Assembly (NCBI RefSeq): GCF_005144585.1
Contig: NZ_SSMQ01000011.1
Location: 62,001 to 126,000, forward strand
Length of the DNA stretch: 64,000 nt
Source of the DNA: Polyangium fumosum
Lineage (GTDB): Bacteria; Myxococcota_A; Polyangia; Polyangiales; Polyangiaceae
Reading direction: 5' to 3'
Below are positions 1 to 64,000 of this stretch, one piece after another. The notes beneath the pieces were generated by a model, which had not been told where the DNA came from, did no database searches, and saw only the letters and a program-made list of their open reading frames with translations. Every line of letters begins with the position of its first letter. The first letter of the stretch is position 1. Both the position numbers and the translations under genes were made by a program.

Positions 1-1
1 G

Positions 2-397
2 ATCCTCGATCCGAAGACGGATCCCGCCGTCGTGATGCGCGAGAGTGAGCTCATGCTCTGCCCCTCGGTGACGGCGGCGGACGGCGACAAGGAAGGTGTG
101 CCCACGGTGCTCGTGGAGGCCGCCGGGACGGGCTTGCCCGCGATCGCGAGCCGGCACGCGGGGATCCCGGAGATCGTGGTCGATGGTGAGAGCGGTTTGC
201 TCTACGCCGAACGTGACGAGGAGGGCCTCGCCGCGGGCCTCGTGCGCCTCGCGAAGGACGTATCGCTCCGCGCGCGCATGGGCGAGGCGGCGCGGCAGAA
301 AGCGCTCGCGACCTACGACGCGCGCAAGCTCGCCATCACGCTGGAGGCGCACTACGACGCGCTAGCCGCGCTTGCTCTGCGTCGGTCTCTCGATTAA
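2..397 (+). CDS. Glycosyltransferase family 4 (GT-B), C-terminal part only
   Basis: The reading frame is open from the first bases of the window, so the N-terminal acceptor-binding half lies upstream. What remains is the C-terminal Rossmann half of a GT4-type glycosyltransferase. It shows the donor-binding pattern EGVPTVLVEAAGTGLPAIAS, with two glutamates seven residues apart that contact the nucleotide-sugar, followed by GIPEIVVDGESGLL and a C-terminal helical stretch that packs back on the N-domain. Such enzymes transfer a sugar from an activated donor during lipopolysaccharide or capsule assembly at the cytoplasmic membrane. It stops 6 bases before the next gene and very probably shares its operon. 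The sugar and acceptor cannot be predicted. Confidence 0.85.
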   Translation: MLDPKTDPAVVMRESELMLCPSVTAADGDKEGVPTVLVEAAGTGLPAIASRHAGIPEIVVDGESGLLYAERDEEGLAAGLVRLAKDVSLRARMGEAARQKALATYDARKLAITLEAHYDALAALALRRSLD

Positions 398-403
398 ACG
401 CTT

Positions 404-1198
404 TTGGCCGTGTCGCGTGAAAAGGTCGTCATCCTCGCGGGTGGCCAGGGGATGCGTCTCCGGGAGGAGACCGAGTTTCGGCCGAAGCCGATGATCACCA
501 TCGGGGATCGTCCGATCCTCTGGCACATCATGAAGAGCTACGCGCACCACGGGCTGCGCGACTTCATCGTGTGCCTCGGCTACCGGGGCGAGGTCATCAA
601 GCAGTACTTCCTCGACTACCGCGCCATGAGCCGCGACTTCACGCTGGATCTCGGCAAGGGCGGCGCGATCACGCTGCACGAGTCGCCGGCCGCCGAAGAA
701 GAAGATTTCCGGGTGACGCTCGCCGAGACCGGCCAGCGCGCGATGACCGGGGCGCGTATCAAGCGCATCGAGAAGTACGTCGATACGGACACGTTTTGCG
801 TGACCTACGGCGACGGCGTGTCGAACGTGGACATCGGGCGGCTGCTCGCGTTCCACCGGGAGCACGGGCGTATCGGCACGGTGACGGGCGTCTTCCCGCA
901 GTCGCGTTTCGGCGAGCTGCTCCGCGACGGCTCGCGTGTCGTCGAGTTCAACGAGAAGCCGCTCATGCACGACGGCTGCATCAACGGCGGGTTTTTCGTC
1001 TTCAGCCGCAAGTTCTTCGACTACCTCGAGGACGACGACGGCTGCGTGCTCGAAGGAAAACCCCTCGCGCGGCTGGCGAAGGACGGCGAGCTGATGGTCT
1101 ACGAGCACCGCGGCTTCTGGCAGTGCATGGACACGATGCGTGATCTGGAGATGCTCCGGAGCCTCTGGACAGGAGGAGCGCCGTGGAAGGTCTGGTGA
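404..1198 (+). CDS. rfbF: Glucose-1-phosphate cytidylyltransferase
   Basis: Makes CDP-glucose from glucose-1-phosphate and CTP, the first step towards CDP-linked 6-deoxy and 3,6-dideoxy sugars. The 264-residue length is normal for the family. The N-terminus has the nucleotidyltransferase loop [12 protein letters not shown] with conserved arginine, then [18 protein letters not shown] (the P-K-P-M lysine contacts the phosphate) and the central YGDGVSNVD metal-binding region. Start is TTG at 404; GTG at 410 is in frame and equally possible because neither has a clear ribosome-binding site. The 3' end overlaps the next gene by 16 bases, and that gene encodes the enzyme using CDP-glucose, which supports the assignment. 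Confidence 0.93.
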
Positions 1199-2220
1199 GG
1201 GACGAGGAGGCGGATCGCGCGTTCTTCCGCGATCGGAACGTCCTCGTCACGGGCGCGACGGGGCTGCTCGGATCGTGGCTCAGCGAGCGGCTCGTGTCGC
1301 TCGGCGCGAACGTCGTGGGCCTCGTGCGCGATTTCGTGCCCACGTCGAGGCTCTTCGTTGCAGGGTCGAAGGGGACGACGATCGCCGAGGGCATGACGCT
1401 CGTGAGCGGCGACATCCGCGACCGCGAGCTGCTCGAACGCGTGATGGGCGAGCACGAGATCGACTCGGTCTTCCACCTCGCCGCGCAGACCATCGTGGGC
1501 ATCGCGAACGCGAACCCGGTGAGCACGTTCGAGAGCAACGTCGCCGGCGCGTGGAACGTGTTCGAGGCGGCGCGCAGGTCGCCGAAGGTGCGCCGCGTGT
1601 TGCTCGCGTCGAGCGACAAGGCCTACGGCTCGCACGAGACGTTGCCCTACACCGAGGCGATGGCGCTGCGGGGCGAGCACCCGTATGACGTCTCGAAGTC
1701 GTGTGCAGACCTCATCGCCCGGACGTACTGGGTGACCTACCGGCTGCCCATCACCATCACCCGCTGCGCGAACCTCTACGGCGGCGGGGATCTCAACTGG
1801 AACCGCATCGTGCCCGGCGTGATCCGCGACATCGTCGCCGGCCGCAGGCCCGTCATCCGCAGCGACGGCACGCTCATCCGCGACTACCTCTACGTGGAAG
1901 ACGCGGTCGACGCGTACCTCGATCTCGCCCGCGCGATGGAAGATCCCGCCGTCCACGGCGAGGCCTTCAACATCTCGGCGGGCAACCAGCTCACGGTGCT
2001 GGAGATGACGCGCGCGATTCTGGAGCGTATGGGGTCGACGCTGGAGCCGGATGTGCGCGGGCAAGCGACGCACGAGATCGCGCACCAGTACCTCGACGCC
2101 GAGAAGGCGCGGCGCGTGCTCGGCATCAAGCCCCGGTACGGGCTCGTCGCCGGCCTCGATCGCACGACCGCCTGGTACCGCGATTTCCTCGCGCGTGAAG
2201 GCCGCCGCGCCGCCGGATGA
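1183..2220 (+). CDS. rfbG: CDP-glucose 4,6-dehydratase (SDR family)
   Basis: Extended short-chain dehydrogenase that converts CDP-glucose to CDP-4-dehydro-6-deoxyglucose, the branch point to several deoxysugars. Visible are the NAD-binding glycine motif [11 protein letters not shown] (about residues 22-32), the SSDKAYG strand with the catalytic Ser/Thr region, and the YxxxK catalytic pair in HPYDVSKS (about residue 167). 345 residues is close to the family norm. The GTG start at 1183 is preceded by AGGAG a few bases upstream, although this places the start inside rfbF. It overlaps the flippase gene by 4 bases (ATGA). No downstream RfbH-type dehydrase is present in the window, so the final sugar is unknown. 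Confidence 0.9.
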
Positions 2221-3749
2221 GCCTTCTACGGAGCGCGGCGCGCGGCGGGGTCGCGCTCGGGGCGAGCCAGACCTTCGCCACGGCCCTCGGCTGGGTGCGG
2301 ACGCTCGTCCTGGCGCGGCTGCTCGTGCCCGAGGACTTCGGCCTCGTCGGGCTCTGCACGGTGCTGCTCGGCTTCCTCGGCGCGCTGAGCGACATGGGCC
2401 TCACGGCCGCGACGATCCAGCGCAAGGAGCTTTCGGACGGCCACCGCGACGCCGCCTTCTGGATGAGCATCTCGATGGGCGCCGTGCTCTTCGTCGCGAG
2501 CGTCGCCGCGGCCCCGGCCCTCGCGGCCTTTTACGGCGAGCCGCGCGTGGTGTCGCTCGTCGTGGTCTCCGCGCTCCCGCTGCTCATCGGCCCCTTCGCC
2601 TCGACGCACGCCGCGCTCTTGCGGCGTGATCTTCGCTTCGGGCGTGTCGCCGCCATCGAGGCCGGGCGCAACGTCGCGGCGAGCGCGGCGACGCTCGGGC
2701 TCGCGGCGTTCGGCGTCGGGTACTGGTCGCTCGTGTTCGGGCCGCTCGCGAGCCATGTCGTGTCCGTCGTCGCGTACACGCTGTCGAGCCCGTTCCGGCC
2801 GCGCTTTCGCGCGACGTGGACGCATGCGCGTGAGCTCTTCTCGTTCAGCGCGTACGTCGCGGGGGCGAGCGCCATCAATTACCTGTCGGCGAACATGGAC
2901 TACATGATCGTCGGCAAGCGGCTCGGGACCGCGGCGCTCGGTACGTACACGTTCGCGTACGAGACGATGACGTTCCCGCTGACGCGTATCGCCTCGCTCT
3001 TCAGCCAGGTGATGTTCCCGGCGTTCGCGACGATCCAGGACAAGCTCGACGAGATGCGCGAGACGTACCTGAAGATCACGCGCGCCGTGGCGATCGTGAG
3101 CTTTCCGATCCTCGCGTGGGTGGCGGTCGTCGCGCCCGAGCTCGTGGCGTTGCTCTACGGGCCGCGGTGGCTGCCGGCGGTGGGGCCGCTGCGCGCGCTC
3201 AGCGTGGCGGGTGCGCTGAAGGCCGTGGGCACGCTCGTGGGGATCATCTTCAAGTCCCGCGGCAAACCCGCGGTGGAGCTCTACTGGAACATCGCGTGGC
3301 TCGTGGGGCTCACGGTGGCGCTGATCATCGGCGTGAACTGGGGGGCCTTCGGCGTCGCCGTGAGCATCTCGATCCTCTGCGTGCCCGGTACGCTCTTCAC
3401 GGAGTGGCTGGCGTGCCGCTACATCGAGATGAAGCTCTCGCGGCTGCTCGGCGTGCTCGTCGTGCCGACCGTGGCCGTCGTGGTCGCGACCGCGGCCGGG
3501 GCGATCGCGCGGCTCGAGCTCGCGACGCTCCTGCCCGCGGGGGTCGTCGGAGACGTCGCGCGGCTCGGGGGGCTCACGTTGATCATGCTGCTCGTGTACG
3601 TCGCGACGCTGCGCGTGATCTACCCGCCGATCACCGCCGAGGTGCGCGCGTTCCTCGGGTTCTTCAAGCGCGACAAGAAGGCGCCCGCGAAGGCCCCGAC
3701 GGAGGCCGAGACGCCTGCCGAGGAAGCGGCCCCGAAGGAGGCACACTGA
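2217..3749 (+). CDS. Polysaccharide flippase (MOP superfamily, Wzx/WzxC-like)
   Basis: A 510-residue polytopic membrane protein with about 12-14 hydrophobic segments, starting with the typical amphipathic opening [20 protein letters not shown]. The family moves undecaprenyl-linked oligosaccharide units across the inner membrane in Wzy-dependent capsule or O-antigen assembly. The N-terminal [13 protein letters not shown] and the '[10 protein letters not shown]' region match the lipopolysaccharide-exporter (WzxC/RfbX) branch. The last 30 residues are Lys/Ala/Glu-rich and probably a cytoplasmic tail. Start ATG at 2217 overlaps the rfbG stop, and its own stop overlaps the next start (TGATG), so rfbF-rfbG-flippase-amidotransferase form one tightly coupled operon. 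Confidence 0.9.
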
Positions 3750-5464
3750 TGCCGACGCTCGTCGGCGTGTACACGCCCGCGGGGGCCGAGCGCGAAGGCG
3801 CCGCGCTTTTTCGTGAGCTCACGCGTGATCTCGGGAGCGCGGCTTCGTCGCTGCACGAAGGTCCTCTCCGCGCGGCCCTTTTCCCGCAGCATGCCGGCGA
3901 GCGCATCGTTTGCCCCGGCGCGCCCGGCGCCGCGGGGCATGCGATCGGCTTCGGCGGCGATGAGCAGAAGAGCCCTGCCGCGCGCCTCGTCCCGCCGTGG
4001 CTCCTCTGCCGCTGGGATGCCGCGCGGGGCGTGGCCGTCGTCGAGGTCGATCGCCACGGCTTCGCGCTCGTCTACGTCCGCACCGTGGGCGCGTGTGTCG
4101 TGTTCTCCACGTCCGCGGGGCGCCTCGGGCAGCTCGCGCCGCGCTCTTCGCTCGATCGCCACGCGCTCGCCGAGCTGCTCGCCTTCGACCACCTGCTCGG
4201 CGAGCGCACGTTGCGCCGCGAGGTCAACGCGCTGCCACAAGGCGCGGCCCTCGAGATCGGCCCCGCGGGCCCGAGCTTTCCGCGGCGCTTCCGGTACGCC
4301 GAGCTTCCGATCGATCGCGGGACGTCGCCGGCTGCGGCCGTCTCCGCGTTGATCCCGCTCTGGCGCGAGGGGCTCGCGGACGCGCTCGCGACCCGCGGGG
4401 ATCAGCCGCTCGTCGTTCCCCTGAGCGGCGGCCTCGACTCGCGGCTTTTGCTCGCGACGGCCGCCTCCGCGGGTGCGTCTGCCTCGGCCTTCACGTTCTC
4501 CGGCACCGGCGAGCGTACGCCCGACATCGGCATCGCCGAAGAGGTCTGCCGCGTGCTCGGCGTCCCGTGGCGCGCGCTTGGCCTCGACGACGATTGGCTC
4601 GTCGATCACGCCGTCCGCGCGTCCGCGCTGACGGACGGTCAGCTCAATTTGCTGCACGCCTACGGCATCAGCCTGACGGGCTCGTTCCCCGAGGGGATGC
4701 TGCGGCTCGACGGGTTTGCCGGCGACGTCGTGCTCGGCGCGAGTTTCCTCCGCCGCGAGCACCTCACCGCGCGGAGCCCCGAGGCGCGCCACCGCTTGCT
4801 CTGGGCTTCGCGTGCTCGCCTCGAACGCCCGGCCTGGCGAGAGCTGCTCGTGCCCGAGGCCCGCGGCGAGATGCTTGATCTCGCCCGCGCCTCCCTCACG
4901 AAGAGCCTCGAAGCCGATCCGCTCGACGATCCCCGCTGGTCCGACTTCTGGATCCTGCGGCACCGCATCCGGCGCTTCACGGTGAACGGCCCGCTGCTCT
5001 GGCGCGGCGTGGCGCGCTCGGCGTTCCCGTTCTTCGCGCCGGGCTTCATCGATCGGCTGCTCGCGGTCGCGCCCGAGGCGCGCCTCGATGCCGCGCTCCA
5101 GGCCTCCTTCTTCTGGGAGGGATTTCCTCACATGGCGGCGATCCCCTGGCAGCGCATCGGCTGGCCCGTGCCGCGCGGGGGCGTCGTGGAGACGCTCGTC
5201 CGCCGCCTGCGCAAGCCGCCGTATCCGCCCGCCGCGGCCTTCTTCGATCACGACGCGGTCTTCCGCAGATCGGCGCGGCTTCGTGGGTTTCTCCGCGACC
5301 TGCTCCTCGATCCGCGGACCGGGGTCGATCGCTTCGGCTGTTTCGATCGGGCCTCCGTCGCGCGGCTCCTCGCGGGCGTCGAGGCGGGCTCGCGCCGTGG
5401 CATGCCGCAGATCGCCCTGCTCGCGAGCCTGGTGCTCTCCGAGCGCGTGTGGGCGCCGCGCTGA
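3749..5464 (+). CDS. Asparagine-synthase-like amidotransferase, copy 1 (no Cys2)
   Basis: 571 residues built as an N-terminal Ntn-hydrolase-like domain (about 1-190) followed by a PP-loop ATP pyrophosphatase domain. The PP-loop is seen as PLSGGLDSRLLLA (about residue 225). The family activates a carboxylate by adenylation and transfers ammonia. Class II glutaminases need Cys at position 2, but this protein begins MPTLVGVY, so glutamine hydrolysis is unlikely; it may use free ammonia, depend on a separate glutaminase or do different chemistry, as beta-lactam synthetases do. Its place directly behind a flippase gene (TGATG overlap) suggests modification of a sugar acid or other glycan acid. The substrate is inferred from context only. 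Confidence 0.8.
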   Translation: MPTLVGVYTPAGAEREGAALFRELTRDLGSAASSLHEGPLRAALFPQHAGERIVCPGAPGAAGHAIGFGGDEQKSPAARLVPPWLLCRWDAARGVAVVEVDRHGFALVYVRTVGACVVFSTSAGRLGQLAPRSSLDRHALAELLAFDHLLGERTLRREVNALPQGAALEIGPAGPSFPRRFRYAELPIDRGTSPAAAVSALIPLWREGLADALATRGDQPLVVPLSGGLDSRLLLATAASAGASASAFTFSGTGERTPDIGIAEEVCRVLGVPWRALGLDDDWLVDHAVRASALTDGQLNLLHAYGISLTGSFPEGMLRLDGFAGDVVLGASFLRREHLTARSPEARHRLLWASRARLERPAWRELLVPEARGEMLDLARASLTKSLEADPLDDPRWSDFWILRHRIRRFTVNGPLLWRGVARSAFPFFAPGFIDRLLAVAPEARLDAALQASFFWEGFPHMAAIPWQRIGWPVPRGGVVETLVRRLRKPPYPPAAAFFDHDAVFRRSARLRGFLRDLLLDPRTGVDRFGCFDRASVARLLAGVEAGSRRGMPQIALLASLVLSERVWAPR

Positions 5465-5470
5465 GCCGCT

Positions 5471-6043
5471 TTACGTAGGCTTTCGCGCGAGCACGCACGC
5501 GATCTGCCACGGGGAGAAGATCCGCCGCAGCGCGCGCTTGAAGCCTTGGTAGTGCTCGGGTGCGCGGATGGTCAGGACCTCCTGGCGCAGCACGTCGGGC
5601 CAGCCGAGCAGCGCCGCGAGCTCGGCCGCCGTCGGGCGGTACCCCGTGTCGATCGGATCGCGGTGGATCGGGTACCGACGCGGCACCGTCAGCACGAGGA
5701 GGCCGCCGGGCGCGACGACCCGCGCCACGTGACGGAGCGTCGCCTCGCGATCGGTCACGTGCTCCAGGAGGTTCGTGCAGAGCACGAGGTCGAAGGTGCG
5801 ATCGACGCCCTTCAGGTTCGTCACGTCGGCGACGATGTCGACGCCCGGCTCCGGCCGCGCGTCGAGGTGCAGCACCTCGAGGCCTCGCGCGCGGAGCGGC
5901 GCGAACACGTTCCGATCGAGGTGCGGCTGCACGACGGTGCGGAAGTGGAGCGTGGAGGAGCCGATGTCGAGCACCGTCGCGCCCTTTTCGAGCGGCGTTG
6001 CTTCGAGCACGTCGCGGATCCACTCCGACTCGTCGACGAACAC
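5471..6043 (-). CDS. Class I SAM-dependent methyltransferase
   Basis: 190-residue Methyltransf_11-like protein. The SAM-binding motif I is seen as ATVLDIGSST (about 22-31); an acidic strand end (VLHLDARPE) and the DLVLCTNLLEHV motif (about 83-94) follow. The N-terminal region is short, so it is a single-domain enzyme. It converges with the amidotransferase gene, only 6 bases apart, and is divergent from the second amidotransferase. It probably methylates a sugar or glycan precursor, which is inference from the locus. Start GTG at 6043 has an AAGGGG sequence 5 bases upstream. The methyl acceptor cannot be told from sequence. Confidence 0.82.
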   Translation of the reverse strand: MFVDESEWIRDVLEATPLEKGATVLDIGSSTLHFRTVVQPHLDRNVFAPLRARGLEVLHLDARPEPGVDIVADVTNLKGVDRTFDLVLCTNLLEHVTDREATLRHVARVVAPGGLLVLTVPRRYPIHRDPIDTGYRPTAAELAALLGWPDVLRQEVLTIRAPEHYQGFKRALRRIFSPWQIACVLARKPT

Positions 6044-6120
6044 CCGAACCCCTTGTCACACGAGGCCGCCTCCGCGCAAGCACGAGCCTCGGGATCGGGT
6101 ATACAGGCCCCGGCGCGCCG
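6044..6120. promoter_or_regulatory. Divergent promoter region between methyltransferase and amidotransferase copy 2
   Basis: The 77-base divergent gap contains GGGTATACAG, giving a good -10-like hexamer TATACA at 6100-6105 on the plus strand, 15 bases before the ATG at 6121. In DNA this GC-rich such a hexamer stands out. No convincing -35 was identified. No operator palindrome was seen. Confidence 0.4.
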
Positions 6121-7944
6121 ATGTCCTCGTGTTACCTCGCCCTCCGCCTGAAGAACCCCCAAGGCCTGCCCGAGGGCCTCTCCGCGCGCCTCGATCGCGC
6201 CTTGCCGTTCGTGCCGGAGGCGCGGTTCTCGGCTGCGCGCGGCGGCATCCAGCTCTGGGCCTTCCTCCGCGACGAGGGGCTCTGGCCCGAGCCGCGCTGG
6301 CACGAGGATATGAGCGGGGCCGCGGTGATCACGGGGTACGGCGTGGCCGACGATCGCCGCCTCCTCGGCGCGGCGGACGTGCTGCGGGAGGCCGACGCCC
6401 CGGCCCTGCGCCGCCGGTTTCACGGCGAGTGGTCGATGTGCAAGCTCACGGACGAGGGGCTCTTCGTGGCCTGTGATCCGGTCGGCACCGAGCACGTGTA
6501 CATGACGGAGCAGCCGGGGTTTTTCGCGGTTTCGAACCGCGCGCGCCTGCTCTGGGAGCTGATGAAGGCGCTCGGCCCGCGCCCCGTGCCCGATTTCGAG
6601 GCGCTCGGCGGGCTCATCTCGCCCGGCTACCTCGTCTGCACCGAAGGCACGGCCGTGCGCGGCGTGCGGCTCGTCGACGCCCACACGGCCGTCGTCGTGC
6701 CCCGCGACGCGGGCCCCGTCGAGATCCGCGCGCTCGGCGGCGGTGAGCCCGCGATCCCGGGCGCGGCGCCCGATTGGGACACGCTCGCGGAGCATTTGCG
6801 TTCGAACTTCGCGTGGATCGCGGGGACGAACAAACCGATCCTCGCCGCGCTGACCGGAGGCAAGGACAGCCGGCTCGTCCTCGCGGCCTTGAAGAGCGCG
6901 GGCCTGGAGAAGCGCGCGAGCCTCTACATCAGCGTGCCGCCCGAGCACGCCGATCACCTCGCGGCGCGGCGCATCGCCGATCGGTTCGGCCTGAACCTCG
7001 AACGGAAGAGCCCGCCGCCGCGCACCCGCATCCTCGAAGACATGCGCCGCCACGTGGCGCTGACCGAGGGCGCGCTCAACGCGTGGGACATGACGGGCGC
7101 GGTCACGTACCACGCGCGCCTCGGCCTGCACGGGCTCTTCGGCGAGCTCTACCGCAGCCGCGGCGCAGCCTCGCCCGATCCCGAGGCCGCCGCGCGTTTC
7201 TGGTTCAGCTCGCCGAACCTCGGCGGCGTGCTCCGCCCGGAGGCGCTCGCGCCGCAGATCACGCGGACGGCGCGCTGGATGAAGGGCGAGCTCGATCGCG
7301 GTACGGCGCCCGAGCACCTGCACGAGGCCTACTACGCGCGGCAGTACGTGCCGCGCTGGATCGGCCAGGCGCGGCTCGGCGACGGCATCACCGCGCTCGT
7401 CCTGAACCTGCTCTACCACCCCGCGATCCAGCGCGCGTTCGGGGGGCTGCCGCTCGCGGACCGCACGAGTGATCGCGTGCACTTCGAGCTCATGTCGCGG
7501 CTCTGGCCCGAGCTCGTGGAGCTGCCCTTCGCGAACGCGTCGTGGAAGGCCGACATGGTCGCGCGGAGCACGAACGCACGCGCGGCGATCACGACCGAGC
7601 CCGTGCGGCACGCGCGTCCGATCCTGGGCTCGGGCTGGCAAGAGCCCGCGCTCGTGGGGCAGTGGCGTGTGATCCGCGAGCGCCTCGAAGACGCGAGCTC
7701 GTTGCTGGAACCCCTCGTGGTCCCGGCGCGCCTGCGGGCGTTCCTCGACGTGGCCGCGGTCGTGCTCGGCGTGCCCCAGCCCGTGTCCTCGCGGGCGCGC
7801 ACGGCCCTGCGCTCGCCGCTCTTGCTCTTGCACGCGCGGTCGCACAAGGCGCGCATCCTGCGGATCGTGCTCGGCCTGCTCACGGTCGTGGAGCTCGAAG
7901 GCGAGCTGCGCGAGGCCGAGTCCGCGATCGTGCGTGTGACCTGA
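6121..7944 (+). CDS. Asparagine-synthase-like protein, copy 2 (no Cys2)
   Basis: 607 residues with the same two-part plan as the gene at 3749: an N-terminal amidotransferase-like domain and a PP-loop synthetase domain with ALTGGKDSRLVLA (about residue 240). The start is MSSCYLAL, so the nucleophilic Cys2 of class II glutaminases is missing; Cys4 is not at the correct position. The two proteins are clearly diverged, so this is an old paralogue pair and not a recent duplication. It has its own promoter region and converges with the GT2 gene at 6 bases. A role in amidating or ligating a glycan-linked acid is a guess. The ATG at 6121 was chosen because upstream in-frame sequence is only the antisense of the methyltransferase gene. 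Confidence 0.75.
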   Translation: MSSCYLALRLKNPQGLPEGLSARLDRALPFVPEARFSAARGGIQLWAFLRDEGLWPEPRWHEDMSGAAVITGYGVADDRRLLGAADVLREADAPALRRRFHGEWSMCKLTDEGLFVACDPVGTEHVYMTEQPGFFAVSNRARLLWELMKALGPRPVPDFEALGGLISPGYLVCTEGTAVRGVRLVDAHTAVVVPRDAGPVEIRALGGGEPAIPGAAPDWDTLAEHLRSNFAWIAGTNKPILAALTGGKDSRLVLAALKSAGLEKRASLYISVPPEHADHLAARRIADRFGLNLERKSPPPRTRILEDMRRHVALTEGALNAWDMTGAVTYHARLGLHGLFGELYRSRGAASPDPEAAARFWFSSPNLGGVLRPEALAPQITRTARWMKGELDRGTAPEHLHEAYYARQYVPRWIGQARLGDGITALVLNLLYHPAIQRAFGGLPLADRTSDRVHFELMSRLWPELVELPFANASWKADMVARSTNARAAITTEPVRHARPILGSGWQEPALVGQWRVIRERLEDASSLLEPLVVPARLRAFLDVAAVVLGVPQPVSSRARTALRSPLLLLHARSHKARILRIVLGLLTVVELEGELREAESAIVRVT

Positions 7945-7950
7945 GGGCCG

Positions 7951-8928
7951 TCAGCGCCGCTTCACGCGGTCGAAGATCGGCATGCGCGCGATCATCGACT
8001 GCGCCGCGCGCATGCCGGCGAGGACGACTTCTTCCGTGGGCGTGCGCTTGCGGACGGGCTTTTTCCGCGCGTCGAAGGTCGCCATGTACGCGTCGAACGC
8101 GGGCTCGATACCTGTGATGTTCTTGCGCACGTCCTTGTACCGGCGCGACTTCCAGATGAACTCCCGCGCCGAGCGGCAGTAGTCGTGCCGCATGATCATG
8201 CCCGGCGCGTAGACGGAGCGCAGCGCGGGGAAGGCGTGTTTCATGCGGTAGGCGAGGTAGAGCCCTTCGCCGCCGTAAAGATCGTCGCGGAAGCCGCCGA
8301 TCGCGAGGTAGACGGCGCGGCGGATCAGCATGTTGCCCTCGGTGGAGACGTTGTCCTCGTCCCACAGATCGTCGCCGCGGTCGTAGTGGCCGGCCCACAC
8401 GTTGTACCAGGGGTGCTTGTGCGGGACGATGCGGCCACGCGCGGCGCCGATGGTCTCGTCGCGGAAGAGGTTCACGCCGTACTCGACCCAGTCGGGCACG
8501 ACGAGGCCGTCGTCGTCGATGTAGGCCACGAGCTCGCCGCGCGCCCAGCCCATCGCCGCGTTGCGCGCCACGTTGAGCGGCAGCCCGTCGCGCAGGCGGA
8601 GCTCGACGTCGACGAGGTTGCCGTACCGATCCCGCAGATGGTCGAGGCCGCCGCTGTCCGCGAGGAGGATCTCGTAAGGCAGATCGAGCGCGACGGTTTG
8701 CCCGCGGAGGTGGCGCAGGCAGTCGAGCAGGTAGTCGGCGGCGCGGTAGGAGATCACGACGAGCGTGACCGCGGGATCTTTGACCTCGCGGCGCACGACG
8801 AGCTCGCGGAACTCGGAGGCGTATCGGGCGCGAAACGCCTCGCCGAGGCGCTTTTCCTCGTCGCCGATCCCCGCGCGGTCCGGCAGCGTCGGAAGTCTCT
8901 CCTCGGAGGGCTCGTGGGTCGTCTGCAT
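7951..8928 (-). CDS. Glycosyltransferase family 2
   Basis: GT-A fold transferase of 325 residues. The N-terminal 55 residues are an extension; the catalytic domain begins at VTLVVISYRAADYLLDCL, continues with LADSGG (nucleotide-binding aspartate) and has the DxD-like metal site AYIDDDGLV at about 135. The later GGFRDDLYGGEGLYLAYRM matches the G-x-F-D-E...-ED-x-D acceptor/catalytic region of GT2 enzymes. It is transcribed after the zinc-ribbon methyltransferase gene, 3 bases apart, so the two form an operon. It probably adds a sugar during surface polysaccharide synthesis; donor and linkage are unknown. Confidence 0.87.
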   Translation of the reverse strand: MQTTHEPSEERLPTLPDRAGIGDEEKRLGEAFRARYASEFRELVVRREVKDPAVTLVVISYRAADYLLDCLRHLRGQTVALDLPYEILLADSGGLDHLRDRYGNLVDVELRLRDGLPLNVARNAAMGWARGELVAYIDDDGLVVPDWVEYGVNLFRDETIGAARGRIVPHKHPWYNVWAGHYDRGDDLWDEDNVSTEGNMLIRRAVYLAIGGFRDDLYGGEGLYLAYRMKHAFPALRSVYAPGMIMRHDYCRSAREFIWKSRRYKDVRKNITGIEPAFDAYMATFDARKKPVRKRTPTEEVVLAGMRAAQSMIARMPIFDRVKRR

Positions 8929-8931
8929 GGG

Positions 8932-9774
8932 TCAAGCGGCGCCCGCGGAGGGCTTTTTGCACACGAGGAACTTGCGCGGGTGGATGCCGTAGCGCGCCCG
9001 CGTCGCTTCGTCGAACGTGCGCTCGACGTCGACGATCTCGACCTCGAAGCCGATCTTGCGCAGCCGATCCGGGAGATCGTGCCCATAGCGGCGTCGGTGC
9101 ATCGCCTCCTCGGGCCGCGCCCTGCCGTACTCCTCGGTGGGCGCGTTCCAGTTCATCGCGTTGTCGAGCAGGCCGACGCCGCCCGGCGCGAGGATGCGGT
9201 AGAGCTCGCGCATCGCGCGGTCGTCGTCCTCGATGAGGTCGAGCACGTGGAAGCAGACCCAGAGGTCGAAGGTCGCGTCGGCGAACGGCGCGGCGACGAG
9301 GTCCCCGCGCACCATCGCGTGCGGCGCGTAGAGGTCGAACGAGACGTAGTCGACGTCGTCCGGGAAGAAGCGGCGCGAGTTCGAGAGGGGCCCGATGTCG
9401 AGCACGCGGCGGCGCTTCTCACCGAAGAAAGGGGCGAGCGTGTCGCGGCAAAAGAGCGGCAGGAGGCGGACGCGATCGGTCGAGCCGCACGCGTAGCAGA
9501 GCGTGTCCTCGCGGTAGCTGTCGACGTAGTAGATCGGCCCGAAGCGCTCGCCGCTCCAGCCGCAGAGCGTGCAGTCCCGATCGCCCCCGCGGCCCCGGAG
9601 GGCGCCGCCGATCTCGCGGCCGAGCGCGCGGAAGGCGCGAACGCCGTTGTCGACGCCGTCCTTGCGGCCGAGCTTGGCGAAGCGGGCCATCGCGACGCCG
9701 ATCGCGGCGGCGCGGCCGAGGTAGGCGCGCGCGCGCACGAGCGGGCCCGGAGCGGGAAGAGTCGTGCGAGTCAC
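8932..9774 (-). CDS. SAM-dependent methyltransferase with N-terminal zinc ribbon
   Basis: About 280 residues. Residues about 65-95 hold two Cys pairs, CTLCGW and CYACGS, which make a zinc-ribbon-like knuckle. The methyltransferase core follows with RRVLDIGPLS as motif I and DLWVCFHVLDLIEDDDRAM as motif III/IV. This combination is common for methyltransferases in glycosyltransferase clusters. Two starts are possible: TTG at 9792, or GTG at 9774, preferred here because a -10-like TAGACG lies exactly 7 bases before it and neither start has a ribosome-binding site. It is 3 bases upstream of the GT2 gene in the same operon. The acceptor is unknown. Confidence 0.78.
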   Translation of the reverse strand: MTRTTLPAPGPLVRARAYLGRAAAIGVAMARFAKLGRKDGVDNGVRAFRALGREIGGALRGRGGDRDCTLCGWSGERFGPIYYVDSYREDTLCYACGSTDRVRLLPLFCRDTLAPFFGEKRRRVLDIGPLSNSRRFFPDDVDYVSFDLYAPHAMVRGDLVAAPFADATFDLWVCFHVLDLIEDDDRAMRELYRILAPGGVGLLDNAMNWNAPTEEYGRARPEEAMHRRRYGHDLPDRLRKIGFEVEIVDVERTFDEATRARYGIHPRKFLVCKKPSAGAA

Positions 9775-9826
9775 GGAGGGCCGTCTACTCAATCGGGCGC
9801 CGCGCGTCGACGCGTTTTCTCGCGTC

Positions 9827-11233
9827 TCAGCCGTCGCTCTTCCGCCGCTCGTCGTAGAGCCGCCGCGCCGCCACGAGCAACCGGCTGCGCTCGTTCTCGG
9901 CAGGATCGTCGGTCACGACCTCCACGAGCGCCGCGAGGATCTCGCCGACCACGGGCCCCGGCGGGATGGCGAGCTCTTTCATGAGCTCGTTGCCCCGGAT
10001 CTTCAGGTCCTTCGTCCCGAGGGGCGCGCCCGCGGCGAGCAGGCCCGTCGCGCGTTCGCGCAGCCGCTCGATCGCTTGGACCTCGTCCGCCGGGTCCCGC
10101 CCCTTGCCGCGCACGTCCGAGAGCGCCAGCGCGTACAGATCCGGCGCGAGATCCGGCGTGACGCGGCGGATCCAGCGCCGCACGGCCGCGTCGGTCCAGC
10201 CCTCGTCGTAACAGATGAGGTGATGCCGGACGAGCGCGGCGATCCGGTCGCGCTCGTCGTTCGAGAAGCGCAGCCGGCCGAGGATGTCCGTCGCCATCTC
10301 CGCGCCGATCTTTTCGTGATCGTAGAACGTGTAGTCCCCGGTCTTCTCGGAGAACGCGCGCGTCCGCGGCTTCGCGATGTCGTGCAGGAGCGCAGCCACG
10401 CGGAGGAGCGGCGCGGGCTCGCTCGCGTCGAGGGAGGCCATCACGTGGCCCCAGACGTCGAAGGCGTGCCACTTGTTCTGCGTGCAGCCGACCGCTTCGA
10501 GCAGCTCGGGGCAGGTGATCCCGAGGACGCCCGTGCGGCGCATGGCCTCGAACGCCACGCTCGGCCGCGGCGCGCGCATGCTCTTCAACCACTCGTCGCG
10601 CACCCGCTCGGCGCTCACGCGGCGGAACGTGACGAGCGAGCGCGGCTCGCCCATCGCGCGCTCGGTGTCGGGATCGATCTCGAACCCGAGCGTCGCCGAG
10701 AAGCGCGCGGCCCGCAGGATCCGGAGCCCGTCCTCGCCGAAGCGCTCGCGCGGATCCCCCACGGCGCGCACGACGCGCGCGTTGAGATCCCGCTCGCCGC
10801 CGAAGGGATCGATCACGTGGCCGTCCACGGGATCGAGGGCGATCGCGTTCACCGTGAAGTCACGCCGCGCGAGGTCCGCGCTGATGTCGTCGACGAACTC
10901 CACCGAGTCGGGGCGGCGCCCGTCGCTGTAGGCGCCTTCTCCGCGGAGCGTCGTGATCTCGTAGTGCACGCCGCGCAGGAGCACCGTGACCGTGCCGTGC
11001 TGCAGGCCCGTGGGGATGACCTTGCGGAACATCCGCATGACCTCCTCCGGCCGCGCGTCGGTCGCGACGTCCCAGTCCTTCGCGGGCTGGCCGCGCAGGA
11101 GATCACGCACGCAGCCGCCCACGATCCAGCCCCGCTTGCCGTTCTCGCGCAGGCGGCGGCAGATCCCGAGCACGTCTTCGGGGACCTTTTCGATGAGGTG
11201 AGCGACGCCTTCCACGGCGCTCGGCTTTACCAC
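9827..11233 (-). CDS. cca: CCA-adding tRNA nucleotidyltransferase / poly(A) polymerase family, with HD domain
   Basis: 468-residue class II nucleotidyltransferase that adds or repairs the 3' CCA of tRNA. The head domain shows WIVGGCVRDLLRG and the metal-binding KDWDVATDA with its DxD pair (about residues 53-60), then the RRDFTVNAIA motif and GEDGLRILRAARF, which recognise ATP and CTP. An HD phosphohydrolase-type domain follows with LLHDIAKPR and later VRHHLICYDE, as in the bifunctional enzymes. Start is GTG at 11233. It lies 22 bases downstream of a Ser/Thr kinase gene on the same strand. The family includes poly(A) polymerase I, but the motif set and HD domain fit Cca better. Confidence 0.9.
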   Translation of the reverse strand: MVKPSAVEGVAHLIEKVPEDVLGICRRLRENGKRGWIVGGCVRDLLRGQPAKDWDVATDARPEEVMRMFRKVIPTGLQHGTVTVLLRGVHYEITTLRGEGAYSDGRRPDSVEFVDDISADLARRDFTVNAIALDPVDGHVIDPFGGERDLNARVVRAVGDPRERFGEDGLRILRAARFSATLGFEIDPDTERAMGEPRSLVTFRRVSAERVRDEWLKSMRAPRPSVAFEAMRRTGVLGITCPELLEAVGCTQNKWHAFDVWGHVMASLDASEPAPLLRVAALLHDIAKPRTRAFSEKTGDYTFYDHEKIGAEMATDILGRLRFSNDERDRIAALVRHHLICYDEGWTDAAVRRWIRRVTPDLAPDLYALALSDVRGKGRDPADEVQAIERLRERATGLLAAGAPLGTKDLKIRGNELMKELAIPPGPVVGEILAALVEVVTDDPAENERSRLLVAARRLYDERRKSDG

Positions 11234-11255
11234 GCTTCTGGCGCGGAGACGCCTG

Positions 11256-13334
<2,079 letters not shown>

Positions 13335-13560
13335 GCAGGAGATCGCAGATAGTTCGGGAAGCTAGGGGCCATCGTAGCAGGACGCGGCGAGCCCGAGAAG
13401 AGCGTGGAGGACGTCTGTCCGGTCCAGGCTCGATTGGCCGTCAGGGACGCGATCGGGCATCCCCCGAGGGGCCCCGCGCCGTCGCCCCGACCCGCCTCCC
13501 ATGCCCGCCCCGAAGCTCCCACGTGCTGCGGAGCGGCCCTTCTGCTAGAGGCTCCGCCAG
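13335..13560. promoter_or_regulatory. Divergent intergenic region with TGCTA-type promoter for the permease
   Basis: This 226-base gap separates the kinase (minus) from the permease (plus). TGCTAGAGG at 13543-13551 has the form of an extended -10 (TG-N-TA), its hexamer ending 9 bases before the ATG at 13561, and no Shine-Dalgarno sequence lies between. The minus strand has TGCTAC and TATCTG before the kinase start. No small gene or long palindrome was seen. Confidence 0.4.
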
Positions 13561-15276
13561 ATGGGCTACCCTCTCGAGGTTGCGCTCCGGTACCTGGGGA
13601 GCAAGAAGCGCGCGTTCATTTCGGTTGGCACGGCCTTCGCGATCCTGGGCGTCACGCTCGGCGTGGCCGCGCTCGCCACCGTGATGAGCGTCACGGGCGG
13701 CTTCCAGGCGCAGTTCCGCGAGAAGGTCCTCGGCGTGAACGCCCACGTGCTCGTGCTGAAGTACTCCACGGATTTCCGGGAGTACCGCTCGATCATGGAG
13801 CAGGTCGCCAAGGTGCCCGGCGTCAGCGCCGTGGCGCCGTTCAGCATCAACCCGATGATGCTGACCCACGGCGACGCGACGGCCACGGGCGTGCTGCTCA
13901 AGGGCGTCGATCCCGCGACGAGCCTCGGCGTGGGCATGCCGGAAGGTTCGCCGTACGTCCTGGATCTGCCGAAGCAGGTGAAGTTCGGTTCCCTGAGCGG
14001 CCTGCGCCTGCCCGGCGCGAAGCCCCCCGAGCGCCGGAGCGGGGGGCCGGAGCTGCCGCCCGTGCCGGTGCTCCCGGACAAACGTTCGCTCGATGCGGAC
14101 GCGGGCGCCGACGGAGGCGGGGGCACGCAGGGCTTGCTGCGCGCAATCGAGGAGGATCTGCGCAAGGCCGAGAAGGCGGCGCCCGTGCCCGACAAGGAGA
14201 AGCTCGAACCGAGCGGCGGGGGCATCGAGGAGATCCTCGCGATCGAGGCCGGCAAGCTCGGCGGCCCGGACAAGAACGAGGCCGACAAACCGAGCGTGGC
14301 GGACGACAAGGTCGCCGCGGCGGACGACGTCGCGGACGCGGGCGTCGCGGACGGCGCGCCCGTCGGCTCGGTCGAGCCGGAGGGCGGCTACGCGAGCAAG
14401 CTGCCGGACGACGACGACGTGCCGAAGGAGATCGATCCCGACCTCTGCGCGGATCCCGCCGTGGTCGCGAAATTGCCCGGCATCGTGGTCGGCGTCTCGC
14501 TCTCGAAGACCTTGAAGCTCGGCCTCGGCGATTGCGTCACGGTCACGTCGCCGACGATCGGCTACTCGTACTCGGGCGGGTCGCTCAAGCCCCCCGTGGC
14601 CAAGCGGTTCCGCGTCATCGCGCTCTTCGAGGCCGGCTTCGATCAGTACGACTCGAAGCTCGTCTACACCGACCTCTACGAGGCGCAGGCCTTCTACGAC
14701 CAGGGCGACACCGTCACCGGCGTGGAGATGAAGGTCGACGACATCGACGAGGCCAAGCCCATCGCCAAGCAGATCAGCCAGAACCTCGCCAGCGGCCTCT
14801 ACCACACGATGGACTGGGAGGAGCTGAACCACGGCCTGTTCACGGCGCTGCTCATCCAGCAGATCCTCATGAGCGGCGTGCTCGCGCTGATCATCGTCGT
14901 CGCCGCGTTCACCGTCGTGGCCACGCTGATCATGGTCGTGCTCGACAAGACGAAGGAGATCTCGGTCCTCAAGGCGATGGGCGCGACGGACGGGGAGATC
15001 CTGCGCATCTTCCTCTACCAGGGCGGGATCATCGGGCTGCTCGGCACGACGTTCGGGCTCCTGCTCGGCGTGCTCGTCTGCAAGGGCCTGCTCGTCTACG
15101 GCTTCCCGCTCGATCCGAAGGTCTACTTCATCTCGGAGCTGCCCGTGCAGGTGCGGCCGCTCGAGTTCGTCATCACGGGCGCCATCGCCATCGTGATCTG
15201 CCTCGTCGCGACGATCGTCCCGAGCCTCTACGCCGCCCGCCTCCGCCCCGCCGAGGGCTTCCGCGCTCAGTCGTGA
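13561..15276 (+). CDS. LolC/LolE-type lipoprotein-release ABC transporter permease with acidic insert
   Basis: 571 residues, far longer than the usual 400-415 of LolC/E. The first membrane helix (about 18-45) is followed by the family-typical VMSVTGGFQAQFREKVLGVNAHV, then the periplasmic domain; three further helices at about 420-450, 480-510 and 535-560 carry the FtsX signature (DKTKEISVLKAMGATDGEILRIF). The family extracts outer-membrane lipoproteins from the inner membrane with the ATPase LolD. The extra length is a block at about residues 150-300, rich in Asp, Glu, Pro, Lys and Ala, inside the periplasmic part. No LolD-type ATPase is encoded nearby. It converges with the histidine kinase remnant, overlapping by 10 bases. 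Confidence 0.87.
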   Translation: MGYPLEVALRYLGSKKRAFISVGTAFAILGVTLGVAALATVMSVTGGFQAQFREKVLGVNAHVLVLKYSTDFREYRSIMEQVAKVPGVSAVAPFSINPMMLTHGDATATGVLLKGVDPATSLGVGMPEGSPYVLDLPKQVKFGSLSGLRLPGAKPPERRSGGPELPPVPVLPDKRSLDADAGADGGGGTQGLLRAIEEDLRKAEKAAPVPDKEKLEPSGGGIEEILAIEAGKLGGPDKNEADKPSVADDKVAAADDVADAGVADGAPVGSVEPEGGYASKLPDDDDVPKEIDPDLCADPAVVAKLPGIVVGVSLSKTLKLGLGDCVTVTSPTIGYSYSGGSLKPPVAKRFRVIALFEAGFDQYDSKLVYTDLYEAQAFYDQGDTVTGVEMKVDDIDEAKPIAKQISQNLASGLYHTMDWEELNHGLFTALLIQQILMSGVLALIIVVAAFTVVATLIMVVLDKTKEISVLKAMGATDGEILRIFLYQGGIIGLLGTTFGLLLGVLVCKGLLVYGFPLDPKVYFISELPVQVRPLEFVITGAIAIVICLVATIVPSLYAARLRPAEGFRAQS

Positions 15277-17048
15277 TCGGATGATCCGTCGTCGTCGATC
15301 GGCAGCGTGAACGAGAACGTCGTCGTCTTGCCGGGCTCGCTCTCGACCCTCATCCGGCCGCCGTGCGCCTCCACGAGGCCGCGGCAGATGTAGAGGCCGA
15401 GCCCGAGCCCCTTCATCCGCGTCGCCCCCGCGATCCCCCGCTGAAACCGCGAAAAGAGCCGCGGCATGAGCTCGGGATCGATCCCCGCCCCCTCGTTGCA
15501 CACCCCCAGCACGATCTCCCCCGGCACGATCTGCAGCCGGAGCGCGATCGGCGTGCCGGGTTTGCCGTACTTCACCGCGTTCGAGACCAGGTTCTCCACG
15601 ACCTGCTGGATGCGCGCCGCGTCGATGTGCACGAGCGGCGTGTCCCGATCGATCGAGAGCCAGACGCGCGCGCGCGCCTCGTTGTCGGCCATGTCCTCGA
15701 CGATCTGGCGCAAGAGCGCCGGCAGGTTTGTCGGGGCCCGGACGAGCTCGAGCTTGTGCGTGTCGAGGCGCGAGAGGTCCGAGAGATCGTCGGTCATGCG
15801 GATGAGCCGCTCGGCGCTCGCCCGGATCCGCTCGACCTTGCACTTGATGTTCGGCTCGACGACGAAGCGGACCAAGTGCGCCGCGGTCGCGAGGATCGTG
15901 GTCACGGGCTGCCGCAGGTCGTGCGCGACGATGCTCGTCCACTCCTCTCGTAGCCGCGCGAGTTCCTTGATGGCGGTGATGTCGCTGAAGAGGACCACCG
16001 CCCCGTGGATGAAGCCGCTCTCGTCCCGCACGGGCGAGGCGTTGACGAGCGTGTGCATGTTCGTCCCGTCCGGCAGCCTTCGGATGAGCTCACGCCCGAT
16101 GACCACCTCGCCGCGCAGCGCGCGTTCGATGCTCAGATCGCCGGGCTCGACCGGCGTGCCGTCCGGGTACGTGACGACGCTGCGCAGGGCGTCGAGGTTC
16201 GGCGTGGCGTCGACGAGGTTGCCGATGAGCAGGTCCGCCATGCGGTTCTGCGTGATCCGCGGCGACGCGACGTCCTGCCAGAGCTGGATGCCGACCGGCG
16301 AGCTCTCGATGACGGCCCGCAGCCAGCGGCGCTCGTCCGCGAGGGCCCGCCGCCCCGCCTCCCGCTCGTGCTCCGCGCGGCGGAGGTCGGTGATGTCTTG
16401 CACGACCCCGAGCACGTTGCGCGGCCGCCCCGCCTCGTCCCGCGTGAGCATGGCCTCAACGCGGACGATCCGGAGCTCGCCGTCCGGCCGGAGGACGCGG
16501 TGCTCACAGGAAAAAGGCTCGCCTTTCTCGAGGAGCGAGCGGAAGCCGAGGAGGACCCGCATCCGATCCTCGGGGTGGAGCGCGCCTGCGAGCGTCTGGT
16601 GCGGCTCGGGGCCCGCGCGCGGCGGCAGGCCGAAGATACGGTAGACCTCCTCCGACCAGCACGACTCCCCCGTCGCCGCGTCCCACTCCCAGTGGCCCAC
16701 GTGCGCGACGGCCTGCGCCCGTGAGAGGCTCTCGCGGCTCCTCCGGAGCGCCTGCTCGGCGCGGCGCTGCTCGGTCACATCCTGGAGCGTGCCGACGATC
16801 CGCACGGCCTTGCCCGCGGCGTCGCATTCGATGTCGGCCTCCTGGTGGAGGAGCCGCTCCTCGCCGTTCGGGCGGCGGATGTGGATGTCGACCGAGAAGC
16901 TCCGGCCGGTCTCGAGCGCCGGGGACGACGTCCGCGCGCGCGTGATACGCGACGTCGATCGTGCTGCCGTCGCCCCGGACGAACGTGAAATGGCCGGATT
17001 GAATTCCTTCGACCAAAAACTGCCGCCAGAGCTCCTCGAACCGGGCAT
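15267..17048 (-). pseudogene. Multi-PAS sensor histidine kinase, 3' part of a frame-broken gene
   Basis: Only the part from about 16920 downwards reads as real protein; the first 45 codons from the ATG at 17048 are the wrong frame of the 5' part. It opens in the middle of a PAS_3 domain (FSVDIHIRRPNGEERLLHQE, then DVTEQRRAEQAL), then a complete PAS_3 (WEWDAATG to DITDLRRAEHE), another PAS, and a histidine kinase core. That core has the H-box SIVAHDLRQPVTT, N-box VVENLVSNAVKYG, G1 NEGAGIDPEL and G2 GLGLGLYICRGL, so catalysis would be possible if it were translated. No good start exists for this fragment alone. Expression would need an unknown internal start or frameshifting. Confidence 0.8.
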
Positions 17049-17742
17049 TGCCGTGGGCCGGCGTGATTTCGTGGATCGAGAGGTTCAGCATCTCCTCGCG
17101 GCTCCGGCCGAGCAGGCGGCAGGCCGCGGCGTTCGCTTCGACGAAGCGGCCCTCGTCGTTCGCGACGAGCAGGCTCCCCATCGCGGCGTCGAAGAATCGT
17201 TGAAACGTGAATTGCCAGGCCTCGGCTTTGGCTTCGGCCTCGGCTTGCGCCTGCTTCTCCGCGAGCACGCTCGCCGCGAGGCCGGCCAGCGCTTCGAGCG
17301 TGTCGCGGGTCTTGGGGTGGTTCGGTCGAGCGACGCCCGCGACGAGCGCGCCGACCCGTCCGTCGGGGAGGTCGACGGGCGCGGCGAGGAAATGGCGTAC
17401 GCCGCTCGCCGCATGGGCCATGCGAACGTCCTCGGGCGCGATGGGCGCTCGGGCGTCGACGGCCTCGGTCGTGCCGTCGCGGACGACGCGCGCGACGAGG
17501 CTCGACGCGGTCAGGGGGATGCGGTGGAGCGGCTCGGGCCATTCCGGCGGGCCGCCTCGATGGGCGACGAGATCGAGCGCGCGCCGCTCGTTCGGCAGGT
17601 AAAGCAGGAGAACATCGGCTTCGAGCGCGTGGAGCGCCGCCGTGTACAGGCGCTCGAAGGGCTTCGCCACGGATTCGCGTGTCCAGTCACGCGCGGCAGA
17701 GCCCTCCATGGCATCCGGCCCGGGGCCAGTGCCCATGCCCAT
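16504..17742 (-). pseudogene. GAF-PAS sensor, 5' part of the same broken histidine kinase
   Basis: From ATG 17742 (alternative 17709) the protein has a GAF domain (about DWTRESVAKPFERLY to ALAGLAASVLAEKQA), a short coiled coil, and the first half of a PAS domain (GSLLVANDEGRFVEANAAAC to GDGSTIDVAYHARAD). At about 16920 the meaningful reading ends; the remaining codons to 16504 are Arg/Pro-rich out-of-frame sequence over the 3' part. The second half of this PAS and the first half of the following one are absent. This suggests loss of roughly 300 bases (my estimate from PAS domain length), with a change of frame. It may be a true mutation or an assembly error over similar PAS repeats. Confidence 0.75.
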
Positions 17743-17940
17743 CCATGCTGGCCAGGTTGTTCCCCTCCACTTGCTCACGTGAGCGCCGCTGGTTTGCTGA
17801 ACGAACCATGAAGCTAACACAAGCAGAATCGATCGAGAATGGCTCGTCGAGCCTGTGCGTGCCTCCGGTTTGCGCGGGGATGCGGCCGAACGCGGGCGTG
17901 CCACGTGCCGCGGACGGCGGCTCGGCAGGGCGGCGGCGCT
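17743..17940. promoter_or_regulatory. Intergenic region with 12-bp palindrome GCTCACGTGAGC
   Basis: No gene is seen in these 198 bases. GCTCACGTGAGC at 17772-17783 is a perfect 12-bp palindrome about 30 bases upstream of the GAF-PAS start, so it could be a regulator-binding site for the kinase gene. GGAGGGG precedes the ATG at 17742 with a long spacing of about 15 bases. No clear terminator was found after the polyferredoxin gene. Confidence 0.3.
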
Positions 17941-19725
17941 TCAGCCGGGTCGGTTGTAATTCGTGTCTTCGAGGAGGATGACGTTTGTCTTCGAGCGGGT
18001 CTCGCCGACGTTCGTCACGTAGACGGCGGGCTTGTCCTGAACGGGACAGACCTTTTCGCAGGCGCCGCAGCCGATGCAGAGCGAGGGGTCGACGTGCGGG
18101 CGCTGCACGTGCACGGTGGTCATCCCGGGCTCCTTGCCGTCCTCGCCCGCCATGGGCAGGCGCTTCGGGATGTCGACCTCCTCGACCCAGATGGCCTTGG
18201 GCGAGGTGGGGCAGAACTCTTCACAAACGATGCACGGCGTGGCCATGGCCCAGGGCAGGCAGCGGCCCTGATCGTAGAACGCGGTGCCAATCGAGATCGG
18301 CTTCTGGTGGATGCCGAGCTTCTGGTCCTCGGTAATTTTCTGGATCGCGCCGGTCGGACAAACCTGGCCGCAGAGCACGCAGGAGTGCTCGCAATACCCG
18401 ATGCGGGGGATGAGGATCGGCGTCCAGATGCCCTCGACGCCGGCTTCGAAGAACGCCGGGTGCAGGGCGTTGTTCGGGCAGACCTTCATGCATTCGGCGC
18501 AGCGGATGCAGCGCTCGAGGAACTCGCGCTCCTCGACCGAGCCGGGCGGCCGGATGACGCGGTGGTCGTAGTTCGCGTCGATGACGTCGGCGATGCGCAT
18601 CGCCGGAATGACGACGGCGCCCGCCGCGGCCGAGGCAATTGCGGTGCGGCGGCCCGTGTCCGGCTTCGAGATCGTGCTCTTGCGGGTCGGGAGGAAGCGG
18701 AACTTGATCACGTCCTCCGGGCAGGCATTCTCGCAGTTCAGGCACATGTGGCACTCGTCCTGGCGCCACTTCACGCCCCCCTGCGGCGAATCCGCGCCCT
18801 GGCAATGCACGATGCACAGGTTGCAATCGGTGCACTTCGCGTGGTCCTTCTCCATGCCGAAGAGCGCGAAGCGGGCGAAGACGCCGAGGAATGCGCCGAG
18901 CGGGCAGAGGACGCGGCACCAGAACCGCGGGATCACGCGGTTCATGAACAGGATCGCGACGAGCAGGATCCCGATGAACCAGGTCTGGTGGAAATAAAAC
19001 TGCTTCGATTGCCAGACGGTCTGCGCCAGGAAATCCTGCGCGGCGTCGGTCGCACCCTGGACGGGGCGCACGCTGGCCTGGCCCGCCGCGACGCTCGCGA
19101 CGCCCATGATGTACTGGAGGGCCGGGATGACGCCGAGCCCGATCGCGCGGACGGCGACGCAGATCGGATCGAAGAGGCCGCCAATGGCGCTTCCTGCGAC
19201 GCTCGCCGCGAGGAAGGCGTAGAGCAGGTAATACTTCACCTGCTGCCGCGGCGCGGTCTTGTTCGATTCGACGCGCTTGTTTCCGCGCAAATATCGGGAG
19301 GGGAAGATCCAGCCGAAGAAATGGTGCAGCGTGCCGAACGGGCAGATCCACCCGCAAAAGACGCGGCCGAAGACGAGCGTGACCGCGAGCAGGCCGACGG
19401 ACCACGCGAGCCCGCGGTAGACCGTGTGCGTCGAGAGGAGCGTCATCGCCGCGACGAACGGGTCGGCGAGCAGAAACGCCTCGACGGGCAGGGGCAAGCG
19501 CACCGCGGTCTCGGCGGACGCGAACGAGCCGCGGAACGCGGTCTGGAAGAGGAAATAAAGAAACAGCGCGAGAAAGCCGGCCTGCGAGACGCGGCGCACC
19601 CAGACGAGGATGCGGATCGACCAACGCGCCTCGATGCCCGAGCCGGGGCGCCCTTTCACCTTGGCGGGCTTGGCAGGCTTCGCAGGCGGGGCCTTGGTCG
19701 TTCCGACGACAGCGGGAGCGGCCAT
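17941..19725 (-). CDS. Membrane polyferredoxin, NapH-NapG (MauN-MauM)-like fusion
   Basis: 594 residues. The N-terminal half is a NapH-type membrane domain with about five helices and the cytoplasmic motifs CGWICP (124-129) and CRVLCP (270-275). It is followed by four-Cys motifs at 298-308 and 325-335. At 358-376 there is TGRRTAIASAAAGAVVIPAM, which looks like the twin-arginine signal or anchor that begins NapG/MauM ferredoxins. Behind it lie four more four-Cys motifs (406-416, 445-456, 489-505, 550-560). It therefore can hold at least six [4Fe-4S] clusters and probably moves electrons across the membrane. The gene follows the DUF362 gene by 2 bases. The electron donor and acceptor are unknown; no nitrate reductase or methylamine dehydrogenase gene is near. 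Confidence 0.87.
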   Translation of the reverse strand: MAAPAVVGTTKAPPAKPAKPAKVKGRPGSGIEARWSIRILVWVRRVSQAGFLALFLYFLFQTAFRGSFASAETAVRLPLPVEAFLLADPFVAAMTLLSTHTVYRGLAWSVGLLAVTLVFGRVFCGWICPFGTLHHFFGWIFPSRYLRGNKRVESNKTAPRQQVKYYLLYAFLAASVAGSAIGGLFDPICVAVRAIGLGVIPALQYIMGVASVAAGQASVRPVQGATDAAQDFLAQTVWQSKQFYFHQTWFIGILLVAILFMNRVIPRFWCRVLCPLGAFLGVFARFALFGMEKDHAKCTDCNLCIVHCQGADSPQGGVKWRQDECHMCLNCENACPEDVIKFRFLPTRKSTISKPDTGRRTAIASAAAGAVVIPAMRIADVIDANYDHRVIRPPGSVEEREFLERCIRCAECMKVCPNNALHPAFFEAGVEGIWTPILIPRIGYCEHSCVLCGQVCPTGAIQKITEDQKLGIHQKPISIGTAFYDQGRCLPWAMATPCIVCEEFCPTSPKAIWVEEVDIPKRLPMAGEDGKEPGMTTVHVQRPHVDPSLCIGCGACEKVCPVQDKPAVYVTNVGETRSKTNVILLEDTNYNRPG

Positions 19726-19727
19726 CG

Positions 19728-20699
19728 TCAGACCTCCACCCAGTGCAGGTCTTTCCAGTGCATCGTGCCGAGCCCGCGTTCGTGGGCCATGCGCAGGTAC
19801 GGGATCTCCTCGGGCGTACGGCCGATGAGCTGGCAGCCGTAGGCGTCGACGGCGACCTGATCGACCGAGGCGAGCAGCGTGCGCATCTCCTTCGCGTCGG
19901 CGATGTTGCCGCCCTGCGGTCCGTTGCGCACGAGGACACGCCAGGCGTCGACGATCGTGAGCGTCGGTTGCATGAACGTCGCGAGATCCGCGATGGAGAC
20001 GTCGATGTTCTGGTGGAGCCGGTTGCGGCGCCCGCCGAGCGAGCCGTACCAGTTCTTCATCGCCGCCGTGTACTTCGAAAGGTTGTGGTGCTTGGCGATG
20101 GGGACGTTGATGACCTTGTCCGCGTTGATGAGCGGCGTGTAGACGGGCCACTCGTCGAGGACCTCGCCCTTGAGGCGCATGCCGCGGAAGCGGTGCGCCG
20201 CGGGGAGCACGACCTCGGCGCCGACGTCGTACGCGGCCTTCCAGATGCCGGAGCGCTGAAAACAGCGGTTCGGCTCGTTGCACGAGGCGTCCGTGACCAC
20301 GACGCGCTTCGCGCCCGCGTCGTAGGCGAGCTTGACCACCTCGGCGACGACCCGCGGGTTCGTGTTCGCCGCGTGGATCGGGGTGCGATCCCAGCCGATG
20401 TTCGGCTTCACGACGACGATGTCGCCGCGCGAGATGAAGCGGTTCATGCCGCCGAGCGCGGCGATCGCCTTGCGCACGAGCGCCTCGGGCTCGGCCGCGT
20501 TCTTCGCGATGACGAGCTTGGGCAGCTCCGCGGGCGCTTCCTTGAGCCGATAATCCCGCGTCTGCGGCCGATCCTTCGAAGGTCCCTCCGCGATCGAGCC
20601 GCGATCGAAGCGCATCTTCGCGAGGGCCCCGGCCCCGCCGAGCACGAGCCCCACGGCGGCGAGGCGCTCGATCATCTCACGGCGCGAAATGTTACGCAT
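19728..20699 (-). CDS. DUF362 protein with Tat-type signal
   Basis: 323 residues from ATG 20699; this start has AGGAAAG 6 bases upstream and is preferred over the in-frame start at 20723. The N-terminus NISRREMIERLAAVGLVLGG is a twin-arginine export signal followed by a hydrophobic stretch. The body is a DUF362 domain: VVVKPNIGWDR, VVVTDASCNEPNRC, INVPIAKHH and AVDAYGCQLIG are its conserved blocks. DUF362 proteins often occur next to or fused with ferredoxin domains, and their reaction is not established. Here the pair with the polyferredoxin (2-base gap) suggests an exported redox module. A TTGCTATCC promoter-like element lies about 20 bases upstream. Confidence 0.88.
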   Translation of the reverse strand: MRNISRREMIERLAAVGLVLGGAGALAKMRFDRGSIAEGPSKDRPQTRDYRLKEAPAELPKLVIAKNAAEPEALVRKAIAALGGMNRFISRGDIVVVKPNIGWDRTPIHAANTNPRVVAEVVKLAYDAGAKRVVVTDASCNEPNRCFQRSGIWKAAYDVGAEVVLPAAHRFRGMRLKGEVLDEWPVYTPLINADKVINVPIAKHHNLSKYTAAMKNWYGSLGGRRNRLHQNIDVSIADLATFMQPTLTIVDAWRVLVRNGPQGGNIADAKEMRTLLASVDQVAVDAYGCQLIGRTPEEIPYLRMAHERGLGTMHWKDLHWVEV

Positions 20700-20813
20700 C
20701 GGAAGCTTTCCTACGGATAGCAAGGCCGCGCCGGTGGAACAAGCGGGCCGCGCGGAGGAGAAGCTAGTGGGCAGGGGAGGGGTCGTCGACGATGATCGAC
20801 CGCGGAAACGGGG

Positions 20814-22436
20814 CTACGGGGTCGGCGGCGCGGGTGGTGTGGGTGGAGGCAGTGGAGGCGGCGGAGGCGGCGGAGGTGGTGGAGGCGGTGGGGGCGGGCC
20901 CACGGAGGCGAGCGACGTGAGGGCGGGCGGAGGCGAGACGGACGCGGAGGCCGCGGGGATCATCGCGCCCGACCCGGAGGGCTTCATCTCGGCGCGGAGT
21001 TTGTCCCGCTCGTCGGTGCACGTCTTCTGCTCGGCGACTCCGCGCTCCCGCTCCTCGGTAAGCTTCTTCAGCTCCTCGGCCCTCTTCTCGGCGAGGGCCT
21101 TCTGCTCGTCGCGCTCGTTTCCCAGGACGACGCGCTGTTTGTCCCACTCGGCCTCGCGGCCCTTCCACTCGGCCTCGGCCTTCTCGGCGGTCTCCTCGCA
21201 CGTCTGCAGGCGCGCCGCGCCCTGGTCGCGGAGCCTCTTGATCTCGATGGCGCAGTCGAGCTCGCTGCCCGACTCGCAGAGCTTCATCTGCGCGTCGAGC
21301 TGCTCGTCACAGAGTTTCTTGTCCTTGCCCCAGGACGCCTTGCACTTGCCGACGTCCGTCATCGCCGTCTTGTAGGAGGCGTTGCAGATCTCGATCTGAT
21401 CGAACTGCCGCGCGCCTTCGGCCCGCGCGCGTTCGAGCTCGGTTGCGAGCTTGAAGGTTTCCCGTTTGGAGAAGGCGACGACGGCGCCCGCGGCGGCGAG
21501 GAGCAGGAGCGCGCCCGCCGACACGCGGAAGGCCTGGAGCGCGGCGCGTTGTTTTTGCCGTTGCCGCTCCTCGGCGCGGGTGATCGCGCGCTCCGGTTCG
21601 AGCAGGACGTCGAGCTCCTCGGCGAGCTCGCTCATCGCCGGCCGCTCGCGCGGATCGTGCGAGAGCCACCGCGCGAGCGCCTGATCGATCATGCCGCGCG
21701 CCTCGCCCCGCACGTCGGGGAGCGCGCCCGCGGGCAGGGGGTGTTTCGCGCGGACGTCGAGCGCCCGTTCGAGGTCGTCCATCGTGTTCGCCGAGGCGCC
21801 CGGGAAGTGGTCCTCGCCGACGAGCGAGACGAGCAGCGTCGCGGCGAGGCAATAGGTGTCCATCTTCTCGCTGATGGGCAGATCCCCGGGGTTGCCCTTC
21901 ATCGCGGCGAGCTGCTCCGGCGAGGCGTAGAGCGCCGTGCCCGCGACGAACGTGCCCTCGCGCTCCGCCGCGACGCCGAGGTCGAGCAAGATCGGGTGCA
22001 CGCGCCCGCCGAACGTGGCCAGGAAGATGTTGTCTGGCTTGATGTCCTGATGCCGGAGGCCCGCCGCGTGGAGCGCTTCGAGGCCGCGGGCGATCGCGAG
22101 GACGACGTCGTGGGCCTCGCGCAGGCCGAGGGGCCCGCGTTCGAGCCGCTCGGCGAGGGTCTCGCCGCGGTAGACGGGCATCGTCAGCCACACGTACTCG
22201 GGCGTCGTGCCGTGGTCCTTCATCTGGACGACGTTCGGGTGGCCGACCGTCGCCAGCATGACGAGCTCGCGCTCGACGTTGCGGCCGGCGAAGTGCGATC
22301 GCGGCAGGATCTTCAGCGCGACCTGGTGCTCGGGGACGTCCTCGCGCTGGGCGACGTAGACCTTGCCGAACATGCCGGCGCCGAGCAGGCGCTTCAGGCG
22401 GTAGACGCCGCCCACGACGTCGTCGATGGTCGGCAT
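20814..22436 (-). CDS. Non-RD Ser/Thr protein kinase with Cys-containing coiled coil and polyproline tail
   Basis: About 540 residues from ATG 22436. The kinase domain spans about 11-275: Gly loop GAGMFGKV, VALKIL (Lys42), then HQDIKPDN in place of HRDLKPEN (about 129-136) and DLG in place of DFG (152-154). The Arg before the catalytic Asp is therefore missing and activation is unlikely to need loop phosphorylation. A membrane helix follows (303-322), then a long charged coiled coil (about 326-485) with seven Cys residues, and a tail with about 14 consecutive prolines. The start is uncertain because the frame is open upstream to 22820 and no good ribosome-binding site was found. It is divergent from the stress protein gene. 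Confidence 0.85.
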   Translation of the reverse strand: MPTIDDVVGGVYRLKRLLGAGMFGKVYVAQREDVPEHQVALKILPRSHFAGRNVERELVMLATVGHPNVVQMKDHGTTPEYVWLTMPVYRGETLAERLERGPLGLREAHDVVLAIARGLEALHAAGLRHQDIKPDNIFLATFGGRVHPILLDLGVAAEREGTFVAGTALYASPEQLAAMKGNPGDLPISEKMDTYCLAATLLVSLVGEDHFPGASANTMDDLERALDVRAKHPLPAGALPDVRGEARGMIDQALARWLSHDPRERPAMSELAEELDVLLEPERAITRAEERQRQKQRAALQAFRVSAGALLLLAAAGAVVAFSKRETFKLATELERARAEGARQFDQIEICNASYKTAMTDVGKCKASWGKDKKLCDEQLDAQMKLCESGSELDCAIEIKRLRDQGAARLQTCEETAEKAEAEWKGREAEWDKQRVVLGNERDEQKALAEKRAEELKKLTEERERGVAEQKTCTDERDKLRAEMKPSGSGAMIPAASASVSPPPALTSLASVGPPPPPPPPPPPPPPPLPPPTPPAPPTP

Positions 22437-22758
22437 GATGACCACCGAGGGCGGGCTCGCGCTCTCGTGCGGGAGGGCCCCGGCGCGCTGGGAGTCGTCC
22501 ACGACGGTCACGGCGTAGGCGTGCACGGTGACGGTGGCGCGGAGGTTCGAGCTCTTCACGGCGAGAACGAGCGTACCGCGATGCCTCCCCGCGCCGCGAG
22601 AAAGCAGCAGCGCGCCGCGCGCTGGCTCGGCGCATGCAAGCCCCTCGGGCAGTCCCTGGCAGCCGAGCAAGGACGTGCCGCTCGGGGCAAGATCTCCCCG
22701 TTGCGTGGTTCGGGGTGAGCTTGCAACCTGCGCTCCCCAGGGAAAAGGAGCATCGTCC
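22437..22758. other. Divergent intergenic region, no gene recognised
   Basis: These 322 bases separate the non-RD kinase (minus) from the universal stress protein (plus). Short frames on both strands are open but show no protein-like composition. AAAAGGAG at 22743-22750 is the ribosome-binding site of the stress protein gene. I see no clear promoter or palindrome. If the kinase starts further upstream, part of this gap would be coding. Confidence 0.4.
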
Positions 22759-23190
22759 ATGACGACGGGAGCGAACGTGAAACTGCTGGTCCCCATCGAC
22801 TTCGAAGCCGCATCGGCCAAGGCGCTCGCGCTGGCGAAGGATCTCGCCGCGCGCCTCGGCGGCCAGGTCGTGCTGGTGCACGCCTACCAGCTCCCGGTCT
22901 ACACGTACCCGGGCCTCGAACCGACGCTTCTCCCCGGCTTCCACACGGAGGTGGCCGCGGCGGCGCAACGCGCGGTGGAGCAACTCGCGCAGCAGGAAGG
23001 CGTGTCCGCGGTGCTGCGCCAGGGCGATCCCGCGACGGAGGTGCTCGCGGCAGCGGAGGAGCTCGGCGCGACGATGATCGTCATGGGCACGCACGGGCGC
23101 ACCGGCGTCGCACACCTGATCCTCGGCAGCGTGGCGGAGAAGATCGTGCGGAAGAGCCCGGTCCCCGTGGTGACAGTGCGGGAGGACTGA
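22759..23190 (+). CDS. Universal stress protein (UspA family, ATP-binding type)
   Basis: 143 residues from ATG 22759, which follows a strong AAAAGGAG with 8-base spacing. It is a single Usp domain: KLLVPIDFEAASAKAL at the N-terminus, LVHAY at strand 2, and the C-terminal ATP-binding loop MGTHGRTGVAHLILGSVAEK, which fits the G-2x-G-9x-G-S/T pattern of the ATP-binding UspFG/MJ0577 branch. Such proteins accumulate in growth arrest and stress and act as cytoplasmic regulators; the target here is unknown. The gene is followed 19 bases later by the phosphatidyltransferase gene, so the two may be co-transcribed. Confidence 0.95.
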   Translation: MTTGANVKLLVPIDFEAASAKALALAKDLAARLGGQVVLVHAYQLPVYTYPGLEPTLLPGFHTEVAAAAQRAVEQLAQQEGVSAVLRQGDPATEVLAAAEELGATMIVMGTHGRTGVAHLILGSVAEKIVRKSPVPVVTVRED

Positions 23191-23209
23191 ACGACCCGGG
23201 GGGGTTCGG

Positions 23210-23782
23210 ATGCCGCAGTACCGTCTCGCTGATCTCGGCCTTCTGCCGAACGTCCTCAGCGCGTTGCGCCTGCCGCTCGCGGCGGTCTTCCCGTTCGTCG
23301 TCGACGACGTGCGGGCCGCGCTCGCGGTGCTGTTCGCGGCTGCGCTGACGGACGTGCTCGACGGGTGGCTCGCGCGGCGGCGGGGGCAGCTCACGGCCGT
23401 GGGGGCGGTCGTGGATCCGATCGCGGACAAGGTCTTCGCGGTGACCGTGGTGGTGACGTTGCTCTACACCCGGCGCATGCCCGCGTGGGCGCCCCTGGCC
23501 TTGCTTTCGCGCGAGATCCTGGAGGCGCCGCTGCTCGCGTGGGTGCTCGTGAGCCCGAGGTTCCGCGGGGCGCGGCGGGCGGGGGCGCGGGCGAACGTGC
23601 CGGGCAAGCTCGCGACGTGCGTGCAGTTCGTCGCGGTGGTCACGGCGATCACGGCGCCCCATCTCGTGGAGGGCGCGCTCGTCGCGTCGGCGTGCGTGGG
23701 GACCTTGGCGGGCGCGTCGTACTGGACGCGCGAGATCGAGCGGGCGCGGAGGCTCGCGGGCGGATCGCCGCGCGGCACCTGA
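23210..23782 (+). CDS. CDP-alcohol phosphatidyltransferase (PgsA/Cls-like)
   Basis: 190-residue membrane protein with several hydrophobic helices. The full catalytic signature D-x2-D-G-x2-A-R-x8-G-x3-D-x3-D is seen at residues 48-73 (DVLDGWLARR...G65...D69...D73). These aspartates bind the divalent metal and CDP-diacylglycerol. The family joins CDP-diacylglycerol to an alcohol to make phosphatidylglycerophosphate, phosphatidylserine, phosphatidylinositol phosphate or cardiolipin. The short length and the N-terminal LLPNVLSALRLPLA resemble PgsA or actinobacterial-type cardiolipin synthase. Which alcohol it uses is not clear from sequence. A GGGGGG run just upstream of the ATG may serve as a weak ribosome-binding site. 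Confidence 0.9.
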   Translation: MPQYRLADLGLLPNVLSALRLPLAAVFPFVVDDVRAALAVLFAAALTDVLDGWLARRRGQLTAVGAVVDPIADKVFAVTVVVTLLYTRRMPAWAPLALLSREILEAPLLAWVLVSPRFRGARRAGARANVPGKLATCVQFVAVVTAITAPHLVEGALVASACVGTLAGASYWTREIERARRLAGGSPRGT

Positions 23783-23866
23783 GGCGCACGAGCCCCTTCG
23801 CGCGCGACGCGGGCCCATGTAACGTGGCTGCCGCGATCCGAAGGGCCTCCTCGACCAGGACGAACG

Positions 23867-24805
23867 ATGCGACCGAAAGTGATCTTCGCGCTCTCCAGCG
23901 TGATCCTCGGGCTCTTGCCGGCTTGTTCCGCGGGCGCGCAAGCGCGCTCCTACGCGGCGCCCTCGCGATCGATGGGCGATGTGAGCACGCCCGCGGAGAT
24001 CGTGGCCGTCGGCGGAGAGGAATCGCGCGAGGAAGCGCTTACGGTGAGCGGCGGCGATGAAGATGGGATCTCGCTCGCGAGCACGCTGGGAGGCGCCGCG
24101 CTGGGCCTGCGGCAGGCGGAAGGAAATGCGGCCCCCGCGCCTCCGCCGCCGCCGGCGGGGTCGAAGAAGGACCAGGCACCCCCGAAGGAGGCGCCCGGCG
24201 CGCAGACGGCGCCGAGCAGCGAGGCGACGGGCAAGAAGCTCGAAGGCGACGGCACGGTGGCCGTGATGCGCGCGCCGATGCTCGTCTACACGGCCCGCGT
24301 GAACATGGCCGTCTACGAGGTGAAGAGCTCGCTCGGCGAGGTCGAGTCGCTCGCGCGGAGCCTCGGCGGCTTCCTCGCGCGGAGGAACGATCAGTCGATC
24401 ACGATCCGCGTGCCGGCCGGCCGCTTCGACGAGGCGATCCGGCGCATCGAGAAGCTCGGCGACATGCTCTCGCGCGACGTACAGGTCGAGGACGTGACCG
24501 AGGAGTTCCACGACACCGAGATCCGCCTGAAGAACGCGCGCGCCGTGCGCGAGCGGCTGGAGCAGCTCCTCGCGAAGGCGACGAAGGTCGAGGAGTCGAT
24601 CCAGATCGAGAAGGAGCTCGAGCGCGTCGCCGAGACCATCGACCGGCTCGAAGGGCGCATGAAGTTCCTGCGCGATCGCGCGGCGTTCTCGACCATCACG
24701 GTGACGTTCCAGCCGCAGAGCTCGGCCGAGCTCGGCAAGCGTCGCTTCAACCTGCCCGTGCCCTGGATCTACGAGCTCGGCCTCGGCCGGCTGCTCAGCC
24801 TGTGA
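23867..24805 (+). CDS. DUF4349 lipoprotein
   Basis: 312 residues with an N-terminal lipoprotein signal (VILGLLPACS; Cys about residue 20), then a long low-complexity spacer rich in Pro, Ala and Lys (about 30-130), and a DUF4349 domain. The domain shows TARVNMAVYEVKSSLGEVESLA, a beta strand ITIRVPAGRFDEAI, and a long coiled coil (about 215-265) before TITVTFQP. In relatives a C-terminal membrane helix follows, but here the tail is short and only mildly hydrophobic. The protein is probably lipid-anchored in the envelope. It overlaps the next lipoprotein gene by 4 bases (GTGA). Function unknown; DUF4349 is widespread. Confidence 0.85.
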   Translation: MRPKVIFALSSVILGLLPACSAGAQARSYAAPSRSMGDVSTPAEIVAVGGEESREEALTVSGGDEDGISLASTLGGAALGLRQAEGNAAPAPPPPPAGSKKDQAPPKEAPGAQTAPSSEATGKKLEGDGTVAVMRAPMLVYTARVNMAVYEVKSSLGEVESLARSLGGFLARRNDQSITIRVPAGRFDEAIRRIEKLGDMLSRDVQVEDVTEEFHDTEIRLKNARAVRERLEQLLAKATKVEESIQIEKELERVAETIDRLEGRMKFLRDRAAFSTITVTFQPQSSAELGKRRFNLPVPWIYELGLGRLLSL

Positions 24806-25281
24806 CGGAGGGTTTCGTGCGATTCCGACTTGGATCCATCGCTCTGTTCGCCCTGCTGCTCGTCTCGGCCTGCCGCCCCTTCGAGCCGGCCACGCCGCCC
24901 GGCTTCGTCGAGCTCGAAGACCGGTACGGCCGCTCCGAGTACCGCGCCACGACAGCCGACGGCGTGGTGATCGGCATCCGCGCGTTCGACAACGATCCCA
25001 AGGGCGAGCGCGCGTTCTGGGTGCGCGCCCTCGAGAACCGCACGCGTGACATGGGCGGCTACGCGCTGCTCGAAAAACGCGAGGTCAAGGATCGCGCCGG
25101 TCTCACGGGGACGCAGCTCCGCTTCGGTCACGATGAGGGCGACGAGCCGTACCTCTACTACCTGACGGTCTTCGTGACCGACGATCGCGTATTCATCCTC
25201 GAAGCGGGCGGGGCGCGGGCGCAGATGCAGCGGCTCGCCGAGCAGATCGACTGGTCGGTGAAGAATTTCCTCCATCGCTGA
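24802..25281 (+). CDS. Small lipoprotein of unknown function
   Basis: 159 residues, GTG start overlapping the upstream stop by 4 bases. The signal peptide FRLGSIALFALLLVSAC ends in a good lipobox with Cys at about residue 24. The mature part is a compact alpha/beta domain of about 135 residues (FVELEDRYGRSEYRATTADGVV ... YLYYLTVFVTDDRVFILEAGG ... IDWSVKNFL). It resembles a small domain used to store a serum-amyloid-like or 'PsbP-like' fold, but no family can be named with confidence. The overlap with the DUF4349 gene indicates translational coupling and probably a shared envelope function. It is followed by an 87-base gap with a new promoter. Confidence 0.75.
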   Translation: MTEGFVRFRLGSIALFALLLVSACRPFEPATPPGFVELEDRYGRSEYRATTADGVVIGIRAFDNDPKGERAFWVRALENRTRDMGGYALLEKREVKDRAGLTGTQLRFGHDEGDEPYLYYLTVFVTDDRVFILEAGGARAQMQRLAEQIDWSVKNFLHR

Positions 25282-25352
25282 CGCCATAGCTCGGCCCGTC
25301 CGCGCGGAGCCCCCGCGCGCTCGCGACGCGTCTTGCTTGCGCTCGGCCCCTT

Positions 25353-25361
25353 TGCTACCCC
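25353..25361 (+). promoter_or_regulatory. TGCTA extended -10, leaderless-type promoter
   Basis: TGCTACCCC at 25353-25361 has a TG-N-TA extended -10 form. Its hexamer ends exactly 7 bases before the GTG at 25369, and no Shine-Dalgarno sequence intervenes. This spacing would place transcription start at the start codon itself. The -35 region is not obvious. Confidence 0.4.
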
Positions 25362-25368
25362 GCGTCTG

Positions 25369-26043
25369 GTGCGTCACCTCCTCCCGTTCGACCTTCGGCT
25401 CCATCGCCCGCGGCCAAGGTCGCTCGCCGGCGTCGCGTTCCTCTTGCCTGCGCTCCTCGCTGCGCCGGCGTTCGCGCACGGCGGGGGCGTGGCGAGCCCT
25501 CCGATCGAGGTCCCGCCGCCGCCGCCCGGCGACGGCGCGACGGCAGTCGGCGTCCTGAAAGACGTCGAAGCCAAGGCCCAGGATCCACGCTCGAAGAAGG
25601 CCGTCGCGGACGCGATCACGCGCTCGAAGAAGGCGCTCGAACGGGCGCACGGCGCGCGCGCGTCGGGGGACGTCCCGCACGCCCGGATCCTCGACGGGGT
25701 CGCGCTCGAATGGGCGGAGACGGCGCGGGATCTGCTCCGCGCGGCGGAAGCCGAGCAGGCGGCCGCGGCCGTCGCCGAGAAGGCGAAGGAGGCCTCGACG
25801 CAAGCCGAACGCGCGCGCGCGTTGCTCGAAGAGACGCAGGCGCGGAGAGGCCGCGCCGAGGCCGAGCTCGAGCGCGCGACGGCCGAGGAAAAAGGAGCCC
25901 GCGAGGCCGCGGCGAAGGCCGAGGAGGCGCGCATCGCCGGGGGCAAGGGCAAGGACAAACCGGCCAAGAAGGACGACGCCAAGGCCCCGAAGAAGGCCGG
26001 CGGCGGCGCGGCCGCGGTCCCGAAGAAGGGGAAGGGGAAGTGA
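25369..26043 (+). CDS. Exported coiled-coil protein, unknown function
   Basis: 224 residues from GTG 25369. This start gives a normal signal peptide (SLAGVAFLLPALLAAPAFA), unlike the longer frame from 25333. The mature protein has a Pro-rich patch (about 45-60), then an Ala/Glu/Arg/Lys-rich coiled coil over about 60-190, and a Lys/Gly/Pro-rich basic tail. It overlaps the OmpA-like lipoprotein gene by one base (TGATG), so the two are translationally coupled and probably work together in the periplasm. The high Ala and Lys content means similarity searches will give compositional hits. I cannot assign a family. Confidence 0.75.
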   Translation: MRHLLPFDLRLHRPRPRSLAGVAFLLPALLAAPAFAHGGGVASPPIEVPPPPPGDGATAVGVLKDVEAKAQDPRSKKAVADAITRSKKALERAHGARASGDVPHARILDGVALEWAETARDLLRAAEAEQAAAAVAEKAKEASTQAERARALLEETQARRGRAEAELERATAEEKGAREAAAKAEEARIAGGKGKDKPAKKDDAKAPKKAGGGAAAVPKKGKGK

Positions 26044-27203
26044 TGAAGCGAATGCTCCTCGTGGCGCTCGTCGCGCTCGCCTCGGCGTGCGCCCCGGTGC
26101 CGCGCCCGCCGATCCTCTCCGAGGTCGACGCCGTCGATCAGGGCGCCGCGGCGAAGGAGGCGCGTGATCTCGCGCCGCTCGCTTATGCGCGCGCCGAAAA
26201 ACACCGGAAGGAGGCGCATGCCGCGTTCGAGGCCGGCGACGTCGCGGGCGCGCAGCTCCACGCCGAGTGGGCGCTCGCCGCGTACGCCCACGCCCACACG
26301 CTCGCCCGCGTCGCGCGCGCCGAGGCCGACGCGAAGAGCACCGAGGCAGAGCTCGCTGCGCGACAAGCCGAGCTCTCGTCGCTCGACGGCGAGCAGACCC
26401 GCGCGGCCGCCGAGGTCGCCGCGCTCGAAGCGCGCATCAAGGTCGCCCGCGACGCGCAGCCCGTCGCGCCGTCCGGCCCCGCGGACGCGGCGCGCGAGAA
26501 GGCCCGCGTGGCCGCGGCGCGCTCGCTCGCCCTCGAAGCACGCATGCTCTGCACGGCGGCGCGCCTGCTCTTGCCCGAGGTCCCGGCGCCGAAGGCGGAC
26601 GTGCCCGCGCCCGTCGGCGCGCCGACCCGCGAGACGCTCGTCACCGAGCTCGACGAGGCCCAGCCCATCGTGAAGAAGCTCGACGAGTCGCTCGCGCAGA
26701 CGGGCCCTGCGCCGATCGATCTCGCGACACGCGCCCGTTCGAGTTGCCTCACCGCGCTGACGGGCATGCGCCGCGCGATGACGCCGGTCACGCGCGCGCC
26801 GGGCGCGGGGGACGCGCTCCTCGGCGAGATCTCCGCCACGCGGGCGTTTTCGCCGTCGCGCGACGATCGCGGCATCGTGGTCACGCTGCGCAACCTCTTC
26901 GCCGGGGACAAGCTCACGCCGGCCGCGACCGAGCAGATCACGCGGCTCGGCAAGCTCGCGGCGCAGAACCCGCGGTTCCCGCTCGCGGTCGTCGTGCACC
27001 AGGACAAGGAGCCCGCGGCGAAGGAACAGGCGGCCGTGAAGGCGCGCGCGGACGCCGTCGCGGCGGCGCTCCGGGGGGCGAACGCGCCGCGGGTCGACGT
27101 CGTCCTCGCGGGCGCGGCCGCGCCCGTCGTCGATCCTGCGGGCAGCGATCGGGCGCGCAACGCGCGCGTCGAGATCGTCTTCGTCACCCCCGAGACATTC
27201 TAG
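26043..27203 (+). CDS. Lipoprotein with coiled coil and OmpA-like C-terminal domain
   Basis: 386 residues. The signal peptide MKRMLLVALVALASACAP has a lipobox with Cys at about 16. Residues about 30-130 are an Ala-rich helical region like DUF4398 (tandem helices with AGDVAGAQLHAEWALAAYAHA), followed by a longer helical region, and the last 120 residues resemble an OmpA/MotB peptidoglycan-binding domain (GIVVTLRNLFAGDKLTPAA ... KARADAVAAAL ... RARNARVEIVFV). The match to OmpA is weak around the usual GHTD motif, where VVHQD is found. It is probably outer-membrane-anchored and contacts peptidoglycan, tethering the envelope with its coupled neighbour. Confidence 0.78.
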   Translation: MKRMLLVALVALASACAPVPRPPILSEVDAVDQGAAAKEARDLAPLAYARAEKHRKEAHAAFEAGDVAGAQLHAEWALAAYAHAHTLARVARAEADAKSTEAELAARQAELSSLDGEQTRAAAEVAALEARIKVARDAQPVAPSGPADAAREKARVAAARSLALEARMLCTAARLLLPEVPAPKADVPAPVGAPTRETLVTELDEAQPIVKKLDESLAQTGPAPIDLATRARSSCLTALTGMRRAMTPVTRAPGAGDALLGEISATRAFSPSRDDRGIVVTLRNLFAGDKLTPAATEQITRLGKLAAQNPRFPLAVVVHQDKEPAAKEQAAVKARADAVAAALRGANAPRVDVVLAGAAAPVVDPAGSDRARNARVEIVFVTPETF

Positions 27204-27245
27204 TAGCATGCCCCCGCGCGCGTCGTTTTTGCGCATGAGGTCCCG

Positions 27246-28106
27246 ATGCGTTCGAGCTGGCTCGCTTCTCTGATCGTCCCTGCTGCCCTCGTGGCGACGC
27301 TGCCTGCGTGTGAGGACAACACGAAGGAACAGGAGCAGGCCGCGGGCTACGTGCTCGACAAGCTCGTGCCCGTCGCGAACGAGGACGCCGGGCAGGTGCG
27401 CCGCGGCCTGCCCGAGGGCGCGAAGAAGCTCGGCGAGGTCGTCGACGCCGATCCCGGGGCGAACCTCGTCGCCCTGCAGAAGGCCGTCCGCGGGGCGCGC
27501 GCGTCGGTGAAGGATCTCGACATCGCGAAGAGCACCTTCTTCACCTTCGTCGACACCACGGGCATCGCGCTGCGCAGCGAGGCCGATCCGGATCTGCTCG
27601 CGCAGAAGTCGGTCCTCTCGTCGTTCCCCACGCTGAAGAAGGGCCTCGAACCGAGCGCCGGCCTCGTCGAGGCGTGGGGCGAGATGCAGGAGATGCGCGG
27701 CGTGCGCACGGGGCCCGACACGCAGTGGGTCGTGGCGCATCCCGTGAAGGACAAGGAAGGCCAGGTGAAGGGCATGTTCGTCACCGGCTGGTCTTTCCGG
27801 CGCTTCGCGCTTCGCCTCGAAGAGATGGCGAAGCGCGAGCTGCTCGACCGCGCCGAGCGTGAGAAGCAGAAGAACGTCCCGATCGTCTATGTCTTCCTCG
27901 TCCGCGAAGGGAAGGCCTACGGCGCGCCCGTCACGCCCGACGTCAACGCGCAGGCCGTCGAGGGCATGGATCTGGTGAACAAAACGCAGAGCGGCCCCTA
28001 CCGCGGCTCGCTCGAAATCACGAACCGCCCCTACGGCGTCGCGGCCCAGCGCGTGCCCGATCTCGGGGAGGGCACGATCCTCACCGTGATCGCCTCCGCG
28101 ATCTGA
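27246..28106 (+). CDS. Lipoprotein, possible Cache-like sensor domain
   Basis: 286 residues with signal peptide SLIVPAALVATLPAC and Cys at about residue 22. The mature part begins with a helix (DNTKEQEQAAGYVLDKLVPVANEDAGQVRRGL) and continues with STFFTFVDTTGIALRSEADPDLL and TGPDTQWVVAHPVKDKEGQVKGMFVTGWSF. This order of long helix and 'D..G.a.....' followed by 'pv.d..G...G.....' looks like a single Cache domain, a periplasmic ligand-binding fold usually found in sensors. Here there is no membrane helix or output domain; the protein is lipid-anchored. The assignment to Cache is tentative. It is 14 bases upstream of the M28 peptidase gene. Confidence 0.7.
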   Translation: MRSSWLASLIVPAALVATLPACEDNTKEQEQAAGYVLDKLVPVANEDAGQVRRGLPEGAKKLGEVVDADPGANLVALQKAVRGARASVKDLDIAKSTFFTFVDTTGIALRSEADPDLLAQKSVLSSFPTLKKGLEPSAGLVEAWGEMQEMRGVRTGPDTQWVVAHPVKDKEGQVKGMFVTGWSFRRFALRLEEMAKRELLDRAEREKQKNVPIVYVFLVREGKAYGAPVTPDVNAQAVEGMDLVNKTQSGPYRGSLEITNRPYGVAAQRVPDLGEGTILTVIASAI

Positions 28107-28120
28107 AGGCATGAACTGTC

Positions 28121-29440
28121 GTGGCGAGCGAGCCCCCGCCCGCACCTCCGGCCGGTGATCCCGCGGCAAACACGCGACGCAAGCCTCGCTCGCGCCGCCG
28201 CCGGATCGCCACCCTCGTCGTCCTCGCGCTCGCGCTCCTCCTCCTCCTCGATCAGATCGGCGTGCGTGAGCTCTCGGGCCGCGATTTCCCGCAGACCGAC
28301 CCGCTCTCGCCCGCGCTGCGCGTGCATGTCGAGGCGCTCGCCGCGCCCGCGTGGGCCGGCCGTGTCCCCGGCAGCGAGGGCAACGCCGCAGCAGCGCGTT
28401 ACCTTGCCGACTCGCTCGCTGCGGCCGGCGTAAAACCCTTCCCGTCGCTCGGCGGTTACCTCGCGCCGCTCGCCGAGCCGACCTCGCCGCTCGGGCACAA
28501 CGTGCTCGGATGGATCCCGCCCGAAGGCCCGGGTGAGCCGCGCGGCACCGTCGTCCTCGGCGCGCACTTCGATCACCTCGGCAAGACCGACGAGGGCCTC
28601 CTCCTCGGCGCCGACGACAACGCCGCGGCCGTCGCCGTCCTCCTCGGCGCGATCCCTTCGCTCCTCGCGCAGCATCCGCGCCCGTACGGCATCGCCGTCG
28701 CCTTCTTCAACACCGAAGAGTCGCCCTACTTCGGCACGCCCCGCCAGGGCTCGCAGCGCTTCGTCGCTGCGCTCCCCACGGAGATCGGCGGCCTCACCTC
28801 GATCCGCCTCGCCGTCGTCCTCGACCTCATCGGCGGCGTCGTCTGGCGCCGCACCGCGGAGACCATCTTCGCGTGTGGCGCCGAGAAGACCCTCGGCCTC
28901 CCGGCGATCGTCGACGGCGTCCACGAGCCTGGCCTCGACGTTCGCCGCCTCGGCATCCACGCGGTCGAGAACATCCCTGGGTATGCGCCGCAGCCCTTCT
29001 CCGACTACGACGTCTTCCGGGATCACGGCGTCCCGTTCCTCTTCCTCTCCAGCGGCCGCACGCCGCGGTACCACCGCGCCTCGGACCTCCCGGACACGCT
29101 CTTTTACGACCGCATGGCGCGCACCTCGCGCTGGATCGCCTCCCTTGTCCCAGCGCTCGCCGCCGCGCCGCCTGCGCTCTCCTTCGACCCGCGCGGCGAG
29201 GACCTCGCGGCCGATCGCGACACGCTCCGGTTCGCCTTCGACGCGGCCGCCAAGCCCTGGAGCTCGATCCCAGGAACAAGCCCGATCACCGCGGCGCGGA
29301 TCCTCGGCGATCGCAGCCGCCTCGATGCCATGGCCGAGCCGGGCCACGTGTGGACCCCCGAGGATGCCAGGTCGATCGAGCGCGCGAGCTTCCGCCTCCA
29401 GTGCCTGCTTTATCGCTACCCGGTCTGCTTCACGCTTTGA
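28121..29440 (+). CDS. M28-family metallopeptidase, membrane-anchored
   Basis: 439 residues from GTG 28121. A basic, Pro-rich N-terminus is followed by one membrane helix (about 29-44), so the catalytic part should lie in the periplasm. The zinc-binding set of clan MH peptidases is complete: His149 in GAHFDH, bridging Asp165 in GADDNAA, the Glu pair in NTEES (about 198-200), Asp235 in VVLDLIGG, and the late His in RYHRASD (about 323). M28 enzymes are aminopeptidases or carboxypeptidases, and some act as glutaminyl cyclases. The substrate is unknown. It may be co-transcribed with the lipoprotein gene just upstream. Confidence 0.9.
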   Translation: MASEPPPAPPAGDPAANTRRKPRSRRRRIATLVVLALALLLLLDQIGVRELSGRDFPQTDPLSPALRVHVEALAAPAWAGRVPGSEGNAAAARYLADSLAAAGVKPFPSLGGYLAPLAEPTSPLGHNVLGWIPPEGPGEPRGTVVLGAHFDHLGKTDEGLLLGADDNAAAVAVLLGAIPSLLAQHPRPYGIAVAFFNTEESPYFGTPRQGSQRFVAALPTEIGGLTSIRLAVVLDLIGGVVWRRTAETIFACGAEKTLGLPAIVDGVHEPGLDVRRLGIHAVENIPGYAPQPFSDYDVFRDHGVPFLFLSSGRTPRYHRASDLPDTLFYDRMARTSRWIASLVPALAAAPPALSFDPRGEDLAADRDTLRFAFDAAAKPWSSIPGTSPITAARILGDRSRLDAMAEPGHVWTPEDARSIERASFRLQCLLYRYPVCFTL

Positions 29441-29558
29441 CGCTGCGGTTTTGCGTTGTTGCGGAGCCAACGCAAAGCCCCGCCGAACGAACGTGCGGAA
29501 CGACCTCTGCGCGTGCTCATCGCTTCATGCTACGTTCGCTCCCGGAGATTGCTCGAGA

Positions 29559-29825
29559 ATGCCTGCGAACATCGACCAGATGCTCAAGGTTTGCCGTGAG
29601 GTGATCGCTCCGCTCGTGCGCGCGGATCAAGGCGAGCTTTACCTCGTCGCGGTGGAGCCCGACCAGATCACGCTCCACCTCGCTGGGATGTGCGCGGGTT
29701 GCCCCGGCGCGAACCTCACCGCGAAAGGCGTCATCGAGCCGGCCGTGCATGCGGTCGCGCCCTCGGCGCGGGTCGTCGTGACGAGCGGCATCCGCATCCC
29801 CGAAGGCGCGTCGCTCGTCACCTGA
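29559..29825 (+). CDS. NifU C-terminal-type iron-sulfur scaffold protein
   Basis: 88-residue single-domain protein starting at ATG 29559, with GGAG about 11 bases upstream. It has the NifU/Nfu core: INxMLKVCREVIAPLVRADQG-like opening helix, the strand LYLVAVEPDQITLHLAGMC, and the cluster-binding C-x2-C in GMCAGCPGANLTAKG. Such proteins carry and deliver [4Fe-4S] clusters to apo-enzymes. It stands alone, not in an isc or suf operon. A TGCTAC element at 29528 lies 25 bases upstream and may be its promoter. The gene is followed by strong hairpins before the convergent gene. Confidence 0.88.
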   Translation: MPANIDQMLKVCREVIAPLVRADQGELYLVAVEPDQITLHLAGMCAGCPGANLTAKGVIEPAVHAVAPSARVVVTSGIRIPEGASLVT

Positions 29826-29889
29826 GCCCACGCGGGGCCGCGAAGGCGACGCACTCGCGTGTCGGCCTTGGTTTGTCCTGGAGAGAGGG

Positions 29890-29937
29890 AGGGCGTTTCG
29901 CCCTGAAACGCGAAGGGCCCCGCGGTTTGCGGGGCCC
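29890..29937. terminator. Two hairpins forming a bidirectional terminator
   Basis: AGGGCG-TTT-CGCCCT at 29890-29904 and GGGCCCCGC-GGTTT-GCGGGGCCC at 29915-29937 are perfect stems between two converging genes. There is no long T run on either side, but the second stem of nine GC-rich pairs would be very stable. A bidirectional terminator is the simplest reading. Confidence 0.6.
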
Positions 29938-29945
29938 TCGTCGGT

Positions 29946-30782
29946 TCACTTCTTCTTCTTGTCGGCGGGCGGAGGCGGCGGCTCGGGGGCCTTCTCCTCG
30001 CCGCGGATCGCGGCGGCCACGGCAGGATCGATGGCGTCTTCCTGCTTCGGCTTGTTCGGGCGCAGCGAGTCGATGTTTTGCAGCGTCGCGTTGTCCTCGT
30101 AGGCGATCGCGATCGCCGGGTCACCGCGCTCGATCAAGCGCACGTGCGTCGTCGCGTCCTTCCAGTCGACGACGGTCGCGTACATTCCGAGGTCCGGGTT
30201 CGGTGGGATGATCCGGCCCGGCGCGCCGTACGCCGTGGAGAGCTTGACCGCGGCCTCCTGGAAGTTCGCGCCGAGCGACGCGCCCTTGGAGAGCTTGATC
30301 TCGTCGATCATCTTCCAGAGCTTGTCCTGGATGAAGAAGAAGTACCGGGTCTTGCCGTCCCGGTTCATCGACAACATCCACTCTTTGTTGAGGTAGCTGT
30401 ACTCGCCGCGGAGCGGCGTGGAGTCCGTGGCGACCGGCAGCTTGCCGAACTCGATCTTGCTGCGGCGGAAGGCGTTTTTCTCTTCCGCGAGCGCCGCGTC
30501 GAGCTCCCGCATTTTCACGCCGGGTGAGACCTTCTGGTAGAGCGGCTTGTATGCCTCGTCGAGTTGCGCGTCGATCGCCTCGCCGACCTGCTTCGTCGTC
30601 ATGCCCCACTTGAGCGACGCCGGCTCGAGGGCGATGGGCTTCTTGACGACCGCCGGGCCCATCGGGGCGGGCGCGGCTGCCGCTTTCTTCTTGGCCTGCG
30701 CCTCGACCACCATCGGGGTCACCGTGGCCGTGAGGCCAAACGTCGTCGCCAGGAGCGCCGCCCAAAGCTTGTTCACCTTCAT
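29946..30782 (-). CDS. Exported protein of unknown function
   Basis: 278 residues from ATG 30782, with GGAGGAG 5 bases upstream; this start is preferred over 30818. A signal peptide (KLWAALLATTFGLTATVTPMVVEAQA) is followed by a Lys/Ala/Pro segment and a globular domain. That domain has ASLKWGMTTKQVGEAIDAQL, a pattern often found in short periplasmic repeats of delta-proteobacteria ('W-G-M-t-x-x-q-v'), and a later MYATVVDWKDATTHVRLIER. The C-terminus is Pro-rich and ends in KKKK. It may be a two-module protein comparing calculated and stored values of an envelope parameter, but this is speculation. The gene is divergent from the next lipoprotein gene. Confidence 0.75.
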   Translation of the reverse strand: MKVNKLWAALLATTFGLTATVTPMVVEAQAKKKAAAAPAPMGPAVVKKPIALEPASLKWGMTTKQVGEAIDAQLDEAYKPLYQKVSPGVKMRELDAALAEEKNAFRRSKIEFGKLPVATDSTPLRGEYSYLNKEWMLSMNRDGKTRYFFFIQDKLWKMIDEIKLSKGASLGANFQEAAVKLSTAYGAPGRIIPPNPDLGMYATVVDWKDATTHVRLIERGDPAIAIAYEDNATLQNIDSLRPNKPKQEDAIDPAVAAAIRGEEKAPEPPPPPADKKKK

Positions 30783-30953
30783 CTCCACTCCTCCGCCCCG
30801 CCGGCCCGCGGCCGGCAAACGGGATCTACCAGATTCTGCGGGAAAAGGGGCCCGCCGAGGTCTTCGGGGTGTTGGACGAAGCCCGCGTCCGATCGATGGA
30901 AAGGGATCCGATCGAGGCAGGAGGCTGCCAGCACTGACAGATCGGAGGGGACG

Positions 30954-30962
30954 TGCTAGTTG
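30954..30962 (+). promoter_or_regulatory. TGCTA extended -10, leaderless-type promoter
   Basis: TGCTAGTTG at 30954-30962 has the extended -10 form, its hexamer ending 8 bases before the ATG at 30971. GGAGGGG at 30944-30950 is too far from this ATG to serve it and is only 2 bases from a GTG at 30953. The arrangement matches the elements before 13561 and 25369. Confidence 0.4.
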
Positions 30963-30970
30963 CAGGCCCG

Positions 30971-31564
30971 ATGGCGCAGCTCTTGACGCGGACGGCCAGG
31001 CGGGCCAGGGCGGTCGCGCTCGGCGCGGCCCTCGGGGCGCTCGTGTCCGGGTGCGGGGCTGCGGGCGTTCAGGGGGACCCGAACGTCGTCGCGCATCCCC
31101 GTTGGCTCGGGCATGACCGGGAGCTCTTTGACGACGTCGTTGATGCAGGCGCCCTCGGCCTCGGCGCGGACGTCTCGAATGCGCAGAAGGATCCGCTCTT
31201 GAAAGAGCGGGCGCGCGGCTCGGAGCTCGTCTCGCGGGTGCGGGTGAGCACGGTGACGGTCGAGTCGCTCGACCAGGTCCGCACCTACCGCCTCGTCCTC
31301 CAGGTCATCCCGCCGGCTTTTGGCACGCCGGCGTTCGAACAGACGGCCTTCGAGCTCGTCATTGGGCCCGCCGCCCCGTCCTACGGGGTCGCGCAGGCGT
31401 TCGACATGCGCCTTCGTGGCGCGTCGTTCATCGGCTTTCTCCATCGCTTTGCGGGCGAGGGAGACGAGCCGAGCAGGCTTCACTGGCATCTGTCGCCGGA
31501 CACCGCCGAGGTGGCGGCTGCCGTGACGGATGCCCTCGCCCTCGCGGAGCTGTCCGGATCGTGA
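30971..31564 (+). CDS. Lipoprotein of unknown function, upstream of map
   Basis: 197 residues from ATG 30971. The signal peptide (ARRARAVALGAALGALVSGC) has a lipobox with Cys at about residue 28. The mature domain of about 165 residues begins GDPNVVAHPRWLGHDRELFDDVVDAGALGLG and contains several beta strands (VRVSTVTVESLDQVRTYRLVLQVI). I recognise no family. It overlaps the methionine aminopeptidase gene by 4 bases (GTGA), so the pair is transcribed together from the TGCTA promoter. The longer start at GTG 30953 cannot be excluded. Confidence 0.75.
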   Translation: MAQLLTRTARRARAVALGAALGALVSGCGAAGVQGDPNVVAHPRWLGHDRELFDDVVDAGALGLGADVSNAQKDPLLKERARGSELVSRVRVSTVTVESLDQVRTYRLVLQVIPPAFGTPAFEQTAFELVIGPAAPSYGVAQAFDMRLRGASFIGFLHRFAGEGDEPSRLHWHLSPDTAEVAAAVTDALALAELSGS

Positions 31565-32382
31565 GCAACGTCAGCATCAAAACGTTGAAGGAAGTCGAAG
31601 GGATGCGGGCCGCGTGCCAGATGGCCGCGGAGACGCTGCTCGACGTCGGGGAGATGATCCGCCCGGGGATCTCCACCGAGGACATCAACCGCTTCGTCCA
31701 CGACGACACGGTTCGGCGGGGCGGTTGGCCCGCGCCGCTGAACTACCACGGCTTCCCGAAGAGCGTGTGCACGTCGGTGAACGAGGTCGTCTGCCATGGC
31801 ATCCCGGGGCCGCGGGTCCTCGAGCCGGGCGACATCATCAACGTCGACGTGACCACGATCTACAACGGGTTTTACGGCGACACGTCGGCGACCTTCTACG
31901 TGGGCAAACCCTCGTCCGCGGCCAAGCACGTGACCGAGGTCTCGCGACGCTCGCTCGATCTCGCGATCGCGCAGGTGCGCGAGGGCGCGCGGCTCGGGGA
32001 CATCGGCGCGGCGATCCAGGAGTTCGCCGAGGGCGAGGGCTGCTCGGTGGTGCGCGCGTTCGTCGGGCACGGCATCGGCCGGGTGTTCCACGAGGCGCCG
32101 CAGGTCTCGCACGTCGGCAAGCGCGGGACGGGGATGCGCTTGCGTGCTGGGATGTGCTTCACGATCGAGCCGATGATCAACCTCGGCCACCACGACGTGG
32201 AGGTCCTCGCGGACAAGTGGACGGCTGTCACCGCGGATGGCTCGCTCTCCGCGCAGTTCGAGCACACGCTGGTCGTGACGAAGAACGGCTGCGAGGTGTT
32301 GACGCGCCGGAGCAGGAAGCTCTCGAACAGCGAGATCTTCGGGGATGTGTTTTCGGTCGCCGCCGCGGCCACGACGCGCTAA
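31561..32382 (+). CDS. map: Methionine aminopeptidase, type I
   Basis: 273 residues, GTG start overlapping the upstream lipoprotein by 4 bases. It removes the N-terminal methionine from nascent proteins. The pita-bread metal site is complete: the two Asp of INVDVTTIYNGFYGDTS, the His of VGHGIGRVFHE, the Glu of FTIEPMI and the final Glu in AQFEHT. NYHGFPKSVCTSVNEVVCHGIP is the type I signature region. There is no SH3 or zinc-finger N-terminal extension. The last 35 residues are an unusual small tail. It lies 15 bases upstream of the ThyX-like gene. Confidence 0.96.
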   Translation: MSNVSIKTLKEVEGMRAACQMAAETLLDVGEMIRPGISTEDINRFVHDDTVRRGGWPAPLNYHGFPKSVCTSVNEVVCHGIPGPRVLEPGDIINVDVTTIYNGFYGDTSATFYVGKPSSAAKHVTEVSRRSLDLAIAQVREGARLGDIGAAIQEFAEGEGCSVVRAFVGHGIGRVFHEAPQVSHVGKRGTGMRLRAGMCFTIEPMINLGHHDVEVLADKWTAVTADGSLSAQFEHTLVVTKNGCEVLTRRSRKLSNSEIFGDVFSVAAAATTR

Positions 32383-32397
32383 CGGACCACGGGTCCC

Positions 32398-33924
32398 ATG
32401 CCCCTCGACGAAGCTGCGCGCGGCCGGATCGCGCCGTACGTCTCCAGTCTGAGCGACGACGTCTTCGCCCTCTCGGGTTTGCCCGAGGAGGTGATCGCCG
32501 TCCTCTTCGCCTATTATTCGCGCAGTCGCGACGATCTGCGGACGAACCTGGCGCGCTTGCTCACCGACCAGGAGCTCGACGTCGGGGAAGGCGTGACGAC
32601 GCGCCCCTCGTTCGGGCTCGCGACGGAGAAGGCGCGCGCGTTCCACGAAAAATGGGTCGTCGGCTACGGGCACGCGTCGGTCGCGGAGCACGCGGTCGTG
32701 CACCTCGCGATCGAGAACGTGAGCATCGTGGCCTCGAAGGTGATCGAGGATCTCCGGCTCGGCTCGTACACCGAGAAGAGCACGCGTTACGTCGTCTTTG
32801 ATCGGAACAGCTTCGTCGACCTGCCCGAGCTCGAAGGCCCGCTCGGGCAGACGTACCGGGCCAGCGCGGAGCGGCTCTTCACGACGTACGTCGACCTCAT
32901 GGCGCGCGTGATGGATGCGCTTCGCGTGCGCGTGCTCCGGCCGCCGGGCGCGTCGGAGGCGGCGCATGCGGCGGCGATCCGCGCGCATGCTTGTGATCTT
33001 CTGCGCGGGCTCTTGCCGGCCGGCACGCGGACGAACCTCGGCCTCACCGCGAACGCGCGCGCGCTCGAGGCGCTGCTCACGAAGATGCTCTCGCATCCGC
33101 TCGCGGAGGTCCGCAACGTCGCGACGTCCATGCACGCGGCTGCGCGTACCGTCACGCCGACCCTCGTCAAGTACGCGGGGCGGAGCGAGCATCGGTCTGC
33201 CCAGCGCAGCGACGTGGGGGACAAGCTGCGGTCGATCTACGATCCTGGCCCCTGGGACGCGAGCGCGACGAACGTCGTTGGGCAGCCGGTGCGGCTCGTG
33301 CGTCACGACAAGGACGCGCTTGAGCGGATCGTGCTCGCGCTCGCGTACGAGAGCAGCGAGCCGAATGTGCATGCGCGGGGGCTCACGGAGGCGATGCGGC
33401 ATTCGACGTCGCGCGAGCTCGAAGACGTCGTTCGTGCGTCGGTCGCGCGGCGTGGCGCGCACGATCCCGTGCCGCGTGGCTTCGAGGCGACGACGATGAC
33501 GTTCGAGTTGATGCTCGATTACGGCGCCTACCGCGATCTGCAGCGGCACCGCATGCTCCTGCCGGCGACGCAGCGGCTCACGTGCCGGCTCGGCTTCGAG
33601 ACGCCCGCGGAGCTCGCGGAGCTCGAGCTCGATCGGGCTTACACCGACGCGATGGTCGCGGCGTGCGACGCGTGGGAGGCGCTCGAGAGCAAACACCCGC
33701 AGGAAGCGCAGTACGCGGTGCCGCTCGGCTTCCGCATCCGCACGCTCTGGACGCTCAACCTGCGCGAGCTTTTCCACGTGGTCGAGCTGCGGTCGGCGCG
33801 GCAGGGGCATGCGAGCTACCGGCGCATCGCGCAGGGGCTCTTCCGCACGGCGATCGCGGTGCACCCCTGGCTCGAAGGCCTCGTCCGCGTCGATCTCGGC
33901 GACTACTCGCTATCCCGCGCCTGA
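32398..33924 (+). CDS. Double-domain ThyX-like protein (flavin-dependent thymidylate synthase family)
   Basis: 508 residues, about twice a normal ThyX (220-260). Both halves have the fold's landmark pattern. First half: GHASVAEH (91-98), then S-Y-T-E-K-STRY (123-131), where the signature RHR-x7-S-x-R is reduced to D118-L-R120 but keeps S128-x-R130. Second half: RGAHDPVPRGFEATTMTFE and the motif RHR (383-385), after which the expected S and R are R393 and T395. The two halves thus keep complementary parts of the signature. ThyX makes dTMP from dUMP with FAD, NADPH and methylene-tetrahydrofolate; whether this protein does so is open. Start ATG 32398; a GCTAACGG element lies about 12-19 bases upstream. 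Confidence 0.82.
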   Translation: MPLDEAARGRIAPYVSSLSDDVFALSGLPEEVIAVLFAYYSRSRDDLRTNLARLLTDQELDVGEGVTTRPSFGLATEKARAFHEKWVVGYGHASVAEHAVVHLAIENVSIVASKVIEDLRLGSYTEKSTRYVVFDRNSFVDLPELEGPLGQTYRASAERLFTTYVDLMARVMDALRVRVLRPPGASEAAHAAAIRAHACDLLRGLLPAGTRTNLGLTANARALEALLTKMLSHPLAEVRNVATSMHAAARTVTPTLVKYAGRSEHRSAQRSDVGDKLRSIYDPGPWDASATNVVGQPVRLVRHDKDALERIVLALAYESSEPNVHARGLTEAMRHSTSRELEDVVRASVARRGAHDPVPRGFEATTMTFELMLDYGAYRDLQRHRMLLPATQRLTCRLGFETPAELAELELDRAYTDAMVAACDAWEALESKHPQEAQYAVPLGFRIRTLWTLNLRELFHVVELRSARQGHASYRRIAQGLFRTAIAVHPWLEGLVRVDLGDYSLSRA

Positions 33925-33955
33925 CGCGGTTCCACGGCGCGAACCGATGCTCCTT

Positions 33956-34108
33956 TGCATTGACCGCATCGCGGTCGATGCACCAGAGGTCCAGGGCTGG
34001 CCCTGGTCCGGGTCGAGGGGTGGATAACCCGGGGTTTGGGGCGTAGCTCGGCTTGCCGAGCGTAGCCCCATCGTGGACCAGACGGGTCCGGGGTGAAACC
34101 CCGGCACA
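33956..34108. repeat. Hairpin-arm palindromic element, single-arm copy
   Basis: Lies between converging genes. In order: hairpin TGCATTGACCGC-ATC-GCGGTCGATGCA (33956-33982, one wobble pair), CCAGGG-CTGG-CCCTGG (about 33991-34006), GGGT-GGATA-ACCC (about 34018-34030), an extended stem GGGGC...GCTCGGC-TT-GCCGAGC...GCCCC (about 34038-34069), and CCGGGGT-GAA-ACCCCGG (34088-34104). The same order and loops are found in each arm of the elements at 45509 and 49868, but with different stem sequences. This copy is one right-hand arm with an insert. Confidence 0.7.
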
Positions 34109-34112
34109 ACGC

Positions 34113-35864
34113 TCAGGAAGCGCGCCCCTTCGCGCCGCGCTTTGGGCTCGCGACGACGGCCGCTGAGCGTGCCTTCGCCTCGTCCAGCATCTCGGAGGCT
34201 GCCTTCAGCGCGCTCGGGCCGACCTTCGCGCCTGCCAGCATGCGCGCGACTTCGGCGACTCGATCCTTGCCCTCGACGCGCTTGACCGTGCTCTTCGTGA
34301 TCGGCCCGTCGACCTGCTTCGACACCACGAAATGTGCGTCTGCGAAGGCTGCGATCGTGGCGAGGTGCGTGATGCAGAGGACCTGGTGGTGGCGCGCTAC
34401 GTCTGCGATTGCGCGGCCGATCTTGTCCGCGACCACGCCACCGACGCCGGCGTCGACCTCGTCGAACACGTAGAGCCCTGCCGGCCCTGACTCTGCGAGC
34501 GTGCGCTTGAGCGCGAGCAACGCGCGTGAGAGCTCGCCGCCCGAGGCGATCTTGCGCAGCGGACGCGGCTCGATGCCTTTGTTGGGCGCGATGAGGAACT
34601 CGACGCGGTCGATACCGTCGCGGCCGAGCCGTGCGCCGTCGACGACGAGCTCGGACCTCTCGCCCGAGAGCGGTGCGACGTCCACGATCACGCGCGCGCC
34701 GCCCATGCCGAGATCGGCGAGCTCTCCGCCGATCGACGCGCCGAGCTTCTCGCCGGCTTCGCGGCGTTTTTGTGAGAGCTGCCGCGCGCGATCTCCTGCC
34801 ACGCGCAGCAGCCGATCGCGCTCGTGCTCGAGCGCTTCGAGCTTCGTCTCCACGTTGCCGAGCCCTTCGAGCTCCGTCGCGATACGCGATCGCGCCGCGA
34901 TCACGTCGTCGATCGTGGGCCCGTGTTGCCGCAGGAGACCTTCGAGCCGGTACATGCGGTCCTCGATCTCCGAGAGCCGCGACGGGTTTGCCTCGGCGCG
35001 CTCGGCGTATCGATCGACCTCGCGGGCGATCTCTCGAAGCTCGGAGAACAAACCATCGAGCGTGTTCGCCGTGGCTTCGAGGGAGGGATCGAGATCTGCG
35101 GCGGCGCGTAGATCCTTCGAGAGCTTCGCGAGCTCGTCGCAGATTGCGTGCTCGCCTTGATCGAGCCGCGCGGCCGCGTGCTCGGTCAGCTCGCGGAGCC
35201 GGCCGGCGTGGCGGAGCCTCTGGCGCTCGGCTGCGAGCTCTTCGAGTTCGCCGGGCTGCGGGGACACGGTGTCGATGCCCTGGAGCTGGAAGCCGAGGAA
35301 CGCTTCGCGCTCGACGCGGCCGCGCTCGGCCTCGCGCACCTCGCGGATCTCAGCGACGACCTTTTCGAGCTTCTCGACCTCTGCGGCGAGCGCTTCGCGT
35401 GTGGTCGAGAGACGGCCGAAACGATCGAGGTACCCGAGGTGTGTCGAGGGATCGGTCAGCGCGACGCTCTCGTGTTGCGAGGCGACGTCGCAGAGCTCCG
35501 ACGCGAGCGCTTGCAGCTCGCCCGCGGTGCAGAGACGCCCGTTCAGGTACGCGCGCGAGCGGCCGTTTTGCTGCACCACGCGGCGGATGACGAGCTCGCC
35601 GCCGGAGGACACGCCGGCGGCGTCGAGGGCCGTCGCGAGCTGCTCGCTGCCCGTCACGTCGAAGAGCGCCTCGACCTCGGCCTCGTCGGCGCCGGGCCGC
35701 ACCTGTTCGGCGTTGCCGCGGCCGCCGAGCACGAGCGAGAGCGCGCCGACGACGATCGACTTGCCTGCGCCGGTCTCGCCGGTGAGCACGTTGAAGCCGG
35801 GCTCGAGGCGCAGCTCGAGCGAATCCATGAGGACGAAGTTCTTGACGCGGAGGGCGACCAGCAC
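34113..35864 (-). CDS. recN: DNA repair protein RecN
   Basis: 583 residues, SMC-like ATPase that acts at double-strand breaks. The N-terminus MLVALRVKNFVLMDSLEL leads into Walker A GETGAGKS (about 29-36). Coiled-coil arms (about 150-370) flank the middle, and the C-terminal head has the ABC signature ASGGELSRALLALK, Walker B LYVFDEVDAGVGG and the H-loop VLCITHLATIAAFAD. All are typical of RecN. It is the last gene of a minus-strand group, 55 bases after the AgmX-type protein gene. Its 3' end faces the ThyX-like gene, with the hairpin-arm element between. Confidence 0.96.
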   Translation of the reverse strand: MLVALRVKNFVLMDSLELRLEPGFNVLTGETGAGKSIVVGALSLVLGGRGNAEQVRPGADEAEVEALFDVTGSEQLATALDAAGVSSGGELVIRRVVQQNGRSRAYLNGRLCTAGELQALASELCDVASQHESVALTDPSTHLGYLDRFGRLSTTREALAAEVEKLEKVVAEIREVREAERGRVEREAFLGFQLQGIDTVSPQPGELEELAAERQRLRHAGRLRELTEHAAARLDQGEHAICDELAKLSKDLRAAADLDPSLEATANTLDGLFSELREIAREVDRYAERAEANPSRLSEIEDRMYRLEGLLRQHGPTIDDVIAARSRIATELEGLGNVETKLEALEHERDRLLRVAGDRARQLSQKRREAGEKLGASIGGELADLGMGGARVIVDVAPLSGERSELVVDGARLGRDGIDRVEFLIAPNKGIEPRPLRKIASGGELSRALLALKRTLAESGPAGLYVFDEVDAGVGGVVADKIGRAIADVARHHQVLCITHLATIAAFADAHFVVSKQVDGPITKSTVKRVEGKDRVAEVARMLAGAKVGPSALKAASEMLDEAKARSAAVVASPKRGAKGRAS

Positions 35865-35919
35865 GGGGCCGGGAGGATAAAGAACGGAACGAGAAACGTC
35901 GACGCGTTCTGCGCGGAGA

Positions 35920-37374
35920 TCAGCGGATCGTGACGGACTTGCTCACCGTCACGGAGTCACCGGAGAAGGGCGGGACCGAGGCGCTGCGGAACGCCGCGGC
36001 GATGCAGCCTCCGGTCGGCGTGCCGGCGAACGGCGGGCCGTTCACCTGCGCCTTCGTGGCGCGGCCGGACGGGGCGAACGTGACGCTCACGCGCGCTGTG
36101 CCGCTCGGATCGCCGGGCGCCTTGCAGCCTGAGGCCCTGCCGGCGGCGGCGCCGAGCGCGGAGGCCGCGGCGCTCCTGCTGAACTCGTTGCCGCCGCCCG
36201 AGGGCGGCTCGGGCGTGGCGGGCTTGTTGTTCGCCGCGGCCATCGCGGCTGCGAGATCCTGCGTCTTGTTCGCCGACGCCGTCTCGACGGGTTTGGCGTT
36301 CTCCGGCGGTTTGTCTCCGCCCGCCGCTGGTTTGTCCCGGCCTTCGCCCTTCGGCGCGGCGTCGGCCGAGCCGGCGCGTTTGTCCGCGGGCGCCTCTGTG
36401 CCTGCCTTCGCCGCCGCGCCCGGATCACTCGGCGCCGGGGTGTTCGTGTTCGGCGTGGGCGCCTGGTTCGTGCTCCCCGGTTGCAGGGCGAGCGGCGCGT
36501 CGTTGCCCGTGCCGGGCGTCGTCGTCGTCGACTCGGTGGCGACTGCGGCCGTTGGCTCCTCGGTCGTCGTCGATGCGCGTTGCACCAGGAAGAACACGAG
36601 CCCCGCGAGGGCCGCGACGAGCACGACCCCGATCCCGAGGCGCTTGCGATCGAGCCTCCCGGTCGCGGCCGCGACGTCGACGTCGAGATCGATCGCGTCC
36701 ATCGACGACTTCGTCACGGGCGCCGGCGGCGCGGTGATGGGCGGCGCGGCCAGGAAGAGCGAGCCTCCGCTGTTCGCCGCGTCGGCTTTTCCTGCGGCCG
36801 CATCGGCCGGCTTCGGCGCGCTCGTGAGATCCTTGCCGAGCGCCGAGACCCCGAGCGCCGAGACGTCGGGCGCCACGAGCGGCGTGAGCCCTTGGTTGTT
36901 GAAGAGGCTGCTGCTCAGGTTGAACAGGTCCTCGTCGACGATCTTCCGGCTGCGGCTGATCTCGCGCGGATCGGGCCGCGAGCCGCGCTGGGCCGCTTTG
37001 TCCGCGGGTTTTTCCGGGGCGGCTTCGGGCTGCATGTGCTTGGCCTCGTGCCGCTCGACGTCGAAGACGTCGAAGAACGAGGGCCTGTCGTCGTCGTCCT
37101 TCAACGTCGGCGTGCGCTTCGTCGCGGCCGGCATCGGCGTCGCCTGTTTCGCCAACGTGGGCTGCGAGGATGCCTTCGCGCGCGGCGCCGGCGGCGGCGG
37201 CGGGATCTTCAAGCTGTCGGCCGCGCCTGCGAGCGCGGGCGGCGGCACCGTCACCACCTCGGCCGACACGTCGAGGTCGAAGACGCTCGTCCGCTCGGGG
37301 ATCGATTTCATCGTCTCTGGCGGCGGCTCCACGTTGCCCGCTACCGCCTTCGTGTTGTCTTGTTTCTCGCTCAT
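35920..37374 (-). CDS. Membrane protein with AgmX/PglI-type C-terminal domain
   Basis: About 484 residues from ATG 37374, which overlaps the upstream stop by 3 bases. The first 240 residues are Pro/Ala/Lys-rich and probably disordered, with a conserved-looking island SFFDVFDVERHEAKHM. One membrane helix lies at RLGIGVVLVAALAGLVFFLV. After a Thr/Pro/Ala/Lys-rich spacer the protein ends in a domain of about 100 residues: FSRSAAASALGAAAGRASGCK, GTARVSVTFAPSGRATKAQV, PFAGTPTGGCIAAAFRSASV, PPFSGDSVTVSKSVTIR. This is the AgmX/PglI C-terminal module common in myxobacteria, resembling TonB-like tails. Its role is poorly known; AgmX and PglI come from motility screens. Confidence 0.83.
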   Translation of the reverse strand: MSEKQDNTKAVAGNVEPPPETMKSIPERTSVFDLDVSAEVVTVPPPALAGAADSLKIPPPPPAPRAKASSQPTLAKQATPMPAATKRTPTLKDDDDRPSFFDVFDVERHEAKHMQPEAAPEKPADKAAQRGSRPDPREISRSRKIVDEDLFNLSSSLFNNQGLTPLVAPDVSALGVSALGKDLTSAPKPADAAAGKADAANSGGSLFLAAPPITAPPAPVTKSSMDAIDLDVDVAAATGRLDRKRLGIGVVLVAALAGLVFFLVQRASTTTEEPTAAVATESTTTTPGTGNDAPLALQPGSTNQAPTPNTNTPAPSDPGAAAKAGTEAPADKRAGSADAAPKGEGRDKPAAGGDKPPENAKPVETASANKTQDLAAAMAAANNKPATPEPPSGGGNEFSRSAAASALGAAAGRASGCKAPGDPSGTARVSVTFAPSGRATKAQVNGPPFAGTPTGGCIAAAFRSASVPPFSGDSVTVSKSVTIR

Positions 37375-38204
37375 CGTGGCAGAACCTCGCGGTCGTCGGG
37401 TTCGCCCGGATCCCCCGAGAGCCCGTAGATCCAGTTCTTTTCGAGCCAATCGAGCGCGACGTCCGCGCGGCGGATCATCGCGTCGACGGCCATCACCTGT
37501 GGATCCGGCGCGCCGGCGTCCTTCGCGTAGGCGCGCGCGTACAGGATCCACGTCGAGAGTTCGTAGTGGTGCAGGAGCGGTCCGAAACGATGCGTGTCGA
37601 AACGCGCGATCCTCTCGGCTGCTTCCTCGACGGAGGGCGCGCGCACGAGCGCGATGCTCGCGTCGAAGAGCAGCTCGCGCAGATCCTCGAACGCCTTGTC
37701 CGGATCTCGCGACACCTCGTCGAGCATCGCTTCGAACGCGTCTTCCGGCATGCCAGCTTGCTGCGCGGCCTCCGCCATCGCGGGCACTTGTGTTTCGAGG
37801 AAGGCTGCGTCCGGCGCGTGGCCGAGCAAGCGACCGACGAGGTAGAGATCAAACGCGCTCGCGATCGATTCGCCGAGCAGGAGCGCGTCGGGGCTCTGGC
37901 TCGCCGTCGGTCCGAGCGCGTCGAGCGCGCGTCGCGTGACGTGGTGCCAGCCTGCGTGCATCACCACGTCGGCGGGGATGGCGTCGCCGTCGAGGACGTC
38001 GCCTGGCTGGTCAGGCGACCAGAACGTGAGGTTCAAGAAGAGCGCTCGATCCCAGCGTGCCTCCGGTGTCCCAGGTTTCGGCACGAGGAAGGTGACGTGG
38101 TCACGCACGAGCGCACGCTTGAGCTCGGCGTAGAGACCGATGTGTCGATACGAGCGCTCGTCCTCGATGCGGACATTGTCGAGCGTCAAACGTTGGAATC
38201 GCAC
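37371..38204 (-). CDS. Conserved hypothetical protein
   Basis: 277 residues from GTG 38204, no signal peptide or membrane helix, mostly helical and acidic. The N-terminal 100 residues contain IEDERSYRHIGLYAELKRALVRDHVTFLVPK and PADVVMHAGWHHV; the His cluster (H-x3-H-H) could bind metal but no known motif is complete. The C-terminal part has LLHHYELSTWILYARAYAKD. I recognise no family. It sits between a YkvA-like gene (12 bases upstream) and the AgmX-type protein gene (4-base overlap), so it is part of that operon. Confidence 0.75.
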   Translation of the reverse strand: MRFQRLTLDNVRIEDERSYRHIGLYAELKRALVRDHVTFLVPKPGTPEARWDRALFLNLTFWSPDQPGDVLDGDAIPADVVMHAGWHHVTRRALDALGPTASQSPDALLLGESIASAFDLYLVGRLLGHAPDAAFLETQVPAMAEAAQQAGMPEDAFEAMLDEVSRDPDKAFEDLRELLFDASIALVRAPSVEEAAERIARFDTHRFGPLLHHYELSTWILYARAYAKDAGAPDPQVMAVDAMIRRADVALDWLEKNWIYGLSGDPGEPDDREVLPR

Positions 38205-38216
38205 GGGAACCCGCGT

Positions 38217-38591
38217 TCAGGCTACGCGGACATCGGCTCCGGATCGAGTGTCACGCACGTCCTCCACGATTTCCGATCGGGGCTCGTGGTAGCGGCCGAG
38301 TTGACGGTGGAGGATCGCCCGGAAGAGGAGCACCACGCCCACGTCGTCGATCCAGGTGATGAAAGGTACGGCGTCGGGCACGAGATCCAGCGGCCAGACG
38401 CAGTAAACCACCGACAGAACGACGAGCACCTTGGCCCAGAGCGCGGATTCCCGGTCTCGGAGCAGCCGCCAAGCCGCTGGCGCATCCCGGAGGAGCGGCA
38501 CGAGCGCGAGCCCGCGAGCCTTTCCGGAGACCTTCTTGCCTTCGAGCTTCTGCGGACGCACGTCGGTGGTTTTTTTCACGACGGCCAACAT
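38217..38591 (-). CDS. YkvA-family DUF1232 membrane protein
   Basis: 124 residues from ATG 38591, with a weak GGA upstream. The central DUF1232 motif is clear: VYCVWPLDLVPDAVPFITWI, followed by DDVGVVLLFRAILH, making a short hydrophobic hairpin. YkvA proteins are small and poorly characterised. The N-terminal 50 residues are basic. It is the first gene of a minus-strand operon running towards recN, with gaps of 12, -4 and 55 bases. The longer open frame to 38717 is not protein-like. Confidence 0.83.
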   Translation of the reverse strand: MLAVVKKTTDVRPQKLEGKKVSGKARGLALVPLLRDAPAAWRLLRDRESALWAKVLVVLSVVYCVWPLDLVPDAVPFITWIDDVGVVLLFRAILHRQLGRYHEPRSEIVEDVRDTRSGADVRVA

Positions 38592-38737
38592 GATTCCGCT
38601 GCGCGCGGCCGCAAGGGGCAGGGGCAGGATCGCCGCGGTGCGACGCTTGAAAGTCCGCGGTGGTCGGGCATGATGCCGGTCCGGCCTTCGCCCGGACTTT
38701 GCCGAGGCGCGGGGCATCTTCGAGGAGGCATGTCTTC

Positions 38738-39964
38738 ATGATCCGGCTGCGGTCTTTCCTTCCGTTCGTGCTCGCGCTCGCTCCCCTGACCGTAGGTTGC
38801 AAAAAAGAGGAGCCGCCCGCGCCCGCGCCGGAGGCGAAGCCCTCTGCGGCGATGCTGCCGAGCGGGAAGGGCAAGCTGCCGCTGCGCACGCCGATCGCCC
38901 CCATCCCGAAGTTCGACCCGCAGGCGATGAAGAACTACCGCCTCGAGGTTTGTTACTTCGGTACGCTCACCCTGCGTCAAGCGCGTGACGCGTACCTCGG
39001 GAGCCTCGGCAAGGACGAACCGAGCGAGAAGAAGATCCCGAGCTTCGGCATCCCCGGCGCGTCCCTGCCGCCGGCTCCGCCCACGCTCGCGCCGCCGCCG
39101 AAGCCCGGCACCTCGGCTGCGTCGTCCGCGGGCCCCGTCGCCTCCGCCGCGCCCGCCAACAGCGCGTTCGTAGGCCGCAAGATGGCCGACATGGGCATGC
39201 GCGCTCCGCACGAGCGCAACGCGCGGGCGTGCACCGTCGCCGCCGATCTCAAGGAGCCGGCGATGCCCGACATCGACGCGGCGCTCACGACATTCGCCCC
39301 GTTCTCGCTGGAACTCAGCCGCAACATCGCCGCGGCCAGCGTGTACTACCAGCGCGAGGAGTACTCGAAGGACAAGTTCGAGCGCGGCAAGGAGCTGCAC
39401 AAGAAGCTCGTCGCCGACTTCGCCAAGCTCGACGAGAACGCCGACAAACTCGGGAGCGCGATCGCCGCGTGGCACAAGGAGCACCCGGTCGACATGGCGA
39501 AGCTCGACGAGGGCGAGCGGCTCGTGCTCACGGCCTACGACAGGGCGCGCGGGCTCGTCCTTTCGGTGCTCGCGAAGAAGATCGACACGGCCGCCTACAA
39601 GGAGGGCGTCGCGGCGCTCGCGAAGGACATCGAGGCCATCAAGACGTTCGGTACGAACAACACGAGCGATCCCTGGGCGAGGATCACCGTCCCGCCCTTG
39701 AGCGCGTTCCAGAAGGCTGCGGAGGAGGCCCAGGCGAAGATCAGCGACAAGGGGATCGAGCCCGACGGCTTCCTCCCGCTGGTCAACGGGTTCACCTCGG
39801 TCATCGAGGCGAAGCACCGCGCCCTCTCGCGCGCGCTCACCGCGAAGGGCCAGGTCGTCGAGCCGAAGGGGCCGCCCATGCGGCAGATCCCGACGCCGGG
39901 GCAACCGGGGCAGCCGGGGCAGCAGGTCGAGCACCCCGACGATCACGCCGGCCACGCGCATTGA
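38738..39964 (+). CDS. Lipoprotein, DUF3829/YiiG-like
   Basis: 408 residues; ATG 38738 is preceded by GAGGAGG with 9-base spacing. The signal peptide FLPFVLALAPLTVGC has a lipobox with Cys at about residue 21, then KKEEPPAPAP. Residues about 60-90 (KNYRLEVCYFGTLTLRQARDAYL) and the helical region from about 185 on (LTTFAPFSLELSRNIAAASVYYQREEY ... KFERGKELHKKLVADFAKLDENADKL) fit the DUF3829 pattern, with an interrupting Pro/Ala spacer at 110-150. The C-terminus is Pro/Gly/Gln-rich and ends with His residues (HPDDHAGHAH), which may bind metal. Function unknown. Confidence 0.75.
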   Translation: MIRLRSFLPFVLALAPLTVGCKKEEPPAPAPEAKPSAAMLPSGKGKLPLRTPIAPIPKFDPQAMKNYRLEVCYFGTLTLRQARDAYLGSLGKDEPSEKKIPSFGIPGASLPPAPPTLAPPPKPGTSAASSAGPVASAAPANSAFVGRKMADMGMRAPHERNARACTVAADLKEPAMPDIDAALTTFAPFSLELSRNIAAASVYYQREEYSKDKFERGKELHKKLVADFAKLDENADKLGSAIAAWHKEHPVDMAKLDEGERLVLTAYDRARGLVLSVLAKKIDTAAYKEGVAALAKDIEAIKTFGTNNTSDPWARITVPPLSAFQKAAEEAQAKISDKGIEPDGFLPLVNGFTSVIEAKHRALSRALTAKGQVVEPKGPPMRQIPTPGQPGQPGQQVEHPDDHAGHAH

Positions 39965-39977
39965 GAGCATCGCCGCC

Positions 39978-40001
39978 GAGGCGGGCTCTCGGGCCCGCCT
40001 C
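39978..40001. terminator. Bidirectional terminator hairpin
   Basis: GAGGCGGGC (39978-39986), loop TCTCGG, GCCCGCCTC (39993-40001) form a perfect 9-bp stem between the DUF3829-like gene and the convergent glgA, reaching into the glgA stop codon. No T run follows on either strand. Confidence 0.55.
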
Positions 40002-41448
40002 AGCGCTCGCCGCGATGCCGTGAGATGGCGAGCCGGTACATCGCCTCGTACTGGCGGCTCGCGTAATCCCAACCAAACGGCTTTTTCATCGCCCGTCTTT
40101 GCATCGAGCGGAAGTGCTCGGGGTGCTCGCGGTAGATCCACGCTGCCTCGAGCACCGTGTCAGCGAGCACGTCGGCCGAGAGATCGAGGAACTTGAAGCC
40201 CGTCGCCATGTGCTCGACCGTATCGTCGAGGCCGCCCACCGCGCGCACGATGGGCAGCGTGCCGTACCGCTGGCTGTAGAGCTGGTTCAGCCCGCAAGGC
40301 TCGTAACGCGAGGGCATCACGAAGAGATCCGAGCCCGCCTCGATGCGGTGCGCGAGCGCGTCGTTCATGCCGATGTACGCGCGGAACCGATCCGTCGAGT
40401 GGCCGAGCCGCGTGAAGAGATCCTCCGCCCAACCCTCGCCCGATCCGAGCACCACGACCTGCACGTCTCGCTGGAGCAGCGTCCCGAGCGCGCCCGCGAA
40501 GATGTCGATGCCCTTCTGGTGCACGAGCCGGCTGATGAGGCCGATGATCGGTACGTCGGGACGAACCGGGAGCCCCATCTCGCGCTGCAGCTCAGCCTTG
40601 CAGAAGGCCTTGCCTTGCAGATCGTCGGCGTCGAAATGCGCGGGGAGGTGCCGGTCCGTCGCGGGGTTCCAGATCTCGTCGTCGATCCCGTTCAGGATGC
40701 CGATCACGTCGTCGCCGCGCTCGCGCAAGGAGCCTTCGAGCCCGTGTCCTCCTTCGCTCGTCTGGATCTCCTGCGCGTACCGCGGCGACACCGTCGAGAG
40801 CAGCGTCGAGAAGTTGATGCCGCCTTTCAGCAGGTTCAGCCGATCGTAGGACTCGAGCGCGCGGTGGTGGAAGACGTCCCAGCCGAGGCCGGTCTGGGAG
40901 AGCTCGTTTTTGTCGAACCAGCCCTGATAACCCATGTTGTGGATCGTCAGGATCGACGCGGCACCGCCGATCGGCGAACGGGCGTCGAGCGTCTTCATGT
41001 AGACGGGCACGAGGCACGTCGGCCAGTCGTGCACGTGCACGACGTCGGGGATGAACCCGAGCACGCTCGCGAGCCGGAGCGCGCCGCGCGAGAGGAACGT
41101 GAAGCGCGCGAGGTTGTCGCGGTAATCCCCGTTCGAATCGTTGTAGATGCCGCTGCGATCGTAGAGCTCGTCGTGCTCGAGCAGGTAGACGCGCGACGTG
41201 CTCTCGCCGAGCCGCGCCTCCCACACGCCGCCCCACACCTCCCCGCCGCCGACGGGCACGCCGAGCGAGATCGGCAGCCGTTTGGCCGGGTGTTTCTTCG
41301 CGATGCGGTAGCGCGGCATGACGGTGCGTACGTCGTGACCTCGCGCCGCGAGCGCGATGGGGAGCGCGCCGGCCACGTCCGCCAGGCCTCCCGTCTTGGC
41401 GAAAGGGACGCACTCGGAGACGACGTTGAGGATGCGGAGGCGGGGCAT
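40000..41448 (-). CDS. glgA: Glycogen synthase (ADP-glucose or UDP-glucose type), GT5
   Basis: 482 residues from ATG 41448. It elongates alpha-1,4-glucan from ADP-glucose. The N-terminal LNVVSECVPFAKTGGLADVAGALPIALAARGHDV contains the K-T-G-G-L donor phosphate site. Also present are VVHVHDWPT, the GT5 NGIDDEIWNPATD, ISRLVHQKGIDI, and the C-terminal nucleotide-sugar site SRYEPCGLNQLYSQRYGTLPIVRAVGGLDDTV, all characteristic. It lies 4 bases downstream of the boxR-like gene on the same strand but has no functional link with it, so the proximity is either read-through or chance. Other glg genes are not in the window. Confidence 0.95.
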   Translation of the reverse strand: MPRLRILNVVSECVPFAKTGGLADVAGALPIALAARGHDVRTVMPRYRIAKKHPAKRLPISLGVPVGGGEVWGGVWEARLGESTSRVYLLEHDELYDRSGIYNDSNGDYRDNLARFTFLSRGALRLASVLGFIPDVVHVHDWPTCLVPVYMKTLDARSPIGGAASILTIHNMGYQGWFDKNELSQTGLGWDVFHHRALESYDRLNLLKGGINFSTLLSTVSPRYAQEIQTSEGGHGLEGSLRERGDDVIGILNGIDDEIWNPATDRHLPAHFDADDLQGKAFCKAELQREMGLPVRPDVPIIGLISRLVHQKGIDIFAGALGTLLQRDVQVVVLGSGEGWAEDLFTRLGHSTDRFRAYIGMNDALAHRIEAGSDLFVMPSRYEPCGLNQLYSQRYGTLPIVRAVGGLDDTVEHMATGFKFLDLSADVLADTVLEAAWIYREHPEHFRSMQRRAMKKPFGWDYASRQYEAMYRLAISRHRGER

Positions 41449-41452
41449 GCGT

Positions 41453-42289
41453 TCAACCGACCGGCGGTGGCGGCAGCCTACCACGGCTCGCCGCGTGGAT
41501 GATCTTCACGAGCCGGTCGATCGAACGTTCGAGGCCGAGGGCCGAGGTGTCGAGGATGTGGGCCGCGCGCTCGTAGAGGGCGCGACGCGCGCGCAGGATC
41601 GCGCGGAGTTCCTCCATCGCCGCCGGCCGGCTCGCCATCGGCCGCGCGTCGCCTTGGTCGATCACGCGCTGGAAGTGATCCTCGGGCCGCGCGCGCAGCC
41701 ACACGGTCACGGCCTCGCGGCGGAGGAGCTCGAACGTCTCGTGATCGGTCACGAGGCTGCCGCTCGTCGCGACGATCCCGCGATCGCCGCGCGCGACGAG
41801 CCGCGCGAGCTCCTCGCGTTCGAGCCTGCGGAAGTACGCCGTGCCGTGCATCTCGAAGATTTCAGTGAGGCTCATCCCGGCCCGCGTCGCGACGAGGCTG
41901 TCGAGCTCCACGAAGGGCAACCCGAGCCGGGCCGCCGCGCGGCTCCCCAGCGTGGTTTTTCCCGCCCCGCGCAGGCCGAGCAGCGCCACGAGCGGGCCCT
42001 TCGCGGCCGCGCGCGGCGCCTCCGTGGGGGCGTCTGCGAGCAGCGCCGACGCCGACGTGTCGAGCGCGCGCGCGATCGCGTCGAGACGAACCACGGACAC
42101 GTTCGCCTTGCCGCCCTCGACGAGCACCAGAAACCGCTCGCTCACGCCCGACGCGACCCCGAGATCCCGGAGCGTCAAACCGGCCGCGCGCCGCCGCTCG
42201 CGCACCCGCTCGCCGAGCGCCCGCAGGAGCGGCGAGCCCGCGCCTTCCGGTTCGTCTGCGCCCGCGTCGGGCTTCTTTCGGGCCGCCAC
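41453..42289 (-). CDS. boxR: BoxR/BzdR-like transcriptional regulator: XRE helix-turn-helix fused to shikimate-kinase-like domain
   Basis: About 278 residues. An N-terminal XRE-type helix-turn-helix (LTLRDLGVASGVSERFLVLVEGG) is joined to a shikimate-kinase-like P-loop domain (ALLGLRGAGKTTLG, then VELDSLVATRAG and the lid FFRRLEREEL-like segment). This fusion is the hallmark of BzdR/BoxR, repressors of benzoate degradation that sense benzoyl-CoA through the kinase-like domain. The gene is divergent from boxC. GTG 42298 is also in frame but overlaps a TATAGT -10 (42302-42297), so GTG 42289, exactly 7 bases downstream of that hexamer, is preferred and implies a leaderless message. Another in-frame GTG choice would change only three residues. 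Confidence 0.9.
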   Translation of the reverse strand: MAARKKPDAGADEPEGAGSPLLRALGERVRERRRAAGLTLRDLGVASGVSERFLVLVEGGKANVSVVRLDAIARALDTSASALLADAPTEAPRAAAKGPLVALLGLRGAGKTTLGSRAAARLGLPFVELDSLVATRAGMSLTEIFEMHGTAYFRRLEREELARLVARGDRGIVATSGSLVTDHETFELLRREAVTVWLRARPEDHFQRVIDQGDARPMASRPAAMEELRAILRARRALYERAAHILDTSALGLERSIDRLVKIIHAASRGRLPPPPVG

Positions 42290-42291
42290 CT

Positions 42292-42340
42292 CATGCACTA
42301 TATTTCATGAGCCAGGATCCAACAAGCAGTATATTGCTTG
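42292..42340. promoter_or_regulatory. Paired operator and divergent promoters between boxR and boxC
   Basis: Two 18-bp sites share the pattern CAWGCA-STATAT-TKCWTG: CATGCACTATATTTCATG at 42292-42309 (one arm mismatch) and CAAGCAGTATATTGCTTG at 42323-42340 (perfect arms). Their starts are 31 bases apart, three helical turns. The first covers the boxR -10 (TATAGT, with TTGTTG 17 bases before it on the minus strand). The second covers TATATT at 42330-42335, the likely boxC -10. BoxR binding here would repress both directions. Confidence 0.7.
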
Positions 42341-42374
42341 ACACCTTCCCGCCGCGGTGATGGAGTTTTCGTCG

Positions 42375-44050
42375 ATGGGCATCGAGAGTGAAAGCAGCGG
42401 GGCCAAGGCGCCCGCCATCCGTTTCGAGACACATCCGAGCCGCTACAAGCACTGGAAGCTGTCGTTCGACGGCGCGATCGCGCGGCTCGTGATGGATGTG
42501 GTCGAGGAGGCGCCAATGCGCCCCGGCTACACGCTCAAGCTGAACAGCTACGACCTCGGCGTGGACATCGAGCTCGCGGACGCGGTGGAGCGGCTGCGCT
42601 TCGAGCACCCCGAGGTGAAGGTCGTGATCGTCACGAGCGGGCAGCCGCGCATCTTCTGCGCCGGCGCGAACATCTACATGCTCGGCTCATCGACGCACGC
42701 CTTCAAGGTCAACTTCTGCAAGTTCACGAACGAGACACGCCTCGCGCTCGAAGCCGCCTGCGTCGAGAGCGACCAGCACTACGTAGCCGCGCTGAACGGC
42801 GTGGCCTCGGGCGGCGGCTACGAGCTCGCGCTCGCGTGCGAGAAGATCCTGCTCTGCGACGATGGTTCGAGCGCGGTCTCGTTCCCGGAGACGCCGCTGC
42901 TCGCCGTGCTCCCGGGCACGGGCGGGCTCACGCGCCTCGTGGACAAGCGCAAGGTCCGCCGCGATCTCGCCGACGTGTTCAGCACGCTCGCCGAGGGCGT
43001 GCGCGGCAAGCGCGCCGAGGAGTGGCGCCTCGTCGATCGTTCGATCCCGAAGAGCCGCTTCGATCAGGTGGTGATCGAGGAGGCGAACGCGATCGCATCG
43101 CGCACGAAGGACAAGCCGGGCTCGGGCGTGAAGCTCGCCCCGCTCGACGTGAAGCGCTCCGAGGACGGCAGCAAGTACAAGGCCGAGTACAAGTACGTCA
43201 CGCTCGTCCTCGACAGCGCGACGCGCGTCGCCGAGATCGAGGTGCGCGCGCCCTCGGGCGCGCCGGAGACGACGGTGGCGGCGCTGCACAAGAGCGGCTC
43301 CGACGTGTGGTCGCTCCGCGTGTTCCGCGAGCTCGACGACGCGCTGCTCGATCTGCGCTTCAACCACCCGGAGGCAGGCCTCGTGCTGCTCCGGACGAAG
43401 GGCGATCCCGAGGCCGTGCGCGCCGCGGATCGCGCGCTCCACGCGCTGCAAGACGACTGGTTCGCCCGCGAGATCCTGCTCAAGATGCGCCGCACCCTGA
43501 AGCGCCTGGATCTCACGGCGCGCAGCGTGTTCTCGCTGGTCGAGCCCGGCTCGTGTTTCGCGGGCAGCCTCTTCGAGCTGGCCCTCGCCGGCGACCGGAC
43601 CTACATGCTCGACGGCGGCGACGAGCCGCCCGTGATCGGCCTCTCGCCGCTGAACTTCGGCCCGTTCCCGATGCCGAACGGCCTCACGCGTCTAGAGACG
43701 CGGTTTTTGCACGAGCCTTCGGCCGTGAAGCGTCTGGAAGGACAAACGGACCTGCTCGACGCGGACGCCGCGAAGAAGCTCGGGCTCGTGACGTTCACGC
43801 CCGACGAGATGGACTGGGACGACGAGGTGCGGATCGCGGTCGAGGAGCGCGCGAGCCTGTCGCCCGACGCGCTGACCGGGATGGAGGCCTCGCTGCGGTT
43901 CGCGGGGCCCGAGACGCTGGAGACAAAGATCTTCGGGCGTCTCTCGGCCTGGCAAAACTGGATCTTCCAGCGCCCGAATGCGGTCGGCGAGCGGGGCGCG
44001 CTCACGATGTACGGCCGGCCCGAGCGACCCGAATTCGACTGGAGGCGAAC

Positions 44051-44054
<4 letters not shown>
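42375..44054 (+). CDS. boxC: 2,3-epoxybenzoyl-CoA dihydrolase
   Basis: About 559 residues from ATG 42375, chosen because GGAG lies 9 bases upstream; GTG 42357 and ATG 42360 are in frame too. BoxC hydrolytically opens the ring of 2,3-epoxybenzoyl-CoA and releases formate, giving an aldehyde. It is a double-sized crotonase: the first half shows VIVTSGQPRIFCAGANIYML and the oxyanion-hole strand LNGVASGGGYELALACEKILL; the second shows SLVEPGSCFAGSLFELALAGDRTYML. These blocks and the length are BoxC features. It overlaps boxB by 4 bases. Repression by BoxR is suggested by the operator pair upstream. Confidence 0.94.
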
Positions 44055-45490
<1,436 letters not shown>

Positions 45491-45508
45491 GCTGAGCGAG
45501 GCGCCGCG

Positions 45509-45838
45509 CCGGGGCGCTGCCCCGGACCCCGCGGGGGCTGTTCGCCCCTCGACCCGAACCAGGCACGGCCTGGACCGGGGGTGGAAGAACTGCGCGATGC
45601 GCAGTTCTTCCAACGGGCCGGTGGCAAGACCATCGAGGTGGGTTTCAAGCCGGCGACGCGCACGCTGCCGGTTGAACCTGCGGCGCTGCCGCGCTGGTTG
45701 GCAGGCTCGTCGCCAGTCTTGCCCTGGCCTGTTCGATGAACTGCGCATCGCGCAGTTCATCGACCCCGGGTCCAGCGCCTCGCTGGTCCGGGTCCAGGGG
45801 CGGACAGCCCCGGTGGGGCCTGGGGCAAAGCCCCAGCG
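45509..45838. repeat. Hairpin-arm palindromic element, complete copy 1
   Basis: About 330 bases, two arms in inverted orientation around a 120-base core (45613-45732), in the convergent gap between boxB and the phosphatase gene. Left arm: CCGGGGC-GCT-GCCCCGG (45509-45525), GGGGC-TGTTC-GCCCC, CCAGGC-ACG-GCCTGG, then TGGAAGAACTGCGC-GAT-GCGCAGTTCTTCCA (45582-45612). Right arm: TCGATGAACTGCGC-ATC-GCGCAGTTCATCGA (45733-45763), CCAGCG-CCT-CGCTGG, GGGGC-GGACA-GCCCC, CTGGGGC-AAA-GCCCCAG (45820-45836). No coding sequence was recognised. Confidence 0.85.
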
Positions 45839-45858
45839 CAACGCCCTCCAGGCGAGAC

Positions 45859-47121
45859 CTACGACGTGTAGGGCGTGACGCCTTGGGCTTCGAAAAGCTC
45901 GGCGCGTGCTTCGGAGAGCTCGGTGTTCACCGTGCGCAGACGCTGCGAGAGGCCCTGCACGAAGCTCCAGAGCAGCTTCACGGCGAGCACGGGCTCGCGT
46001 CGCATGACGTTCATCATGTCCGTTCGTGTGATGACCATCGTGCGTACTGGCTCGAGGGCCCGCACCGTGGCCGAGCGCCGCGAGTCGTCGACGAGACCCA
46101 TTTCGCCGAAATATCCGCCCGTCATGATCGACGTGATCGCGACGTTGTCCTTCTCGACCGCCACGCGCCCTCGCAGGATCACGTAGAGATCCTCGCCCGG
46201 CTCGCCTTCGGTCACGATCGCTGCGCCGATCGGGTGGCTGCGCACGTCCGAGATGGCCAGGATTTCGGCTTGTTCGCGGTAGGTCAGGTGCATGAAGAGC
46301 GGGATGCCGCGTAGCGCCTCGTGCTTCGTGAGCGCTTCCGGCTCCGGCTCCTCGGCCGTCGCGCCGTGGAACGAGAGCACGAGCGCTGTGATGTTGTCGC
46401 GGCCGCCTCGCTCGTTTGCGAGGTCGACGAGCGCTTCCGCGAGGTTCTCCGGGACGCCGGCGCAGAGCGCGGGCACCTCCTCGTCCTCGATGTACCCGTA
46501 GAGACCGTCGCTGCAGATCAGGAACAGGTCGCCCGGCATGATCTCCACGAGCAGCGTGTCGACCTGCACCGACTCCTGCGTCCCCACGGCCCGCGTGAGC
46601 ACGCTGCGAAGGGCGCTCACCTTCGCCTGCTCCTTCGTCATCGTGCCGTTTTTGATCGAGGCTGCGACGATCGTGTGGTCCTCGGTCAGCCGGTTTGCCA
46701 CGCCTTGCCGCAGGAGGTAGGCGCGGCTGTCGCCCACGTGCCCGACGACGCCGCGATCCCCCGCGACCGCGAAGAGCACCATCGTCGTGCCCATGCCCCG
46801 GAGTTTGGGGTCGTTCTCGGCCATGGCCCAGAGATCCGCGCATGCGGCCTGGATCGCCGCGGCGACGAGCTCCTGCGCGGCGACGCGGTTCTCCTGGGAG
46901 GGGTGTTCCGCGAAGCGCGTCAGCACGTCGAGCCGATCGGCCACGTAGGCCCGCGCGACGTCGACGGCGCGGCGCGACGCGACGTCGCCGGCTGCCTGGC
47001 CGCCCATGCCGTCGGCGACGATGTACAGGCCGAGGTCCGGGTCTGCGAGGTGGCTGTCCTCGTTGCGCTTGCGCTTCCGGCCCACGTGCGTCGCGGCCTG
47101 CGGCGAAACCGAGAGGGGCAT
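45859..47121 (-). CDS. PP2C-type Ser/Thr phosphatase fused to cyclic-nucleotide-binding domain
   Basis: 420 residues from ATG 47121. Residues about 10-250 are a PPM/PP2C phosphatase: RNEDS (20-23), VADGMGG (35-41), GHVGDSRAYL (127-136), SDG (204-206) and GGRDNIT (239-245), which supply the metal-binding Asp residues. Residues about 285-400 form a cNMP-binding domain with GEPGEDLYVILRG and the phosphate-binding cassette FGEMGLVDDSRRSATV (338-353). It should dephosphorylate targets of the local Ser/Thr kinases, with activity tuned by cAMP or cGMP. An in-frame ATG at 47130 exists, but TAGGAT ends 7 bases before 47121 and suggests a leaderless start. It is in the segment between the inverted elements. 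Confidence 0.9.
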   Translation of the reverse strand: MPLSVSPQAATHVGRKRKRNEDSHLADPDLGLYIVADGMGGQAAGDVASRRAVDVARAYVADRLDVLTRFAEHPSQENRVAAQELVAAAIQAACADLWAMAENDPKLRGMGTTMVLFAVAGDRGVVGHVGDSRAYLLRQGVANRLTEDHTIVAASIKNGTMTKEQAKVSALRSVLTRAVGTQESVQVDTLLVEIMPGDLFLICSDGLYGYIEDEEVPALCAGVPENLAEALVDLANERGGRDNITALVLSFHGATAEEPEPEALTKHEALRGIPLFMHLTYREQAEILAISDVRSHPIGAAIVTEGEPGEDLYVILRGRVAVEKDNVAITSIMTGGYFGEMGLVDDSRRSATVRALEPVRTMVITRTDMMNVMRREPVLAVKLLWSFVQGLSQRLRTVNTELSEARAELFEAQGVTPYTS

Positions 47122-47183
47122 GCCCCGCATCCTAGTCGAGGCGAACGCCCCTTCGGAAGGGGGCGGAACGTGGAGATCCTCGG

Positions 47184-47666
47184 TCAAACCATGGGGGCGC
47201 GTCGCTGGAACGGGAGAAACCCGACGGCGAGCGCGAGCCCGAAGACCACGTGTTCGAGGATCGCGGGACCCACGGGCGCGCTCGCCGCGACCTCGCCGAG
47301 GCCTGCTGCGGGCAAGACGAACCGGTGCATGACGAACCAGACGATCACGCCGTACGCTGCGCCGAACACGAGCGTGCGGAACACGTTCGCGCCGAAGACG
47401 AGCAGGCCGAACAGCGCGCCCCAGCCGATCGACACGGCGAAATGCAGGAGGATGCCGAGCACCACGGCGCCTGCGTCGAAGCCGGGCGCGAAGGCGCGTT
47501 CGGCGAGGAACGGGGCCGAGGCTCCCTTGAACACGACCCACGGGTCGCCCCCGCGCGCGACCGCCGAGAGCAGCCCGTACAGGCTCAGCACGATTCCGCC
47601 GAAGATGCCCGCGATCACGCCGCCCGAGAGCGCGATGACCGTCCTTTGTCTCCCCCTCGCCGCCAT
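47184..47666 (-). CDS. Small membrane protein of unknown function
   Basis: 160 residues with four predicted membrane segments (VIALSGGVIAGIFGGIVLSLYGLL, AGAVVLGILLHFAVSIGWG, ALFGLLVFGANVFRTLVFGAAYGVIVWFV, HVVFGLALAVGFLPF). The pattern of glycine-rich helices and the last FGLALAVGF resembles bacterial inner-membrane proteins of unknown role often annotated as DUF1440 or similar, but I cannot confirm a family. It lies 62 bases upstream of the PP2C gene on the same strand. It may be co-transcribed with it, though that gap contains a separate promoter-like TAGGAT. Confidence 0.75.
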   Translation of the reverse strand: MAARGRQRTVIALSGGVIAGIFGGIVLSLYGLLSAVARGGDPWVVFKGASAPFLAERAFAPGFDAGAVVLGILLHFAVSIGWGALFGLLVFGANVFRTLVFGAAYGVIVWFVMHRFVLPAAGLGEVAASAPVGPAILEHVVFGLALAVGFLPFQRRAPMV

Positions 47667-47778
47667 GTAGGTCCCGTTGCGCCGGGGGCTTGGTTGTCAA
47701 CCGCGGGCATCCTGTCGCAATCGGGCGAGCTCGGCGTCTCTGCCTTGACGCCGGCCGGTGGCTTCCGATCATCCGTCC

Positions 47779-49536
47779 ATGACGACTACACTTCGGCGCG
47801 ATCTCGCGCTCCTCTTGGCCTTGGCCTCGGCCGCCGTGCTCGGCGCGACCGGGGTATCGTGCTCTTCCAGCAGCGTGGGGGGTTCGTCCGCGACCCAGGG
47901 AACCGGCGGGGCCGGGGCCTCCGGATCGGGCGGCTCGGCCGGCGCGGGCGGGGAAGGGGGGACGTTTATTGGCAGCGGCCCCAATCCGGACGGACCGTTC
48001 GTTGATTTTCCTGCCGGTCCGCAGCTCGACATGGGCGCGCCCGCCGAGGCGCCCGCTCTCTTCCAGGGCATGCCCGGAGAGCCGCAGGGCGGCCCGTGCC
48101 TCTCGGAGCCGCCGGTGGACGCGCTCGTCCCGACCAACTGGACACCGCTGCGCTTCGAATGGATTGCGCCGGCGGGTCACAATGTCTTCGAGCTTCGGCT
48201 CAAGGTCGACAACCAGGTGAACGAGCTCCTGGTCTACACCTCGGCCACCTCGTACACGATTCCCGCGGAGATCTGGTCCGGGCTCGCGGGGCACAGCGCG
48301 GGCCGCGACATCAAGATGACCGTGCGGAGCGGGCAGATCGACGGCGGCCAGCTCGTCGCCGGTCCGCTCGTCGGCACCGAGGGCGTGGTCCACGTGGCGC
48401 CCGTGGCGGCGCCGGGATCGATCGTGTACTGGACGACGGGCGCGCCGGGCTCGGGCAAGACCGCATTGAAGGGTTTTTCCATTGGCGACACCCAGTTGAC
48501 GACGGTGCTCTCGCCCGAGATCATGGGCGGCGATACGACGTGCGTGGCTTGCCACGCCTCGTCGCCGGACGGCGCGCTCACGTTTTTCACGCGTGACGCG
48601 ACCCTCGGCACGCGGACCGTCACGGCGCGAAAGGTGGACGGGACGGCGGGTTTGCCCACGGAGGCGCAGGTCTCGTCCGTGGCGCTCGGGCTGCTCGGAC
48701 GGCAAAAACAATCGGCGCCGACGCTCTCGGAGAAGCGGTACACGGCGCAGGACGCCGTCGCCATCACGGTCATGATCGACCCTGCGTTCACGGCGAACAA
48801 GAACGAGCTCGTCTGGACCGACCTTCATACGCTGGACCCGGTGACGGGCTCGGGCATTCTCCCGCGTATCGGGGACACCCACGCCCCCGCGTCGCCGACG
48901 TTCTGGCACGACGGGACGACGATCGCGTACACGACGGCCACGACCTCCGGCGAAGGCGTCGTCACGGGCATCACGGACGCCGACACGACGATGGACATCT
49001 ACACGGTGCCCTTCAACGCCCGGCAGGGCGGCAATGCGACGCCGCTGCCGGGCGCGAGTGATCCCGGGTTTTTGGAGTTTTACCCCGTGATCTCGCCAGG
49101 CGACACGCTGCTCGCGTTCAATCGGTTCGCGCCCTACAAGTTCGACGGCGTGAACTGGGCGGATTCGTACGACGAGCCGATGGCCGAGGTCTTCGTGGTG
49201 CCGGCGAAGGGCGGCGAGCCCGTGCGCGTGGCCGCCAACGATCCGCCGGCCTGCGTGAACCGGCCGAGCCCGGGCATCACGAACTCGTGGCCGCGCTGGG
49301 CGCCGAGCGCCGAGGCATTCCAGGGGAAAAAGTATTACTGGCTGACGTTCAGCTCGAAGCGGCGCGACCTGAACAACCCGCAGCTCTTCGTGAGCGGCGT
49401 CGTGACGAAGGTGCAGCCCGACGGCACCGAGGTCATCGAAAAGACCTACCCCGCGCTCTACGTGACGTCGCAGGTCCCGGAGGAGAACAACCACACGCCG
49501 GCCTGGGACGTGTTCCAGATCGAACCGCCGCAATAG
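47779..49536 (+). CDS. Lipoprotein with single CxxCH motif and beta-propeller-like domain
   Basis: 585 residues from ATG 47779. The signal peptide (ALLLALASAAVLGATGVSC) has a lipobox with Cys at about 28, followed by a Gly/Ser/Ala spacer of about 40 residues, common in this organism's surface lipoproteins. The mature part is beta-rich. TTCVACHASSPDGALTFF at about residue 255 carries one CxxCH, the covalent haem c motif; the 'SPDG' directly behind it and later repeats (VISPGDTLLAFNRF, FWHDGTTIAYTT) look like TolB/WD-type propeller blades. It may be a surface cytochrome or use the motif in another way. Function unknown. Confidence 0.78.
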   Translation: MTTTLRRDLALLLALASAAVLGATGVSCSSSSVGGSSATQGTGGAGASGSGGSAGAGGEGGTFIGSGPNPDGPFVDFPAGPQLDMGAPAEAPALFQGMPGEPQGGPCLSEPPVDALVPTNWTPLRFEWIAPAGHNVFELRLKVDNQVNELLVYTSATSYTIPAEIWSGLAGHSAGRDIKMTVRSGQIDGGQLVAGPLVGTEGVVHVAPVAAPGSIVYWTTGAPGSGKTALKGFSIGDTQLTTVLSPEIMGGDTTCVACHASSPDGALTFFTRDATLGTRTVTARKVDGTAGLPTEAQVSSVALGLLGRQKQSAPTLSEKRYTAQDAVAITVMIDPAFTANKNELVWTDLHTLDPVTGSGILPRIGDTHAPASPTFWHDGTTIAYTTATTSGEGVVTGITDADTTMDIYTVPFNARQGGNATPLPGASDPGFLEFYPVISPGDTLLAFNRFAPYKFDGVNWADSYDEPMAEVFVVPAKGGEPVRVAANDPPACVNRPSPGITNSWPRWAPSAEAFQGKKYYWLTFSSKRRDLNNPQLFVSGVVTKVQPDGTEVIEKTYPALYVTSQVPEENNHTPAWDVFQIEPPQ

Positions 49537-49565
49537 CAGCTTCCGCCGCATGGCGCGCGGCGCGC

Positions 49566-49830
49566 ATCGTTGCGCGAGCGACACCCACCTCATGGCGGTC
49601 GCCCCGGAAACGTTGCGCGAGGCGCGGACACGCCGTGGCCGAGGGTGCGGAAACGTTGCGCAAGCGGCGTCCACGTCCTGGAAGTGCGCTCAGGAACGTT
49701 GCGCGAGCCGCGAACACCACATGGCGGTCGGCTCGGAAACATTGCGCAACCAGCATCCACGCCGTGGCCGCGCCTCGCGCAACGACGCCGCACCGTCGTC
49801 CATCCCGTGCGGCGCCTTCGCGCAACGTCG
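49566..49830. repeat. 43-bp tandem repeat array
   Basis: The core [CG]RTTGCGCRA recurs at 49568, 49611, 49654, 49697 and 49740, each exactly 43 bases apart, with the rest of the unit (CAC-N2-C-R-TGG at about +20) also kept. After a shift of 8 bases two more partial units (TCGCGCAACG at 49775 and 49818) are again 43 apart. 43 is not a multiple of three, so a protein repeat is unlikely. The array lies between the CxxCH lipoprotein gene and the second hairpin-arm element. Confidence 0.85.
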
Positions 49831-49867
49831 CGCGCCGTTTTCCACGCGAAGACCGTCACCTGCGCTG

Positions 49868-50173
49868 CGCTGGGGCTTTGCCCCAGGCCCCAGCAGGGGC
49901 TGTCCGCCCCTGCACCCGGACCAGCGAGGCGCTGGACCCAAGCTCGATGAACTGCGCGATGCGCAGTTCATCGAACAGGCCCGGTCAAGACCGGCAACGG
50001 CGTTCCCCACCAAGACAGCCGCGCTGCGGGTTCGGCTGGCAACCCGGCTCCGTCGTCGGCCTGTTTGAAAAACTGCGCATCGCGCAGTTTTTCAACCCTG
50101 GGTCCAGCGCCTCGCTGGTCCGGGGTCGAGGGGGCGGACAGCCCCCCGCGGGGTCCGGGGCAGCGCCCCGGTC
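49868..50173. repeat. Hairpin-arm palindromic element, complete copy 2 (inverted relative to copy 1)
   Basis: About 306 bases with a 90-base core (49975-50064). Left arm: CTGGGGC-TTT-GCCCCAG (49870-49886), GGGGC-TGTCC-GCCCC, CCAGCG-AGG-CGCTGG, TCGATGAACTGCGC-GAT-GCGCAGTTCATCGA (49944-49974). Right arm: TTGAAAAACTGCGC-ATC-GCGCAGTTTTTCAA (50065-50095), CCAGCG-CCT-CGCTGG, GGGGGC-GGACA-GCCCCC, CCGGGGC-AGC-GCCCCGG (50155-50171). Reverse-complemented, its arms and core match copy 1 in order. Also in a convergent gap. Confidence 0.85.
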
Positions 50174-50184
50174 CGCTTCCGGTC

Positions 50185-51417
50185 TCAAGGAAGGGCTTCG
50201 AGTGCGTCTTCCGCTTCCTTCACGTCCTTCGTGAACTCCTTCACGTGGCGGTCCCGCTCCTCGCTTTGCCATTCTGCGTCGGAAAACACGCTCTGCGCAT
50301 AGGCCTTCGTCGTGTGGAAAGGCCCGTCGCGCCCCGGGACGAGCTCGCGGTCGGGGTAGGTGTCTTCTTTCAGCAGGTATGCCTCCACGTCGCGCAGCAC
50401 GAACGGGGATTTCGCCTGCTCGTCGAGGACGAGTTTGCCGAAAATGCACATTTTTGCCTCCTGCGCGCCGGCGCCGAGCGGCTCGTTGTGCTCCAGGTAG
50501 GCGAAGCCGTCCCCGTCGGCGTCGTCCACGCGGCCCACGACCACGTAGCGGCCTGGTTTGTCCACGGCGAGGCGCAGGTACAAGCAAAGCGAGCCGTCTT
50601 CGAGGACCTCGCGCACGTCGCCCGTCAAGCGGGCCGGCGGCGCGGGGGTGTAGATCACGTCGAAGCGCGCGCTGCCTTCCTCGCCGTCGATGCGTAGATC
50701 GAGGCTCACCGCGATGGGGCCGTGGTAGCCGCCGAACCCCTCCTTCGCTGGGGCGAAGAGCGCGGCGACCGCGGAGCCGCCCGCGCCCTCCTCGGCGAAT
50801 ACGACGGGGGCCGCGGGCAACGTGCCTGCTTGTGGCATCGTCTCCGGGACGCGGGCGTCGGCGCGCAGGACTTCGCACCGCGCAGGGCCTTCGCTCGTGG
50901 TGCACGAGACCTGGAGGCGCGCGGCCTCGTCGCCGACGAGATACAAGCGATCTTGCTCCAGCGTCACGCGCGCGTCCGTGAGCTTCTTGTCCGAGCGCGC
51001 GAGCGGCTGCGTGCTCTTCGAGACGGAGTGCGCCTTTTGGAGGTCGGGTTTTTCCGAGAGCGGGCGTGCGCCGGGCGGGTACCGTGTCGCTTGCAAATAC
51101 CCTTCGAGCGTGTGCCGCCTGCGCTCCAGGCGCCTTTCGGCGAGCGCACGCGCGCTCACCTCCGCCCCGTCCTCGCCCGCGTTTTTCGGGGCCACCCATC
51201 GGGACTTCGGACCGTCTTGGCGAGGGGCAGGCGTGTCTCCTGCCGCGCGCGCGGGGGCCGCGGCGAGCAGCTCCTCTTCGGAGGGCGCGCGCCGCGGCGA
51301 GAGGCGGTCGCGTTGCCAGAAGAGCAGGAGACCTGCGGCGAGGACGAGCGCCCCGAGGGCGAGGCGTCGCCGTCCTGGCCGCGGAGAGGTCGTTTTTCCT
51401 GGCAATCGTTTCGTCAC
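50185..51417 (-). CDS. Membrane-anchored protein of unknown function
   Basis: 410 residues. A basic N-terminus (KRLPGKTTSPRPGRRR) precedes one membrane helix (LALGALVLAAGLLLFW, about 18-33), so the rest should be periplasmic. A spacer rich in Ala, Arg and Pro leads to a beta-rich region from about 150: LEQDRLYLVGDEAARLQVSC, VSLDLRIDGEEGSARFDVIYTP, and LAVDKPGRYVVVGRVDDADGDGFAYLEH. These could be two immunoglobulin-like modules. The last 60 residues are helical and charged. The gene sits 9 bases downstream of the lipase-like gene, with which it is probably co-transcribed. No family recognised; a chaperone or secretion partner for the lipase is a possibility only. Confidence 0.72.
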   Translation of the reverse strand: MTKRLPGKTTSPRPGRRRLALGALVLAAGLLLFWQRDRLSPRRAPSEEELLAAAPARAAGDTPAPRQDGPKSRWVAPKNAGEDGAEVSARALAERRLERRRHTLEGYLQATRYPPGARPLSEKPDLQKAHSVSKSTQPLARSDKKLTDARVTLEQDRLYLVGDEAARLQVSCTTSEGPARCEVLRADARVPETMPQAGTLPAAPVVFAEEGAGGSAVAALFAPAKEGFGGYHGPIAVSLDLRIDGEEGSARFDVIYTPAPPARLTGDVREVLEDGSLCLYLRLAVDKPGRYVVVGRVDDADGDGFAYLEHNEPLGAGAQEAKMCIFGKLVLDEQAKSPFVLRDVEAYLLKEDTYPDRELVPGRDGPFHTTKAYAQSVFSDAEWQSEERDRHVKEFTKDVKEAEDALEALP

Positions 51418-51426
51418 GCGGAGGAA

Positions 51427-52317
51427 TTACAGGGCGTCGGCGACCATGTCGGCGCGCACCGGGGCGATGATCCCTCCCCAGGCGCCGTTCGCGTAATGGT
51501 TGTACTGCTCGGCGTCGTCGCGGAGAAGGACCGAGTGGAACGACCACTTCGCCTTGTTGTTGCTCGTCGCGCCCGAGCCCGTCGTGAGCGTGCCACCGCA
51601 CAGGAGATCCCCCGGGTTGCAGAAGCTGCCCTCCACGGAGACGCCGCCGGTCGAGTGGTATCCGACCGCCTCGTCGTCCTGACCGGCCAGCGTGGCCGAG
51701 TAGAGCGTGCCCTTCGCGCCCGCGAACATGTAAAACCACTTTCCGCGGGTCTGGTTGTGGTCGTAGAGGCCACGCATCGTGGCCGTCTTCAGGTCGTCCG
51801 TGAGCTTGTCGCTCACCGCCCAGGCGCCGATGTTCGCGAGCTCGCTGCCGCCGCCGGCGCCGCTCGCGACGTCGACCCACTTGATGTTCCAGCCGGTCTG
51901 CGTGCCGCCCGCATTGCCACACGTGCCGTTCGAGGCCGGGGTCGCGTTTTTGATGCTGCGCGACGAGCCGCCGAATTCCGCCAGCGCGTAGCCGATCTGG
52001 GCGTCGCCGGCGCTGTGGGCGGCGATGTAACACCAGTTCGAGCCCGTACAGTAGCAATCGAGGGCGTCGCGGATGCGGTAGTTCTGCTCGGAGATGCGGC
52101 TCTTGCCGTCCCAGTTGACGGCCTTCTTGTTGACGCCGGCCGCGGTCCCCGACGAACCCCAGTAGGAGAAGTCGGTGTAATTGCCCGCCTTGGTCGCGGT
52201 GCCGGTGTTCCGGCCGTGAATCCAGAGCGAGAAGTTCGTCGCCGACGCGTCGGGAGCCACGAGGAGCGCGGCGGCGGCCAGGGGAGTGAATGCGAGGAGG
52301 AGGGAGGCGCGGGACAT
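51427..52317 (-). CDS. Secreted alpha/beta-hydrolase, lipase-like
   Basis: 296 residues from ATG 52317. The signal peptide (ASLLLAFTPLAAAALLVAPDASA) is followed by NFSLWIHGRNTG, where His-Gly is the oxyanion region, and by CYIAAHSAGDAQIGYALAEFGG, whose A-H-S-A-G-D is the nucleophile elbow with the catalytic Ser. WFYMFAGAKGTLYSATLAGQDDEAVGYHSTGG probably supplies the Asp and FHSVLLRDD or YDHNQ the His. Several Cys pairs suggest disulphides outside the cell. It is likely a secreted lipase or esterase. The downstream gene, 9 bases away, encodes an anchored periplasmic protein that could assist it. Confidence 0.78.
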   Translation of the reverse strand: MSRASLLLAFTPLAAAALLVAPDASATNFSLWIHGRNTGTATKAGNYTDFSYWGSSGTAAGVNKKAVNWDGKSRISEQNYRIRDALDCYCTGSNWCYIAAHSAGDAQIGYALAEFGGSSRSIKNATPASNGTCGNAGGTQTGWNIKWVDVASGAGGGSELANIGAWAVSDKLTDDLKTATMRGLYDHNQTRGKWFYMFAGAKGTLYSATLAGQDDEAVGYHSTGGVSVEGSFCNPGDLLCGGTLTTGSGATSNNKAKWSFHSVLLRDDAEQYNHYANGAWGGIIAPVRADMVADAL

Positions 52318-52473
52318 CCTGCGATGAGAATCGAGCGGATCGATTGTGTCAAGCGGGAACCCGGCGCCTTCATTCGAAGGAATTGCAGACCCGCAGAGCT
52401 TTTCCGCGCCGGCTGAACCGGCCCGTGACGGGGGCCACTTGTAAGGATCTTTCAACCGTCGGGGCGTGGCGGG

Positions 52474-52479
52474 TAGCAT
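52474..52479 (+). promoter_or_regulatory. -10-like TAGCAT upstream of the endonuclease/phosphatase-family gene
   Basis: GGGTAGCATG at 52471-52480 gives TAGCAT, which ends 8 bases before the ATG at 52488. No Shine-Dalgarno sequence lies between. It follows the same spacing rule as the elements before 13561, 25369 and 30971. Confidence 0.35.
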
Positions 52480-52487
52480 GGGCGGTC

Positions 52488-53648
52488 ATGGCACTCCTCA
52501 CCCGCCGCCGCGCGTCGTTCGCGCTCACGATGTCGGCGCTCCTCGCCTTGCTCCCGGCCTGCGAGCCGCTCGCGGACGACCTCGATTTCGTCCGCCAGGA
52601 GGTCCAGGTCACCACGCGCAGCACGCTCGTGCCGCCCGCCGAGCCCGCGCCCGCCACGCTCAAGGTGATGGCCTGGAACGTGAAATACGGCGCCGCGCGG
52701 ATCGACTTCTGGTTCGATTACTGGGGCGACCGCGTGCAGATGACGCGGCAGGAGGTCGTCGAGAACATGGCCGACCTCTACCGCCTCGTGAACGAGTACG
52801 ACCCCGATATCCTCATGACCGAGGAGATCGAGGTGAACTCCCGGCGCAGCGCCTACTACGACATGGTGCAGGGCATGCTGGAGGGCACGAGCCTCAATTA
52901 CGCGGCCTACATCCAGACCTGGAACAGCCGCTTCATCCCCTCCGAGGGCGTCGGCCGGATGGATCTCGGCAACGCGATCTTCTCGAAATACCCCATCACG
53001 TTCGCCGAGCGGATCCGGCAGGAGGATCGCACCGATCAGGACGGGATCACGGCCAAGTTCTACATTCACCGCATGATCGGGCGTGCTGTGATCGACGTGG
53101 GCGCGGGCCGCGACGTGGCCGCGTACGTCGTGCACACCGAGGCCTACGATGTCGACGGCACGAAGGGCCGGCAGATCCAGCAGATCTACGACGAAATCAA
53201 AAAGGAGACGCGCCCGTTCGTGCTCGGCGGCGATTTCAACGAGCTGCCCCCGAACGCGGTCAAGCTCGTCGGTTTCCCCGACGAACACCCGAGCTCGATC
53301 GGCACCGAATACCAGCAGCCCCCGTACACGCCGGAGATCATGCAGAAATTCTACGACGATTACCTGCCCTGGGTGAGCCTCGACGCCTACGGCACCTCCG
53401 AGGCCACGCAGCGGCGATATTTCACGCATACCGTGGCCGGGCCGCTGTACAAGGACGAGTCGGGCAATCCGCAGTTCTGGAACCGCACCCTCGATTACCT
53501 CTTCGTCACGAAGGCCGACGCCTGGGCCGCGGGCTCTACGGACGTGCTCCAGGAGCCGGGCAGGCAAGGGATCCAGAGGGATCCGCTGATGCTCAGTGAC
53601 CACGCGCCCGTCGTGGGGACGTGGGTGCTCGGGGGAGGGACGCCGTGA
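52488..53648 (+). CDS. Lipoprotein of the endonuclease/exonuclease/phosphatase superfamily
   Basis: 386 residues from ATG 52488. The signal peptide SFALTMSALLALLPAC ends in a lipobox with Cys at about 25. The catalytic domain shows LKVMAWNVKYG (Asn for metal binding), ILMTEEIEV (Glu ligand), VVHTEAY, FVLGGDFNELP (Asp and Asn) and the C-terminal LSDHAPVVGTW (Asp-His), the complete set for this fold. Members include DNases, sphingomyelinases and inositol phosphatases. With lipid anchoring, a surface nuclease or phosphodiesterase is likely, but the substrate cannot be told. It overlaps the next gene by 4 bases (GTGA). Confidence 0.88.
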   Translation: MALLTRRRASFALTMSALLALLPACEPLADDLDFVRQEVQVTTRSTLVPPAEPAPATLKVMAWNVKYGAARIDFWFDYWGDRVQMTRQEVVENMADLYRLVNEYDPDILMTEEIEVNSRRSAYYDMVQGMLEGTSLNYAAYIQTWNSRFIPSEGVGRMDLGNAIFSKYPITFAERIRQEDRTDQDGITAKFYIHRMIGRAVIDVGAGRDVAAYVVHTEAYDVDGTKGRQIQQIYDEIKKETRPFVLGGDFNELPPNAVKLVGFPDEHPSSIGTEYQQPPYTPEIMQKFYDDYLPWVSLDAYGTSEATQRRYFTHTVAGPLYKDESGNPQFWNRTLDYLFVTKADAWAAGSTDVLQEPGRQGIQRDPLMLSDHAPVVGTWVLGGGTP

Positions 53649-54472
53649 AGCGAGTGCTGTTCGCCGCGCTCGGCCTCCTCGCCCTGCTCTCGCCGGCCCT
53701 CGCCGAGGCCGATCCGATGCCCGCGCGCGAGACGGCGCGGGTCCTCGACAAGGGAAACCTCTCCGCCGGGCTCCTCTCGCCGTTCGAGCTCGGGCTCGGC
53801 GGCGGCTGGGAGGTCACCACGATGATCGTGCCCTGGCTCCTGCTCTCGCCGAACGTCACGTTCCGCGGCGAGCTCGGCCATCTCGGCAAGGGGGTCGTCG
53901 TGACGGGTGAATACGGACTTTCCGTACCGACCGGCGCGATGCGCCTGACGCAGGGATATCTGTTCCCGACGTGGGAGACGTCGGGGCAGCGGCCCGGCTG
54001 GGTGGTCGCGCCGACGGCGGGGCTCTGGATCTCGGGCGGCGAGCGCGGCGTCCTGACGGGGCGGCTGGAGACGACGGTCGGCTTTTCGCTCGGCGACAAC
54101 CCTGCGACGCCGCTGGAGTCGTACGCGCCGCTCGAGCTGCTCTTCGCGCCGGCGCTGAACGGCTTCCGCGTCCGGACCGGCCTCGCCTACGATTACGCGA
54201 TCCTCGATTGGCTGCGGGCCCGCGCCGCCGTGAACGGATATGCGATCGGGCGGAGCCCGCACCCGCCGCGCTCGCCGTTCTACGCCAGCGCCGAGGTCGG
54301 GATCGAGATCGGGCTCGGCAAGACGGTGCGCATCGCGCTCGGCGGCATCTGGTACAATTACGATCAGCGCGAAAAGGTCCTCGAAAAAGGGGGCGACGGG
54401 CGATGGCGCAGGGTCCCCGTGCGAACGAACGATTTTTTCCCGACGTTCGACTTGATTCTCCGGCCCCGGTGA
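53645..54472 (+). CDS. Probable outer-membrane beta-barrel protein
   Basis: 275 residues from GTG 53645, overlapping the upstream gene by 4 bases. A signal peptide (RVLFAALGLLALLSPALAEA) is followed by alternating hydrophobic-polar strands rich in Gly and aromatic residues (LSPFELGLGGGWEVTTMIVPWLLL, VVVTGEYGLSVPT, GVLTGRLETTVGFSLG, VRIALGGIWYNYD), as expected for a small beta-barrel. The protein ends in a strand closing with FDLILRPR rather than a clear C-terminal Phe. It is transcribed together with the lipoprotein of the nuclease/phosphatase superfamily. Function is unknown; it may be a porin-like or assembly partner. Confidence 0.7.
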   Translation: MKRVLFAALGLLALLSPALAEADPMPARETARVLDKGNLSAGLLSPFELGLGGGWEVTTMIVPWLLLSPNVTFRGELGHLGKGVVVTGEYGLSVPTGAMRLTQGYLFPTWETSGQRPGWVVAPTAGLWISGGERGVLTGRLETTVGFSLGDNPATPLESYAPLELLFAPALNGFRVRTGLAYDYAILDWLRARAAVNGYAIGRSPHPPRSPFYASAEVGIEIGLGKTVRIALGGIWYNYDQREKVLEKGGDGRWRRVPVRTNDFFPTFDLILRPR

Positions 54473-54543
54473 AGCGAGGCTAGAGCGACCCTCCTCTCCT
54501 CTCCCGCCGGGAGCGGAGTCGAGGGGGAGGGGAGCTTCCGATC

Positions 54544-58389
<3,846 letters not shown>

Positions 58390-58412
58390 CCTCGCTTTAC
58401 GAGATTCGGGTC

Positions 58413-59816
58413 ATGCAAAACCACGCGGTCGTCCTCGGTGCGGGCATGTCCGGCCTCTCGGCTGCGCGGGTGCTCGAACGATTCTTCGAGAAGATCACGG
58501 TCCTCGATCGGGACGACCTCCCGGAGGGCCCCACGGCGCGCGCCGGCGTGCCGCAGGCGAGGCACGTGCACGCCCTCGTCACACGCGGGGCCCAGGAGCT
58601 CGACGCCTTGTTCCCGGGTTTCCTCGCGGAGTACGAGGCGAAAGGCGCGCACGCGCTCGACGTCCCCTACGACGGCGCGATTCTGCGAACCTTCGGCTGG
58701 CAGCAGCCGATGCGCAGCGGCTGCACGGTCTATCTCGCGTCGCGGGATCTCACCGAATCGATCGTGCGCCGCCGGCTGCGGGAGGGCGGCCGCGTGGAGA
58801 TCCTCCCAAGGACCGAGGCGACGGGGCTTTACGTTCGTCCCGACGCGCCCGGACGGGCCGCGGGGGTGCTCGTGGTGCAGCGGGGCGGCGGGGCGCACCT
58901 CACGCTCCCGGCCGATCTCGTGGTCGACGCGAGCGGCCGTTCGTCGAAGGCGCTTTCGTGGCTCGCGTCGCTCGGCGCGGAGGTCCCGCGCGAGGAGGTC
59001 GTCGATTGTTATTCGGGGTATAGCTCCCGCTGGTACGAGGCCCCCGAAGCATTGCCCCCGGATCATTGGTGGAAGCTCGTCTGGCTCGATCCTTCGCCCC
59101 AGGAACATCAGTTCGTCGGCGGCGTGCTCTTCCCGGTCGAGGGGCGCCGCTGGATCCTCACGCTCGTCGGATACGCCAAGCAGTACCCGCCGAGCGACGA
59201 GGAGGGGTTTTTCCGCATGCTCGGCGAGCTACGGTCTCCGATCTTGCAGCGCATGGCGGAGCTTGGCCGGCCCATCTCGCCGGTTTATTCGAGCCGCGCG
59301 AACCAGAACCGCCTGCGCCGCTTCGACCAACTCGCCAAGCCCTTGCCGGGGTTCGTCGCCGTGAGCGACAGCGTTTGCACGTTCAACCCGATGTATGGCC
59401 AGGGCATGACCGTCGCCACGCTCTCGGCCCGCGCCCTCGAATCCACGCTCACGCGCGTCTCGCTCGGGGATCCCGGCTTCGAGCGGGTCTTTTTCGGCAG
59501 CCAGCAGCGCGCGCTCCGGGACGCGTGGAACCTCGCGACGAGCGCCGACATGCGCTTCCCGGGCACGAAGAGTGATCTCCCGGCGCCCTCGCGGTTTGCG
59601 GCGTTCTTTGGCGATTCCATTTTGCGGACCATGAACCACGACGCCGAGGTGCTCCGGCGGGTGATGCCCGTGTATTACATGCTGAAGTCCACGCGCTCGC
59701 TCTTCGAGCCGGATCTCGCCGCGCGCATCCTGCTCGGCGGCGCGGTCGACGCGGCCGCGGCGCGTCTCCACCCGACCCCCCTCTCGCCGACCCCGCCGCC
59801 GCGCCCCGAAAACTAG
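58413..59816 (+). CDS. FAD-dependent oxidoreductase / monooxygenase-like protein
   Basis: 467 residues from ATG 58413. The N-terminal HAVVLGAGMSGLSAARVLE is the G-x-G-x-x-G dinucleotide fold, followed by an acidic strand end VLDRD; the second FAD motif DLVVDASGRSSK lies at about 170-180, and a third, GFVAVSDSVCTFNPMYGQGMTVA, at about 320 (the G-D-A...P-x-x-G-x-G-like element with Ser-Asp-Ser). This set is typical of aromatic hydroxylases and of geranylgeranyl-reductase-like enzymes. The substrate is unknown. It follows the large kinase by 23 bases. TACGAG ends 9 bases before the start, suggesting an own leaderless promoter. Its end overlaps the convergent GST gene by 4 bases. Confidence 0.84.
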   Translation: MQNHAVVLGAGMSGLSAARVLERFFEKITVLDRDDLPEGPTARAGVPQARHVHALVTRGAQELDALFPGFLAEYEAKGAHALDVPYDGAILRTFGWQQPMRSGCTVYLASRDLTESIVRRRLREGGRVEILPRTEATGLYVRPDAPGRAAGVLVVQRGGGAHLTLPADLVVDASGRSSKALSWLASLGAEVPREEVVDCYSGYSSRWYEAPEALPPDHWWKLVWLDPSPQEHQFVGGVLFPVEGRRWILTLVGYAKQYPPSDEEGFFRMLGELRSPILQRMAELGRPISPVYSSRANQNRLRRFDQLAKPLPGFVAVSDSVCTFNPMYGQGMTVATLSARALESTLTRVSLGDPGFERVFFGSQQRALRDAWNLATSADMRFPGTKSDLPAPSRFAAFFGDSILRTMNHDAEVLRRVMPVYYMLKSTRSLFEPDLAARILLGGAVDAAAARLHPTPLSPTPPPRPEN

Positions 59817-60541
59817 GCCGCAGGCTCGTCCGCCCAGTATTTTTCGCGGATCCGCTCGCAGAACGCCACCAGGTTCGCCTTCTCCAGCGCGCGCGCCTTC
59901 ACGGGGTTCTCGGGGGGCGTGAAGACGAGCGGCGCGAGCATTCCATACGCCGTCGTGTCGAGCGTCGAGGGCGCGTCGTCCATGAAATACGGCTTGTCGC
60001 CGAGCAGCTCCGAGGCCGCGTCCACGAGCGAGCGGCCCATGGCATACACCTCTTCGCGCGTGTGCCGCCCGATCCCCTGCGCCTTGAGCATGCTGCGCGT
60101 CTGCCGCTGCGCGAACGAGAGCAGCGGCGACACGGCGAAGCGCGGCACCCCGCCGGCCATCATGCTCTGCCCGATCGCGGGGCGTATGTGGACGAAATCC
60201 TCGTCGCGCCACCAGCGCAAGTACACGAAGATGTAATAAAGATCGGCCTCGAACAGCGATTTCAGGGCGAGCCCGAGCGCCCGCTCCTTCGGGCCGAACC
60301 GGCCGTCGTTCAATCGATCCCCATGCTTCTCGATGAGGTAATCGATGATCTGGCTCGAATCGGGGATCAGCCGGTCGCCGTCCGCCGCGTAGGGGATTTT
60401 CCCCTTCGGCGCCTTGCGGAAATCCCCAAGCTCGCTGCGATAGGGCAAGCCCGCCATGCGCAGCCACGTCTCGACCTTGATGACGAACGGGCCGAGGTCG
60501 GGCAAGCCAAACGCGGGGCCGAATTTGTAGACGGTCAGCAT
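59813..60541 (-). CDS. Glutathione S-transferase-like protein, Fax/metaxin type
   Basis: 242 residues. The N-terminal thioredoxin-like domain (LTVYKFGPAFGLPDLGPFVIKVETWLRMAGLPY, then KIPYAADGDRLIPDSSQIIDYL) and the all-helical C-terminal half with APSTLDTTAYGMLAPL match the GST subgroup of 'failed axon connections' and metaxin-like bacterial proteins. There is no obvious catalytic Cys, Ser or Tyr at the usual place after strand 1, so glutathione conjugation is doubtful. It converges with the FAD enzyme gene (4-base overlap of 3' ends). Start ATG 60541; 10 bases further upstream lies the 3' end of a secreted protein gene on the same strand. Confidence 0.85.
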   Translation of the reverse strand: MLTVYKFGPAFGLPDLGPFVIKVETWLRMAGLPYRSELGDFRKAPKGKIPYAADGDRLIPDSSQIIDYLIEKHGDRLNDGRFGPKERALGLALKSLFEADLYYIFVYLRWWRDEDFVHIRPAIGQSMMAGGVPRFAVSPLLSFAQRQTRSMLKAQGIGRHTREEVYAMGRSLVDAASELLGDKPYFMDDAPSTLDTTAYGMLAPLVFTPPENPVKARALEKANLVAFCERIREKYWADEPAA

Positions 60542-60551
60542 GAGCGTTCCT

Positions 60552-61031
60552 TCAGGGAAGGTTCTTGTCCTTGCCGTCCTTTTCGCCGTCGTTCTCGGGC
60601 GGCGGGGCCGGGGGCGGCGGATCGGGTCGGCGCGGCGGATCGCCGTACTCGACGTGTAACTTCTTCGCGAGCGCGTCGGTGATCATCCGCTCGTGGTAGC
60701 TCGGCATCGTGGCGAGCTGCACCGTGACGCGCACGACGTCCTTGCCGCTCTTCACGATCTCGATCGAGCCTGCATGCACGCGTTTTCCGCTCTCGGGGCT
60801 CGTGTACTTGAAGAGCAGGTAGCCGTGCTCGGGATCCTTCTCGGTGATCTCGAGCCCGAGATCCACGCGGACGAGGCGGATCGTGGTGCCCCAGGTCTGC
60901 TCGAAGGTGTAGGGCGACTCGTAGGCCGTGGCCGCGAGCGCCTCGCGTTCGAAGGCGGGACCGAGGGCCACGCCCCCGAGGAGGAACGCACAAAGAGCCA
61001 TGCCCCGGAGCCTTCGTCGCATTCCCAGCAT
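60552..61031 (-). CDS. Exported protein of unknown function
   Basis: 159 residues from ATG 61031, which abuts the upstream stop codon (TAAATG), so it is translated with the membrane protein gene before it. A signal peptide (GMALCAFLLGGVALGPAFEREALA) is followed by a compact alpha/beta domain of about 85 residues (YTFEQTWGTTIRLVRVDLGL ... GYLLFKYTSPESGKRVHAGSIEIV ... VRVTVQLATMPSYHERMITDAL) and a Pro-rich, acidic/basic tail. The domain looks like a small secreted fold of unknown function common in delta-proteobacteria. No catalytic motif is seen. Confidence 0.75.
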   Translation of the reverse strand: MLGMRRRLRGMALCAFLLGGVALGPAFEREALAATAYESPYTFEQTWGTTIRLVRVDLGLEITEKDPEHGYLLFKYTSPESGKRVHAGSIEIVKSGKDVVRVTVQLATMPSYHERMITDALAKKLHVEYGDPPRRPDPPPPAPPPENDGEKDGKDKNLP

Positions 61032-62144
61032 TTACCCCAAAGCTTCGGCCTTGGGCCAGGTTTCCGGCGCCCGCCGCAAGAGCCTCAGCCCGAGCCCGAG
61101 CGCGACGAGGTGAAATCCCACCTGGGACACATACAGCACGAACACGAACGCGGCGCCGGGGCCCTTGAGCACGTCCTCGGGGAAGAACATGGCGAGGGCC
61201 ATGTACGTGGCGAGCTGAAACGCGCCGAAATAACCGGGCCCCGAGGGGACGAGGATCCCGATGCCGAGGCAGCCCATGGTGACACACGCCTCGGCCAGCG
61301 TGATCCCCGAGAGCCCCGACCCCCAGGCGAGCAGCCAGACGCCCGCGGCATTGATGCTCCAGTACGCGGCCGTCTCCAGGAGGAAAGGCACGAGGTGGCG
61401 CGGCGAGGGCAAGAAGCCGATGCCCTGCGCGACGCGGTCGACGATGTCGGCGACACGCTCGCCGAGCGGCGCGGAGACGAGGCCAAAGACCTTTTGGGTC
61501 ACGCGGCGGGCGAAGTCGCGGGCGAAAAAGAAGACGGCCATCGCGACGAAGGCCGAGCAAAAGAGAAACAGCACGCTCATGGCGGCGCCGGGCACGGCGG
61601 CGACGGGAACTTCGAGATCGCCGATGTGATCGGGGAGGGGATCGAGCGGCGTGACACGGCGGAGGGCGATGAAGAGGATGGCGCTGAGCGCGAGGCCATC
61701 GATGACACGCTCGGCCCCGACGGTGCCCGTCGCCTCCCACATGCGGACGGAGCTGCGGCGGGTGATGAGGTACGGCCGGACGACCTCGCCGCTGCGGAGA
61801 GGCGAGAGGAGGATGGCGCCGAAGCCGACCCAGGCGACGGCGACGACCTCGCGCAGGGAGAGCTGGCCGAGGGGCCGGAGCAGGTGGCGCCAGCGCGCCG
61901 CGCGGAACCAGTGGACCGCGGCGAGGGAGGCGACGTAGGCGACGACGGTCCAGGGGCGGAGCCGGTCGAACGCGCCGTCCGGCGGGTAGATGGGCAGGCC
62001 GCCATCCCAGAGGATCCAGGCGAGGCCGACGCCGCAGAGGAGGGAGATGGCGAGGCGGGCGCGCCAGGGGATGTGGAGGCGTTCGGAGGCGACGCTCGGG
62101 CCGGGCGTGGGTGCAGGCGGGAGAGGCTCGTCCACAGCGGACAC
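61032..62144 (-). CDS. Lysylphosphatidylglycerol-synthase-type flippase domain protein (UPF0104)
   Basis: 370 residues from GTG 62144, the most plausible start because upstream in-frame sequence is low-complexity and antisense to the next gene. About eight to nine membrane helices are seen (LAISLLCGVGLAWILW, LRPWTVVAYVASLAAVHWF, VVAVAWVGFGAILLSPL, and others). RSGEVVRPYLI, VGAERVIDGLAL and LVPSGPGYFGAFQLA are the landmark blocks of the AglD/MprF-N family. In MprF this domain translocates lysyl-phosphatidylglycerol; free-standing versions are often near lipid or glycan genes, and their substrates are unknown. It is coupled to the secreted protein gene through TAAATG. Confidence 0.86.
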   Translation of the reverse strand: MSAVDEPLPPAPTPGPSVASERLHIPWRARLAISLLCGVGLAWILWDGGLPIYPPDGAFDRLRPWTVVAYVASLAAVHWFRAARWRHLLRPLGQLSLREVVAVAWVGFGAILLSPLRSGEVVRPYLITRRSSVRMWEATGTVGAERVIDGLALSAILFIALRRVTPLDPLPDHIGDLEVPVAAVPGAAMSVLFLFCSAFVAMAVFFFARDFARRVTQKVFGLVSAPLGERVADIVDRVAQGIGFLPSPRHLVPFLLETAAYWSINAAGVWLLAWGSGLSGITLAEACVTMGCLGIGILVPSGPGYFGAFQLATYMALAMFFPEDVLKGPGAAFVFVLYVSQVGFHLVALGLGLRLLRRAPETWPKAEALG

Positions 62145-62243
62145 GGCGCGCAGGGTGGCAGGACGAACGGGCGGGGGCAAGGCGGGAGCGGGAGCGGGGC
62201 GGGGTTCTTTGCCCTTCGTGTTCGCTTGGGCAAAGAAGCGGCC

Positions 62244-63626
62244 ATGAGATTTCGTGGTGTGGCGCTCGGGCTCGTGGGACTTTTCGGTTGCGCGTGCGGC
62301 GGCAAGTCTGCCCTCGAAGTGGACATCGGCAGCGGCGGCGCTTCGTCCAGCACCGGCAGCGGCGGCGCCGGGGGCGCCGGGGGCGGGAGCAGCATTGCAA
62401 GCTCGTCCAGCACCGGCGGCGGCGGCGTCGGACCTGGCGCGCCTTATGGCCTCGTGCTCTCGGGCAAGCTCGCGACCTATCCCCTCGCCGTCGCGCCCGA
62501 CGGCTCCGCCTGGGTGTTCGGCGGGACCACCACTGAGGAAGTCCCCGGCTACCCGGTATGGGAGAGTGCCTGGATCACGAAGCTCGATCCCTATGGCAAC
62601 ATCGTGTTCCAAGGGACCATCGACGGCCCGGACATCGACGTCGAGCCCATCTCCATCAAGACCGACGCGGAAGGCAACGTGCTCTTCTCCGGGTATGCGA
62701 AGCGCAAGCCGGAGTCGCAGGCGGACCTCGATTTTTGGGGGAACAAGTTCCAGACCTACGAGGAGGCTCCGTTCGTCGTGCGCCTCGATCCCAGCGGAAA
62801 CATCCGATGGGCCTACGTCACCGACAGCCAGCAGACGCCCAACGATCCGCCCGCGTATCGCTTCAACGACGTCGGCGCCGACGGCAAGGGCAACGTGTAT
62901 GTCGCCGCTTGGATTTCGAGCCCGTTCGTGTCGGACCAGACCGACTCCGAGGTGTCGATTCGATCGCCCGAAGCCATGCTCCTGGACGCACACACGATGC
63001 CGGCGATGAAGACGGTGTTCTGGAAGCTCGACGTGGAGCCGAATGGGGATTTTTGGCTCGCGCGATCCTCGTATTATCAAAAAGCACGGGTCCAGAAGTT
63101 CAAGCAGGATGGGATGTTGCAGAGCGAGGTGACCGAGGGCGTGTGCTGGGTCGATACGTTCGCCTTCGCGCCCGACGGCAAGGATGGATATTTCATGGCC
63201 CGCGCGGAGGACCCCGCCGAGCATTGTTATTCTTCCCTTCAGCACCACTCGGCCGATGGGAGCAGCGATTGGTTCGTCGAGGGAGAAGAATTCTACGCCG
63301 TCCACACGACGCTCACGCAGAGCGCCCCCGGACGCGCGTGGCTCGGCCTCGGGCTCGAAGGGACCATGAACATCAACGGGTCGACGCTTACCGGCGCGTC
63401 TTATGAAGACATCACCGTCGCCGAGATCGACGAGCAAGGAAACGTTTTACAATCCGCGACGTACGGAGGGCCCGGGAGCGACTGGGTCGTGCAAATCGCC
63501 CTCGATGCGGAAGGGCGTCGGTTCATGGCCGGCTATTTCACGAGCCAGATCGACTTCGGACAGGGCGCGCTCGTGAACGAGAGCGGAAAGCCGCGGGCCA
63601 TTTTCGTGACCCGCTTGGATCCTTGA
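62244..63626 (+). CDS. Lipoprotein with Gly/Ser spacer and repeated beta-strand domain
   Basis: 460 residues from ATG 62244. The signal peptide VALGLVGLFGCACGG gives a lipobox with Cys at about residue 16-18. A Gly/Ser-rich spacer of about 45 residues follows. The mature part consists of repeated elements such as AWITKLDPYGNIVFQGTI, FVVRLDPSGNIRWAYVT and ITVAEIDEQGNVLQSATYGG. Each has the pattern hydrophobic-x-x-D-x-x-G-N-hydrophobic, as in SBBP-type beta-propeller lipoproteins. It probably faces the outside. Its function is unknown. It is similar in design to the lipoprotein at 47779 but lacks a CxxCH motif. Confidence 0.8.
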   Translation: MRFRGVALGLVGLFGCACGGKSALEVDIGSGGASSSTGSGGAGGAGGGSSIASSSSTGGGGVGPGAPYGLVLSGKLATYPLAVAPDGSAWVFGGTTTEEVPGYPVWESAWITKLDPYGNIVFQGTIDGPDIDVEPISIKTDAEGNVLFSGYAKRKPESQADLDFWGNKFQTYEEAPFVVRLDPSGNIRWAYVTDSQQTPNDPPAYRFNDVGADGKGNVYVAAWISSPFVSDQTDSEVSIRSPEAMLLDAHTMPAMKTVFWKLDVEPNGDFWLARSSYYQKARVQKFKQDGMLQSEVTEGVCWVDTFAFAPDGKDGYFMARAEDPAEHCYSSLQHHSADGSSDWFVEGEEFYAVHTTLTQSAPGRAWLGLGLEGTMNINGSTLTGASYEDITVAEIDEQGNVLQSATYGGPGSDWVVQIALDAEGRRFMAGYFTSQIDFGQGALVNESGKPRAIFVTRLDP

Positions 63627-63647
63627 GGGATCGGAAGCAGCCCCGCC

Positions 63648-64000
63648 CTATGCTTTCCCCGTCTCCGCGCTCGGCTGCGCCGGGGTCGTGTCCTCGACCT
63701 CGGGCAGCCCCGCGCGCCGCCGCGCCGTCGGGCGCACGCGGTCGGCGAGCGCGGGCCGCTTGGCCAGCGTGAAGAGACCGGCCAGCGCGTCGGCCACGCC
63801 GGGATAGACGCTCCCCCAGCGAGCCATCAGCTCGTCTTTGGCGTTTTGCGTGAGCTGCGCCTCGCGTTTCTCGCGCTCGACGTCATTGAGCGCCGAGCGA
63901 AGCGCGGACATGGCGAAGGCGAGGTCATCGGCGGCGGCGATCGGGGCGAGCGTCAGGCTCTTGATCTTGGGCTGCTCGGTCAGCGGGCGCTCGCGGAGGA
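63648..64000 (-). CDS. C-terminal part of a gene running off the window
   Basis: On the minus strand the frame is open from the window edge to the stop at 63648, about 117 codons. The visible segment reads TEQPKIKSLTLAPIAAADDL, then a helical, charged stretch with ALNDVEREKREAQLTQNAKDEL, and ends in a Pro/Ala/Glu-rich tail. No family is recognised. An internal ATG at 63911 is in frame, but the frame continues clearly upstream, so the complete gene is larger. It converges with the SBBP-like lipoprotein gene, 21 bases apart. Confidence 0.6.
   Translation of the reverse strand, partial: LRERPLTEQPKIKSLTLAPIAAADDLAFAMSALRSALNDVEREKREAQLTQNAKDELMARWGSVYPGVADALAGLFTLAKRPALADRVRPTARRRAGLPEVEDTTPAQPSAETGKA

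Follow-up and report, generated by a model that had tools for sequence, protein, structure and literature searches.

A fused two-domain ThyX of Polyangium fumosum, a probable thymidylate synthase with active-site residues divided between its domains along the subunit boundary

A single open reading frame in a 64,000-nucleotide stretch of the Polyangium fumosum genome (the window) encodes two fused ThyX-like domains, and the contiguous signature RHR-x7-S-x-R is present in neither of them. How could such a protein act as a thymidylate synthase, and where would its active sites be? The frame starts with ATG, has no internal stops and encodes 508 aa (Table 1). Pfam Thy1 (PF02511) matches the protein in two stretches with 165.7 bits (cut-off 24.8), TIGR02170 (thyX) scores 89.2 bits, barely above its cut-off of 87.9, and a search of the genome with the Thy1 profile gives one match in each half of the frame (C22:94548-95162 and C22:95292-95870). 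A 794-aa frame on the minus strand (31480-33864), antisense to the gene, was considered as a gene and is most likely an artefact of high GC content.

The preliminary description of this locus held that the signature is split, domain 1 having lost R-H (D118-L-R120) while keeping S128-x-R130, and domain 2 having RHR at 383-385 without the S and R (R393 and T395 instead). The translation agrees with all of these assignments, such that domain 1 reads DLR-x7-S-T-R and domain 2 reads RHR-x7-R-L-T. The split is nonetheless wider than first described. Using the residue numbers of Thermotoga maritima (Tm) ThyX, it also involves the equivalents of R174, E86, Y91, R147 and S/T55: domain 1 lacks R78, H79 and R174 and keeps S/T55, E86, S88, R90, Y91 and R147, whereas domain 2 keeps R78, H79, R80 and R174 and lacks S/T55, E86, S88, R90, Y91 and R147, having T391, C396, Q438 and R360 in place of E86, Y91, R147 and S/T55 respectively. 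Every residue contacting dUMP and FAD is thus present jointly across the two domains, with each role complete within one of them. The equivalents of R80, N163 and R165 are kept in both. Positions were equated by alignment, by matching secondary-structure blocks in a predicted model (helix 110-116 ahead of D118 and helix 375-381 ahead of R383; strands 210-219 and 445-454), and by profile alignment with Mycobacterium tuberculosis (Mtb) ThyX.

Table 1. Features of the tandem thyX locus, in positions of the window; fractions and percentages refer to 102 tandem proteins.
Feature	Position	Strand	Evidence or conservation
Upstream neighbour, M24 metallopeptidase, probable methionine aminopeptidase	31561..32382	+	Pfam Peptidase_M24, 185.9 bits
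Tandem (two-domain) ThyX, 508 aa	32398..33924	+	ORF, translation, Pfam Thy1, TIGR02170
Domain 1, ~aa 20-262	32455..33183	+	Thy1 match; predicted separate ThyX-like alpha/beta domain
S94 (Mtb S71, Tm S/T55 equivalent; FAD phosphate, subunit B role)	32677..32679	+	S/T in 102/102
D118-L119-R120, degenerate RHR, domain 1	32749..32757	+	R78 equivalent 0/102, H79 7%
E126-K-S128-T-R130-Y131, intact substrate-recognition half (Tm E86, S88, R90, Y91)	32773..32790	+	Conserved in the 102 (see text)
R203 (Tm R147), domain 1	33004..33006	+	Invariant, 102/102
M230, replacing Tm R174, domain 1	33085..33087	+	R in 0/102
Domain 2, ~aa 296-500	33283..33897	+	Thy1 match; model aligns with T. maritima ThyX
R360, conserved Arg replacing FAD-phosphate Ser/Thr, domain 2	33475..33477	+	R in 93/102
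R383-H384-R385, intact RHR, domain 2	33544..33552	+	R383, H384 102/102; R385 97%
R393-L-T395, degenerate S-x-R, domain 2	33574..33582	+	S393 1%, R395 3%
R465 (Tm R174, dUMP activation), domain 2	33790..33792	+	Invariant, 102/102
Downstream neighbour, probable RecN	34113..35864	-	Pfam SMC_N (RecF/RecN/SMC), 70.5 bits

These losses can be compared with the known architecture of ThyX, a homotetramer with active sites where three subunits join (PMC6514825). At each site of the M. tuberculosis enzyme, subunit A provides RHR and R199, subunit B provides S71 and R190, and subunit C provides S105, R107 and Y108 (PMC6514825). Similarly, an inhibitor complex of PBCV-1 ThyX involves S88 of monomer B and R182 of monomer A (PMC3498832), and the site of PolB is formed by R86 and R193 (matched to Tm R174 by position) of one monomer and E94', S96', R98' and R166' of its neighbour (PMC5003785). 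Residue by residue, domain 2 corresponds exactly to the subunit A set and domain 1 exactly to the B and C sets; this division of the retained residues along a known subunit boundary supports a composite active site.

We examined 102 tandem proteins: 96 full-length sequences plus six additional named proteins of phages and plasmids. They come from Myxococcota, Chloroflexi, Armatimonadota, CPR bacteria and DPANN archaea, and from plasmids and jumbo phages. A broad genome search gave at least 575 confirmed relatives, of which 80 were kept; among the matches listed are Polyangium, Sorangium, Minicystis, Methylomirabilota, Armatimonadota, Chloroflexi, Zixibacteria, CPR bacteria and DPANN archaea, and further tandem relatives came from the same phylum, viral contigs, phages and plasmids. 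The complementary split is present in all 102 proteins, down to about 26% identity. Frequencies of the canonical residue in domains 1 and 2 are, respectively, 0 and 1.00 for R78, 0.07 and 1.00 for H79, and 0 and 1.00 for R174, and conversely 1.00 and 0.02 for S/T55, 0.97 and 0.01 for E86, 1.00 and 0.01 for S88, 1.00 and 0.03 for R90, 0.99 and 0 for Y91, and 1.00 and 0 for R147, the position of Q438 never being arginine. Ten residues are invariant (G91, S128, R130, R203, P207, P254, R383, H384, Y439 and R465), six of them catalytic, three per domain. As a control, all 12 single-domain ThyX proteins from the same phylum have the whole RHR-x7-S-x-R in one chain. The split, present in every tandem protein examined and in none of these controls, is not a matter of chance, although the common ancestry of the 102 sequences means that it represents one or few events rather than 102. 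Both domains are under purifying selection, with dN/dS of 0.06-0.38 between myxobacterial species.

Several relatives have peculiarities of their own. The lid tyrosine Y131 (equivalent to Y91) is replaced by proline in L008, the sole loss among the 102; its genome, G003, alone among the tandem genomes has a full-length thyA, and the substitution perhaps reflects relaxed constraint. Two Patescibacteria loci (L071 and L084) have in-frame TGA codons in the tandem thyX and adjoining ORFs. One of these TGA codons lies at the W86 column, which is W in 80 of 96 tandem ThyX proteins and G in none, and across seven ORFs TGA is used 21 times and TGG twice, a pattern suggesting that TGA is read as Trp and not as Gly as in other Patescibacteria. 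In L124, a single-domain ThyX from the window organism's family (genome G102), and likewise in genome G071, the protein is interrupted directly after RHRTA; the in-frame insertion in L124 starts with CLAGD and ends with VHN, after which the sequence continues SVNEYSGR. The insertion in the signature motif is probably an intein. In the jumbo phage Tunturi_5 the tandem thyX comes after a gene for dCMP deaminase, an enzyme that makes dUMP.

An AlphaFold2 model of the 508-aa chain, built with 79 sequences (pLDDT 92.1, pTM 0.91), predicts two well-folded domains whose relative placement is confident. Model residues 293-502 superimpose on T. maritima ThyX with a Z of 16.1 and an rmsd of 2.5 A over 192 residues; for domain 1 the evidence for a ThyX fold consists of the profile match and the predicted secondary structure. 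Among the best matches in the viral library is the tandem ThyX of the Microcystis phage LMM01. A sequence search of the PDB found no tandem ThyX, all matched chains being single-domain and 216-270 aa long.

If the tandem protein is a functional synthase, is another available to the cell? We searched the genome by family (12.98 Mb in 201 contigs, 100% complete) and found neither thyA nor, using the Thy1 profile, a second thyX besides the tandem gene. The family search found no folA either, and the genome fits the thyX-positive, folA-negative pattern described for organisms that use ThyX (PMC1971073). The tandem ThyX takes the place of thyA in this genome. The same relationship is seen across a sample of 112 genomes of the phylum: tandem ThyX is present in 38, of which 35 have no thyA match of any kind and 37 lack a full-length thyA, and full-length thyA is present in 39 of the 74 genomes without tandem ThyX. 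This anticorrelation has a Fisher p of 1.8e-8 with related genomes counted as independent. Besides the full-length thyA of G003, the tandem genomes with a match are G005 and G079, where it is partial (43-48 bits). Weak partial matches of this kind (G005:C242:19279-19659, G057:C173 and G079:C319; 43-94 bits, in ORFs of 500-613 aa) are possibly distant thyA-like enzymes.

We consider it highly likely that the 508-aa protein serves the organism as its de novo thymidylate synthase, with composite sites formed from complementary domains; very probably no other enzyme of the cell makes the DNA letter T. The preliminary description had left a choice between a fused pair forming a composite site and another function in nucleotide metabolism. 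The split along the subunit boundary, the lack of thyA or another thyX, and the scarcity of thyA in tandem genomes together support the former and make the latter unlikely. The former is further favoured by the purifying selection on both domains, by the confident model with its ThyX-like domain 2, by the coincidence of Y131 loss and full-length thyA in G003, and by the dCMP deaminase gene ahead of the tandem gene in Tunturi_5. It is quite improbable, for example, that the protein is a different enzyme of this fold, such as a PolB-like UMP/dUMP methylase or hydroxymethylase, or a flavin-binding regulator; the fold can accept UMP, as it does in PolB (PMC5003785), and the interrupted signature would be consistent with a changed function, but the protein is the sole ThyA/ThyX candidate in a complete genome, the great majority of tandem genomes have no thyA, and the dUMP and FAD contacts are all kept, only shared out. 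This genome logic also favours dUMP as the substrate over a PolB-type activity on UMP. Alternatively, dTMP could come from an unrecognised synthase or from salvage by thymidine kinase, making the tandem protein dispensable. A thymidine kinase is indeed encoded in the genome, and 8 of the 112 phylum genomes have neither family detected, but this explanation is very improbable given that the split residues are invariant over many phyla and that selection preserves both domains; salvage would moreover need external thymidine, presumably an unreliable supply for a soil bacterium. Scarcely credible is a pairing of like domains with like, each building its own sites from other residues and the split being incidental degeneration, since, even with R80, N163 and R165 equivalents retained in each domain, sites made of domain 2 would be without S88, R90, Y91 and R147, those made of domain 1 would be without R78, H79 and R174, and T. 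maritima ThyX is strongly slowed by S88A, R90A or Y91A (PMC8316439).

Returning to a synthase with composite sites, we infer its catalytic activity, quaternary structure and stoichiometry as follows. Using FAD, methylene-THF and NAD(P)H, the tandem ThyX would convert dUMP to dTMP. The gene would descend from an ancient duplication and fusion, after which each copy retained the residues that one subunit role contributes to the active site and lost those of the other. Domain 2 is proposed to act as subunit A, binding FAD through RHR and activating dUMP through R465, and domain 1 is proposed both to hold and cap dUMP as subunit C (E126, S128, R130, Y131 and R203) and to contact the FAD phosphate as subunit B (S94 and R221). 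By analogy with the normal site, which uses three subunits, a live site should require domain 2 together with domain 1 and the domain 1' of a second chain. Two chains would form a pseudo-222 tetramer with domain 2 opposite domain 2' across the A-D axis: under 222 symmetry with A as domain 2, B and C are the two copies of domain 1 and D is the other domain 2, and each live site would draw on both chains, since the axes of B and C differ. The tetramer would then contain two complete sites, each made of domain 2, domain 1 and domain 1', plus two dead sites, so that each 508-aa chain would account for one live site and bind one FAD.

The dead sites would not be wholly stripped, since both domains keep equivalents of R80, N163 and R165. 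Residues conserved only at the dead sites include D/E at 118 (80/102), R360 (93/102) and the invariant Y439. We think it rather unlikely that these sites have acquired a new use, for instance as a salt-bridge core with a structural role or as an allosteric pocket; in that case D/E118, R360 and Y439 would occupy or exploit the FAD position, and CPR bacteria, DPANN archaea and many other phyla would share a regulated ThyX that is obligately asymmetric.

In a tree of the separate domains, the domain 1 copies all fall together (98/95). Those of domain 2 do so only when type C is left out, and there are long-branch warnings. Type C is a divergent tandem ThyX (L017 in G045, L018 in G079 and L020 in G067) that has the same split, and its domain 2 falls outside the other domain 2s. 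One origin for all tandem types was considered, but the domain 2 grouping fails once type C is included. For the main tandem types, type C excepted, it is likely that one old duplication preceded the main radiation.

If this interpretation is right, the protein is a half-dead ThyX with subunit roles frozen into separate domains, so that a single role, or the FAD or dUMP half of the site, could be mutated independently, which a homotetramer forbids, and its one site per chain would help mechanistic studies of an enzyme that is a drug target. It would also explain why motif-based annotation may score either domain as broken, and would mark an old duplication common to many uncultured lineages.

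Databases already name tandem proteins FAD-dependent thymidylate synthase. Griffin and colleagues reportedly found in 2005 that a Chlamydia trachomatis ThyX of about 529 aa is active as a thymidylate synthase; its catalytic serine is said to lie in the C-terminal half (S465), and its motif may thus not be split as in the tandem ThyX. Complementary loss by subunit role, and an enzyme with two of four sites, were found nowhere in the open-access literature searched, in which tandem, fused or double ThyX appears only in Valas and Bourne 2009 (PMC3224940). Their Chloroflexi ThyX 'with a domain duplication' was noted for the duplication alone and described there as uncharacterised, the active-site split being absent from that account; it probably has the same architecture, and Chloroflexi tandem relatives (L100 and L103) are among those found here. 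PolB, a UMP/dUMP methylase (4p5a/4p5b), shares with the tandem ThyX the fold and a nucleotide site formed by two monomers, but is a single-domain homotetramer with the whole motif in each chain and acts in antibiotic biosynthesis. Classical ThyX (T. maritima TM0449 and M. tuberculosis ThyX) has the same fold, the same contact residues when summed over both domains, and a genome context without thyA and folA in common with the tandem form. It differs in having one domain with all roles, whereas the tandem ThyX has two fused domains with one set of subunit roles each, and in having four live sites per four domains where the tandem ThyX is expected to have two.
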